From assembly GCF_025698545.1 (NCBI RefSeq), contig NC_068577.1, forward strand, positions 4,063,501 to 4,127,500: a DNA stretch of 64,000 bases, read 5' to 3'. The notes under the pieces were generated by a model. The model saw only the letters and a program-made list of their open reading frames with translations. It ran no database searches and was not told the origin of the DNA. Within the stretch, counting starts at the first letter, position 1. Every line of letters starts with the position of its first letter. Source of the stretch: Gossypium raimondii. Taxonomy: Eukaryota > Streptophyta > Magnoliopsida > Malvales > Malvaceae. Position numbers and translations under genes: made by a program. Below are positions 1-64,000 of this stretch, in pieces.

Positions 1-218
1 GGAATAATTTTATTTATTTATTTATTTTCGAGAAACTATTGTTGTATAGAGTGAGGTTGAAAAATCATCGATGCAGACTCTGATAGGTTCACTTGGAGAA
101 TGTTATTGCTTTCTTACTTATGATTTGTTCAGTTGGGATGCTTCTTCTATATATTTTCGTCTTCTTTCTGCTTGGTGAAGGTTGGAGAATGTTTTTAAGC
201 TTTGCCCAACTGGTGCAG

Positions 219-322
219 GGAATAAATCCGAGCTTAGCCTAGCTGGTTTATGCAATCACCTTTTACCTAACTCTGTATCTGCAAGCCCTTTTCCTATTCC
301 CAAACTGCAGCTTCCTTTGTAA
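219..322 (+). other. Possible last coding exon of an upstream gene
   Basis: A polypyrimidine-poor but plausible 3' splice site (ending gtgcag) at 213-218 precedes an open stretch of 33 codons ending in TAA at 320-322. It encodes a Ser/Pro/Leu-rich tail ending PKLQLPL. No family is recognised. If real, the gene's 3' UTR would run into the copia LTR that begins 22 bp later. The alternative is a chance open frame. Positions 1-218 hold only AT-rich sequence, consistent with an intron. Confidence 0.2.
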
Positions 323-344
323 AAACAGATGAACAGGATAATTT

Positions 345-529
345 TGTTGAAGATTTGCTTCAGTTATTATAATTTAGATAATTTTAGTGATTATAGTAGC
401 CTATTTTTAGTTAGTAGCTGTTAACTTATTTACTATATAAACACTAGTTTCAGTTTAATAAAAAGTACATTTTCCATTTCAATTACTTGACTTCTCAGTT
501 CAGTTTTCTTTTCTGATAAAATACCAACA
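345..529 (+). repeat. Copia-1 5' LTR (185 bp)
   Basis: It starts TGTTGAAGATTTGC and ends ACCAACA, just before the primer binding site. A TATA box (actatataaac, about 430-440) lies mid-LTR. The first about 45 bp recur at 4154 with two substitutions. Confidence 0.85.
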
Positions 530-531
530 AT

Positions 532-543
532 TGGTAATCAGAT
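532..543 (+). other. Copia-1 primer binding site
   Basis: TGGTAATCAGAT starts 2 bp after the LTR and resembles the TGGTATCAGAGC site complementary to initiator tRNA-Met used by many plant copia elements; it has small differences. Confidence 0.7.
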
Positions 544-630
544 CAAAACACAAAAAGAAAAGAAACAAGGAAATCAAAGGCAAAAGTCTGTTTATTTGCT
601 GCAATTTCACCAACTATTTTCACACGAATT

Positions 631-1270
631 ATGTCTCTAAAGTCAGCAAAGGAGATATGAGATTATCTCAAGACTAAGTACGAGAGAGATGAGAGAATTC
701 GCGGGATGCAAGTGTCGGATCTTGTACGTGATTTCGAGCTGCAGAAAATGAAGGAGACTGAGACATTCAAGGAGTATTCTGAAAGGCTCCTTAACATAGC
801 CAATAAGGTCAATTTGCTAGGTTCATCTCTAGCAGATTTAAGGATTGTGGAGGAAATTCTTGTACCAGTACCTGAAAGGTTTGAGGTTACCATCACCACC
901 TTAGAGAACACGAAGGATATGTCAAAGATTACTTTGGCGGAACTCTTAAGTGCTTTACAAGTACAAGAGCAAAGGCGTGTAATAAGGCAAGAAAGGGCTG
1001 TCGAAAATGCTCTACCAGTTAAGCATCAAGATGATGGAAACAATAGGAGGTCAAAGAACAAAAAGTTTCACACTGCGAGTGGAGAAAGCTCTACATTTGA
1101 GAAAAAAAAAGTAAAACTGAAAATAGAAGATCAGGAGTAAAAAAGGATTATCCTCCATGTCAACATTGCGGCAAGAAAAGTCACCCTAAGTGCTGGAGAG
1201 GACCAGATGCAAAGTGCAGTAATTGTAATCAAATGGGACATGAAGCTGTTATTTGTAAGTACAAAAATTA
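631..1270 (+). pseudogene. Copia-1 gag remnant with zinc knuckle
   Basis: The open frame 706-1140 encodes the C-terminal half of a copia gag capsid (UBN2-type). Upstream, 631-705 continues in frame apart from a TGA at 658-660 where Trp is expected. Only about 90 bp separate the primer site from this point, so the first roughly 100 gag codons are missing. A stop at 1138-1140 coincides with a +1 shift. In the new frame a CX2CX4HX4C-like knuckle (CSNCNQMGHEAVIC) follows, then a TAG at 1269-1271. In intact relatives gag packages the element RNA. Confidence 0.8.
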
Positions 1271-1292
1271 GCAACAAGGAGATGAAACGCAA

Positions 1293-2594
1293 GTGGCAAA
1301 TCAAGAAGAAGATCAACTTTTTGTTGCAACTTGTTTCACTAGTCACGAAGCAAGTGAAAGCTGGCCCATTGACAGTGGTTGCACTAATCATATGACACAT
1401 GACAAAGAGTTGTTCAAAGAATTGAAGATTGTCGAGTCCAAAAAGGTCAGAATTGGGAACGGTGACTACATTGTAGTCAAAGGAAAGGGCACTATAACCA
1501 TTACAAGTTGTTCAGGTACCAAGTTCATTACTGATGTTTTATATGTACATGATATTGATCAAAATTTGCTTAGTGTTGGTCAATTAATAGAGAAGGGCTT
1601 CAAAGTGAAGTTCATGGAAAATACATGTGTGATAGAGGATGCTATAGGACAGAAGATGTTCGAAATTAAGATGGTAGAAAGGAGTTTTTCCTTCAATCCA
1701 ATGCAGGAGGAACAATCAACTTTTCTAATCAAAGAAAGCCTCACAATGCTGTGGCATAAAAGGCTCGGACACTATCACCATCAAGGGATACTGCAGATGA
1801 AGTCCAAAAAATGACAATTGATCTTCTAGAACTTGATGATCAAATACCAATATGTAAGACTTGTCAATTTGGAAAGCAAAATAGAAAGCCATTTCCCAAG
1901 ACAACATGGAGAGCCACTTGTAAGTTGCAGTTGATTACACAGACATTTCTGGACTTCAAAGAACCCTTTCATTAGCAGGTAGTCGATATTATGCTGCTTT
2001 TATTGATGATTTTACAAGAATGTGTTGGATTTTCTTCTTAAAATTCAAGTCAGAAGTGGCTGGAGCATTCTGGAAATTCAAGAAGACTATGGAAAATCAA
2101 AGTGGCAACCAAATTCAAATATTGAGGTCCGATAATTGCAAGAAGTATACATCAAAAAATTTCAATGCATTTTGTGAAGAAGCTGGCATTGAGCATTAGT
2201 TAATAGCTCCTTATACTCCGCAACAAAATGGAGCTAGTGAAAGGCGAAACAAATATATCTTAGACATGGCCAATGTATGTTGCATGAGAAGAATTTACCC
2301 AAAAAGTTCTAGGCAGAAGCAACTCATACTGCGATTTTCCTACAGAATAAATTGCCCACAAAAGCAGTTAAGGATCAAACACCCTATGAGGCTTGGTATG
2401 GTCATAAACCATCTTTAAGTTTTCTCAAAATATTTGGTTTTTTGTGATTCACTTATGTTCCACAGATCAAGAGAGACAAGTTAGACAAAAAGGCACTTCT
2501 AGGAGTTTTTATCGGCTATAGCACTGTTGCAAAAGCTTATAAAATTTTCCAACCGCAATCTGAGAAAATTATTAGAAGCAGAGATGTTCATTTC
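1293..2594 (+). pseudogene. Copia-1 protease and integrase remnant
   Basis: The frame 1293-1814 keeps the retropepsin signature (WPIDSGCTNHMT, catalytic Asp intact near 1370) and the GAG-pre-integrase motif WHKRLGHYH. After a stop at 1814 the integrase core is recognisable in shifting frames: the DDFTRMCW segment near 2000, RSDN near 2130, and PYTPQQNGASERR near 2210-2240, with a TAG in place of the expected Trp just before. The His/Cys and DDE landmarks are mostly present but cannot be read as one protein. Confidence 0.8.
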
Positions 2595-4140
2595 GTGAAA
2601 AATGAAGAGTGGAACTGGGATGAGAAAAATGGCCAAAGCACAGCAGATCTGAAGCTTGAATTTTCTATTTCAACCACAGGTAAAGATGAAAATTGGCTAA
2701 ATGAGTTGGTGGATGATGCTCCAACAAAGGGTACTAGATTGCTCATTGACATTTATGCAAGATGTAATATAGTTGTTTGTGAACTTGCAGATTTTTCCAC
2801 GACAATGAAAGACATAAAATGGGTGGTTGCAATGAAGGAGGAGTTGTCCATGATTGAGAAAAACAAAACATGGGAGTTAGTTGATCGACCCGATGATAGG
2901 CAGGTGATTGGAGTCAAGTGGGTGTACAAAACCAAACTTAATGTTGATGGCTCAATCAACAAGCACAAACCAAGACTTGTGGTTAAAGGCTATGAACAAG
3001 TTTTTGGCATGGACTATTCAGACACTTTCACACTAGTTGCTCGTTTGGACACCATAAGACTTTTACTTGCTATAGCTGCTTAAATGAATTGGAAAGTGTA
3101 TCAGCTTGATGTAAAATCAGCTTTTTTAAATGGCATTTTGCAGGAAGAAATTTAAGTTGAGCAGCCTGAAGGTTTTGTGAAGAAAGGAGAGGAAGACAAG
3201 GTGTTTCTTCTTAAGAAGGCTATTTATGATGCATGGTTGCTTGAGCAATTCAAGCGGGAGATGGTGAAGGTTTTTGAGATGACAGATCTCAGATTGATGT
3301 CTTTTTTTCTTGGAATGGAAATTAAACAGGTTGAGCATGAAGTATTCATCTACCAGAAAAAGTATGCCAAGGAAATCTTGAAGAAATTCAAACTTGAAGA
3401 GTGCAAGGAAGTAAGCACTCCTATGAATCAAAATGAGAAGCTGTGTAAAGAAAATGGAGCTGATAAAGTTATGAGGGATATTTTAGAAGTTTGACCGGTT
3501 GCTTAATGTATCTTATAACAACACGTCCTGATATTTTAAATGCTATAAGTATTTTGTCATGATTTATGCATTTTGCTAGTGAATTGCATCTCAGGGCTGT
3601 CAAGAGAGTAGTTCGTTATATCAAAGGCACGAGTAATTTTGGTGTTAAATTCACAAGAAGCAAGGAGTTCAAGCTTGTTGGCTTCTCTGATAGTGATTGG
3701 GAAGGTTCCATTGATGACATGAGGAGTACATCAGGCTATTGTTTTGCTTTTGGATCTGGTGTCTTCTCATGGAGCTCGAAGAAGTAAGAAACTATGACTC
3801 AATCCACTACTGAAGCAGAATTTGTTGCTGCAGCAATCGTTGTTAATCAAGCTTTGTGGTTGAGAAAATTATTAAGTGATCTTAACCTTGAACATAATGA
3901 AAGCACAAAGATTTTTGTTGATAATCAAGCAGCCATTGCAATTTCTCATAATCCAATATTTCATGGGAAGACTAAGCATTTCAACATTAAGCTTTTCTTT
4001 TTTACGGAAGTGCAAAAAGAAGGTACCGTTATACTGGTTCATTGCAAAACAGAGGAGCAGATTGCAGATATCTTCACCAAGCTGCTCCCAGTAAGCAAAT
4101 TTGAAGTTTTGAGAACAACACTTGGTGTTTGCAGCAACTG
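2595..4140 (+). pseudogene. Copia-1 reverse transcriptase/RNase H remnant lacking YVDD
   Basis: The RT N-terminal half is readable at 2830-3227 (TWELVDRP, VKWVYKTK, RLVVKGYEQ, and LNGILQEE before a stop). At about 3230 the text jumps from the segment before ALYGLKQ directly to the post-catalytic WLLEQFKREM segment. The palm region with the YVDD active site, about 85 codons in relatives, is therefore deleted. RNase H follows in two frames at 3566-3787 and 3794-4141 (SDWEG, STTEAEF, DNQAAI, KTKHFNI), split by a TAA at 3785. The protein cannot polymerise DNA. Confidence 0.85.
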
Positions 4141-4142
4141 AA

Positions 4143-4200
4143 GCAAGGAGGAGTGTTGAAGATTTGCTTCAGTTATTATAATCTAGCTAATTTTAGGTAT
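4143..4200 (+). repeat. Copia-1 polypurine tract and truncated 3' LTR
   Basis: The purine tract gcaaggaggag (4143-4153) abuts TGTTGAAGATTTGC at 4154. Identity with the 5' LTR stops after about 45 bp. The stretch 4200-4454 shows no further LTR and likely includes the 3' UTR of the gene on the opposite strand. Confidence 0.7.
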
Positions 4201-4454
4201 AATCATATCTTTGATTTGTTTCAGATTTTTTGGAGATTTTTTTTTTTTTGGAGATTATGAAGCGGACCAGAGAAATATACATATGCCACTCTTGGATGCT
4301 ATATATTTATATCTCGCCACACTCGGTAATTTAGGTGGAAAAAATCAAACAAGAAACCACTCGCCACACTACAAAAGCCGAAAACTACAAAAAACCGTGT
4401 CTCCACTCCTTATTACCAGGGAATTTGGTCCCAGCCTTCTTCGCGGTTTCTCGG

Positions 4455-7400
4455 TCACTGCTCAGTCTCTTGGTGACAAGATTTCTTATTGTGACCTTTC
4501 TTCTTTCCAAAAAGCAGCCTCCTTAGGAAACCAAATCCTTGCTTCTTGCTTGGCACTATTGCCAAAGCCATAATTCCAGCATTTCCACTTTCATTCTTGG
4601 AACCAAGATATGCTTCTGATGCCTTTAACAGCAAACCTGAAGCTTGCATGTTGTTGCAGTTATTGGGTTGTGGAAAGGAGGAATTCCCTACTTCATGGAT
4701 GTATAAAGTTCCTTGGATATTGGGAGACTGGAGCCCTTCTTCTTTAGCACCACCATCAGCCAGCATTTGATCGCGCAAGGAGAAGCGTTTGTTCACCCTT
4801 CTATTGTTTATTACAGTGGTGGCAGCAGCACCCCCACCCTTGTTGGAGAAAACCCTGTGAAGGAGAGCTGCATCATGCGGTGAGGCCAACACCTTTAGTT
4901 GCTTACCTATGTTCATAATTGTTTCTTGGCACTCTGCTAACTTGACTGAAGCTGCAGTAATTTCCCAACCCTGTATGTTGGAAAACCAGACCATAACATC
5001 AGTATTTGATATATGTTTCCATCTTCATTTGCATTTCTTCTCTCATGTGGTAACGTAGTAAATTTATGCATGTAAATTGAAAATAGGAGACACTGTGAAT
5101 GACTTACATTTTGAGATTGCTTGCCCTCTTGATGCGTGACATATTTCGGTGTTTCTTTCTTTGCCACACTGTGTGTTTCATGTTTCAGAAATCAGAACTA
5201 TATGAATAAGTTCCTTTAGTTATCACATGACAGGAATTAAAACTAAGGTACAAAAACCTTACCTCTCTAACTGGAGTTGAAGCTCAAAACATGCCTCTTC
5301 TAGCTCCTCACAACAGTTATTTTTGTACTCCAACTCGACTTCCAAAGAAGAACATTTCTGGAAGGTTTCGTTCAGTTTAGCTTTGGAAACTGTGATTTGG
5401 GTTTCGAGATCTTCATTTATTGATTTCTGATTTTCAACCTGATCCTCCATCATATCGTTTGATTCTTTTAGCTTCTTAAGTTCTGCTTGTAAGCTTCCAA
5501 TGCTTTCGTCTGATTCACGAAGTTGTAACGTCAAGGCCTCACTCTTGCGAGTTTCTGACTCGAGCCTGGCTTCCATATTCTTCAAATCAGATTTTAATCT
5601 CTTGTTTTCTTCTTCCAGGCTACACCAAATATTGCAACCAAAATGCCTTTTGATCTCATTCCCTGCACTTGAAGCTTCCTTAGGAGTAACACAATTGTTC
5701 ACAATCCAGTCTAAAGCAAATGAGAGTTCTTCAGCAAAATTTTCAAGATCAGCCCTTTGATTCAACAGATCATCACATGTACAAAGAAACTGTTCTAAAA
5801 CAGTTTCTAATTCAGAACTTTGGCATTGAAAAACGCGGACAAAGTACTCTTCATGACCTGCTAATTGTTTGGGAGTTTGATTTCTGGAACTACTTGAGGT
5901 ATTGTAAGATGTTAGAGCAGTTCCTTCAATCAACTCAATGATTTTACAGATTGACTTTCTCAGATTAGAATGACAGTGTTGCTTCTTTGTTGTTCCGGTC
6001 AAGGTCTCAACACTAGAGGCACCGCATACCGCACCTGCAGTCGGAGATGTGTTCAGAGATTTCCAGGCAATGTAGCGATTGACATCAAGAGTATCAGATT
6101 CTATGGTATGCATTGAACATGCTGGTTTATTAAAAGTAGACAAAGTGATTTCAATGTCCTCGAGAATTTCATCTAAACTTCGGTCTGAAACACGTTTGTG
6201 CTCGAAGATGGCATGCAAAACAACCTGAAGCCAATCAGAGGATCCTTCAGCTACCATATCTCTTGAGTTCATCCCTTTTGTGTTGCTGAAGCCACAGTGA
6301 TCAGACACTTGATTATATCCATCTCCAGAAACTAAGGCTAATTTTTCCATCTCTTCAAAATCATCCATTAATCTCATTTCTGGAACCGTAATGACGTTAT
6401 GCTGCATCTGATTCTTAACTCTCCTCTGTACAGTCACTTCAGATTCCGAAACCAAACCATTAGTCCATGAACAATAAGAGCTGTTTCCATCAATACTTCC
6501 AATATCAAAACCTGATGTTACAGATAGTTCACTTGATATTTGACTACTCCTTACCAGCTCCATGGACGGGATCTCAACCTCAGTCGGCCTGGATGATGTT
6601 TGAGAACGTGCTAAGTTCGATGAATGGATCATTATTGCCTTAAGAACCATGTTCTCTTCTTCCACAATAAGTAATTTCTGGCATTCAGCTTCCAACTTGG
6701 TTATCCTCTTTACACTGTCCAAATGTTGCTTATGAGCTAAATCAGCTAATCTACGATTGTATTCCATCTCTTCGTTTCTGATCTCAAGCTCCTTCTTGAC
6801 AACATGAAACTCATATTTCAGAAACGCGTTCTCCTTTTCAATGACATCTAATCTAGCCATTAGTGCAGTGAATTCCGCATCCGCCCGAGACTTGTGCTTC
6901 CGCTGATCTTCAATTAATTTTTCTTTCACCACTAGGGCCCTACTCAGACGAGAGTTCTCAATGATCAACTCTTCGACCCTCCTGTTTGTCTCTGTCAGCT
7001 TGTCTTGTAATTCATTTGTTGCTCTCTCGAACTCACTCGATGCCTTCATGGCAGCATCTGAGTGAGCTAACTTTTCATCTGCCATTTTTCCCTGCCTCAA
7101 AGCTTCATCAATCCCTTCCTTTAAAAGGGTTACATCAGCTTCTTCTGCCTTCTCCCTACCTACAAGAAAACATCAACACAAACATATCAAAATCTATATA
7201 AACAGAACAAAGTTATTAAGATGTCAAAATTCATATAAATATCATGATTATGACGCGTGAAATTAACACAAAGGGTTACTAGGTAAATCACCTGCATTGG
7301 ATTCTTGTATCATTTGCACATTTTCTGTCACCACATCCTCCTTAGCATGACAGTCAAGGAGAACTGAAGCAAGCTTTTCATTTAGATTTTTCACAATTCT

Positions 7401-7608
7401 ATCTCGTCCACTATCAGGCATTTGTACCTATAATGTACAAAAAAACATTGATCCTTGGTTCATTGTCGATTTGTCGTATATAATATACAAAGGTTTAAGA
7501 TACCATAAACATGGACAAAGAAAGAGGTGTGCGATGTTTTTTGGTTACCTCTTCATCAATTCGCTTCAAAGAAGATTTTTTCCTCCAAAGCCATGTTTTC
7601 TGATCCAT
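4455..7608 (-). CDS. Filament-like plant protein (FPP), coiled-coil
   Basis: Five coding exons on the minus strand: 7549-7608, 7292-7427, 5263-7159, 5108-5168 and 4455-4970. All introns are GT..AG and every junction keeps phase, giving 889 aa. The start MDQKTWLWRKKSS is the conserved FPP N-terminus. The next exon carries LNEKLASVLLDCHAKED, and the last exon opens with the family's ITAASVKLAECQETI block. Residues of about 40-210 and 560-760 are heptad-rich coiled coil. Plant FPPs are long coiled-coil proteins known from interactions with WPP-domain/MAF1 proteins and, for some members, with vesicle-tethering factors at microtubule-associated sites. The length is closest to the FPP7 subgroup as I recall it, but the exact orthologue is uncertain. 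No damage is seen, and codon use is normal for a plant gene. Confidence 0.9.
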
Positions 7609-8300
7609 GACTTTGATTTCTATTTCACAACCAAAGAAGAAAACAGAGTTATAATGATAATGTACTTAATGCAGCAATATTTACAATCTTTAACAGATCA
7701 ACCTAAAATCATGAACAAATCTTACTTGAAGCAAAAACCCAAGCTTCCATAAAAGGGAAAAAAAACTATATATCTATGAAGAAGAAAGAGGAGTTGAAAA
7801 GTTTAGTAGCTCTCACTCACCTATGGCTATGCAGAGAATATATCAAGTGTTGAACAACAACAGCTATAGATTGATACTCAAAAGTCTCAGACCACCATTT
7901 ACTGCATGAACATGATTGAATGAGAATTAAGAAAGTAAAGAAACTGACATTGAAGTGAAAGAGCAATGATTGTAGCTTAAATTACAAACCACATTAAACC
8001 CAGAAGAGCAATAAAAGTTTTGTGTTGGGTTCTTTTTTTTTTTTTTTCTGACATAGGATGCTACTGTATCAACCGACAACCCATCAAAGCTACTTATATA
8101 GTCAATGTTAACAGCAAAAGTAATGGAGGAAAAAAAAAGAAAAAGGAAAAGAAACAATGAAAAATGGTGAAAGAGAGTGATAAAGAGATGAGTGATGATA
8201 ACGGGAGAAAATTAAAGGGGAAAAAAGGGTTTTTTGCATGATTAAATCAGTGGAAAAAGTCCAGCTAAAGTAGAAAGTTTGTCCTGAAAATATAGTTTAT
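7609..8300 (-). promoter_or_regulatory. FPP 5' UTR and promoter region
   Basis: No coding gene is seen here. On the minus strand a good splice donor (ATAG|GTGAGTG, around 7817-7827) suggests a 5' UTR intron that ends shortly before the ATG at 7608. T-rich and A-rich runs around 8030-8160 are typical of a plant core promoter and leader. The transcription start is not located. Confidence 0.4.
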
Positions 8301-9289
8301 ATATATACACATGCAAGATATTTCTATAATTATAATCAATATTAAATTAATGAAAAAAAATAATCAGAATTAATTTCGATTAAATCCACCTCCAAATGAA
8401 AGACAAATTCTTTTAATATTTTTTCTTCATCTTCAATATTCAAAGCAAAAACCTTTAAAATCTCTAACTTCAGTCCACTTCAAATAACATACTTAAAAAG
8501 GAGTAGTTAGTGTGAAGAGGTAGGAGGGGTTTCGGAGGACACGCGCTAGCCGTTAAAGGAATGTTGGTAAGCATGGGGATTTGCCAAAATAATGATTATG
8601 TTTTGTGTAAGATCTTTTATTAACTAAAATAAATAATAAAGCTTTGAGTGTTTTTTTTTTTTTTTTTTACTTTTTCTGAAATTGAATTAGTAGTTGAATT
8701 GTTTTGATTGCGGGTTTTTTTTTTGTAACAAATTATATCTGATTTGATTATTGAATTCAAACATGTAATGTCATATTACGTTGTCGAACCAACCATTTCC
8801 AAATTTCAAGTATAAACATATATTACAAATATCCAACAATCTCATCTAATAAATCTCGACTAATGCATCACTCATTGGTATACATATTTCATTATCTAAC
8901 AGCATTAAGACTCATTTGACTAAATGCCATCATCAAAGATTACCAAGTGATATGCCCTAATCAACAATTCGTATTAATCAAATCGAAAGATTTTATAGGA
9001 CCAATAATTACTTAGGTACATGTCGTTACAACTTATAAATATAATTAAACATTACAAAAGCTTAGTTGAGCTAAGTTGTGAGATTTGGATGATGTTGGCT
9101 CTCCTTGATTGATCCAAAACTTAATCGTCGCGTGCGCATAAAAACAACAAATTCGTACGTTGAGAACTAAAATGTATATATTAATCAATTATTGTACTAT
9201 TAGTTCAATTACAATTAAAATTATAATGTAAATTACTATTTTTACAGTTTAGTTAATACTATTTCTCAGAATCATCGTAATGCGACTTA
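8301..9289. other. AT-rich intergenic DNA, no gene seen
   Basis: Only low-complexity T runs (8651-8668) and AT-rich sequence are seen. No coding frame, RNA gene or clear repeat boundary is supported. Confidence 0.6.
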
Positions 9290-10540
9290 TGACTCATGTA
9301 ATACATATTGATATGCCCTCAAAGCATTCGTCTCATAAACTTGCATGGTTTTTCATATGATAATCAAATCCCAAAATCAATAATTATCAAGTGAACTATT
9401 TTCCATTTTCATGATTACATCACATATCTTTGTCCATATAATGCAACATGGTATACTCGAGATGTCGTCCCTATTAACCGGACACAGATTTAATATCGGA
9501 TACGCGGATCAATCCACTATCACACCAATATAAAAATGCACCCAGTGCTCATCGGTATAAACTGAAATATCCTCGTATATTGTTCTTAGGGCATTATTCT
9601 TTATTGTTTATTACTAAAACTCATTGTACCATATATAGTGTTGCATTATCTAGCATAATTCACAATCGTAATTATACGTATTATATAATTCGACATAGAG
9701 CTCAATCGAATTAAGTAGTCAAATGTATATTTATCTCGATTATGTTCATCACCAATATCATCCAATTATAATTAACTACTTATTTGAGGACTAGATTGAG
9801 AACAATTACGAGAGAGCACAAATGGACCGTTGTTCGTTTTTCATCTTTTATGTTGTCACATGACATTCCAGCATCATTTTCAAAACTCATTTTACATATT
9901 TTTCAATTAAATCCAGCTTCATAAATATACTTCAGAAACCTCATCCTATCATTAATCACTATCAATTTTCAAATTTTTTATCCTCTTACATATAGGTCCT
10001 TAATAATTTAAACATAACCACTAAACTTTAAACTTAATTTAACAATATTTTAAAATGTATATAATATAATCAAGCTTGCATTCTCAAGTACTTCATAGGT
10101 TCATGTTCAATTATTGTTATATTGTTTAATGACAACTCTTACTAATATTAATAATTAAAGAAAATCTAACAATTAGAGTATTTATATCAAGCTAATGTCA
10201 TGATTAAAGGATAATAATGTTAATGGCTTTTAATGCCTAGATTTAGGCAGTGCCACTAACATGAATCGGCCCATGGTTTAATTGCTTTTAGCTCCTTGGC
10301 ATAATTGCACTTCAAGGACTTTATTGAAATCCCAATTCAATCTTACTAGTCTGAATCATTTTCAACTTAGTCCCTATAGTATTTTTTAATATTCTATTTA
10401 ATTCATTACGAATTAATTTTATTTCTAAATTTCATATTTGACTCTAAATTACTCCATTAACAATTTTCAGGTAGCTCGGGTTAAATAAATTTGATCTCAA
10501 AATCGAATTTTTCAATATTGACAAAAATCGGGTCATTACA
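9290..10540 (+). repeat. Degenerate Gypsy-type LTR-like remnant
   Basis: The text resembles old Malvaceae Gypsy LTRs: a 'gacatgtcg...ccctattaaccggacacag' style block near 9440-9490, and an end reading CGGGTCATTACA at 10529-10540. No paired LTR, primer site or target duplication was found, and the left limit is a guess. From 10541 to 11590 nothing further is recognised beyond AT-rich DNA. Confidence 0.35.
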
Positions 10541-11973
10541 TTTTTAGTTCAATCATATCCACTTATTTGATCATCGATTCAATAATAATTAATTAAAAAA
10601 AAACATAAACCAATTCAATCACTCGTTTTTTGTCTCAATTTTTTATTTTCATTAGTTGAATTGATCAAGCTCTCGACTTCTTAGTTCAATCAGTCGATCC
10701 GATCCAATTCTGATATGTTGGTTTCTTTTATTGAGATATTACGTTTTTTTTAATATTATTTGTTAAGTTAGTATCCACAAAAATTATTTATCAAAATACA
10801 TTTAAAAGAAACATTTTGACATTCTTGGATGTTGAGCTCAAGGTTTTATCAATTCACCTAAGAGTCTACACCATGCATGTTAAGAGGGAAGTGCAGTTGA
10901 TAGTACCTGGATACCCATTGGTATCGAGTTCAAAGTTTTGAACATTGATTAGGAAATTTACTTGTTGTCGTTCTAACCAACCTATTCAATTATTGGAAAT
11001 GGACTCTCTTGGTTGTCGACTCCCAAATTATTGTAATACCCAGTCAAAATGATGCCACTCGATACAGGAAAGAATATAAGCGACTTGCACACATTAAAAA
11101 ATGTGATTGAACACACGTACTTTCGACAAAATATGGTTGCAATCTCTTCTGCTTAGTATGGGATCCACACTTATAACTCTCATATTTTGTGTTATTTTAG
11201 TATAGTTTTCATAGTATTTAGGAGGTAATTTTAGCATTTAAGTTTTTATTATATTTTATAGTCTTTCAGATTAATTATATTTTTATTTGAATTTTGTTCA
11301 ATTTTTATTATTTCTAGAATTAGTTTGAGTTTACTTGTTATTTCTCTTTCTTTATTGTAGGTATCATGTAAAAAATTAAAGACTTGGAGTATAGAGCAAA
11401 AAGTGGTGAAGAGAAGTCTTCCACTCCATTGAAATTAATTTAGCACGGTAGAGTAGATTCTTCAATTCAGAAATTTTGGCAGCAAACAGTCTACTCCATC
11501 ACAAATCCTATGTCCGGTGGAGCGACACAATAAAAACTCTAAAAATACGGGTGACAAATTTTAAGAAAGAAAAAGTAGGAAAATTGATAAGAAATCACTT
11601 AGTGGCTAAAGAAAAACTCTCACACACGAGCTTTCCACATTACTACTAAGCCTCCTCCCTTCCCGTTACAAGGAACAAACTCAGTTATGGAAGCCTAATC
11701 TATTAGTGAGAGGCATGTATTTTTTAGGAGTAGCATGGGTTTCCATCAAGAAGCACAGATTCACTTTGTAGTTGTGGACCAGTTTGCAGCAGTGTTGGAA
11801 TGTAAGAGGCTCTTGCATTCGATGCTAATCCGATCATGGCTCCATGAAAGGCTGAGTTGGGGCAGCCTACTTGAACCCTACCAAGTCAGCATCATGTAAA
11901 TTCAATTGATTTGTTGCAACTTTAGCTAAATCGACAATACGTTGTTGGTTCATCACTGATTCTGTATTAATGA

Positions 11974-12190
11974 TGTTAAAGATATAATGAATTGGTTAAA
12001 GAGGCAGTTAGTGTTAGCTAAGGTTGTTAGCAGCCAGTTGTTAAAGGTAGCAGTTAATTCAATGACTATATATACACTGGCTTGGCTTTGTATTAGACAT
12101 GTTTTACAGTCTAAATTTAAGATTGAAAAAGAGAATTCATTTTTAAGTTTTCTTAGTTCTAAGGTTTTCAAGTTTACCTATATTTCTTCA
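11974..12190 (+). repeat. Copia-2 5' LTR
   Basis: It begins TGTTAAAGATATAATG and ends TTTCTTCA. The TATA box ctatatatac lies near 12065-12075. It is about 97% identical to the 3' copy. Confidence 0.95.
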
Positions 12191-12202
12191 TGGTATCAGT
12201 CG
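12191..12202 (+). other. Copia-2 primer binding site
   Basis: TGGTATCAGTCG directly follows the LTR. The first nine bases match the tRNA-iMet complement TGGTATCAG used by plant copia elements. Confidence 0.85.
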
Positions 12203-12219
12203 CTAGGTGATCCTTGATC

Positions 12220-13519
12220 ATGGCAACTACAAATTCTGCTGCCTTAGACTCTGTTGAACCGCATGGCTCTGTTTTTGCTGCTGATCATGTTGTTAATTCC
12301 TTTCCTCAGCATGAGGTTGTAAAGCTCGATGAAGGAACTTTTCTTCAATGGAAGCAACAGGTTCGATTTATTGTCAATGGTTATGATTTATTTGGTTTTC
12401 TTGATGGTTCTGTCTCTGCGCCGTCGAGGTTTGTGCAAGTACATGATGGTGCTCTTGTGCTTAATCTGGCGACATCAACGTTTTAACAATAGGATAATCT
12501 CCTTATTCGTGCTTCTCTCTACCATAAGATCGACGATTTTATCTTCCTTTATGGATGTCCAATCGACCTCTGATGTATGGACTACCGTGTTGGAAATGTT
12601 CACGGCCGATACGGATCTGAAACAGTCATAATTTCCTCATGAACTTCACTCTCTCAAGAAAGGGAGTCTGACGATCCGAGATTATGTTACAAAGTTAAAA
12701 GGCCTTTGTGCTCTATTGGAAGCGTTTGGATCTTCCATCTCAACGGCGGAGCGAACGGTGGTGCTGCTTATGGGTCTTCCGTCTGAGTTTGAAGGAGTGG
12801 TATCCTCTACTTCGTTATCTTCGACTCCTCTGTCGTTTCAGCGTCTGGTGGACGCTCTAATCGAGTACGAGAATCGACAAGTTCAGACAGTTCAGGAGGT
12901 TGTGTACGTAGCGAATCTAGTGGAAGATTCTTCACCGTCGGTCGTGGATAGTTCTACGCGTGATGGTTGGTCGATCTCGCTTGGTCGCGGCAAGAGCTTT
13001 CGGCCTCGTTTCCAGTGCCAGATCTGCTCTCAGTTCGGTCACGTCACCCAACGCTGCTTCTATCGGTACCATCACGATGAATTTTCTCCGTCTAGGGTTC
13101 CGATGTCAAATCCGGATGAAGTTGCTCGTGGTTGGTCTTCACAGCAAAATACGTGGCCTAAGATTTCCACCCATGGTCAGACTTCGTATGGGGCTGGTCA
13201 AAATTGGTGTGTTGATCCAAATTTGTTTTATGGTCAACAGTGGGGGTATGGGCCGCATATTTCGTCTGGTCCAAATTTCATTCCTACGCCGCAAGCTTAT
13301 TGGCCATATTCTTTTGGTCCCAATTATGGGTCGCATGTGTTTGGGAATAATAATTGGTCAAATAATGGTTTTGGGCCACCACATGGTAATGAGCTGTCCG
13401 CCCCTCCAATGGCCCGTGAGCCTATTTCTAATAATGTGCAGGTTGATCCCACTACTACTTTCAGGCCACATGGTCCACAGTCAGGTGGTGTAGCAGCTCC
13501 ATGGCATAATAAACAGTGA
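12220..13519 (+). pseudogene. Copia-2 gag remnant
   Basis: It starts MATTNSAALDSVEP at 12220 and continues through the copia gag N-terminal motif (FLQWKQQVRFIVNGYDLFGFLDG). Stops at 12484-12486 and 12490-12492, then a shift and a TAA at 12629-12631, break it. The C-terminal frame 12716-13519 includes a CX2CX4HX4C zinc knuckle (CQICSQFGHVTQRC, about 13015-13060) and a Pro/Gly/Asn/Trp-rich tail. It ends at a TGA where CGA (Arg) is likely ancestral. Confidence 0.85.
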
Positions 13520-15350
13520 GCTCGTGTATTTTTGGGGACGAATCTGTGTGTTAGGCTTCCTCGATTGGGTGATATCCGTGCCTTTGATTATTCTGATCCT
13601 TCTGTTTCCAGCTCACATATAAACTCCATGCAACGTGGGATTAGTGGTGATGACACTGACTCACCGGTTCCTGGGCCAGTTGGCACAACATCTTGGTACC
13701 CTAATTCTGGTGCTAGTAATCATGTTTGTCGGGATTCTTCAGCACTGCATAATGCGGTTCCATATTCAGGTAAGTCCTTTCTTTTAATGGGTGATGGTAC
13801 GCCTGCTATGATTTCGTCAATTGGTCAGGGTGTTTTGTCTACACGTTCTAGATTAATTCGATTATATGATGTTTTGTGTGTCTCGGCCATGGAAAAATTT
13901 ACTACTGGTATCTCAATTTGCAACTGATAATGGTGTATTTTTTGAATTTTACCCCACTTATTGTGTTATTAAGGACAGCGTAACACATGAGATCTTGCTG
14001 ACGGGGCATATTTGTAATAGGCTGTATTATTTCTCCCTGTCAAACGTATCTGGTCCTTCTACTTTCCATCTGTCTACAGCTCAAGTGAGGCTTCGGACTC
14101 GGATTGAAAGTAGTGAGATTTTTTTGTTGTGGCATAAACGTATTGGACATCCATCTTCTTCTGTTGTCAAGACTGTTCTTAATAAATGCCATATCAATTT
14201 GAATAAAGTTTCTATTGATAGTGTTTGTACTGCTTGTAAAAAATGACAGTTTCATAAGTTGCTATTTCTTGTTTCGTCTACTGAGTATGCTAATCCATTT
14301 TCTTTGGTTGTTTCTGATCTCTGGGGACCTACACCTATTGCTTCCTATAACAACTGGTATTATGTGTCGTTTATCGATATGTGTACTCGGTTTACTTGAG
14401 TATATTTGATTCGCCAAAAATCTTAGGCTGTGGATTGTTTTGGTCAATTTCAGAAATTAGTTCAGACCCAGTTTGGTAAGTCTATAAAATAATTTCAGAG
14501 TGACTAGGGTGGTAAATATCGAGCGTTTGCTTCGGTTCTGGCTTCTCAAGGTATCATTCATCGCCAAACATGTCTGTATACTTCTGAACAAAATAGAGTC
14601 GCTGAACGTAAACATCGACACATTGTGGATATGAGGATTACTCTTCTGGCTCAAGCGGGTCTTCTATGTAGTTCTGGGCCTTTGCGTTTACTTGTGCAGC
14701 CCATTTGATCTCGTCTTCCCACACCAATGCTGGATGGCCAAACCCCGTATAAAGCTTTTTACGGGCATGATCCTAGTTATGATCATTTGCGTGTATTTGG
14801 GTGTTGCTGTTATTCGTATTTACGACCGTTTCAGCGTCACAAGTTAGATTTTTAGTCACAATCTTGCACTTTCCTAGGGTATAGTTCTCGTCACAATGGA
14901 TATCAGTATCTTTTGCCTGATGGTAAGATTATAGTTTCTCGTCATGTGGAATTTGATGAATTACATTTTTTGTCTCCGACATCCATGCCGGGTTCTAGTC
15001 ATGAGGTGGTCACTGTACCCACATGTATTCCGTTAATTAAGACTGTTCCTTCTTGTTCTGAGGATGTGTTGTCTGTTCTTGTGTGTTCAAATTCCTCGAA
15101 TAGGTCTCTGGTTCCTTGAAATAGAGTTGCGGTTGATCCAGCGTATGTAAGTTTTAACTCATCAAATAATGGTTCTCCGGTTGTTCAGTCTCCTACGCCC
15201 GTTGTTGAGGTTTCGTCTGCTCCTACAGGACCAGAGGTTTCTGTGCCTGATACAAATGTTCATCCAATGACAACTCGATCGAAGGCTGTTATTTTTAAAC
15301 CAAAAGTTATGGCTGTTGAAGTTGTGGAACCGTCTACATTGAGAAGGCAT
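13520..15350 (+). pseudogene. Copia-2 protease and integrase remnant
   Basis: The protease signature reads WYPNSGASNHV with Asn (AAT, 13703-13705) in place of the catalytic Asp. The pre-integrase motif LLWHKRIGHPSS lies near 14125-14160. The integrase core is recognisable near 14310 (VSDLWGP), 14495 (QSD, then TAG) and 14580-14640 (TSEQNRVAERKHRHIVD). The link to RT (FLGYSS, SRHVEFDE) follows. At least eight nonsense codons interrupt the domain, most explainable as C-to-T or G-to-A changes (CAA, CAG, CGA or TGG ancestors). Confidence 0.85.
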
Positions 15351-16860
15351 TTGCTAGCTTAGAGTGGCAAGCTGCAGCTCAGGCTGAGTATGATGCGTTG
15401 ATTCACAATGCTACTTGGGACCTTGTTCCTCTACCACTAAACCGTAAGGTTATCGGTTGTAAGTGGTTATTCAAGGTTAAGAGAAATTTAGATGGTACGG
15501 TTGGTCATCATAAAGCACGCTTAGTTGCAAAAGGCTGTTCCTAAGTTCCAGGTTGTGATTTCCGGGAAACGTTTAGTCCAGTGGTGAAACTGCCACTGTC
15601 AGGGTCATTTTGTCTATTGTTGTCTCTAAAGGTTAGTCACTTTGTCAGGTTGATGTGAACAATGCGTTTCTAAACGGCGATATTGATAGTGAAGTGTTCA
15701 TGCAACAACCTCCGGGGTATGTGCAATTAAGTTCTGATGGGAAACCTCTTATGTGTCATTTAAAAATGGCTTTGTATGGTCTTCGTCAGGCTCCTCAGGC
15801 GTGATTTGTAAAGTCAAGGCATTTCCTGTGACAGTTGGCTTTGTTGGGTCAAATCGGATGCTTCGTTGTTTGTTCGTGTCTGACCTGACTCCACACTTTA
15901 CGTTCTTGTGTATGTAGATGACATTATCGTAACTGGTGATTTGCCTTATTATATTGACTAGTTTGTGAAATGTTAAATGATGAGTTCTCATTAAAAGATA
16001 TGGGTGCTCTTCATTACTTTCTTGGGATTGAGGCTACTCGATCCTCCTCTGGATGTCTTCATCTTTGTCAAAAGAAGTACATTCGTAATATTCTTAAGCG
16101 GAGTGGTATGTCTTCTGCTAAAAGTGTTCATACGCCAATGAATAGTTCGTCGAGTCTTTCTAAAAATGACGGTGATTTTCTATCGGATCTAAACGAGTAT
16201 AGGAGTCTTGCTGGCACATTACAGTATGTTGTTCTTACTAGGCCTGATATTGCATATGCGGTAAACATGATCTGTCAGTTCATGCATAGTCCCACCACGG
16301 TTCATTTGGTTACTTTTAAGAGGATCTTATGATATCTATCTGGTACTATTGATTTTGGGGTGGTTTTTCGTCCATCTGACGAACTGTCTCTGGTTGGGTA
16401 TGCCAATGCTAACTGGGGGTTAGACTTTGATGATTGACGGTCCATATCAGGATATTGTGTATTTTTTGTTTCAAATCTCATGTCGTCATCGTCTAAGAAA
16501 CAACCAGTGGTTTCCAGATCCACAGCTGAAGCTGAATATCGAAGTCTTGCTGCTGTCACCAGTGATGTCATATGGTTGTCATCGTTGCTTTAGGAATTAA
16601 ATGTTAAGTCTGTTGTTACGCCTAATATTTGGTGTGATAGTTCCAGTGCGGTAGCTGTTGCTGCCAATCCAGTATTGCATTCCAAATTCAAACACGTGGA
16701 ATTAGGTTTATTTTTTGTTCGTGAAAAGGTTGCTGATGGTTCAGTACTAGTTGGTGAAGTTCTTGCGTCTGATCAAGTTGCTAATGTGTTAACTAAGCTG
16801 CTCTCGGTTTCTTATTTCACTCAGTTTCGGAATCTTCTTCGGGTGAGGAAGATGGGTGAA
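15351..16860 (+). pseudogene. Copia-2 reverse transcriptase/RNase H remnant
   Basis: RT reads WDLVPLP, KWLFKVKRN, RLVAKG (then TAA), CQVDVNNAFLNG, ALYGLRQAPQA (then TGA) and, after a frameshift, the active site YVDDIIVTG near 15910. A longer open frame 15970-16332 covers FLGIEATRSS to VTFKRIL, then a TGA. RNase H is recognisable as [20 protein letters not shown] and LTKLLS, with a TGA at 16436-16438 and a TAG near 16591. A small deletion before the VRVILSIV block shifts the frame. Confidence 0.85.
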
Positions 16861-17077
16861 TGTTAAAGATATAATGAATTGGTTAGAGAGGCAGTTAGTG
16901 TTAGCTAAGGTTGTTAGCAGCTAGTTGTTAAAGGTAGCAGTTAATTCAATGACTATATATACACTGACTTGGCTTTGTATTAGACGGGTTTTACAGTCTA
17001 AATTCAAGATTGAAAAAGAGAATTCATTTTTAAGTTTTCTTAGTTCTAAGGTTTTCAAGTTTACCTATATTTCTTCA
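16861..17077 (+). repeat. Copia-2 3' LTR
   Basis: It is the same length as the 5' LTR with six substitutions, and is followed at once by the target duplication AATGA. Confidence 0.95.
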
Positions 17078-17525
17078 AATGAGAATCGAGTCACCAATTG
17101 AGGATCCTTCCTCAAGTGCATTTAACATTATCTGTTGTAAAGAAGGATCATGATGGCAATCAACTAAGTACGTTTGCCTAGAGTGTATAGCTCCGGATCC
17201 TATGTTTGGTTCATCTAAGTTTGTCGCTTATGTTTGGAGTTAGAAGTGGAATCTTAGTTAGTCTGGTCTTCAGCTCCAATTGATAGAATCATCCCTTAAT
17301 TCATAGCAGGTTGTTCATTATTAACAGTTCTTGTGTTGGTCTCATCCATAAGAACAACATGCCCTCCCCTTAACGTGCCCATACGACTATTTTCAAGTTG
17401 TTCCGCAGCTGGACTAGTTCTTCCAAGATCAAAAATAATTCTTGCATTAGTAAATGATACCTCTCCCTCGGATAAGCCTATCCATGGTTGATTATTTGGA
17501 GGTTGAGAGAAATTTTCTTTTATTT

Positions 17526-18287
17526 AGAGTTTGATTTTCGAGTAATTGAAATTAAATATGAATTTTTAATATTAAGAATCTTAACTAAAGAAAAGAAAAG
17601 AAACTATCCATGTTGGCTTCCATTTCCATTTCCAATTCCAAAATTAAATAAAATTGTTTAAAATAATAAAATAAAATATTTTAAAATTTTTAGTGTTAAC
17701 GTCACCATTAGGTACATGTGACACGCCACATGTCAATGTAAGGTTATTTCGTCTAATTTTTAATCTAATGTACAATGACTAATTTACCTGCTTTTAGTAA
17801 TTGAAGCAAAATATAATCCAACTATTAGTACAAAATTTTTCATAATACTTTTACTAATGCTCAAACTAATGACTTTGTTGATGGAAAAATCTAATTAAAT
17901 ATTTTGAGATTTCAACTAAAATATTTTAAAATTTAAATTCAAAATACCAAACATAATTGAAGGATTATGTAACATAAAATTGAATTTATATTCAAATCAA
18001 AGCATATTGAATGACTTGATATGAAACAACACAAAAATCTAATGTAGAAACGAAAGAGAAGCCAATGAGAATCTTCCGCGTATACAGAATTCCTCCGACT
18101 AGCCGACATTCCGGAAAATATAAAAAGGAACATTAAAGCGTGAGGGGCAAACTCGTCATCAGAACGAGTTTTTTTTTTTCAAACCAAACTCGTCTCAACC
18201 AAAAAGAGGAAAAAAAGGATAATTAAATATAAAATACCATCTTGACTCGGTTCCTCTCCGGCAAACTCACTGAACCAACTCAACACG
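17526..18287 (+). promoter_or_regulatory. SUD1: SUD1 upstream region and 5' UTR
   Basis: AT-rich intergenic DNA without a coding frame. A TATA-like AATATAAAAAGG lies at about 18116-18128. About 160 bp of putative leader, with a T run at 18171-18180, leads to the ATG at 18288. Confidence 0.45.
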
Positions 18288-21200
18288 ATGGAGATCGCCC
18301 CCGCGGTTCCGCCATCTCATCCCTTGGACGGTGAAAACCCCGTTTCTTCTTCAGACGACGTTTTAGCAGACAGCGGAAAGCCTTCGCCATCAACATCAAC
18401 ATCGTCATCGTCGTCAGAGAAGGACGAAAAAGCGACGTCATCTACGGCGTCAACGGTGTCGTTGGGGGCGGTGGCTTCGAGATATGATCCGGATATGGAG
18501 GAAGAAGAGGAAGATGTTTGCAGGATCTGCCGGAACCCTGGAGATGCTGACAATCCGCTTAGGTACCCCTGTGCATGTAGCGGCAGCATCAAATTTGTCC
18601 ACCAAGATTGCCTTCTTCAGTGGCTTAATCACAGCAATGCTCGCCAATGCGAGGTTAGTGTTTATTTATTTGTAATTATGCTATAAAATGATAGGTATCT
18701 TTTTTTAAAAAAATAGGTTAGTTTCAGTTAAGGTTTAGTTCTTTAAAAAAATTAAATTTCATTATTTGGTGTCTGATTTAGCTTTGATTATTGAATGAGC
18801 AACAGAGATGATTAATAAATGAAGACGATTTTGGTCTTTTCTTTGAAGTCTTTTTTTCTGATTATTTTTGTAATAAAGACTTCCATTCTAGTTGCAAATT
18901 TTGAGAGCTCTCCATTGTTGGAGTCTTGAACATTTGAAAAGAAACAACTTTTATTTTTGTGTGTTTTGTATGTGCTATGGTTCTCCAACTCGGTGGTATT
19001 TGAAGTTGTGTGGGGTTTGAGAAGAAAACATGGTTTTCTGAAGATTTTCATGGGTTTTGAATGATCGGAGAGGTCATTAGCTGCAACTAACTTCTTTAAG
19101 TTATAATTGAATAAATACAGGCGGCAATAGTAATTCTTGTGGAGCAATCAAGCTTCAGGTTTCTTTTTAATGTTGCTAATGCATGATTGAAGATGCAAAC
19201 TTAGTGCTGTCAGAGGTAGTCTTAGACTTTAGGTTCTTCATGCTAAAATGTTGTGCATAAGGTACAAGTGTTTCTATGTTGTACCATATTTTGCAAAGCC
19301 ATGTGAATGGAGTTTATAGCTTTTGGGGCAGTTAGCAGTCTAAAGTATTTTATGTTTCAATGTTGTGGGCATGGTTCTCTTCAATTCTTATTTTAGTATG
19401 CAAATTTATGAACTGGCATGTCTGAGCTAGATCTCTATTGCCTCTCCCTCTTTCTCTGTTTATGTTTCAGCCTCCTCTCCCTCTTTTTTTCTTTGAAATA
19501 GACTTATGCTAAAAGATCTTATTTTCCATGCATCTCCCCCCCTCCCTTCTCGTTAATTGATTTTCTTAAATATATGTGCTTTGGGTGGTAGATTTGCTGT
19601 GCATTTTAGTGCTTTAACTTAGTTGACATTCTTGCAGGTATGCAAGCATGCTTTTTCTTTCTCCCCTGTGTATGCGGAGAATGCTCCAGCAAGGCTTCCT
19701 TTTCAGGAGTTTGTTGTTGGGATGGTGATGAAAGCTTGTCACATTCTGCAGTTCTTCTTGCGTCTTAGTTTTGTGCTTTCAGTTTGGCTCCTAATTATAC
19801 CTTTCATTACCTTTTGGATATGGCGGTTGGCATTCGTCAGGAGTTTTGGTGAAGCTCAGAGATTATTCTTAAGCCATATTTCAACCACAATCATTCTTAC
19901 TGATTGTTTGCATGGATTCCTACTATCTGCTAGCATTGTGTTTATTTTTCTTGGAGCAACTTCTTTAAGGGATTACTTCCGGCATTTACGAGAGCTTGGA
20001 GGACAAGATGCTGATAGAGAAGATGAAGCGGATAGGAATGGTGCTCGTGCTGCTAGGCGACCTGCTGGACAAGCTAATAGGAATTTTGCTGGTGATGCTA
20101 ATGGTGAAGATGCTGGTGGAGCACAAGGTGTTGGTGGAGCTGGTCAAATGATCAGAAGGAATGCTGAAAATGTAGCTGCTCGTTGGGAAATGCAGGCAGC
20201 TCGTCTTGAAGCTCATGTGGAACAGATGTTTGATGGCCTGGATGATGCTGACGGTGCGGAGGATGTACCTTTTGATGAGCTTGTTGGTATGCAGGGTCCT
20301 GTTTTTCATTTGGTTGAGAATGCTTTCACTGTAAGTTTCTTTGGTTGTATCAATTTTACTATCCATGCTTAGCTTCTAATCTGTGTTCTTTCACTAATGT
20401 TATTTAAGTGCTTGCTTTGCCTTTTTGTCGCGAATATTCTTGGGAACCTTTAGGTGCCGAGACTAGCTTACGGATATATCAGCCTCAAAAACAAAGGGTG
20501 ATTTGTGTGCTTGCATTTGTGTGTTTAGCGGCATAGGCTAATGATGCTAATTTGGAATCTGATAAATAAATAAAAAATCAAAGTTAAGCATTTTGTTGCA
20601 TAACAAACTTGATATACTTTTAATGGAGGAAATTCTTCATGAATCATTTTCCTTGTTACAGAGTGTGATTCTCGACTTTCTTATCACTTCTTCAAATATT
20701 TCCACTTCCAAAATATAGACATTAGATTGCAGTGTGTGGTTTTATCATTCTATGCATGACTCTGGATCCAATTATAATCTTATAACTTCATTTTTTTGTT
20801 TATATGTTACTACTTCGGGATCTCGATTGCGTAGAATTAGCTCCATTGTAAGAGACATGCCAATGCATTTTTTTTCTTTAAACCTTCACTTGTTTTAGAG
20901 CTTTAAATTGTGACTATCTGCGATAAGTAGATACTCAGAAAATAAACCAACTGCAATATTTTAGCCTTTTTCCTCTGATTAGCATGATTTCATCACTTGA
21001 TGATTTTCCTGCAGGTTCTAGCCAGCAATATGATATTCCTTGGTGTTGTAATTTTTGTGCCCTTTTCTCTTGGCCGCATTATTCTCCATTATGTATCTTG
21101 GCTTTTCTCTTCTGCAAGTGGTCCTGTTCTGTCAGCAGTCATGCCAATGACAGACACTACCCTTTCCTTAGCAAATATCACATTGAAGAATGCATTAACT

Positions 21201-24200
21201 GCAGTTACGAATTTGACATCTGAAGGCCAAGACAATAGCATGCTTGGTCAGGTTGCAGAAATCTTAAAAGCGAACTCTAGTGCAGTAGGTGAAGTTTCAA
21301 GCAACAAAAGTGCGCCATTTTCAGCAGATCTCTTGAAAGGAGCAACTATTGGAGCATCAAGGCTGTCTGATGTTACAACTCTTGCTATTGGATATACATT
21401 TATATTCTCTTTAGTCTTCTTCTACCTGGGCATTGTCACTTTGATTAGGTACACTAGGGGTGAGCCTTTGACAATGGGGAGGTTCTATGGAATTGCTTCG
21501 ATTGTCGAGACAATTCCATCCCTCTTCAGGCAGTTCTTGGCTGCAATGAGGCATTTGATGACAATGATTAAAGTTGCCTTCCTTCTTGTAATTGAGCTTG
21601 GGGTGTTTCCTTTGATGTGTGGATGGTGGCTAGATATATGCACCATAAGGATGTTTGGGAAATCAATGTCTCAAAGAGTTCAATTCTTCTCAGTCTCACC
21701 TTTAGCTAGCTCATTGATTCATTGGGTTGTAGGAATTGTATATATGCTACAAATAAGCATCTTTGTCAGCCTTCTTCGAGGGGTAATCCTCTTCTCCATC
21801 CCATAATAGCAATTATTATCATAAGCTGTTATATTGTAGCATGAGTCTGATAATATTATTTTTGTTATAAACAGGTTTTACGCAATGGTGTTCTGTACTT
21901 CCTTCGAGACCCAGCTGATCCGAACTACAATCCCTTCCGTGATTTAATTGATGATCCTGTAAACAAGCATGCTCGGAGGGTCTTGTTATCAGTTGCAGTT
22001 TATGGAAGTTTGATTGTGATGCTGGTATTTTTGCCAGTCAAGTTTGCTATGAAGATGGCACCATCTATCTTCCCACTTGATATATCGTAAGAGCTGCACA
22101 TCCTTTTTTTAATTCATTCACTTTTGTATACTTATTTTTAGCTGACTAAATGATTTGTTTGTTGCAGGGTATCTGATCCATTTACTGAGATCCCAGCTGA
22201 CATGCTTCTCTTTCAAATATGCATTCCATTTGCCATTGAGCATTTTAAATTGCGGACAACAATCAAGTCTCTTCTCCGCTACTGGTTTACTGCAGTTGGC
22301 TGGGCATTAGGCTTAACAGAGTTTTTACTTCCCAGACCTGATGAGAATGGTGGCCAGGAAAATGCTAATGTAGAACCAGGTCAGCTAGATAGACCACAAA
22401 TTGTGCAACTAGGTGGACAGGAACAGGCCATGGTTGCATTTGCTGCTGATGATGATCCAAATAGAGGGCTCCTTGCATCAGGGAATTCTAATGTCTTGGA
22501 GGAGTTTGATGGGGATGAACGAGCTGATTCAGAGTAAGTAATATGGTGCTTTTGAATAGTCTGCAAAATGGTTCTGATTTACAGTATGGTCTGGAAGTAA
22601 TTTAACTTTGCTTAGGATATTTTTGCATGCAGCTTTACTTGATGTTCTAAATTCATGACAAGTAATTGACATATGAAGATTATTTGGTCATTGAATTTGC
22701 ACTTACGAGTTATTATTGATGTTAGATTTTGTATAGGTTAGGTGCAAGAGATTTTAACTATTTATTTTGTTTAGGCACATTGGAATGATATGTATTTCTC
22801 AAACACTATTTCCTGAACTTTGATCATATATTGGGATGAGTATTCAAATTATTCTTTATATCTGATTCATCCAAATGAATTCTGCTTTATTTAATTGCAG
22901 AATAATGACTGTGTCCTGTGCCTGTTAATGTGCAAAGATTAGCATTGCCATAAACTCAGTTGTTTTCTTATACTGAATGGAGAGTTGTCATAGAAGTTTT
23001 TGATGTTTTCGGTTAACAGCGTTTATTTTGATGTTTAGCATTTATGTCTGTTAACTATTATAGACTCAAACATAATTTCTGTTTTGTTCTTTTTCATCTT
23101 CTTTTACTACATTTAGTCAATGCTTTGTTTGTACCTGGCTCCATTTTATAGTGTCTAATAATATTGATGCATGCTTTAGCAGGTACGGCTTTGTTCTTCG
23201 CATTGTTCTCTTGCTGGTGGTCGCCTGGATGACTTTGCTTATATTTAACTCTGCCCTAATAATAGTTCCGATATCACTTGGGCGTGCTCTTTTCAATGCC
23301 ATTCCTCTTCTCCCAATAACTCATGGCATTAAGTGCAACGGTAATGTGGTTTGACTTTTTCCCCCTTGTTATATACCTCTTTTTTATTCCAGTGCTAATT
23401 ATTTCCCCCACCTGAATCATAGACCTCTATGCTTTCGTCATTGGAAGCTATGTCATTTGGACAGCTATTGCCGGGGCTAGATACTCCATTGAGCACATTA
23501 AAACAAAGAGGGCGGCAGTTCTATTTGGCCAAATTTCCAAGTGGAGTGCCATTGTTGTTAAGAGTTCCATGCTGTTATCAATATGGGTATGTCATCTGGT
23601 GTTATCTGGTTTTCTACTTGTTTCACAGCTCAGATATCTAACTCGTAGATCTTTATTGGTGCTGTGATGTCCAGATTTTTGTCATTCCTGTTCTTATTGG
23701 TCTGCTTTTTGAGCTTTTGGTGATTGTGCCAATGCGGGTGCCTGTAGATGAGAGCCCAGTTTTCCTACTCTATCAGGATTGGGCATTGGGTCTCATTTTC
23801 CTTAAGATCTGGACTAGACTGGTAAGACCACCATTTCATGTGCAGCTGGAAAAATTGTTATAATGCAATTGTCTTTGGTTTTTGCAATAGACTCTTATTT
23901 TCTTCATTTTTTTGTAGTTATTAGATTATTCTCTCAAGGTCTGAAATCGGTTTTTCTTATATGCACAGGTTATGCTGGATCATATGATGCCATTGGTAGA
24001 TGAAAGCTGGCGAGTAAAATTTGAAAGGGTAAGAGAAGATGGATTTTCTAGATTGCAGGGCCTTTGGGTGTTGCGGGAGATTGTATTTCCCATCATAATG
24101 AAGCTGCTGACAGCCCTGTGTGTACCTTACGTATTAGCCCGAGGGGTGTTTCCGGTGCTTGGCTACCCATTAGTGGTCAATTCGGCTGTCTACCGCTTCG

Positions 24201-24466
24201 CATGGCTAGGCTGCCTTTGCTTCAGCTGCTTGTGCTTTTGTGCAAAGAGATTCCATGTCTGGTTCACCAACCTCCACAATTCTATAAGAGATGATCGGTA
24301 TCTTATAGGTCGTCGACTTCATAACTTTGGGGAAAACTCAGAAGAGAAGCAAAATGAGGCAGGGTCTTACTCAGAAACACAAATTTCTGATCTGCGGGAC
24401 ACTGGAATAATCCAGCATGACCGAGAGGTTGATGTGGGGCTGAGACTAAGGCGCGCTGCTAATTAA
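18288..24466 (+). CDS. SUD1: SUD1/CER9-type E3 ubiquitin ligase (Doa10/MARCH6)
   Basis: Nine coding exons: 18288-18653, 19638-20330, 21015-21782, 21875-22086, 22168-22533, 23183-23340, 23423-23586, 23675-23821 and 23969-24466. All are GT..AG and in phase, giving 1123 aa, close to the Arabidopsis protein. The RING-CH finger is complete: C78, C81, C95, C97, H105, C108, C121, C124 (C4HC3), spanning the exon 1/2 junction. About 14 hydrophobic segments follow, as expected for the ER and inner-nuclear-membrane Doa10 family. The N-terminus and the 280-360 region are Ser/Glu- and Ala/Gly/Asp-rich and cytosolic in the model. Known roles in Arabidopsis are ER-associated degradation, control of HMG-CoA reductase activity and cuticular wax load (sud1/cer9 mutants). 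No lesion is visible. Confidence 0.95.
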
Positions 24467-25152
24467 AAACGATGCTGATGCTCGAAAAGCTTGTATGAAT
24501 CTACGTTCCATTTATGACAAGCTGGTATACTTGTTAGGTAGTGTTTGAAATTGGCCAATACAATATTTGGCTTACGCTTACTTTTTGTGCACAGAATACA
24601 CGTTAACTTTGCAATTAGGGTTTGTCTTAAAATTTCAGCAAGTTAGATAAATAATGAATCACTATTTTATTTTACATATAAAATGGCCATGATTTTGTCT
24701 GCTCTAATGCCCAATAGGTTTCATTCGTTTAGAGAATGCATGCAATCTCCAGCAAAAATGCAATACAACCTTTCAAATCACAGCTCCTTTCCATTAAAAA
24801 AAAAACAAAAACCAAAACAAAATACAGCTCTAGGGGATAGAATCTGCTTCCTAAAGCAATGAAAAACATAGTAAATCTCCGTAAGCTAAATGCATCTGCA
24901 AGATTATTCACTCAAAAGAGAAACAATCAATTCAATCCCAAAGATATCGTGTGATGCATGAAATGCATAACTCAATCACATAGCAATTAATTATAAAGCA
25001 TGAAAGTCTTGTGTCAGACGGTATTGAAGTTCCAAAACACTCTGTAGAAGTATAGAGTCATAACCAGCTTCAAACGAAGCAACTGATTCAATCTAAACAA
25101 ACGCCATGCTACGATGGTGTTCAAGGAGAAAACTCTAGCAGGCAGTTAAAAC
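24467..25152. other. Convergent 3' UTR region of SUD1 and PABP
   Basis: The stop codons of the two convergent genes are 686 bp apart. No coding frame is credible here. The sequence must hold both 3' UTRs and poly(A) signals; AATAAT near 24650 for SUD1 is a candidate. Exact ends cannot be set from sequence. Confidence 0.5.
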
Positions 25153-28100
25153 TCAGGAGACAAGGTTGTCACTTAATGACAATGAAGCCAGTTGATCAGC
25201 GGCAGCACCACCAGTTTGCTGCTGCTGAGCCACAGTTCTAAGAACCTCCATTGCTTCAGCAACCTTCGCTTTTAGAGCTTCTGGTGACTCGAGCAAATGC
25301 AAAACCTCGGTCTGATCCATCTCCAGAAGCATCCCTGTAACTTTAGCTGCTGCATCAGGCTCCAGCTGTTCAACTAGGGGATAAAGATTCTCTCCCAGCA
25401 TCTACACATATTCATCCAAAGCAAAAATTTCAGTTAACCAAAATAGTTCAAGCATTTTCAGAAACTTGTAGTGAATCTTTTTAGGAAAGGACTCATTACA
25501 AGGACATCATAGCAATATTTTCTTATGTATCATCAATGCATATAGGAAGGAAATTACATAGAAGTTCACATCTCAATACGGAACTCTATCTTTTCTAATT
25601 ATGGGGTACCTTATTAGGGTATACTCTTCAACAAAATTTTTGTAATTAACGCCTAAAAATTGACTAGAAGGCATTGTATGTGCGACAAGTATAATCTAAA
25701 ATTGGGACAGCACAAGTATGCACAGAAAAGAGTAGACAAAATAAATAAAGCAAAGCGGTGCATACCGTTCTCTGCTGATCTGGTGTAGCATTTGCTAGGG
25801 CTGAGGCCAAGGCTCCTATCGGAATTGGCTGAGAAATTGACGCATCACGCATTGGCATGCCACCCATATCATATGGAACAGAAAGCATGCCTCCAGCAAT
25901 GTTAGGCATTGAAACATCAGGTAGACCACGCCCTGGTGGATAGCGATAGACCCGCCCTCGCGGTAGCATCTGACATTTAAATGAACCATCAGATGAACAA
26001 CTTACAAGATATGAACAAATATATTGAAGATACTACAAAATGGAAGAACTGATGAAACAACCTGCTGCTGCATTAATGGAACTGGTTGCTGACTTTGCTG
26101 ACCAGCCCCAGCCCTTCTGCCACCGGGACGCTGACCCTGTTGGCCTTGTTGAACCATTGGTACAAAGAAATTTGGCATGGGAGCTCCACCAGGCCTCATA
26201 CCAGGGACGAGCTGCTGTTGATACCCAAATCCAGGCTGACAAAAGAAAAAATCATAAACAAAACCAGAAATTTCTAAAGAAGATTTTTACAAATATTATT
26301 TCATTGATTAATCCAGTAGGTTAAAATATACATCCTATGACTAACAGCTCCAAGCAATAAAATTCAAAACAAATAACTACCTGCGGAAACATTGCCGGAG
26401 GTGCTTGACCATAAAATATTTGCTGCCCAAGACCTGGACCACCAGGTGGGTACATTGGCATACGAGGAGCGACTGAAGGTGACATTGTAACTGGTCGCAT
26501 TTGAGAAAATTGAGCCTGTAAAAGACGCAGCGCATGTTTTAGCATGACAAAGAAATTTAAAACCGTTCTTTTGCTCAATTACAGTTTGGTCAAGGCTCAA
26601 AGCAAATATCAACACATACCTGCAACCTGGCTCTCCTATCTTCCTTCCTTTGAGCTGGTGCAACATAGAGAGGTTTGCTGACAACCATTTTGCCATTCAT
26701 CTCTGCAAGCTGTCAAAAAGAACAAAGAAAAACTTATTAGCTGATAATAAGATCACAAGTAGGGGCAGCATTATCAACTTACAGCTCTTGATGCTTCTTC
26801 TGGAGTTGAAAATGCAACAAACCCTGATCCTTTACTTATCCCACTTGGATCTCGCATAACCTGTTACATTAGAATAATAGGGTTCAGCCAACTAATTAAC
26901 AGAATCTATCTAACATTACTAGTCCATAGAACATGCTAACAAACCTTGTATGACGTTATGGTACCATATTGAGAGAATAGCTCTTTAAGTTTTTCATCAC
27001 TTATGCTGTCATCCAAATTCTTAACATACAAGTTTGCTCCTTGAAACTTATCTGCTGCCTCTTTCATTGACTGCTCAAATTGAAGTTTCAGATCCAGCTC
27101 CCTTTCAGATTTCTTTTGCGCTTTCCCAACATACCACTCCTTATCATCAAATTTCTTTCCATTCAGAGACTCCACAGCCCTAGCAGCATCATCTGTGTTC
27201 TCAAAGTTTACAAACCCAAAGCCCTTGGATTTCCCATCCGGTTCTCTCATCACCACAGCACTAGTAATCAGACCAAATTCGCCAAAAATGGTTTTCAAAT
27301 CGTCATCACTTGTGGATTCTGAGAGATTCTTTACATAGACATTGTTAAATTTAACGTTGCTGATAGCACTGTCTCTTTCCTGCTTGCGAACAAAGGGGCC
27401 CACATAGACTTGCTTATCATTCATTAGCATGCCATTCAGCTGCTCTATCGCTTTTTGGGCAGATTCCTCATTGTCAAATTGAACAAAGCCATAACCTTTT
27501 GACTGGCCAGAGGAGTCTGTGGCTACCTTGCAAGAGAGAATGTTCCCAAATGCAGAAAACGTATCATGCAAGGCTTTGTGGTCAATTCCCTTGTCTAAAT
27601 TCTGCCAGATCCAACAAGCATGGCAAACAAACATAAAATAAACCATATAAGATTTCTGAAGCACAGACTTATAAAACAAATCTGCATATATAACCGCATG
27701 ATTGTCAAATTTTCATTACCTTGATAAAAATATTCCCAGCACCACTTTTACGAAGACTAGGGTCTCGATTAGAATACATAATCCTGATAGGCTTTCCATT
27801 CAGAAGAGTGAAGTTCAGAAGGTCCAATGCCCTTGCAGCTGTGCGTAAACAGCAGAAGATGACATTCAGAATGAAGTGCAAACATTTTTTTCCTATCTAG
27901 GGATCAACGCAGTCAAAATATTAATAATGTTCTTTTCAAATAATGTGTATTAATATGCAAAATTGCAACTTGAGTTGGTCTCTACCTTGCTGATAGAGAC
28001 CAACTAGATTGACAATTTACACGGAAGCCTGAGAAGATAATGTATAAGCATTTCTAAGCAAGGATATATTATGTATTGCTCTTTTTCCATTAGGCTAGTA

Positions 28101-29340
28101 TCCTGGATTCTGCTGTTTTATCTTCATAAACTTTCTCCTTTTCTCTCAATATCACAAATACTTTTAACATTACATTTCTTACTTTCTTATCATTCTCTCC
28201 ACCCACTTCAGGGTACCCAAAAAGGCTTGATATGTATTACTGCATGACGTTAGGGTTCTTTTTGGCTAGAAAATAAGTTAATATTAATAAATAAAGAGGC
28301 AGAAATACTTCCTTATCGATTACAACCTCAAAATAGGCTTCATATCCTAGCATGGAACAAAGTCATAAACAAGCAAATAAGTTGTAATCTCCATAACACA
28401 AAAGGGCACCATATCTTAACAAGGAAGATTAACATTAACAGGCACATAATCTGCATTCAGGAATGATAAAACCCAAATATGTATTATACCCTCAACGGAC
28501 TATAGTTCAGATGGCTGATGAATAAGGCTCACTTGGTATAAAACAAGGCTACATCACACAAATTTCCTGGCTGCTTGATACATGGGAATTCAAGACAAGG
28601 TCAGACCAAATGCGTTTGCTATATTCTTTTTAACAAAATCGAGAGTTATCATATTAAGAAGAAGATCATCAATCAAAATGCATGTGAAGAACAACCTTTA
28701 GAGAACACACTCAAAACCTACATCTTCATTTCCTGCCAAAATCAACTTGATAATACAGATGTAGCACTAGAAACAGTTTACTGTAAGATAGATATCATAA
28801 TACAGCAAAAGGCAAATTAAGTATAAAAATCTATACAAAATCCTTAATATGCAGGGCACCTTAACACCATAACTATTCTACTGTCTGTACCAACATCATA
28901 CATTTGTTACTAAGTAAATGAAATAGCCAGGCTAAAACTTTAATCTGTAATCATCTTTTTAGAAGAATCTTATATTTACATCACCATTCAAATGCTAATC
29001 AAAGCAAGAATCCATTATTTAAAAAATGCAAATAAACCATTAGCAACAGAAACAAGAAAAAGAAAAAAAAAACTAAAACTGAGAAATCTGAAATGTTACC
29101 ATCTTGTGGATTTCCATAATTGACATAACCATAACCAAGAGACCTCCGGGTTGACAAGTCCTTGCAAACCCGAACCGTAAGCACTGGACCCACGTGGGCA
29201 AAGTAATCATAAAGCTGAGCTTCCGTCACACTTGAATCCAGATCCCCAACATAAAGCGACGTCGGTACAAACTGGTTATTCCCTCCTCCAGCTCCATTGT
29301 TAACACTCCCATTTTGCCCCTGGACTTGAATCTGCGCCAT
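25153..29340 (-). CDS. PAB8: Cytoplasmic poly(A)-binding protein (PAB2/PAB8 type)
   Basis: Nine coding exons on the minus strand: 29100-29340, 27720-27838, 26945-27601, 26783-26860, 26620-26709, 26381-26515, 26062-26235, 25766-25969 and 25153-25401. All keep phase, giving 648 aa. Four RRMs follow in order at about residues 28-106, 116-193, 206-283 and 309-386. Their RNP motifs are [45 protein letters not shown] and [16 protein letters not shown] Pro/Gln/Met/Gly-rich linker (about 396-565) leads to the C-terminal MLLE domain with KVTGMLLE. The protein binds mRNA poly(A) tails and links them to eIF4G and PAM2 proteins. The start MAQIQVQGQ is family-like. Wording is nearest Arabidopsis PAB8 as I recall it; PAB2 or PAB4 remain possible. 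Intron 1 is unusually long at 1.26 kb. Confidence 0.95.
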
Positions 29341-29760
29341 CTCTCTAAACAGAACAGCTAAAACCCACAAAAAAAAACCTTTTTTTTACAGATTTCTTTT
29401 TTTTTCTCTGTTTTTTTTTTTTGGGTTTTCTTTTTCTTCCCTCTCCTCTTGTTATTAATCAATAAAACCTAGAGAAGATAATAAATGAAACAAACTAAAA
29501 TCCCAAGTGCGTTCGATAAACCTTACTAAAGTAGCAAACTTTCTTGTCTTTTGTGAATATTTCTCTCTTTTTTTTTGGCTTTTTTTTTTAATGGAGGAGA
29601 GGGAAGGGTGGAGGAAGAAATGGGTATTTACCGCCGGCTTAGAGAATACGGCGGCGCCTGAGATAAATAAAAAAGGATAGATTTTTGAAGGAGAAGGAGA
29701 AGTAGCAGCTACCACAATACACAACTGAAACAAAGGGTTATAATATAAGTTGGAAGTTTT
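29341..29760 (-). promoter_or_regulatory. PABP 5' UTR/promoter with oligo(A) tracts
   Basis: In the mRNA sense, runs of 8, 9 and 12 adenines (29380-29387, 29397-29405 and 29411-29422), plus shorter A-rich words to about 29448, lie 40-110 nt before the ATG. A 5' UTR intron ending at GGGTTTTAG just before the start is possible, in which case the tracts would be intronic. No other gene is seen to 29760. Confidence 0.5.
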
Positions 29761-30097
29761 CTTTATTTTTCTCTAAAATAAACCCTAAGATGGATCATAG
29801 GAGGAGGAGGAAATCTCCGCCGTTGGATTAGGTTTTGGACTGCTTCTTTGTGGGGCCTCAGCTCGCAGATGACGAGGTTAAAGAAAAGCCTGCTAACGGT
29901 AGATTCTTGGTGGAGGTGAATCATGTGCAGTAATAATCTTAATATTTTATTATACCCATGCACACTACTGTTTGCGAAATCTAAAAATGTATTATATAAT
30001 TTCTCCGGAAATTTTATACAATGTATTATATTATATTAATTTGCGTAAAATACACTTACATCATTTAACTATTAATAAATTTACACTTTGCTTACTT
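29761..30097. other. AT-rich intergenic DNA
   Basis: Upstream flank of the PABP gene. No gene, RNA or repeat boundary is supported. Confidence 0.5.
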
Positions 30098-30645
30098 AGG
30101 TGCTCATGGGCCAAGTTGGGTTAGCTTCGTTTCGGTTCTAAGTATAATATTTATATATTTTATGTTTGTCTAAGCTCGACCTAACATGAAATGTGTCTAA
30201 AATTTTGTCCAAACCAACCCATATTTGAAAAAACTAACTCAAACTCATTTTAGCTTTTCTCATATTATTTTAAATTTTTTTAAAAATATTTATATTATAT
30301 TATTTTAATATTTAATAATTTTATTTTTTATTAAAATTTTTATATAGTCATCTTAATATTATTTTAATGTTTACAATTACATTAAAGTAATATTATATAT
30401 TTAGTATAGATTTATTTTTTTAATGCGTTATAAATTACATAATTTATAAAGATAACATAATATAAAGTATCATAAACTTAAAAACTAGACGGGTCAGGTC
30501 GAGATCGGGCCTTGAATGTTCGAGCTCGAGTGTGACCCATATTTTAAATGGGTTTAATTTTTTTTCTCAAAATCCTAATTTGTTTACCCAAACCAATCAT
30601 TTGACCTGGATGAGTAGCCCGATCCATGAATAGGTCTAAACTTAA
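30098..30645. mobile_element. MITE-like element with imperfect terminal inverted repeats
   Basis: The left end (cttaggtgctcatgggccaa) and the inverted right end (tagacctattcatggatcgg) match imperfectly over about 20 bp. The interior is AT-rich with 'gggtcaggtcg' and 'gacccat' words on either side. This looks like the 'gcccatgagcacc' type of repeat common in plant intergenic DNA. It has no coding capacity. Limits and superfamily are uncertain. Confidence 0.4.
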
Positions 30646-32084
30646 CTTCAAAAAAGTTACAAAATCACTTAAATATTTAAAATTTTTCATTTAAATTATT
30701 GGAAAAATATTTTGGGTTTTTTTATCCTCGAATGAATTAACTTAAATTATTTTATTTTAAATTTTTGTAGGAGTTCTTAATCAAGTACTAGATTATAATT
30801 TTTTATAAAATTTAAAATCTAAAAATAACTATAAAGTTAAAATAGGTGCATTTAATAAATATTTTGCGATTGAATATATAAAAAAGAAGAAGAAGAAGAA
30901 AAACTCATCTCACCTAAAACCCTATTTTTCAAAAACTTGATAAGTCCCGAATGGATCAAAACTCCATTTTTTTCACCTCTAATCAAAACCGATGTTGATC
31001 TCAGCAAAGCTTGAACCCTAAATTTTAAAATGTGAATACAAAGTGAAAATTGGGATAATTTCTTCCTTAAGTGATCCAAGGGTGCATGGGGGCAGTATGT
31101 GTCCACCATGCAACATTGATTTCAATGAAGCTCTTTTTTTTAAAAAAAAAAACAAACAATGGTTTATTGTAATATAGGATTAAGATGATGAATAAGCAAC
31201 GGGTTTACATTAATTATTTTTCTAAGTCTCACAATCAAATAAAATTACGAGAATTTAAATTGGATCTAATCAATTTATTTTTTTGGTAAAAAAGGAAGTA
31301 GCAGAAATCAACTACATCAACATAATTTTATCGAAAATTTTTTATAATTTCGAATTGTCGAAGATCAACCAACAACAATATCGAAAGAGATTAAAAAGAG
31401 CTATTTTGTTGTAATTAACAATCATCATGCAATTTTACAAAGGGGATTGAAAATCACAAGCACCAAAGTCGACTTACAATCTCTTCATCTTTGATTACCC
31501 ATATAGTTACACTCACCAATTCAACATCTGTGGCTGAAGGAGGTTTAGGGTTATAATTAGTTTTTCTTTTAAAGGTTTGATTCACGATTTCACCATACCT
31601 GTTTTCTCACTTAATATTTCCAACTTTTTTTTTTTTTTACTTTTCAATTTGGTACTTAAAATAAGCCTATGTTATATTTTTAATTTATTTTTTGTCAGAT
31701 CTTAAAAAATTATAACCAATCACAAAGTGTCATATGGTATCTTTATGTAAAAAAATACTTTATTAAATGTATATACACATTAAAAATATAAAATGGAAAT
31801 AAATATATAAAATATTCAAAATATTCATAAAATCTAAATATATATAATATAAAATTTTATTAAAAATTAAAAAGATTTTAGTTGAAATTAATAATATTAT
31901 TACAATAAAATGTAAAAATGTTAAAAATATTTTTATAAAATTATAAATTTCTAAAAGGTATTTAGATTTCAAATTTTTTTTTGCAATGATTTGAAATTTA
32001 AATACTTTTTAATTTTTATAACATTTTTAACTTTTATATTTATTTTCACTTATTTTTAATTTAATAAGGCAAGTGTCTTTGAGT
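30646..32084. other. AT-rich intergenic DNA, no gene seen
   Basis: The stretch is long and very AT-rich. Short minus-strand open frames at about 30850-31110 and 31760-31970 have no recognisable motif and biased, low-complexity composition, so they are not called. Confidence 0.5.
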
Positions 32085-32252
32085 TGGAATTGTGGCATGA
32101 GAAAATTGGCCATGTGCATTACAAAGGACTTCAAAGATTGATCAAGTTCGAGGCTGTCAACGGTATTCCTAAATTGAATGGTGATGTCCCTAAAATCTAC
32201 AGCAATTGCTTGAATGGTAAGCAACATAGAGAGAAACATTAGAGAGTCTCTT
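32085..32252 (+). pseudogene. Fragment of a copia GAG-pre-integrase region
   Basis: About 50 codons read ELWHEKIGHVHYKGLQRL and continue to CLNGKQHRE, the pre-integrase H-H-C-C module of Ty1/copia polyproteins with the first Cys read as Ser. No flanking element parts are recognised. It ends abruptly where a TGTAACACC LTR start begins at 32253. Confidence 0.7.
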
Positions 32253-32277
32253 TGTAACACCCCCTTACCTGTCCTAA

Positions 32278-32549
32278 CAGTGGCGAAGCTAGAAAATTTT
32301 TTTGGCAGGGGGTGAAATTAAATTGTATATTTTTAAGATAGAAAAAATACAATTTTACTATTTTAATAGTCTATATCTTTATAATTTTTAAAGGATTAAA
32401 TCAAATTTTTATTATTTTTGGGGAGGGACCAAAGTACAATTTTACCATTACTAATTTAAAATTTTATAAATTATAAAGAGCCTAAATAAAAAATTTTCCA
32501 TTTTAGGGGGGGCCAGGGCCCCAGCTAGCCCCCCTTGGCTCCGCCACTG
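32278..32549. mobile_element. hAT-like MITE (272 bp)
   Basis: The termini CAGTGGCGAAGCTAG and the inverted CAGTGGCGGAGCCAAG match over about 13 of 15 bp. The flanks TGTCCTAA and TGTCTCGA are 8 bp long and agree at 5 of 8 positions, as expected for a decayed 8-bp hAT duplication. The interior is AT-rich without coding capacity. It lies 25 bp inside LTR-A. Confidence 0.7.
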
Positions 32550-32914
32550 TGTCTCGACATACTGTATGAATGAAAGGTGTTATCGGAGCGCTAACATGGC
32601 AAATACCTTTGATTTATTCAAGAAATTTTAAACTTAAAAATATTTTTGTAAAATTTTAGAAAATATTTAAATTATATCCAAAATTAGTTCTATACTCTTC
32701 AAAACAAAGTTCAAAAATCTTATAAAGCGCATTTGAAAGGAAAAAATTAAGTAATTTGCAAAATATGAGAATATTACTTAATTTATTAAATGTTACTCAA
32801 ATCCTTAAGGGATTTTTAAGAAATTAAATAATATCATCGTCAAGTTATCGCTCAAGCGATCAAAGCTCTTGCCAAAGTGATGCTAAAGTTAATAGGGTTT
32901 TTTCACTAATGAGT

Positions 32915-33006
32915 CGCCTAGGTGGCATAACCCACCACCTAGGCAATAGTAACTAAAAGTGTTTTTTCGATCCACCTAGGCGGCATAAGCTGCCACTTAG
33001 GCGATA
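32915..33006. repeat. Paired CCTAGG-centred hairpins in LTR-A
   Basis: Two adjacent imperfect inverted repeats, cgcctaggtgg/ccacctaggca (32915-32946) and ccacctaggcggc/tgccacttaggcg (32972-33005), are separated by about 25 bp. Each could form a stem of about 10-12 bp with a short loop. Confidence 0.6.
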
Positions 33007-33894
33007 CTATAACTATTCACAATTTTACACATTCATAAATTTTAACTACTTTCTAAAGCCTTCAACCTCTACATCATAACCCAATTTGAAGTTCTATTTG
33101 ACATATGAAACAAGCATTATATACATTGATGCCCTAAGTACATGCCACAATACATAAATACATAAATTTCATACTCTTGTAGTCTTGACGGTAGTGTGAT
33201 GCTTCTTAAAGAGAGAGATGACTTCAATGGTCTGAAAGTGCAATCTTCGTGCAAAAACAACAACGCATAAACATATATATATACATATGCTTAGTAAGCT
33301 CAAAAGAAAAATACTTTACTTACCTTGCCTCACAAAGGCCTTACCAACTAAATGCTCAACAAACATATAACTAATTCATACATAGAACATAACAAGATAA
33401 GTAACATTAGATTAACTAATAATTTGAAGCAAATGATATATATTATTGCCACTATTAAATCATTCACAAATTAGTTAAATTTCATTTTTTTTCTTATCAA
33501 CAAGTATTGAAATTATGCTCACTGTAATTTCGGTAAAATAGGACTTAAACACTATGGGATTCCATACACACCAATAAACTAAGAATATAAGGCCTAAAGG
33601 CAACATAACTCTAGTATAACGTATAAACCCAATGGTTGGCTACAAATGCTCAACCAATGTATAATTACTATAACACTCCTAATCCCTATCCATCGTCGGA
33701 ACAGGGTCACGGAGTATTACCGGAGTTTACAAATCAATTACAGAAAAATTTATATCATTTACTATTCATATCTGAAATCATTCATATTGTACCTTTAATA
33801 GGCCCTCGAGGCCCAAAATATGCATTTAGATCAAATAGGGACTAAACCAAAAACTCAGAGAATATTTCGCAAAATTTCAAAATTTTTCTTAGGT

Positions 33895-34330
33895 GCAGGG
33901 GACACACGCCCGTATGGCTAGGCCGTGTGGCTCACACGGCCAAGTGACACACCCATGTCCCAAATCGTGTGGGCATTCGATGTAAGGCACACGGTCGTGT
34001 CCCAGTTCGTGTCCATACCCGTACAACTCTCTAACTTGGGTCACACGATCATCCACACGATCGTGTGCTAGGCCGTGTGGACAATTTAATTTTTGAAAAT
34101 TAGGTGCAGGGGTCACACGGACAAGTCATGCGCCCGTGTGCTAGGCCGTGTGTCACATACGGTTATGGCACACGTTCATGTCTCTGCCAGTGTGAAAATA
34201 CCTGGGCATTCTGTTTCTCAATTTCAAAGATGCATGGGGACACACGGCCAAACCACACGCCCGTGCACATGACCGTGTGTCACACACGATTGAGACACAC
34301 GCCCGTGTGTCTACCCGTGTGGACGAAAAT
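33895..34330. repeat. CACACGG/CCGTGTG palindromic word array
   Basis: More than fifteen copies of CACACGG, CGTGTG or close variants, often as CACACGCCCGTGTG or GGCCGTGTG, are packed into about 430 bp of LTR-B. Two sub-blocks begin with the same word 'ttaggtgcagggg' (near 33890 and 34100), so part of the array arose by duplication. The open frames here are artefacts of the repeats. Confidence 0.8.
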
Positions 34331-35038
34331 AGGTCATTTTCAAGGCCACTTTTCTCACCTAAATTTTCCTTCAACCTACAACAACACTTGAATACATTCT
34401 TCACCAACCAATTCAAGACATTAGAACTAAGCCAAAAACCATTCTTATGCATGATATATCATCACATGTATTTTAAGTATTCAAACTTACCTATTTGTAT
34501 AATCATATAAGTTTACCAAAATTCAATCTATCATACCAAGCACATATTTATTAAACATGATATAACCTCCTATATCAAACATACCATCACTAGCCATTCC
34601 AATGGCTAGTTACAACCAACTATATATATATGCCATCATTGGCCAACTTAATCTATACATGCCATTATACCAAAATAAGTTTGCTATTTATACCAAAACG
34701 AGCTGAAGGATAGTGTGATGTTGCTCTAACAACGTCCAACCTTTACAAGCTTCCAAGTACTATAAAATAGAGAAAAGAAAACTGAGTAAGCATTTAATGC
34801 TTAGTAAGTTCGTCTAACAAGAATTTAACTTACCAATCATGTTCATTTAAAAAAAAAGCATACATAACACACATATACATCTTTATCAAACATGTTAGTA
34901 TTGTAATTTATATAGATACCAAGAAATATAGATGAGCTCATCAATATTCCATTTCCATATAGATACATTTATAACTTCTAGTTTCCAATGAACATGTACA
35001 TATCACATTTTTTTATATCAAGTATTTCTCATAGTCAC

Positions 35039-36405
35039 TGTTGACACCATTTTTTTGATAAAACGGGGTCGACTTGGGTTTTGAAAAATGAAATCGAATG
35101 TGGGAGTCGCCACCAATCTTTTTTGATGAGGTGTGATCGGATCACCTTGAAAAGCGGTTGTTTTTAATAAACGATTTAATTTTATTAAAACAACGATTTT
35201 GGTCCACGAAATTCAGGAAGACGGGTTCAGGAGTCGGTTACGTACGAGGAAGGATTAGCACCCTTGTAACGCCCAAAAATTGGTATCTAGTTGATTAGTT
35301 AATGTCTTAATGTCGAAAATTGAACGCTTTAAAGAGATTTAAAGTACGATCCTTAAAAAACTCGAATGACATGGATTAAGATATAAGAGGATATTTGGCT
35401 ATTTGGTCCAACGAGAAATCGAAGCCCAGCACATTAAGGCACGTTTTCTCGAATTTCCAAATGCAAAACATTGCCTTATTTTGAAACTTTTAAGAGGATA
35501 TTTGGCTATTTTGTCGAACGAAAAAAAATCGAAACCCAACACATTAAGGCACGCTTTCTCGAATCCACAAATGCAAAATATTGCCTTTATTATTTTTTAG
35601 AAATCCTCATCTCGAGAAAACGACGTGTCATATCCAATGCGTTAGGACACAACGTATCGAATTCCCGATACGAGAATAAATGCCGAAAATTTACTTATTC
35701 AAAAGATATTTAGCCATCTCGGGTTAAAAAAGGGGTCATGCCCAGTAAGTTAGGACACGATCTTTTCTTAATTCCCGAGATTGTTTAAAAACTTTGAGTT
35801 TAAAAAAATTTCGTGTATTTAGATTTATTGCGAAAATTGAAACCTAGTAAGTTAGGGTACGACTTTCTCGAATCTAAACACGAGGTTTTGCTTATTCAAA
35901 AATCATGATTCGTCGAATTAATCTAACTCGAAATGGTAGAAATGAAACCGATGTTAATATGCGTACAAAACAATATTGGATACGATGGTGTAATAGAAAT
36001 ACAAACAATAACAACGAAAATAAAATAAATAAAAAGGACGAATCGATATCGTACAAAATAACAAGTATATAAGCAAATAAAATTAAAACATTCTTTCAAA
36101 ATAATAATGAAAATGTAAATAAATAAAATAAATAAAATTATAAAATTATAAAATTATAAAATGTACAATGATATATATGTATGTGTGTATATACATAAAA
36201 TATGAAGGATGTATGTAGGTATGCATATTTTAAAATTATGAAACAAAAATATATGTAAGTATGTATATGTACATATATATGTATATGAATTAAAATATGT
36301 AGATATATATATATATACGTATATATATGTATGTAGAAAATATGAATCATAAAAATATATATTTATAACATATAAAAATATGCACGTATATATATATTAT
36401 AAAAA

Positions 36406-36441
<36 letters not shown>

Positions 36442-37628
36442 CAAAACTTGGAATCAAAAGATGCCCATGGATACATAGCAATAATAATAATAATAATAAT
36501 AATAATATAATTTATTACTTTTAATAATAATATAACCAAAATGTAAACAGAGGGCTAAATTGAATAAAAAATAAAATTTGGGGATAAATCGCAAATAAAT
36601 TAAAGGAGACGGACCCCATTGAATGCGCGAATAACAAGGAGGGACCAAATGGGAAATAATCTCGTCCCTCAAAAACGCATAGCTTCAAGGTGGATCAGAT
36701 TGAAATATGAAAGAAATTCCAGGGCCAAATTAAAAACTAAAAGAAACTTAATTGCAAAATAATTAAAAAGCGGAAGGGCTGAAAGCGCAAATAGACCCTT
36801 TCGCAAAAACACGCGGATCCTTGGCGAAGCGGGTCGAGTCGAATTGGGTCAAGCCAAAACGACATAGTTTTGGTGCCTGAAAGGTCTGCCTAAAACGGCG
36901 TCGTTTTGGGGGCCTATTTAAGCCCAAATTTTTTTAAAAAAATCATTTCTGCCACTTTTCTAAAAAAACTCAAAACCCTTCCCTTTTTTCTCTCAAACCT
37001 CCTTCCCCTTCTCCACAAATTCGGCCGAGGGCCACCGCGCCTTCCGTCGGATCTCCGGGCCGACGAGTGAAAATTTCTCTCTTTTTTGGCGATCGAAAAA
37101 CCGGTGAGCCCCCTTTCTTTTTTTTATATATTATATATGTATTCGTATAAAAGAGAAAAAAAATTCGCAAAAGGAAAATAAAAATAAAATAGAGCCACCT
37201 TTAGGCCTCCGATTTGATTTCTCTTTTTTCTTCTTTTTTTTGCTTGTATGTTGTGAATCTTTTTTTTTATTTCTCCAAATTTCTGAAAAAGGAGGAGAAC
37301 CCCCATTACAAATCGGTTGTGGCTTTTTATAGCCCCTTACAACACTTTTTTATCTATTTTCTAATGTTTCTCTTGCATGCTTGTTCTTCCTTGCAAGGAG
37401 TGGTTGGTCGGTGGCAGGGGAGTTGGTGGCTACGACGGTGACAGTGCAAGTGGATGACCCTAGGTGCGGCGCACCTAGGGTTAGGTGGCTGCTGATTTTT
37501 TCTTTTTTCTTTTTCTGAAAATGGCTAGGGTTAGGTAAATTGGGCCTATTGGGTTTGGGTAGTTGGTTATTGGGTAGGTTTTAAATGGGTTTTATTTATA
37601 ATGGGCCTCGGGCAAATTGGGCTGTATA
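35039..37628 (-). repeat. Tat-like element L1 (3' LTR, 2590 bp)
   Basis: On the plus strand it begins TGTTGACACC and ends GGGCTGTATA, where the right-hand copy ends GGGCTGTACA. It contains an (AT)n run at about 36406-36440, (ATA)n near 36480, and paired AAACG-type palindromes at 36856 and 36892. All open frames inside are non-coding repeat shadows. Confidence 0.9.
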
Positions 37629-37642
37629 GCTGCCCCTCTTTG
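37629..37642 (-). other. Polypurine tract of the Tat-like element
   Basis: On the minus strand CAAAGAGGGGCAGC abuts the left LTR. Its position fixes the left LTR as the 3' LTR of a minus-oriented element. Confidence 0.75.
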
Positions 37643-37769
37643 CTCGTTGTCGTGTAATGATAACAAAGCAAAGACTAAGAAAGACCAATTTTGCCCGGTC
37701 TCGCTGAGTCTCGACTTCTTCTAACGCTTCTCTTTTCAAGTAGCTTTATTCCAGTCCACTATATCTTGT

Positions 37770-39055
37770 TGCTTTGATCCACTCCACTGCACTTCAAAGA
37801 TATCTGACTTGTAGCTTCAATCTTCTTCGCAGCAACTTTAGGGATGAGATTTGTGGTTTAAATTTACTTCCCTATTACCTTGGGAATATAAGATTCACCA
37901 TCTTTGATCTGCTCCACTACTGCTTAAGGAGACAGAATCTGCAGTCTTCAACCTACTCGACTACTGCTTGGGGAGATTGGACTAATGGCTTAAATCTGCT
38001 TCCTCACTATCTTGAGAAGATAAGATTCACCATCTTCGATCTGCTCCACTACTGCTTAGGGTGACAGAATCTGCAATCTTCAACCTACTCCACTACTGCT
38101 TAGAGAGATAGGACTAATGGATTAAATCTGCTTCTCCACTATCTTGAGAAGATAAGATTCACCATCTTCAATCTGCTCCACTACTGCTTAGGGTGACAGA
38201 ATCTGCAATTTTCAACCTACTCCACTACTGCTTAGGGAGATAGGACTAATGGCTTAAATCTACTTCTCCACTATCTTGAGAAGATAAGATTCACCATCTT
38301 CGATCTACTCCACTACTACTTAGGGTGACAGAATCTGCAATTTTCAACCTACTTCACTACTGCTTAGGGAGATAGGACTAATGGCTTAAATTTGCTTCTT
38401 CACTATCTTGAGAAGATAAGATTCACCATCTTCGATCTGCTCCACTACTGCTTAGGGTGACAGAATCTGCAATCTTCAACCTACTCCACTACTACTTAGG
38501 GAGATAAGACTAATGGCTTAAATATGCTTCTCCGCTATCTTGAGAAGATAAGATTCACCATCTTCGATCTGCTCCAGTACTGCTTAGGGTGATAGAATTT
38601 GCAATCTTCAACCTACTCCACTACTGCTTAGGGAGATAGGACTAATGGCTTAAATTCGCTTCTCCGCTATCTTGGGAAGATAAGATTCACCATCTTCGAT
38701 CTGCTCCACTACTACTTAGGGTGATAGAATTTGCAATCTTCAACCTATTCGACTACTGCTTAGGGAGATAGGACTAATGGCTTAAATCTACTTCTCCGCT
38801 ATCTTGGGAAGATAAGATTCACCATATTCGATCTGTTCCACTACTGCTTAGTGTGATAGAATCTACAAGCTTCAACCTACTCCACTACTGCTTAGGGAGA
38901 TAAAACTAATGGCTTAAATCTGCTTCTCTGCTATCTTGGGAAGATAAGATTCACCATCTTTGATCTGCTCCACTACTGCTTAGGGAGACAGAATCTGTAA
39001 TTTTCAACCTACTCCACTACTGTTTAGGGAGATAGGACTGGTGGTTTCGATCTGC
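37770..39055. repeat. 132-bp tandem array made of three 44-bp monomers
   Basis: The phase marker (CTTAGGGAGATAGGAC-like) falls at about 37835, 37967, 38099, 38231, 38363, 38495, 38627, 38759, 38891 and 39023. Every interval is exactly 132 bp, with no indel across about nine units. Each unit divides into three 44-bp monomers, for example starting at 38099, 38143 and 38187. Each starts CTTRGRG and two end CTCCACTACTG. It is a higher-order repeat in the 3' untranslated part of the Tat-like element. The stretch 39056-40329 that follows holds no recognisable coding sequence, apart from a direct repeat of CTGATCAAAATTTGAGCTGC near 40201 and 40246. Confidence 0.9.
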
Positions 39056-40329
39056 TTCGCTGTCAGTACAGGCAGGCAAGATCTGCTATCTTTACTGATC
39101 TGTTCTCTGGGGAACATGACCTGTATATTCTATTTTATGAACCTAACTGTGCCTAGTGATTAGGATGGCATGATCAGAATGAATCAAATGCTCCTACCTA
39201 GACGTATATGAATGACATTTGAATGAATTCAGAAATGTCATAAGGAATGATCCCTCGATGTTCGAGTTGTTATTGCTTATCGTTCAATAAGGCTTTATTG
39301 CCAACACGTGTTGGTAACACTCATCTCTTACTTAACTGGATTGCCCCCACTGAAATCTTCAAAGTTCAATCCGCTGTAACCTTCAAGGTTAAGTCCACTG
39401 TAATTTTGGGACATAAAATTCGAACCATCTTCCTCCCATTGAATATAAAATTTGGCTCTTTCCTAATCCTTTCCCACTGCAATTCAGGGGTACAGGATCT
39501 GAATCTCCTTAGTCTCTTACATCATTCCTAAGGTGTCATACCAAATGCCTATGCATCAATGAAGAATTTTCTTCTCCCAGAAGACCTCTTATTATTGCTT
39601 GGTGAACATCGCTTGTTTGTTCACTGAAGCTTTGTCACCAACACGTCATCTTGTCATTTTGGTCAATCAATGTCTGGACAACAAAATTCGACAGGATAGT
39701 CTAAATTTAGACTTTCCCCTCTTAGACATTTCATCCTTTAAACTTGGTGTGTTCAAAACAATAGTCCTGTTTCAGGTTCCTATATTATTTAGAACTTTTA
39801 GAGTAATATGCAAAACTTTCATTGTGAAAGTATTATTAGTCTATTAATCATTATTCCAATGCAACATGCTTGAAAAAGATCATAACGATGGATAAAATAG
39901 AATTTATTTGGGAGCATAGCTAGAAATAAATTATCAATGATAGAAAGAATGAGAAGAATTGATTGGAACACATATCTTGAAAGAGAAAGAAGTATTCCAA
40001 GAACAACAAATTCAATATATAAATAGTATGAAGGTTAGGTGCTTCAGATATCATAGCTTGAACTTCTCTATACAAATTTTCTGAAGACTTTTCTGAGTTT
40101 GACATGTGTTTAGGAGATCTACAGTACTTTGTCGATGCCCCAAGATGTCGCCTACCCTTTCCTATTGATTCAGGTATAGCAAGATCACCACATACCCCAA
40201 TCTGATCAAAATTTGAGCTGCTCTGATCACTTTATGTCCCATTCTGATCAAAATTTGAGCTGCCATTTTCGGGTTTTCAACCCAAATACCTTTTAGTCTC
40301 AAGGCGCCATTTACGGGTTTTCACCTTAG

Positions 40330-40920
40330 CCTCTCCTTTTTTTTTTAATCTGAACTCATAGGATTAGACATGTCCTTGTTATCCCTTCCGATCAAGATTG
40401 ACACTTTTCCAGATAAGGCCTTTCACATAAGGTTCTTCCCAGCTTAGCATGAAGTTCTTTTTGTATGGGAAGGATCTTCTTCAATACCAGGTCCCTCTCA
40501 TGGAATTCTCTAGGGCAAACTTTTTTTTGTGAGCTCGCACCATTTACTTTTAGCGTATTTGACCATGATGGATAACTTTGAACATTCCTCTTCGATTGGG
40601 ATTGGATCCAAAAACTCAGAGAGAAAGAATCTTATCTTTAATAGGCAAAACCGCGATAGGCCCAAAAAAGAAGGCATTGCCCCTGCAGAGGTTTGTTTTT
40701 TTTGTTTTGTTTTTTTTTGCCTCCAATGCTCTACTCACTTTGGAGCGACATAGTGTTAATTTCGAATAACCTGTCTATTGCTCAAATTTAGTGCATTGCC
40801 AGATATGATCCCTTTTTGGCATTCTATACTGACGTATGAATTTTTCATGAACTTGTTGACTGTCGACTTTGTGACATTGGCACATGAAGCGGCTTCTACC
40901 CACGAAGATAAATCGATGAC
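40330..40920 (-). pseudogene. Integrase remnant of the Tat-like element
   Basis: The minus strand reads SSWVEAASCANVTKS, the usual YFTKWVEAASYANV block of Gypsy integrases, near 40900-40850. After frame changes follow YRMPKR and GIISGNALNLSN. The C-terminal part (CPREFHERDLVLKKILP) lies near 40500-40440. The catalytic D of ITDNA reads G here. It is too broken to be functional. Confidence 0.75.
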
Positions 40921-40922
40921 TG

Positions 40923-41285
40923 CTAGACTCTTTTGGCGAGATCAACCAAATAACCCTCATGCCCCACACAGGGAGAAATCACAGATTCCATTGATTCTTT
41001 GTAAAGTAAGATCTGTTTTCCATCTTGTTCTACCATCCTCAATAAGTCCGGAGATAAGCTACAATCTATGTCATCTTCAAAGTCGTGAGATCCCTCTAAA
41101 CACATGTCTCGCTCAAAATGAGATTCTGAGTCTGTAACAGCGTCACTCATGTCGTTGATATTCAGGGACCTATTGTAGGTACAAAAGAATATACAAAGAA
41201 TATATGAAATTATATACAATATGGTTATGAATGAATGCAACAATGATTTGGAAGAAAGAATAAAAGAATAAAAATAATTATTCAT
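40923..41285 (-). pseudogene. Pol linker remnant of the Tat-like element
   Basis: This minus-strand frame contains DFEDDIDCSLSPDLLRMVEQ and a KQILLYKES-like continuation. It resembles the acidic linker found between protease and RT in Malvaceae Gypsy polyproteins as I recall them. It runs almost directly into integrase, so the roughly 2 kb that would encode RT and RNase H are missing. Confidence 0.5.
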
Positions 41286-41628
41286 AAGAAATGAAAGAAT
41301 ATTGGCTCAAAAATGATCGCAAAGATGCACTCTATTAAAATAACGACGTTTAGACATGAGCCTATTTCACAAAAGAGTTCTTATTGCCTCTAGGCTGAAA
41401 GCAACAAGTGTGTTCTGAATATTACTCTAAGTAGGCTCTAAATACTACAAGGTGTCTTCTACTATCCCATTATTTAGAACACTAAGGGCGAACATCTAAT
41501 AAGATCTCTTCTTCAGTTGTTTCTTCATATACGGCACTGATGTGACCATTTCCCAACATTTCTTCATTCATCGCATTCCCCCATTATCCATATGATTGAG
41601 TAGCGGGTTTTCTGTACTGAGTGAATCT

Positions 41629-42453
41629 TCAAATTTGACAATACCCTATATTGATAAACCTTTCGACCAGCTTTTTAAAGGCAATGCAATTTTCTATAGA
41701 ATTCCCCGTAATTCCCGCATGATAGTCACATTGTGCATTTGTGCCGTACCATTTGGGGTACGGAGGTTGTAAAGGCTTCAAGTAGAAAGGGGAGACAACA
41801 TGTGCGTCAAATAAACTCTGATTCAACTCTTGGTACGACATTTGGATTGGTGCAAATTGAGACTTCTTAATGTTTTGCTTTGTGCCAAATTATTGTCTTG
41901 GGGGTATCTGCTGGCCAGTAGCAACCGTCCTTTGCTGATTTACGGTAATCAGCTTTGAATAACCCTCGTTATACCTACCCGCTTTATTCACCTCATTTTT
42001 CTTTTTCATCGGGACCTTTGAAGTATTGTTTTGGGAGTTCCACTATTGCCCTTTCCGTTTGTAACGATCTTCAAATTGTTTTGAGAACTCTACTCTCGCC
42101 TGTTTTGTTTCCGCTAAACCATCAAGGACAACAGGATTAGTTAGATTGCCCCTAAGATTGGAACCTGAGCCTGTCGCAAAATTTACCGGTGTCGAGGTAT
42201 TGGTCTGGTATTGTGGTCGGATGTTAACAGTTGCCCTTTGTGGATATGTGTTTGGTTGTGCTTGGATGTTTGTTGGGGTAAAGCCTAGAAGATATGCAGG
42301 GCCTTCATTATCATTCCCAAAGTGGACCACTGGGTATTTTCCTTTTTCTAACCTCATATCCAATAATTGGGTTAACTGGCTCATCAGATTTCTTTGGACT
42401 TCTAGCATCTGATCCTTTATATCTTGTTGAAATTTGGCCAATTGCTCTAGCAT
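41629..42453 (-). pseudogene. gag remnants of the Tat-like element
   Basis: Two minus-strand frames. 42453-42043 has a Gln/Leu-rich coiled-coil start (MLEQLAKFQQDIKDQML) and a Pro/Thr/Gln linker (GFTPTNIQAQPNTYPQ). 41841-41629 has the knuckle-like PPYPKWYGTNAQCDYHAG and NSIENC block. In relatives a capsid core of about 200 residues separates these parts; here it is absent, so gag is internally deleted. Confidence 0.7.
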
Positions 42454-43685
42454 CTGTATTTACATCTGCTCTAATCTCTCCAACCTCTGGTCCATTCCTT
42501 TAGTTTTTGTTCGGGTACCGCAAGAATGTTGGTTTTCCAGATTTGCTAAAATAATTATACTCAATTAGGGTCTTTTAATAGTCGTTAATGCATACGATGT
42601 CATGTAATGCAAATGCGTGAAATGAATGCAAAAAAGAGACATTGATTTTTGGTTCAATTCTATTAGAAAAACTTTACTAGAAAACAAATCTTTGTACATA
42701 AAGTTGATATATATATACGGCTTTGCCCTTATCTTCCAAGACAATGATCCTTTTCTTCATTCGCGCATTAAGATAAATCTCACGAACTCTTCAAAAGGAC
42801 GTCTCTTCTATCTCCCTTTTGCTTGATCCGGGCGCGACTCGTTAATCACTCATCCTCGTGACGCTCATTGGCTTCTCTTTAAGAAAGTTCAGCGGCTCTC
42901 GAATAATCTTTGTCATCTTGAATCCTCGGGCAACGGAGCAATGGTCGTGTAGTCCTCCATTAAACTATCATCCTTCTCTTATCACGTTTTCTTGGACCAT
43001 ATTCAGACAACTGTATTGTCATCCACTTTATCAAGAAACTCATTTGCTTATGACAAGCTTTCTAGTTAGCAACTGAACGTGAATCAACACCTCTTTTTTA
43101 TAATGAAAATGCAATTCAATCATAACCAAAACAAAAGAAAACAGGTTAGTACAAAGCAAAAGCATGCAAGAATAACTAGAACACCTATTCGGGTGACCAC
43201 TAGGGGTTTGAAATGGTTCTACCTAGGGTAGGCTCTTAGGTTCACTACATGCGGTTCGTCTCTAAAGCAAATGTACCCGAACCAGCAGATTCCTCGATCC
43301 TCACCCATTATAGGCTCATGCGGACCGAGTTCGGTTCAGGGGAATACATTTCCCTATGGCTGCACGGAGATGAAAATCTCACGAAGACATAGGTACAGAT
43401 GTATACCGAAAGCGATCCACTATCCTATACGGAGGTGAAAACCTCACGAAGGACTAGCTTCTCACTCCCACTTAAAAGGGTGTGAGCAACGGTCATGCAA
43501 TGCAATGTGCAGAAAGATACCAAAATTTAACAAACAGAGCAATTATAAACCACAATTCTGAAAATTGTAATAAAGACCAATGAAATACAATGAAATGATC
43601 GTACATTTAAATCAAGTATTCAATTTTCGACAAAAAGACAAAAAGACAAAAAGTCATCAACACGTGGCTTGACTCTCTTATTTTG
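42454..43685 (-). other. 5' leader of the Tat-like element
   Basis: It lies between the primer site and gag. No protein is recognised. A short duplicated motif (acggagatgaaaatctcacgaag near 43364 and acggaggtgaaaacctcacgaag near 43430) is visible. It is probably the untranslated leader. Confidence 0.4.
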
Positions 43686-43705
43686 ATCCCCAGTGGAGTC
43701 GCCAA
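43686..43705 (-). other. Primer binding site of the Tat-like element
   Basis: The minus strand reads TTGGCGACTCCACTGGGGAT just inside L2. It resembles the TGGCGACTCTGCTGGGGA site known from Ogre/Tat-type Gypsy elements, and it fixes L2 as the original 5' LTR. Confidence 0.8.
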
Positions 43706-43707
43706 GC

Positions 43708-45023
43708 TGTTGACACCATTTTTTTCATAAAACGGGGTCGACTTGGGTTTTGAAAAATGAAATCGAATGTGGGAGTTGCCGCCAATATTTTTTGATGAGG
43801 TGTGATCGGATCACCTTGAAAAGCGATTGTTTTTAATAAACGATTTAATTTTATTAAAACAACGATTCTGGTCCACGAAATTCAGGAAGACGGGTTTGGG
43901 AGTCGGTTACGTACGAGGAAGGATTAGCACCCTCGTAACGCCCAAAAATTGGTACCTAGTTGATTAGTTAATGTCTTAATGTCGAAAATTGAACGCTTTA
44001 AAGAGATTTAAAGTACGATCCTTAAAAAACTCGAATGACAATGATTAAGATATAAGAGGATATTTGGCTATTTGGTCTAACGAGAAATCGAAGCCTAGCA
44101 CATTAGGGCACGTTTTCTCGAATTTCCAAACGTAAAACATTGCCTTATTTTGAAACTTTTAAGAGGATATTTTGGCTATTTAGTCGAACGAAAAAAAATC
44201 GAAACCCAACACATTAGGGCATGCTTTCTCGAATTCACAAATGCAAAATATTGCCTTTATTATTTTTTAGAAATCCTCATCTCTAGAAAACGACGTGTCA
44301 TATCCAATGCGTTAGGACACAACGTATCGAATTCCCGATACGAGAATAAATGCCGAAAATTTACTTATTCAAAAGATATTTAGCCATCTCGGGTTAAAAA
44401 AAAGGGTCATGCCCAGTAAGTTAGGACACGATCTTTTCTTAATTCCCGAGATTGTTTAAAAACTTTGAGTTTAAAATTTTTTTGTGTATTTAGATTTATT
44501 GCGAAAATTGAAACCTAGTAAGTTAGGGTACGACTTTCTCGAATCTAAACACGAGGTTTTTCTTATTCAAAAATCATGATTCGTCGAATTAATCTAACTT
44601 GAAATGGTAGAAATGAAACCGATGTTAATGTGCGTACAAAACAATATTGGATACGATGGTGTAATAGAAATACAAACAATAACAACGAAAATAAAATAAA
44701 TAAAAAGGACGAATCGATATCGTACAAAATAACAAGTATATAAGCAGATAAAATTAAAACATTCTTTCAAAATAATAATGAAAATGTAAATAAATAAATA
44801 AATAAAATTATAAAATTATAAAATTATAAAATTATAAAATGTACAATGATATATATGTATGTGTGTATATACATAAAAAATGAAGGATGTATGTAGGTAT
44901 GCATATTTTAAAATTATGAAACAAAATATATGTAAGTATGTATATGTACATATATATGTATATGAATTAAAATATGTAGATATATATATACACGTATATA
45001 TATGTATGTAGAAAATATGAATC

Positions 45024-45061
<38 letters not shown>

Positions 45062-46254
45062 ACATATAAAAATATGCACGTATATATATATATATATATA
45101 TTATAAAATGTATATATATAACAAAACTTGGAATCAAAAGATGCCCATGGATACATAGCAATAATAATAATAATAATAATGATATAATAATTTATTACTT
45201 TTAATAATAAAATAACCAAAATGTAAACAGAGGGTTAAATTGAATAAAAAATAAAATTTAGGGATAAATTGCAAATAAATTAAAGAAGAAGGACCCCATT
45301 GAATGCGCGAATAACAAGGAGGGACCAAATGGAAAATAATCCCATCCCTCCAAAATGCACAGCTTTAAGGTGGATCAGATTGAAATATGAAAGAAATTCT
45401 AGGGCCAAATTAAAAACTAAAAGAAACTTAATTGCAAAATAATTAAAAAGCGGAAGGGCTGAAAGCGCAAATAGACCCTTCCGCAAAAACACGCGGATCC
45501 TTGGCGGAACGAGTCGGGTCAAGTCAAAACGACGTCGTTTTAGTGCCTGAGAGGTCTGCCCAAAACGAAGTCGTTTTGGGGGCCTATTTAAGCCCAAAAT
45601 TTTTAAAAAAAATTCATTTCTGCCACTTTTCTAAAAAAAAACTCAAAACCCTTCCCCTTTTTCTCTCAAACCTCCTTCCCCCTCTCCAGAAATCTGACCG
45701 AGGGCCACCGTGCCTGCCGTCGGATCGCCGGGCGGGCGAGTGAAAATTTCTCTCTTTTTTGGCAATCGAAAAACCGGTGAGCCCCCTTTCTTTTTTTTAT
45801 ATATTATATATGTATTCGTATAAAAGAGAAAAAAAATTTGCAAAAGGAAAATAAAAATAAAATAGAGCCACCTTTAGGCCTCCGATTTGATTTCTCTTTT
45901 TTCTTCTTTTTTTTTGCTTGTATGTTGTGAATCTTTTTTTTTTTTTTTATTTCTCCAAATTTCTGAAAACGGAGGAGAACCCCCATTACAAATCGGTTGT
46001 GGCTTTTTATATCCCCTTACAACACTTTTTATCTATTTTCTAATGTTTCTCTTGCGTGCTTGTTCTTCCTTACAGGGAGTGGTTGGCCGGTGGCAGAGGA
46101 GTTGGTGGCTATGGCGGTGACAGTGCAAGTGGATGACCCTAGGTGCGGCGCACCTAGGGTTAGCTGGCTGCTGATTTTTTCTTTTTTCCTTTTCTGAAAA
46201 TGGGCTAGGGTTAGGTAGATTGTGCCTATTGGGTTTGGGTAGTTGGTTATTGGG
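43708..46254 (-). repeat. Tat-like element L2 (LTR lacking its last ~54 bp)
   Basis: It starts TGTTGACACC like L1 and stays collinear with it to GGTTATTGGG. There it breaks before the terminal block present in L1 and L3. Six bases (cctatt, 46255-46260), which copy a nearby word, join it to L3. Confidence 0.85.
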
Positions 46255-46260
46255 CCTATT

Positions 46261-48644
46261 GGGTTCGGGAGTCGGTTACGTATGAGGAAGGATTAGCACC
46301 CTCGTAACGCCCAAAAATTGGTACCTAGTTGATTAGTTAATGTCTTAATGTAGAAAATTGAACGCTTTAAAGAGATTTAAAGTACGATCCTTAAAAAACT
46401 CGAATGACATGGATTAAGATATAAGAGGATATTTGGCTATTTGGTCCAACGAGAAATCGAAGCCCAGCACATTAAGGCACGTTTTCTCGAATTTCCAAAT
46501 GCAAAACATTGCCTTATTTTGAAACTTTTAAGAGGATATTTGGCTATTTTGTCGAACGAAAAAAAATCGAAACCCAACACATTAAGGCACGCTTTCTCGA
46601 ATCCACAAATGCAAAATATTGCCTTTATTATTTTTTAGAAATCCTCATCTCAGAAAATGACGTGTCATATCCAATGCGTTAGGACACAACGTATCGAATT
46701 CCCGATACGAGAATAAATGCCGAAAATTTACTTATTCAAAAGATATTTAGCCATCTCGGGTTAAAAAAAAGGGGTCATGCCCAGTAAGTTAGGACACGAT
46801 CTTTTCTTAATTCCCGAGATTGTTTAAAAACTTTGAGTTTAAAAAATTTTTGTGTATTTATATTTATTGCGAAAATTGAAACCTAGTAAGTTAGGGTACG
46901 ACTTTCTCGAATCTAAACACGAGGTTTTGCTTATTCAAAAATCATGATTCGTCGAATTAATCTAACTTGAAATGGTAGAAATGAAACCGATGTTAATATG
47001 CGTACAAAACAATATTGGATACGATGGTGTAATAGAAATACAAACAATAACAACGAAAATAAAATAAATAAAAAGGACGAATCAATATCGTATAAAATAA
47101 CAAGTATATAAGCAAATAAATTTAAAACATTCTTTCAAAATAATAATGAAAATGTAAATAAATAAATAAATAAATAAAATTATAAAATTATAAAATTATA
47201 AAATGTACAATGATATATATGTATGTGTGTATATACATAAAAAATAAAGGATGTATGTAGGTATGCATATTTTAAAATTATGAAACAAAAATATATGTAA
47301 GTATGTATATGTACATATATATGTATATGAATTAAAATATGTAGATATATATATACACGTATATATATGTATGTAGAAAATATGAATCATAAAAATATAT
47401 ATATTTATAACATATAAAAATATGCACGTATATATATATATTATAAAATGTATATATATAACAAAACTTGGAATCAAAAGATGCCCATGGATACATAGCA
47501 ATAATAATAATAATAATAATGATATAATAATTTATTACTTTTAATAATAAAATAACCAAAATGTAAACAGAGGGTTAAATTGAATAAAAAATAAAATTTG
47601 GGGATAAATTGCAAATAAATTAAAGAAGAAGGACCCCATTGAATGCGCGAATAACAAGGAGGGACCAAATGGAAAATAATCCCATCCCTCCAAAACGCAC
47701 AGCTTTAAGGTGGATCAGATTGAAATATGAAAGAAATTCCAGGGCCAAATTAAAAACTAAAAGAAACTTAATTGCAAAATAATTAAAAAGCGGAAGGGCT
47801 GAAAGCGCAAATAGACCCTTCCGCAAAAACACGCGGATCTTTGGCGGAACGAGTCGGGTCAAGTCAAAATGACGTCGTTTTAGTGCCTGAGAGGTCTGCC
47901 CAAAACGACTTCGTTTTGGGGGCCTATTTAAGCCCAAAATATTTTAAAAAAATTCATTTCTGCCACTTTTCTAAAAAAAAACTCAAAACCCTTCCCCTTT
48001 TTCTCTCAAACCTCCTTCCCTCTCCAAATCGACCGAGGGCCACCGTGTTCGCCGGTCGGATCGCCGGCCATGAGTGAAAATTTCTCTCTTTTTTGGCAAT
48101 CGAAAAACCGGTGAGCCCCCTTTCTTTTTTTATATATATTATATATGTATTCGTATAAAAGAGAAAAAAAATTTGCAAAAGGAAAATAAAAATAAAATAG
48201 AGCCACCTTTAGGCCTCCGATTTGATTTCTCTTTTTTCTTCTTTTTTTTTGCTTGTATGTTGTGAATCTTTTTTTTTTGTTTTTTATTTCTCCAAATTTC
48301 TGAAAAAGGAGGAGAACCCCCATTACAAATCGGTTGTGGCTTTTTATATCCCCTTACAACACTTTTTATCTATTTTCTAATGTTTCTCTTGCGTGCTTGT
48401 TCTTCCTTGCAGGGAGTGGTTGGCCAGTGGCAGAGGAGTTGGTGGCTACGACGGTGACAGTGCAAGTGGATGACCCTAGGTGCGGCGCACCTAGGGTTAG
48501 CTGGCTGCTGATTTTTTCTTTTTTCTTTTTCTGAAAATGGGCTAGGGTTAGGTAGATTGGGCCTATTGGGTTTGGGTAGTTGGTTATTGGGTAGGTTTTA
48601 GATGGGTTTTTTTATAATGGGCCTCGGGAAAATTGGGCTGTACA
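46261..48644 (-). repeat. Tat-like element L3 (LTR lacking its first ~184 bp)
   Basis: It begins at the internal LTR word GGGTTCGGGAGTCGG (L1 equivalent at 35223) and runs to the true end GGGCTGTACA. The GTCAC duplication follows. No internal element sequence separates L2 from L3. Confidence 0.85.
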
Positions 48645-48787
48645 GTCACTCATCTTAAATTCATATCATCTCATACTGGAACTTTACCTGTTAAATCATT
48701 TTAAAATATCGATGGATATATGGGCAGTACACACGAAGTATATAATATGGTAAATCCGTCGACTCATATCCAGGAGTGCTTATAAAA

Positions 48788-49135
48788 GCACATAAACGGG
48801 AAGCTTATCCGAGCTAAGCAGGAAGCTCATAAGAGCTGTATTCGGGAAGCTCGTACGAGCCTATAACGGGTAGTCTTGAAGAGCCATTAATTGGGGAGCT
48901 TCGGATAGCCATATATCGAGAAGTTCAAGCGAGCCATATCGGGAAGCTTCGGAGAGCTATTAATCAGAAAGCTCACAAAGAGCAATTATCAGGAAGCTCA
49001 AAAGAGCTAAGGTGTGCCCAATGTAGGATCACAACCTATCGAGATGCTCCGAAGAGCTACAACAGGAAGCTCGCAAAAACCATTTAACAGGAAGCTCATG
49101 AGAGCTAGTAACGGGATGCTCTTTTGAGCTATGGT
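48788..49135. repeat. AAGCTC..GAGCT hairpin-word array in LTR-B
   Basis: About eleven imperfect units of roughly 24 bp have the form GGGAAGCTC-N4-5-GAGCT-N6. Each is itself a short inverted repeat. A second motif (tgtg-cc/tct...agga/agacCACAACC) occurs at about 49013 and 49135, so the array has two-level order. It is non-coding. Confidence 0.75.
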
Positions 49136-50950
49136 GTGTCTGCAACATATGCAAGACCACAACCAATACGGGAGCCCAGCCCTATAACCAATCGATTTTC
49201 ATGTATTCAAATGAGATTTAATATTTACAGGGCATTATCAAATTCTATGATTAATTTTATAGACATACCAATTTCACAATTCAGTATTCATAAATACAAC
49301 ATTTAATTCAATTATGTAATATACAAAATCTAGCTATACAAACTTACCTCGACACTTGCTCGTGTACGAAAATCTACTTATTCGATACTTTTTGTTTTCC
49401 TTGATTGAATTCCGTACTAAGTCTATCCGGATCTATATGAGTAAATTTAACATCAATTTAATACATTTCATATTCAATTCAATTTACATCCTAGGAAAAA
49501 TTATCATTTTGCACCTATACTTTTTAATTAATTTCAATTCGTCCCTAGACTTGGAAGATGAAATTCATGATATTTAATCTTCATTCCAAGCCTAGAAATT
49601 TCATACATAATAATAGAAATCCCATGAATTCCATAAAATTCATAATTTTCCTTGAATTCAACATCTTTTCAATTTAATCCATAAATCATGTTTTCTTCAA
49701 AAGTCTTTAATAAAACACTTTTAAATAACCATTAACACTTCAATTTCATCATCTAATAACTAAAATCATATTAACTCATCAATGGTAACTCCCAAAATTT
49801 TCAATAAAATAAAAAACCAAGGTAAATGTTACTTGGACCTAATTGTAACAGTCACAAAAACATAAAATTTTCAAGAAACGGGTGAGGATTTGACTTACAT
49901 GAAGCAAAAATTGAAAAACCAGCTTAAACCCTCTTCAATGTCCGTTTTTAGAACTGAAAATGATGATGATTTCTTTAGAATTCTTTAATTTCTCATTTAT
50001 TTCATTAAATTTGGCAAAAATTCCAATTTTGCCCTTAGTTCACACCATTTTGTCATCTTTTTAAGGCTTATGCCACCCCAGCCATATGCTTTTGGCATAT
50101 TTATGGCTTAAATCCCTCCTTATTTGTTGGTTAAGCTATTTAATCACCATTTCTTTTAATTAGCAAGTTTTGCACCTTTTTCAATTTAGTCATTTTTAAC
50201 AAATTAGACATGTAATCAATAAAATTTCTTAACGAATTTTCATATGACATTCCTATCATACCATATACTATAAAATAATATTAAAATAAATTTTCTTTCG
50301 ACCTCGGTTTGTGGTCTCGAAACCACTATTCTGATTTCACTAAAAATGGGCTTTTACAATTACATAATTCCAAAAAATATCACATAACCCTAAACCCCAC
50401 ATAACACCATTACGGAACTTCAATGTAAATCATGCACATAAAACCCTAATTGGCAGGCCAACTGTATCTTAATCCGTCTACCAAGTTTACATGGGTGTAA
50501 AGACAATTTAACAAGAATTTCACATTTCTTTTCTTAATTCACAATGCAAATGAAAATCCCATCTATTCATTTCCATATTAACATGGAGCCTTTTTGATCA
50601 TCACAACACATATCTCGTTTAAATGTTCATCTTATATTTTCCAACCTAATTCCATGAGATTCAATGCACTAATCATACCATTTCATTATCATGAGCCATT
50701 CTTACATCTCTTAATTCAATTATACTCATTATATATATATATATATATATCAAAAGGATAATCAATATTATATCATCATGCATATAATACCTTCAACTTA
50801 TTCCTTAGCTTATATGATGTTGAGCATGACCATCACACACAACCACACTAAATACACATAAGCAAAATATATATATATATATATATATATAGTAAGTCTC
50901 ATATGAACTTACCTTTCTAACAATAAAATGATAAAGTGGTACTCCCAAAG

Positions 50951-51560
50951 TGTAACACTCCACACCTGTCCCCATTGTCGAAATCGAGTTACAAAATGTT
51001 ACAATACAAAACGGAACCGTTATAAATAATTTAACAGTAAAAATTTAATTACTCTAATCATTTCAATCATGTAATGTCATTTAAAACTTTTCCCGAGTCT
51101 TATATGAGCTTATGTGAGCTCTAGAGAAGACCCGGGAACAAACAGGGATCAAAGTGCATCACTTTCAAAAGTTAAAGGCAAGTATGAAAAACAGGGATCA
51201 CACGGTCGTATGCCCAGGCCTTGCAACTATCAGGAACCGTGTAGACCAAAATGCTAACATTTTACAAATTGCACACAGTCGTACCTTCGACCTGTGTGAT
51301 ACCAAATAAATCATAAAGTGCTTGTTTCAAAATCAATTTTCAAGATAACTTCAAAACATATTTTGGCAATTCAAGGTAATGTCATCAAAAGCTCACCAAA
51401 TTTTGACAAAAGTTATTAAACTAACCCAAATAAAATGGGTTATAAAATACATGACTTAAAAAAAAAAGTTTAAAACACAAAGATTTCAAGAAATTTAAAC
51501 CAAAACTCACCTTAATCCAAAACTCACCTTAATCGCTAAAATTTACAATCGATATGCACT
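50951..51560 (+). repeat. Gypsy-type LTR fragment (LTR-C)
   Basis: It starts TGTAACACTCCACACCTG and includes CACACGGTCGTATGCCC-like words, the style of LTR-A and LTR-B. No right end, partner or target duplication was found. The rest to 52639 is AT-rich and has a repeat at 51835-52265 described separately. Confidence 0.45.
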
Positions 51561-51834
51561 TATCTTTCCTTAAGGTTAACTTTTTCTTATAGAAAAATTG
51601 TAATTGATTCTCTCTCTCTCTTTTTCTTATATTCTTTCATAAAACTTCATAAAAAAACGACACATAGAGTTGGATTCGATAAAAAAAAGAGAGAAGCTAA
51701 TGTACCACTTACTAGACTTTTATAATAATAGTCATTTAAAAATTGTGGATTTTACAGTTAAAACATGGACTTAAATTAGGGATGACAAAACTCAAACTAT
51801 CCTATGGATTCCAAATTAATTCACTCCGAATGAA

Positions 51835-52265
51835 ATAGATTTTTTTATTTGAAAAGTGTATATGAGGTGGGACGGGTGGAATTTTTCTTTTGGATAGTAG
51901 GTATGAAGTGATTATAGTAATTGTTTGCCCCGCTCCACTATATACACCTACCATTTTATCCTTTTATACATAAACTATTAAAAGGGTAAAAATATAGTAA
52001 CGTAATATAGAAAAAAATATATTTTTTATGTTTAAATATTTACTTGACTTTAAAAAGATTGAAAAAAATAAAAATAAGTAACAACAATTAAATTGAAGCA
52101 GAGCGGGGGTAGGGTAGAGATGGGTGCATTTAACATTCATAGAGGTAATAGTGAATTTCAAAATTATACATCCATAATAGAACGGGACGTGTGATCGAGT
52201 AAAGTGTATATCAATTGTAGAACAATAATGAATTTAGCAATATCCATCCCATCCCGCCCTATTAC
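51835..52265 (+). repeat. Repeat shared with 56060-56475 (copy 1)
   Basis: It shares an ordered series of words with the later copy: GAAAAGTGTATATGAGGTGGG, CCGCTCCACTATAT, CATTTTATCCTTTTATACATAAACTATTAAAA, and a T-rich tract ending ATGTTTAAATATTT. Each copy lies upstream of one UGT gene. It may be a dispersed non-coding repeat or part of the gene duplication. Confidence 0.55.
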
Positions 52266-52639
52266 CATCCTAACTTAATCACCATGCCTCAACAAGCAAA
52301 CACCATTTTTGCTTAAGAACCACTTGGACAGCAGCCAATAAAAAGTCCTATTTGATATTGGAATTCATTAGAATCCAGATAAGTGGAAAGAAGAGCGGCT
52401 AGTATAATGCTTTTGAACTTTGATATTTTTGAACTAGTACATCAAAATTAAAATAGTTGTACAGAAGCACTAAGGTCCAATCGATTCTAATTCTACTTAA
52501 TTATATGTATTTTTTGAGTCCCATTATCATTATGGCTGACGTTGTTATTCTTGAGTCAATGATGATAATTTATTTAGTGGAATTTCAATGAATAGAATCA
52601 TGAGAATGAGTGCAAGTAAACTTTACGTGATTTGTTTAA

Positions 52640-52790
52640 GATGGATTTAGATAGGCGGTGCATTTATTTGTAGTTATTGTAAAATAGTGGTGGCGGTGAG
52701 AATAGATACTATAGTGATATTGTAGCGTGAAACAAAAATTAAGCTAAACGCACTGCACCATATCTCACCGTCCATCCAAATCCACCCTTA
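52640..52790. mobile_element. Short MITE-like element
   Basis: The left end (tggatttagataggcggtg) and inverted right end (tggatttggatggacggtg) match over about 15 of 19 bp. The interior is 110 bp with the word 'ggtggcggtgagaatagatac'. The stretch 52791-53988 holds no recognised gene. Confidence 0.45.
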
Positions 52791-53988
52791 GTGAGAGTTG
52801 TATTTGTAGTGTGTGTTGTTTTATTGGAAGGAAAGTGTGAGAGTGTAATAATTTTCTTTTGGAGAATTATTTTTCGACATATTTTAAGTTTTAATGGCAC
52901 TTTTCGGTGAGTAATTTCATACAAATCGGGGTGTTTTTATTAATTTTTCACATTGTTTCCTTTTATTTAAATGATTTAAATTAAAATAAAAAATACATAA
53001 CTATAAAAAAGATAATGATTGAAATTTATGTCATTATTGAAAGATGTATTGAAGAATTTGTCTAAGTTTATATAGAGAATTGAAAGTAATTATTTTATTA
53101 GTGAAGAACTGACTTGAGAGTGCATTATTAAATGTATTTTTAGTTAAGAGTCATAAATTTTAGATATTAAGTTTGAAAGTGCGAAGTTTAAACTTATAAG
53201 TATCAGTTAAGATAATGAATATTCTTTTTAAGTAAGACCCCGTATATTTAAGGAAATTAAACTGTACAAACATCTTTTGTCTTATTTACTCTTTTGCATT
53301 TTAACTGAGGAAAGAACAAAACTTTCCTTGCAAATTGTTAATCATGGGGATAAGTAGCGGTGAATTTAGGGTTTGCTTACCATTGAAATTAAAAAATATT
53401 TTTAACTCAAATCATGATTATAAATAAAATAAAAATAAATAAGTATATTTTCAAATTAAATTTAGATTTTAAATTGAGAATTTAACCCAAATTAAAATTT
53501 TTAACTTTTGAACTTTTGGAAAAGCATTTTTATTAAATTTTTTGTTATCCCTTATTAAAATTTTCACTTTACATATCATATTTAAAATAAATATTTTATA
53601 AATTATTAAATTTTTAAAAGAAGAGCACTTTTCATAATATTTTTAAAGGTTTTAGCTTGGTACAAATATCCTATGTCTCCTCAATTCGTCAAACGCTTAA
53701 GAACTTTTCCGAAAAATCTATCGACAACTGAGAGACGCCGGGCAGTGGCAAATTTGACCAAGTGATGTTAGTGTAGAAAAAGTTCAATCAATGTAGCAAG
53801 AATTAGAGGAGTTTTTGTTCTCTGGAAACTTGCAAAGACTTGACTCACTCGCTTCAGCTCCATTTTTAAACTATCACGTAACTTCAATGAATGTTCGGTG
53901 TTCCTCGTTCCGTGTTCAAATCGGATTTTATCATTCTACTTTTCTCCCAATGCTTTTGTCGATTATTACGAGTTTCCATGTAAGGAGA

Positions 53989-54005
53989 TGACGAATGCAA
54001 TGACG
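53989..54005 (+). promoter_or_regulatory. as-1-like element upstream of UGT copy 1
   Basis: Two TGACG words (53989-53993 and 54001-54005) are spaced exactly 12 bp start to start, the spacing of the as-1 element bound by TGA bZIP factors. It lies 67 bp before the TATA box of the UGT73 gene. Confidence 0.5.
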
Positions 54006-54070
54006 TATATTGTATTACCCCGAAAAATACTGAATTTCCCTCATAGGATTAGTCTACTCCTTTCTCGGTC

Positions 54071-54078
54071 TTATATAT
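54071..54078 (+). promoter_or_regulatory. TATA box of UGT copy 1
   Basis: TTATATAT lies 115-122 bp before the ATG. The flanking text is shared with the region upstream of copy 2, where the equivalent reads ATTATACA. Confidence 0.6.
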
Positions 54079-54192
54079 CAGCATGTCGTCGATTCAGTGT
54101 CAGCTGAAATCCATCACAAAATTTCAAACAATCCCAGAATTTTTTACCTTTCAGTCCAACTCTAAACAGTAGTGTTTTTTTTTCCGGGAAAA

Positions 54193-55635
54193 ATGGGAAG
54201 AGAACTTCATATGTTTTTCCTTCCATTCTTGGCTCATGGTCACCTCATCCCAACTTTGGATATGGCCAAGCTGTTTGCTAGTCGAGGGGTGAAGACAACT
54301 ATAGTCACCACTCCAGTCAACGCTGCTTTCTTCTCCAACACAATCGAGAGAAGCAAGGAATCGGGTATCCATATCGGTGTTGAGGTTATCAAGTTTCCGG
54401 CTGTCGAAGTTGGGTTGCCTGAAGGGTGTGAAAGTGCAGATTTGATCCCTGCTCGCCTAGTTTTTGAACTGATGCCCAAGTTCTGGAAGGCCGTGCTCAT
54501 GCTTCAAGAACCGTTCGAAAAGCTGTTACAAGAATGTAAACCAGATTGCATGGTGGTTGGTGTGTTCTTCCCTTGGGCTACTGATGTTGCAAACAAGTTC
54601 GGAATTCCCAGGTTGGTGTTTCATGGAACTAGCTACTTTTCATTGTGTGCAACGGAGTGCATGAGACTATACGAGCCACACAAGAAAGTCCAGTCCGATT
54701 CCGAACCTTTTGTGGTGCCTAACCTTCCCGGTGATATCGAGTTAACGAAAAACCAGCTGCCAGATTCCGTCAAACAAGAAGATGAAAATGAACTTAGCAA
54801 GATGATTAAAGCAACCAGGGAGGCAGAGTTGAAAAGCTACGGCGTAGTTGTCAACAGTTTTTACGAGCTCGAGGGAACCTATGCTGATTACTATAGGAAT
54901 GTGTTGGGTAAAAAGGCATGGCATGTCGGCCCTGTTTCGCTCTGCAATAGGACAACTATAGATAAACTAGAGAGGGGGAAGAAATCAACCATTGATGAAC
55001 ACGAGTGCTTGAAGTGGCTTGACTCGAAAGAATCCAATTCGGTTCTTTACATATGTTTTGGGAGTATGGCCAGCTTCACCTCTGGTCAGTTAAAGGAGAT
55101 CGCTATGGCCCTTGAAGTATCAGAGGTGCAGTTCATTTGGGTTGTGAGGAAGCCAAAGAACAATGAAGAAGATGAGGATTGGTTGCCAGAAGGGTTTGAG
55201 AAGAGAATGGAAGGGAAGGGACTCATAATAAGAGGATGGGCACCCCAAGTTTTGATTCTTGATCATGAAGCAGTGGGAGGATTTGTGACTCATTGTGGAT
55301 GGAATTCAACCTTGGAAGGCGTGTGTGCTGGTGTGCCTATGGTCACTTGGCCAATATTTGCAGAGCAGTTCTACAATGAAAAGTTGGTGACTCAAGTCTT
55401 GAAGATTGGAGTGGCCGTTGGTGTTCAGAAATGGGTGAGAGTGGAGGGAGATTTTGTGGAAAGGGAAGCCATTGAAAAGGCAGTGAAGGAGATCATGAAG
55501 AGTGAGAGAGCAGAAGCAATGAGAAACAGAGCCAAAGCACTGGCCGAAGCAGCAAAAAAAGCTGTTGAAAAAGGAGGGTCTTCTTACTCTGATTTGGATG
55601 CTCTGATTGAAGAAATAAGCTTACATTCTCATTAA
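54193..55635 (+). CDS. UGT73-type UDP-glucosyltransferase, copy 1 (catalytic Asp replaced)
   Basis: An intronless 480-aa GT1-family enzyme. The start at 54193 (MGRELHMFFLPF) is chosen over the in-frame ATG at 54172 because it matches the family N-terminus and copy 2. The N-terminal acceptor domain has the catalytic His in AHGHLIP (H17). The PSPG donor-binding box is complete at residues 349-392, starting WAPQVLILDHEAVGGF and ending with the FAEQ that selects UDP-glucose. UGT73 enzymes glucosylate phenolics, flavonoids, coumarins or triterpenes in the cytosol; the substrate here is unknown. Odd point: the dyad Asp of the usual ADMFFPWATD motif is Gly123 (GGT, 54559-54561) in VVGVFFPWATD, so activity may be reduced or altered. 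An as-1-like element lies upstream. Confidence 0.95.
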   Translation: MGRELHMFFLPFLAHGHLIPTLDMAKLFASRGVKTTIVTTPVNAAFFSNTIERSKESGIHIGVEVIKFPAVEVGLPEGCESADLIPARLVFELMPKFWKAVLMLQEPFEKLLQECKPDCMVVGVFFPWATDVANKFGIPRLVFHGTSYFSLCATECMRLYEPHKKVQSDSEPFVVPNLPGDIELTKNQLPDSVKQEDENELSKMIKATREAELKSYGVVVNSFYELEGTYADYYRNVLGKKAWHVGPVSLCNRTTIDKLERGKKSTIDEHECLKWLDSKESNSVLYICFGSMASFTSGQLKEIAMALEVSEVQFIWVVRKPKNNEEDEDWLPEGFEKRMEGKGLIIRGWAPQVLILDHEAVGGFVTHCGWNSTLEGVCAGVPMVTWPIFAEQFYNEKLVTQVLKIGVAVGVQKWVRVEGDFVEREAIEKAVKEIMKSERAEAMRNRAKALAEAAKKAVEKGGSSYSDLDALIEEISLHSH

Positions 55636-57167
55636 ATCCGTAGACATTTCATATTGTCGTTTGGTTCTTCAACTTCATGCATGTTTCGCTTTACTGTTAA
55701 ATTGGTAGAGCCCTCCTTTCATACTTTGTATAATATAACACCTGCATGATTCTTTTTTTTTGTCTTTCTCAATTGTTCCGATACTGGGACGGACTTGTGA
55801 GGTGAGTCTTGGATACGGTATATTCAAAACAGGTATGCTCAAATTTTTAACTTTTTCTTTTATATATTTTAAGGTACCCATATATAAATATTTGAATAGA
55901 TGAATGGGGTTCTTAAAATTTTAATTAATCCAAGTCACAGGTTTTGAGCCTTTGGTAATGTCATGTCTTGTCAATCGATGTTAGTGCAATTAGGAGTCCG
56001 AGATAGCTGACTCACATTGAGGTCTTCAAATTGGAGTTAGTCCATGGATTTTGAATCGAGTGGTTGAATTTTTTTTTTGAAAAGTGGATATGAAGTGGGG
56101 CGGAATTGATTTTTTTTTCTTTTTAAAACATGAGTATGGAGCAGTTATGGTAATTACTTGCTTCGCTCCGTCTTGCATTGCTCTGTTATATAATATTATC
56201 ATTTTATTCTTATATACATAACTATTAAAAAGGTAAAAATGTAATAATGTATTATAGAAACAATTATATTTTTTATGTTCAAATATTTTTCAGAAGAATT
56301 ATGTTGAAATATTTATTTAACTTTAAAATATTGAACCTATTGAAGATTAAAAGGTAACATCTATGGAGGTGGTAATAAATGATGAAGTGGGCCGGGTGGT
56401 GAAGTAAAGCGTATGATTGGATTTAGTAACATCTATCCCTCCTTGTTTCCATTGTCATCTTTAAATTTACTAATCTGAACATAATTATAAATAAAAAAGC
56501 ATTAAAATTGAAAATTTGTAATTATGGATTTTTTCTCTGTAACATTGATGCGTGAATAGGAAGTGTTTTTGTTATAAATTTCGACAAAAAATTTAATTTT
56601 GCAAACAAAATTAATGAGGTTGTCACGTGTCTTAAATGGTTAGATTTGATTAATTTAGTGATTGAATTAGTATTTTTGTAGTTAGAGACTTAAGGAGATG
56701 ATTTAATATAATGACAGAAATTCATAATTAAACCTTTAAAATGCTTTCTAGTTTTCGTCGTGTTTGTTTTGAAAATAATAATATTATATTGTTAGCAACG
56801 TGTCATATCAGTTATTAAATCTGTTAAAAAGAATTAAACAACGGAAAAGCCGTACAAAATTCCAAAATCGATCAAAACATTAAATAGTACAAATTTCAAA
56901 GGAAGATTGGATCAGGTTAAGTTCAATTGATTTTTAAATATTTTTTAAAAATTAATCAACATTTTTTAAAAATTTGTTGAATTTACTAATAATTTTTATT
57001 AATTTAATATATTCCTTTCTCGATCCTAGATTATACAGGTCATCGCTTCAGTGTTAGCGGAAATTCATCACACAATTTCAAGTTCAAACAACCCCAGAAA
57101 TTTCCAGTTTCATCACCTATCACTTCTAATCTAAATTCAACTGTTTTTGAGTGTTTTTCAAGGGAAA
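55636..57167. other. Intergenic spacer between the two UGT genes
   Basis: It holds the 3' UTR of copy 1, the second copy of the dispersed repeat (56060-56475), and a leader region from about 57005. That leader region resembles the region upstream of copy 1 (TTCCTTTCTCG, GATTCAGTGT/CTTCAGTGT, TCATCACA words). No TGACG pair is seen before copy 2. Confidence 0.6.
56060..56475 (+). repeat. Repeat shared with 51835-52265 (copy 2)
   Basis: It has the same order of words as copy 1 with many substitutions and small indels (GAAAAGTGGATATGAAGTGGGG, TTCGCTCCG, CATTTTATTCTTATATACATAACTATTAAAA). It sits 0.7-1.1 kb before UGT copy 2, whereas copy 1 lies 1.9-2.4 kb before its gene. Confidence 0.55.
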
Positions 57168-58616
57168 ATGAGAAGAGAAATTCATATGTTCTTCCTTCCA
57201 TTCTTGGCTCATGGTCACCTCATCCCAGTAGTGGATATGGCCAAGATGTTTGCGAGTCGAGGAGTGAAGACAACTATAGTTACCACTCCAGTCAACGCTC
57301 TTCTCTTCTCCAACACAATCGCGAGAAGCAAGGAATCTGGTATCCACATCGGTGTCGAGCTTCTCAACTTCCCCGCTGTCGACGTTGGGTTGCCTGAAGG
57401 GTGTGAAAACGATGACTTGATCCCTACTTCCCAAGACGGAAATTTGGAAATGATTACCAAATTCTTCCAGGCCTCACTCATGCTTCAACAACCCTTTGAA
57501 AAGCTGCTACAAGAACGTAAACCAGATTGTTTGGTGGCTGATATGTTCTTCCACTGGGCTACTGATGCTGCAAACAAATTCGGGATTCCCAGGTTGGTTT
57601 TTCATGGAATTAGCTACTTTTCATTGTGTGCATCGGAGTGCATGAGTCTATACAAGCCATACAAGAAGGTTCAGTCCGATTCCCAACCTTTTGTGGTGCC
57701 TAACCTACCAGGCGATATCAAGTTAACAAGAAACCAAGTGCCGGATTACGTCAAACAAGATGCTGAAACTAATTCTACCAAGCTGTTGAAAGAAATCAAG
57801 GAAGCAGAGCTGAAAAGCTACGGCGTAGTTGTCAACAGTTTTTACGAGCTGGAGGCAACCTATGCTGATTACTACAGGAATGTACTGGGGAAAAAGTCAT
57901 GGCATGTCGGCCCAGTTTCGCTCTGCAATAGGAAAAATATAGATAAAGTTGAGAGGGGAAACAAATCAGTCATTGATGAGCAGGAGTGTTTGGAGTGGCT
58001 TGAGTTAAAAGAACCCAATTCGGTTCTTTACATATGTTTTGGGAGTAGGACCAACTTTACATCTTCTCAATTAAAGGAGATCGCCATGGCCCTTGAAGCA
58101 TCGGAGTTGCAGTTCATTTGGGTTGTGAGGAAGCAAAAGAACAATGAAGAAGAGGATGATTGGTTGCCAGAAGGATTTGAGAAGAGAATGGAAGGGAAGG
58201 GACTTATAATAAGAGGATGGGCACCCCAAGTGTTGATTCTTGATCATGAAGCCGTTGGGGGATTTGTGACTCATTGTGGATGGAATTCAACCTTGGAAGG
58301 CGTGTGTGCTGGTGTGCCTATGGTTACTTGGCCAGCATTTGCTGAGCAGTTTTACAATGAAAAGTTGTTGACTCAAGTCTTAAATATTGCAGTAGCTGTG
58401 GGTGCTCAGAAATGGGTGAGAGTAGTGGGAGAGTTTGTGGAAAGGGAAGCCATTGAAAAGGCAGTGAAGGAGATGATGAAGGGTGACAAGGCAGAAGAAA
58501 TGAGAAACAGAGCCAAAGCACTGGCTGAAGCAGCAAAGAAAGCTGTTGAAAAAGGAGGGTCTTCTTACTCAGATTTGGATGCTCTGATTGAAGAAATAAG
58601 CTTGCGTTCTCATTAA
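57168..58616 (+). CDS. UGT73-type UDP-glucosyltransferase, copy 2
   Basis: An intronless 482-aa paralogue, very similar along its length to the gene 1.5 kb upstream and in the same orientation: a tandem duplication. The start is ATG at 57168 (MRREIHMFFLPF). Catalytic His17 and dyad Asp125 (LVADMFFHWATD) are present; the Pro usual after FF is His here. The PSPG box spans residues 351-394 and ends FAEQ, typical of UDP-glucose users. The acceptor region (about residues 80-105) carries a two-residue insertion and most of the differences from copy 1, so acceptor preference may differ. The TATA-like word upstream is weaker, and no as-1-like pair is visible. Acceptor substrate unknown. Confidence 0.95.
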   Translation: MRREIHMFFLPFLAHGHLIPVVDMAKMFASRGVKTTIVTTPVNALLFSNTIARSKESGIHIGVELLNFPAVDVGLPEGCENDDLIPTSQDGNLEMITKFFQASLMLQQPFEKLLQERKPDCLVADMFFHWATDAANKFGIPRLVFHGISYFSLCASECMSLYKPYKKVQSDSQPFVVPNLPGDIKLTRNQVPDYVKQDAETNSTKLLKEIKEAELKSYGVVVNSFYELEATYADYYRNVLGKKSWHVGPVSLCNRKNIDKVERGNKSVIDEQECLEWLELKEPNSVLYICFGSRTNFTSSQLKEIAMALEASELQFIWVVRKQKNNEEEDDWLPEGFEKRMEGKGLIIRGWAPQVLILDHEAVGGFVTHCGWNSTLEGVCAGVPMVTWPAFAEQFYNEKLLTQVLNIAVAVGAQKWVRVVGEFVEREAIEKAVKEMMKGDKAEEMRNRAKALAEAAKKAVEKGGSSYSDLDALIEEISLRSH

Positions 58617-58716
58617 ATCCATGGACACTTACCTGTCTTTATACATTCAATCATTGCTTGCATCTTCAATTGACCCTATAATGTTTTGCATATGGATGGT
58701 GCAATTCCTCAGCAGC

Positions 58717-58788
58717 TAGCTTCATGTGTTCTTCCTTCCATTCATGGTCCATGGCCACATGATACCAATCGTAAACATGGCTAAGCTG
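58717..58788 (+). pseudogene. N-terminal scrap of a third UGT73 gene
   Basis: Twenty-three codons read LHVFFLPFMVHGHMIPIVNMAKL, directly after a TAG where family members have Glu, and stop at TAG 58789-58791. The match to the UGT73 N-terminus is unmistakable, but nothing of the rest is present. It lies 100 bp after the stop of copy 2. The wording differs from both intact copies (FMVHGHM, not FLAHGHL), so it is not a recent partial copy of either. Confidence 0.75.
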
Positions 58789-58791
58789 TAG

Positions 58792-59480
58792 CTTAAATAA
58801 TTTTTTTTTTAGTAATTTTAAACATAAAATCTTTTGGAACTGTAGCTTTTCGATTTTTCTTCGACTGAAAATTAAATATTGTTGCTGATTTTTGCCCTGG
58901 CCTCTTTCACTTATCAATAAATAAAGATTGTTGCCACTTAAAAACGGTAAACTACATCGATGGTCATCCAACTATACCCTTATTTCTGTTTTGGTTATTA
59001 AACTTTAAAAATTTTTAATTTAGCCACTAACGTTTGAATTTATTCCTGTTTTGTTCACTCATCAATAAATTGATAACGGAAAACCTTTTTTCTAATTGGT
59101 GTAATAACACATTTAGTCCTCAATAGTTACATATTCTATCAATTTGATCTTAATTTTAAATAATTTAATAAATTTAACCTTTCAAATTTACAAATTCTAT
59201 CAATTTGATACTAAAACTTACTAACTAAAGCTTTCAGCTTTTAAAACAAAGGTATTCCACATCTATTAATTGTTTTATTTACGGGTTGAAATTATCTAAT
59301 TCGGTATATAACCGGGTCTTTTACAAAAATATTATAAAAAATAAAAATTTACCAAAATACTACAAGTTTTTTTTTATTTACCAAAATATATAAACTTTTT
59401 TTATTTACCAAAATATATAAAAAAAACCAAAATTAAAAAAAAAACCTGACAAAAAAAATCAGACTGAAGTGACATCTCAC
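58792..59480. other. AT-rich intergenic DNA
   Basis: A 'ggtaaactacatcgatggtcatccaac'-type word series (about 58945-59060) resembles dispersed non-coding repeats of plant genomes. No gene is supported. The left end of the MULE downstream may lie in this stretch, but no terminal inverted repeat could be paired because the right end is outside the window. Confidence 0.4.
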
Positions 59481-59762
59481 TGGTCACGCCAATGGTATTG
59501 GCGGCACCAATGGTGCCAATGCCATTGGCGGCACCACTCGTATTATAAATACGACCTCTACCAAGCTGAAAAAAGAAAAATCAACAAAAAAAAAAGAGTT
59601 GGTGCTGAGAAGAAGAGAAAAAGAGAGAAAGAGAGCAGAAAAAGGAGGTATTTTTTTAAAAATAATTGATTATATTGTTGTTATTATTTTGTATATGTTG
59701 TAATATTTTTTGTTTTAGTTTAGTTATTAAGATTAATAGAACTCAAAATAAAAGTATTAGTT

Positions 59763-59807
<45 letters not shown>

Positions 59808-60183
59808 GTTGTTGTTGTTGTTGTTGTTGTTGTTAGTATGAAGATGTTATTAATGTATTAAGATGTGACTTAGTAATATTATTGTTAGCGTAAAACTAGT
59901 ATTATTATTATGGTTACTTATTATTTTTATTTACGAAAATAAACTAGTTAGTAAAAACTAGTATTATTATTATAGTTAGTTATTATTTTTAGTAAAATTA
60001 ATAATTTTAGTGTGTATTATTTTGAGTATAAAATTAATAATATTATTCGTAGTATAAAATTAATAATTTTAGTGTGTATTATTTTATTTATTATTTTGAG
60101 TATAAATTTTTTTTTAAGTAATTCAGTTACCGTTCGAGATATTTTATGAGATTTTGTTTTTTTTTACAGATTAAATATTGAAG
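59481..60183 (+). promoter_or_regulatory. 5' region of the MULE transposase gene
   Basis: A GC-richer palindromic block (59485-59540) precedes a TATA-like ATTATAAATACG at 59531-59542. A purine-rich leader and a likely 5' UTR intron follow: donor GAG|GTATTT at 59646/59647, acceptor TTTTTACAG at 60169. The ATG at 60184 lies 14 nt after the acceptor. Inside the intron, an (ATT)n microsatellite (59764-59807) turns directly into (GTT)n (59808-59834). Confidence 0.5.
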
Positions 60184-62850
60184 ATGGATGCTAAGTTTCT
60201 TGTATGCGTTTATTTCGATGGAGTCATATTGACAACAAGTGTTGGATGTGTATTTGAATGTCAGCAACAAATAGCAATGAGATTTAATAGAAATGTATCG
60301 TTCGATGAAATGAAGGCAATGATTAATGCAAAAATCCATAGACGTTGTGGGAGAAGGATATCAAAAATTTTCTACAAGTTTCCAATTTCGACAAATCCGG
60401 TCAAATTCGTCGAAATGGAACTTGTAGACGACGAAGACGTGGAGACAATGGTCGATCTCTACTGTGGGAATGGGACTGAGAAGAATGCACCGATTCACTT
60501 ATTTGCTGAGTTAGTCGGTATGGAGCAAAATGCATCTGATGAAGAAGACGGGGCTGAAGAACCGCGGATGGTGGCTCCAATATCATACGTTGATAGTGAA
60601 TCAACTATGGGTGGGATCGGTATCGACCTGAATATTACACCCGATGTTGACATGGTTGGTGGTGAAGAAGAAGGTGCCGGCGAAGAATGTGGTGGCGATC
60701 ATTGGGATGAAGAGGTCGATAGTGACGCTGATCCCGATGTAGACGATGTACCTGATGATATTGACGCTGAAGATGTCAACAACGATGAAGGCATTAATAC
60801 TTCTTCGGTCGGGGAGCAGATGCGGCGTATTCTGATCCACAATAATCCTGGGCCACACATGTCGCTCATAGACCCCGACGCAGCGTATATATCTGAGTTT
60901 TCGGAGTACCCTGAAATAGTTCATTCTCACGGGCTGGCCGTGACATCTTCTGATGATGAGTTATTCATAGGCCAGATATTCAGCTGTAAAGAAGAGTGCG
61001 TATATACCATTAAACGGTACAACATGAAGATATCGGTGGATTATAAAGTCTCTGTGTCTACTCCGACAATATATGTTGGGGAGTGTTGGAAGGCAGCGGA
61101 AGGCTGCAAATGGCGGGTACGAGCTGCATTCATTAGAAGTTCTCAGATGTGGGAGATATGAAAATTTGTTGGTCCTCATACATGCACATCAACACGTATG
61201 ACAGAAGATCATGGAAAACTTGATTCGAAAACCATTTGTACTTGTATCATGCCAATGGTGAAGGATATGCCGACCATTAGAGTTTCGGTACTCATTGCGG
61301 AAATGCAAGCACGATTCCAGTATCGAGTCTCGTATCGAAGGCATGGGTAGCTAAACAGATGGCGATGGAGCAATCAGATGGGGATTACGATTCGTCATAT
61401 AACGAACTTCAAGGTTGGATAGTCGCTATGCGGAGTACGTCATCGGGACCGTGATTGAGTTGCGCACAATTCCATCTTACGGGCGGATTAGCGATTCTGT
61501 ACCGGCAAAAGGATTTTCCATCGGATGTTCGGACGTTCGAACCATGTGCGGGCATTTCCCCACGCAAGCCACTTCGCAGTGGATGGGACTGGTCGTATGG
61601 AAAATATACACGATCTCGCTTCTTGCGATGGCTCAAGACGATAATGTAAACGTGTTCCCGATAGCATTTGCTATTGTAGATAAAGAGAACATGGAGTCTT
61701 GGGAATTCTTCCTCACAAATCTGCGGAGGTATGTTATTACGAACGATAACATTTGCATCATCTCCGATAGAGGGAAGGGTTTAATTGCAGCTATTAGGCG
61801 TTCCGGTGTGCCGTGGAGATCCATTTATTGCATTCGTCACATTACGTCAAACTTCCATAAAGATTATAAGAATGCAGACTGGAAGAGACAAGTCGTGGCA
61901 ATGGGTAAATGATAACCTTATCTTTTCAATATAAGCTGTAATGTTTGATGTTATCGACTTACTTTAACTTATTTTTCGTTAATACGTATGTAGCGTACGA
62001 GTTAGAGCCACATATTTTCTGGCAAAGAATGACCCGACTTGAGAGTGATATGGAGGGGCAGACAAATACATCTTTCCAACAATGGTTGCGCACAATGGAG
62101 CCGTGGCAGTGGGCTCAAAGTGCTGACGAGGGCTTTCGTTATGGCCACATGACCACAAACTTAGTCGAGGGGATCAACGCAGTCCTGTTGAAAACACGTC
62201 ATCTTCCGATAGCATCGGTATTTTCTGCTACTTTCTACAGGCTGGCCACTTTGATGCCAAGAATGGGTCGGCAGCAAGTCCACCAGATTCAGGCGGGACA
62301 TGTGTTTGTCGAATATGTGAGGAATACAATGGTCGTAAACCGTCGGTTGGCGAGGTCAATGAACGTGGAAATATATTCACGCTGACTGGAAACGTTTCGA
62401 GTTACCGATATCATCGGTCGTCGACCTAGGTCCTACGGAGTTGATCTCCGGAACAGACGGTGCGAGTGCAGGAAGTTCGAAACACTTCATTACCCCTGTG
62501 CGCATGTCGTGGCTGCGTGTGCTAAAGTCAATGTTGATGCGAAACAATATGTCGATGATGTGTACACGCTGAAGCGCACATTGCGTGTCTGGGAGAATGA
62601 GTTCCCCGTCCTGCCGGACCTATCTACGTGGGAGGTGCCGCAGATGACTTTCGAGCTTCTCCCAGACACAGGGCTACGGAGGAATCCAAGGGGTCGTCCG
62701 CAGTCAAGTAGAATCCGTAATGAGATGCATATTAGGGAGAAATCTGACGGAAAGCGCTGTGGAATATGTAGGCTAACTGGTCATAGCCGAAATAAATGCC
62801 CTAACCGAAACTTTCATGTTGGACAGTCGTCGGGATCGGGGCGAAATTGA
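60184..62850 (+). pseudogene. Mutator-like (MULE) transposase, mudrA type, disrupted
   Basis: The N-terminus (MDAKFLVCVYFDGV, residues 1-110) is the MuDR N-terminal domain. An acidic linker and the MuDR DNA-binding zinc-finger region follow, ending at a TGA (61159-61161) where CGA is likely. The catalytic core is split by at least four small indels at about 61338, 61432 and 61480-61620: VDGT (Asp codon 61582-61584), AQDDNVNVFPIAFAIVDKEN, and ISDRGKG (Asp 61766-61768). A probable intron spans about 61906-61993. The C-terminal part is open from 61994 to 62850 except one TGA at 62383-62385. It carries the SWIM finger CEC...YPCAH (62461-62505) and a CX2CX4HX4C knuckle (62758-62799). Once a cut-and-paste transposase, it cannot be translated whole now. 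Confidence 0.85.
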
Positions 62851-63151
62851 GCTAAAGCTATAAAATTTGTATGTATGTTGTTATAAAAGGTAATTTTATT
62901 AATAATAATTTTTCTTATTCGGCTTATGCTTACGCTTAAAGTGTATCCATATTGTTTCCAGAATAAGTTATAATGTACCATGTGAGCGTTATGGAATTAT
63001 TAAGATTATATCGAAAATAAAGGCATTCATAATTCGATTGAGCTTTAACATAATGAAAAAATTGAATCATTGATATATATACATAAAATTCAGAACATCC
63101 GAGATATCTAAAATACAATAATTCGAGTTATAGAAAAAGTGCATTAAACCC
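62851..63151. other. Spacer between convergent MULE transposase and PMD gene
   Basis: 301 bp of AT-rich DNA with no coding frame separates the two stop codons. It should hold both 3' UTRs. Confidence 0.5.
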
Positions 63152-64000
63152 CTACAGTTGATGGTTCGATGGTGTTGTTCGGGGGGTATACTTACGCGGA
63201 GGTCGACGCTGACGGCCTGGGCGACGACCAACGTCCTCATCGTCCGCAGGTGGGGGCGTGGAAAACATAGAGGGAATGTCCTATCGCTCGTTCGCCGTCG
63301 ACGAACTTGAACCAGCATGTGTCTCATAATGCGACGGATACGTGTCATGTTGGCCGGGCATGCCGTACTACGGCCGGGGGGATCCAAACAGTTCAAAATC
63401 GAACACATATTCGCCCTCTGCATAGCTCGGATAATATTCACCGCCAAACTGATCCGGACGATAGCCAAGTGATTCCTCACTTGAACCTAACTGTTCGGGC
63501 TCTGCCGGTTGCGAAGGACAATATGCCGTCGGATCCGGATCCATCGAGCTGTCTGCTTCCGATCCCCCAACTTGCTGAACGTACGCGCTCCAAGTAAATA
63601 CGGCTTCCCGCGACTATGGTACCATTCTATATACTGTGCGGATGGTTGCAGGTCTGTAGCCATAACTATCTGAGGAATTCGGCGCAATCGATCGTACCAC
63701 AGTGCGACGTATTTCCAGTGATATATTCCCCAGTCCAATTGAACTCTTCCTCTCTTTGTCAAGCCGTGATCATCCCCCAACTGGCACGGCGGATCCGGGA
63801 TATGTTGGATGCAGCCAAACTGTCGAAGCACCCGATCGCCGTTATACCACTCGACGATGTTGAAATTTATTATTGGTGTGTTTGTGCACCATGTGTGGGA
63901 ATCAACGAGTGCGGACGGGGGTACAACATTTGTAATTTCTGGCCTCCGGTACGGCATCCATATAAACTGCATGAGTAATAACATTGTAACGAGTTAGACG
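63152..64000 (-). pseudogene. Plant mobile domain (PMD/MAIN-like) gene, 3' part, degenerate
   Basis: The minus-strand frame from the window edge to about 63487 reads as the C-terminal part of the plant mobile domain: EWYNGDRVLRQFGCIQ, then a DWGIYHWKYVALWYDRL block and IEWYHSRGKPYLL. In relatives this is MHESDRVLRQFG..., W..Y...W..R and MPWF..HGKPYLL. A 1-bp shift near 63510 moves the frame. The new frame carries an acidic, Tyr/Pro-rich tail with a TAG near 63375 and another near 63287, and ends RYTPG-like (KYTPRTTPSNHQL) at 63152-63154. PMD proteins include host genes MAIN and MAIL1 and many transposon-borne copies. The gene continues beyond the window. Confidence 0.7.

What the first reader, a model, noticed from the sequence alone, without database searches (positions are those of the whole stretch)
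60184..64000. MULE transposase facing a plant-mobile-domain gene: possible two-gene transposon
The two genes converge with only about 300 bp between stops, the layout of mudrA and mudrB in maize MuDR. PMD proteins are known both as host silencing/genome-stability factors (MAIN, MAIL1) and as passengers of transposons. If the pair is bounded by one set of terminal repeats, this is a MULE whose second gene is a PMD, perhaps an anti-silencing or helper factor. Both genes are similarly decayed (a few indels and nonsense codons), which fits a shared fate.
Basis: partly seen in the sequence, partly recalled or inferred. Interest (0 to 1): 0.7.

Follow-up and report, generated by a model that had tools for sequence, protein, structure and literature searches.

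The report
Two-gene plant transposon carrying silencing-type gene
A plant genome (probably a wild cotton) carries many copies of a jumping gene with two genes that face each other inside one pair of end repeats: the enzyme that moves it, and a relative of a protein plants use to silence jumping genes, which the transposon seems to have kept working.

Summary
The window is C13:4063501-4127500 of a 750.8 Mb plant genome (Gossypium D-type by inference). Extending 9 kb past 64000 gave the missing end. A 7,527 bp element (window-extended 59314-66840) has ~225 bp terminal inverted repeats (95%) and a 9 bp target-site duplication, TATATAACC, enclosing BOTH the MULE transposase and the converging plant-mobile-domain (PMD) gene. 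A genome search with the gene pair scored 40 loci, window included: 28 match transposase, spacer and PMD end in one stretch; 37 of 40 have both genes (recounted). Seven copies were read. Six are one family. The seventh (L035) is a second family whose TIRs share only their ~50 bp tip, with its own exact 9 bp TSD and the same layout. Between families the main PMD exon has dN/dS 0.18 at dS ~1.5, the transposase 0.09-0.25: the PMD was kept under selection. This is a TIR-MULE with a standalone convergent PMD gene, unlike published MULE-PMD fusions (grasses, Amborella) and Gypsy PMDs. An anti-silencing or helper role is untested. The window copy is dead.

The parts
59305..59313 (.). left copy of the 9 bp target-site duplication TATATAACC (right copy at window-extended 66842-66850, one base outside the CCC end)
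59314..59536 (+). left terminal inverted repeat (starts GGGTCTTTTACAAAAATATT); partner at 66616-66840 in the extension, 95% over 228 columns
59544..59551 (+). TATAAATA box just inside the left TIR, probable transposase promoter
   Evidence: sequence; inferred
59649..60169 (+). probable intron in the transposase 5' UTR (GT...AG)
   Evidence: sequence; inferred
60184..62850 (+). MULE (MURA-type) transposase gene, decayed: DBD_Tnp_Mut, MULE catalytic, SWIM; short intron about 61905-61993 inferred; in-frame TGA at 61159 and frame breaks within about 61320-61600
63152..64000 (-). 3' part (last exon) of the plant mobile domain gene, decayed; the gene starts at ATG 65106 in the extension (four exons inferred from GT/AG borders)
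59314..64000 (.). in-window part of the 7,527 bp MULE-PMD element (whole element 59314-66840; the rest is in L030 1-2840)

Best explanation
This is a dead copy of an autonomous-type, TIR-bounded Mutator-like transposon with two converging genes. One is a MURA-type transposase, expressed from the left TIR. The other is a standalone plant mobile domain protein, expressed from the right TIR side. Shown: one TIR/TSD unit holds both genes, the unit is multicopy, the layout is shared by two TIR families, and both proteins evolved under purifying selection. Inferred: the promoters, and that the PMD is a working second gene of the transposon. The most likely mechanism (about 0.55) is that it mimics or competes with the host MAIN/MAIL1-PP7L PMD complex and so relieves silencing of the element (anti-silencing, as VANC does in VANDAL elements). 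Less likely, it aids integration as MURB is thought to. The confidence given is for the two-gene transposon, not for that role.
For: Left and right TIR 95% over 228 columns, with a 9/9 TSD. The seven copies read (window, L031-L036) carry both genes convergently between TIRs; 5 of 7 have an 8/9 or 9/9 TSD, chance P 0.0018 or 0.0002 each. 28 of 40 scored loci, window included, match the pair in one stretch and 37 of 40 have at least 200 bp of both genes (table, recounted). 12 of 12 listed adjacent PMD/MULE pairs are convergent, and the 4 listed PMD loci next to copies lie on the opposite strand. The second family, L035, has an element of 7,128 bp, TIRs of 945 and 921 bp at 96%, and TSD GTACCTATG 9/9. 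A-B dN/dS: PMD main exon 0.18 in both pairs (239 codons, dS 1.44-1.50); transposase 0.19, 0.25, 0.09, 0.09 (64-139 codons). PMDs of A and B group together (93/96, just under the tool's mark of 95/80) apart from the other PMDs tested. Host PMDs MAIN and MAIL1 silence TEs, and Ikeda et al. speculate that MULE-captured PMDs serve anti-silencing (PMC5418596, passages). VANC is a MULE-encoded anti-silencing protein (PMC8616336 and PMC13317346, passages).
Against: No expression, methylation or protein data exist here, so the function of the PMD is inference. 2 of 7 copies (L033, L034) show no TSD (2/9, 5/9). 3 of 40 loci have little or no PMD. Within family A the last PMD exon has dN/dS 0.53-1.25, no lower on average than its shifted-frame controls (means 0.82 and 0.66), and single pairs overlap the control ranges in the other exons too; the W-L031 pair gives about 1 for PMD exon 2 (0.98) and for the last transposase exon (1.02). 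dS above 1 is near saturation. No copy read here is shown to be fully open in both genes. A blind sample of 21 stretches (202 kb) held no pair.
Confidence: 0.9

Rival explanations
1. The PMD is a passive passenger: a host PMD fragment captured Pack-MULE style and carried along without function.
For: MULEs often capture host gene pieces (PMC13317346, passages). The last PMD exon shows no clear constraint within family A.
Against: The main PMD exon has dN/dS 0.18 between two families at dS about 1.5; the gene spans the PMD profile in several exons and is retained in 37 of 40 loci.
Confidence: 0.06
2. Two adjacent but separate elements: a MULE beside a PMD-carrying Gypsy element or a host PMD gene.
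For: PMDs are common in Ty3/Gypsy elements (PMC5418596, PMC9289625; passages).
Against: One TIR pair and TSD enclose both; the same unit occurs at many loci; no reverse transcriptase domain among the pieces scanned.
Confidence: 0.01
3. The PMD is the MURB-like second function: a helper of insertion, transposase stability or TIR binding rather than an anti-silencing factor.
For: Same convergent layout as mudrA/mudrB in MuDR (recalled); conserved with the transposase.
Against: Nothing that I saw links PMDs to DNA cutting or joining; the roles of PMD proteins named in the papers are in transcription and TE silencing (PMC5418596, PMC7156037; passages).
Confidence: 0.3
4. The outer 326 bp inverted repeats (58946-59271 and 67477-67801) are the true ends and the inner TIRs are sub-terminal.
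For: An 82% inverted match flanks the element.
Against: Unequal gaps on the two sides (42 and 636 bp), lower identity, no TSD seen, and no other fetched locus matches the outer repeat. Both genes would be enclosed in any case.
Confidence: 0.02

Closest known systems
MuDR of maize (recalled; no MuDR sequence was fetched)
   Same: TIR MULE, 9 bp TSD, two converging genes, MURA-type transposase
   Different: Second gene matches PMD; no direct MURB comparison was made.
PMD-carrying MULEs of grasses and Amborella (Ikeda et al. 2017, PMC5418596, passages; first seen in a rice MULE by Babu et al. 2006, not held)
   Same: A MULE that carries a PMD
   Different: There the PMD is reported as a fusion with the transposase, in grasses and Amborella; here it is a separate, converging multi-exon gene in what is probably a eudicot
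VANDAL/VANC and KIU (Ulp1) MULEs of Arabidopsis (PMC8616336, PMC13317346; passages)
   Same: MULE with an extra conserved gene; VANC is an anti-silencing protein
   Different: VANDALs are non-TIR MULEs and the extra gene is not described as a PMD
PMD-A Ty3/Gypsy elements (PMC5418596, PMC9289625; passages)
   Same: TE-borne PMD
   Different: LTR retrotransposons, not DNA transposons
MAIN / MAIL1 / MAIL2 genic PMD-C proteins (PMC7156037; passages)
   Same: PMD domain family; TE silencing factors in Arabidopsis with PP7L
   Different: Host genes; the MAIN-like genic candidate fetched here (L026, name by recall) is 36-40% identical to the MULE PMDs

Membership tests
Mutator-like element (MULE), TIR type | MULE/MURA transposase domains | tested here: met
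   PF10551, PF03108, PF04434, PF00872
Mutator-like element (MULE), TIR type | long TIRs at both ends | tested here: met
   223/225 bp, 95%; in 7 of 7 copies read
Mutator-like element (MULE), TIR type | 9-11 bp target-site duplication | tested here: met
   9 bp, 5 of 7 copies at 8/9 or 9/9; 2 of 7 not
MuDR (two-gene maize type) | second gene converging on the transposase | tested here: met
MuDR (two-gene maize type) | second gene is a mudrB homologue | tested here: not met
   Pfam gives PMD, with only sub-threshold DUF1985 besides; no direct MURB comparison was made, so this is indirect
Ikeda-type MULE-PMD | PMD fused to the transposase | tested here: not met
   genes are on opposite strands with own stops
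PMD-C clade (MAIN/MAIL) | PMD groups within PMD-C | tested here: inconclusive
   no named reference PMDs were available; MULE PMDs group with repeat PMDs L027/L028 and L026 apart from L022-L024
VANDAL (non-TIR MULE) | no TIRs | tested here: not met
   TIRs present
Gypsy PMD-A element | LTRs and reverse transcriptase | tested here: not met
   TIRs plus MULE transposase; no RT in the pieces scanned; LTRs were not sought as such
Anti-silencing factor (VANC-like function) | expression of the protein releases silencing of its own element | not testable with these tools
   needs expression and methylation data

The most novel reading that the evidence does not exclude
The PMD gene is a dedicated, selected anti-silencing gene of a eudicot TIR-MULE lineage. 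It is a transposon-encoded antagonist of the host MAIN/MAIL1-PP7L silencing pathway, acquired once before the two TIR families split and kept as a separate converging gene. That would make it a third strategy, beside MURB and VANC, for the second gene of Mu-like elements.
Probability: 0.4. Interest if true: 0.8.

Novelty: new variant of a known kind. Interest (0 to 1): 0.6.

Why it matters
Ikeda et al. proposed that MULEs use captured PMDs against host silencing, but the elements they described carry PMD fusions in grasses and Amborella. Nicolau et al. state that eudicots contain mainly genic PMD-C (PMC7156037, passages). A eudicot TIR-MULE family with a standalone, selected, convergent PMD gene would make the counter-silencing idea directly testable in a tractable layout. 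It also suggests that many PMD 'genes' in such genomes may be transposon genes (6,033 loose first-look PMD candidates here, of which 117 were scored).

Tried and rejected
Viral contigs: no relatives of the PMD or the transposase. Solved structures: nothing significant for either. TIR partner inside 62848-64000: none convincing. Two adjacent elements, Gypsy origin and the outer inverted repeat as true ends were rejected as set out above. My first wording that the TIRs of families A and B are unrelated was wrong: a check found 78% identity over their first 49 bases, and short A+T-rich matches besides. A count of how many PMDs genome-wide sit beside a MULE was not possible: each list is cut (117 PMD loci scored of 6,033 candidates; 150 of 2,055 MULE candidates), so 12 of 117 and 12 of 150 are lower bounds and say nothing about the share. 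A copy count for family B, a PMD-only search (92, 98, 108) and a TIR search (61, not repeated) did not complete. Structure prediction was not tried, because by its description that tool does not take the stretches fetched by place that hold the other half of the PMD. L027-L029 were considered as a possible Gypsy type and left open: L028 has a MULE N-terminus-like ORF facing its PMD, which hints at another MULE-linked lineage.

Full report
WHERE IT IS. The genome search placed the window at C13:4063501-4127500 of a 750,779,957 bp assembly in 281 contigs. Contigs C1-C13 are chromosome-sized (C1-C10 at 48.3-63.0 Mb; C11-C13 at 57.7-63.2 Mb).

THE OBSERVATION. On the + strand, 60184-62850 codes for a MULE transposase in pieces (Pfam DBD_Tnp_Mut E 3.5e-6, MULE 1.7e-12, SWIM 8.7e-7). 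On the - strand, the piece 63490-63993 matches PMD (1.9e-15). The rest of the PMD lies in the extension L030 (E 1.6e-26 and 1e-10); its ATG is at window-extended 65106 and four exons with GT/AG borders can be read. 301 bases separate the stops. Both genes carry stops and frame breaks.

THE BOUNDARIES. No convincing inverted partner of the left end lies between the genes or in the rest of the window: the tip scored 12 (80 of 200 shuffles as high); an A+T-rich stretch inside it scored 21 (3 of 200 shuffles over 62848-64000, 65 of 200 over the spacer). Past the PMD, at 66616-66840, lies a 95% inverted copy of 59314-59536. The flanks are TATATAACC|GGG... and ...CCC|A|TATATAACC: a 9 bp TSD with one extra base, or 10 bp with one mismatch. 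The element is 7,527 bp and encloses both genes. It sits inside an older inverted-repeat structure (58946-59271 and 67477-67801, 82%) with no TSD seen; no other fetched locus matches that outer repeat.

OTHER COPIES. A search with 60184-64000 scored 40 loci out of 1,224 first-look candidates. Recounted from its 45 rows, window included: 28 of 40 match from the transposase start to at least query base 3746 in one stretch; 37 of 40 have at least 200 bp of the transposase and of the PMD exon (query 2972-3810); the three without are C2:3876442, C11:26948527 and C2:43506343. Five further copies of this family (A) were fetched: L031-L034 and L036. L031-L034 are 7.46-7.59 kb, and pairwise identity among the window copy and these four is 92-97%; L036 is 88% to the window copy. 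All have TIRs at both ends. One locus of a diverged pair, L035, is a second family (B): transposase DNA 76% to A, PMD main exon 65% at protein level, TIRs of 945 and 921 bp at 96%, element 7,128 bp, TSD GTACCTATG exact. The TIR of A matches that of B over its first 49 bases (78%), with only short A+T-rich matches elsewhere. Scored by one rule, TSDs are 9/9 in the window copy, L032, L036 and L035, 8/9 in L031, and absent in L033 (2/9) and L034 (5/9); chance P for 9/9 is 0.0002 and for 8/9 0.0018. Intersecting the listed PMD loci (117) and MULE domains (150) gave 12 neighbours within 6 kb, 12 of 12 convergent, against 0.24 expected. One of the 12 (C9:3531756) is also among the 40 loci; two of the 12 were fetched (L035, L036). 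The blind sample of 21 stretches (202 kb) held none.

SELECTION. Within family A (10 pairs of five copies) dN/dS is 0.38-0.58 for transposase exon 1, 0.34-1.02 for its last exon, 0.26-0.98 for the PMD main exon and 0.53-1.25 for the PMD last exon (means, by hand, 0.44, 0.50, 0.48 and 0.79). Shifted-frame controls average 0.70 and 0.83; 0.81 and 1.27; 1.20 and 0.91; 0.82 and 0.66. So three of the four exons lie below their controls on average, with overlapping ranges, and the last PMD exon does not. These copies are decayed, which pulls ratios up. Between families A and B the PMD main exon gives 0.18 in both pairs (dS 1.44 and 1.50) and the transposase 0.19, 0.25, 0.09 and 0.09 (64-139 codons, dS 0.62-0.99). 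The PMD last-exon core is 44-46% identical with saturated dS. The main PMD exon was thus maintained with the transposase over a long time.

ORIGIN OF THE PMD. In a tree of 11 PMD main-exon sequences the MULE PMDs of A and B form one group (93/96, just under the tool's mark). With them lie the repeat PMDs L027/L028 (46-49% identical) and the intact gene L026 (36-40%), apart from the long intact genes L022-L024 (19-25%). The tool warned of long branches and no named reference was available, so neither host capture nor Gypsy descent is decided. L028 carries, facing its PMD, an ORF related to the N-terminus of this transposase (25% over 100 aa, E 6e-13; no Pfam match), which hints that this PMD lineage too was MULE-borne.

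HOW IT WORKS. Shown: a TIR/TSD transposon unit, two converging genes, multicopy, selection on both. Inferred: the transposase is driven from the left TIR (TATAAATA at 59544-59551 followed by a 5' UTR intron) and the PMD from the right side; the transposase moves the element. The PMD most likely acts against host silencing by entering or competing with the MAIN/MAIL1-PP7L pathway. That pathway silences TEs in Arabidopsis largely independently of DNA methylation (PMC5418596, passages; PMC7156037, passages). VANC shows that a Mu-like element can encode such a factor (PMC8616336, PMC13317346, passages). I put anti-silencing at about 0.55, a MURB-like helper at 0.3, passenger at 0.06.

WHAT IS KNOWN. 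Ikeda et al. 2017 report MULE PMDs as fusion proteins in several grasses and Amborella and speculate on anti-silencing (passages). Babu et al. 2006, cited there for the first PMD in a rice MULE, is not held. Gypsy PMDs are well known (PMC9289625, passages). Nicolau et al. state that eudicots contain mainly genic PMD-C (passages). Searches for 'plant mobile domain' with MULE and transposon, with Mutator or terminal inverted repeats (25 of 274 listed), with transposase and Gossypium, 'mobile domain' with MULE, Ulp1 and others (20 of 564 listed), 'mobile domain' with MuDR, PF10536 with transposase, the long-form phosphatase name and PMD with MAIL1 showed no description of a convergent standalone PMD in a MULE among the titles and abstract beginnings listed. 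I saw passages only of PMC5418596, PMC8616336, PMC4583175, PMC9289625, PMC5240378, PMC13317346, PMC11152179 and PMC7156037. Repbase and most subscription papers could not be searched, so a consensus of this family may already be deposited.

VERDICT. It is a new variant of a known kind (MULE with a PMD), not a new class.

Noticed in passing
window 58946-59271 and L030 3477-3801 (window-extended 67477-67801): 82% inverted repeats flank the element: it appears nested in an older TIR element of about 1.3 kb, for which no TSD was seen.
   Followed up: partly
L030 about 1128-2012 (window-extended about 65128-66012): The leader upstream of the PMD holds several degenerate direct repeats (about 75-280 bp, 69-81% identical); against family B's leader only one 24-base match (E 0.009) was found. 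Could be a cis target region, as VANC has; untested.
   Followed up: partly
L030 1664-1730: A short internal copy of the TIR tip (78%), oriented like the right TIR; possibly remains of an older end.
   Followed up: no
L028 3695-4135 (-): An ORF related to this transposase's N-terminus (E 6e-13) faces a PMD of a third, repetitive lineage (L027-L029); suggests a further MULE-PMD lineage.
   Followed up: partly
window 59488-59541; L030 2589-2664: The inner end of the TIRs is built of 27 bp units with near-palindromes such as GGCACCAATGGTGCC.
   Followed up: no
window 57135-58616 and L030 6578-8050: The element lies between two glycosyltransferase-like genes in the same orientation; the first matches UDPGT, the second is a 490 aa ORF of similar start, named by eye.
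   Followed up: no
L015 about 2490-3450: A lone decayed PMD fragment, 30-31% identical to the last PMD exon and 50% over 42 aa of the main exon, found in a blind sample.
   Followed up: no
L025 3069-3660 (- in turned orientation): Ty1-copia reverse-transcriptase-like ORFs (named by eye) beside a decayed PMD gene.
   Followed up: no
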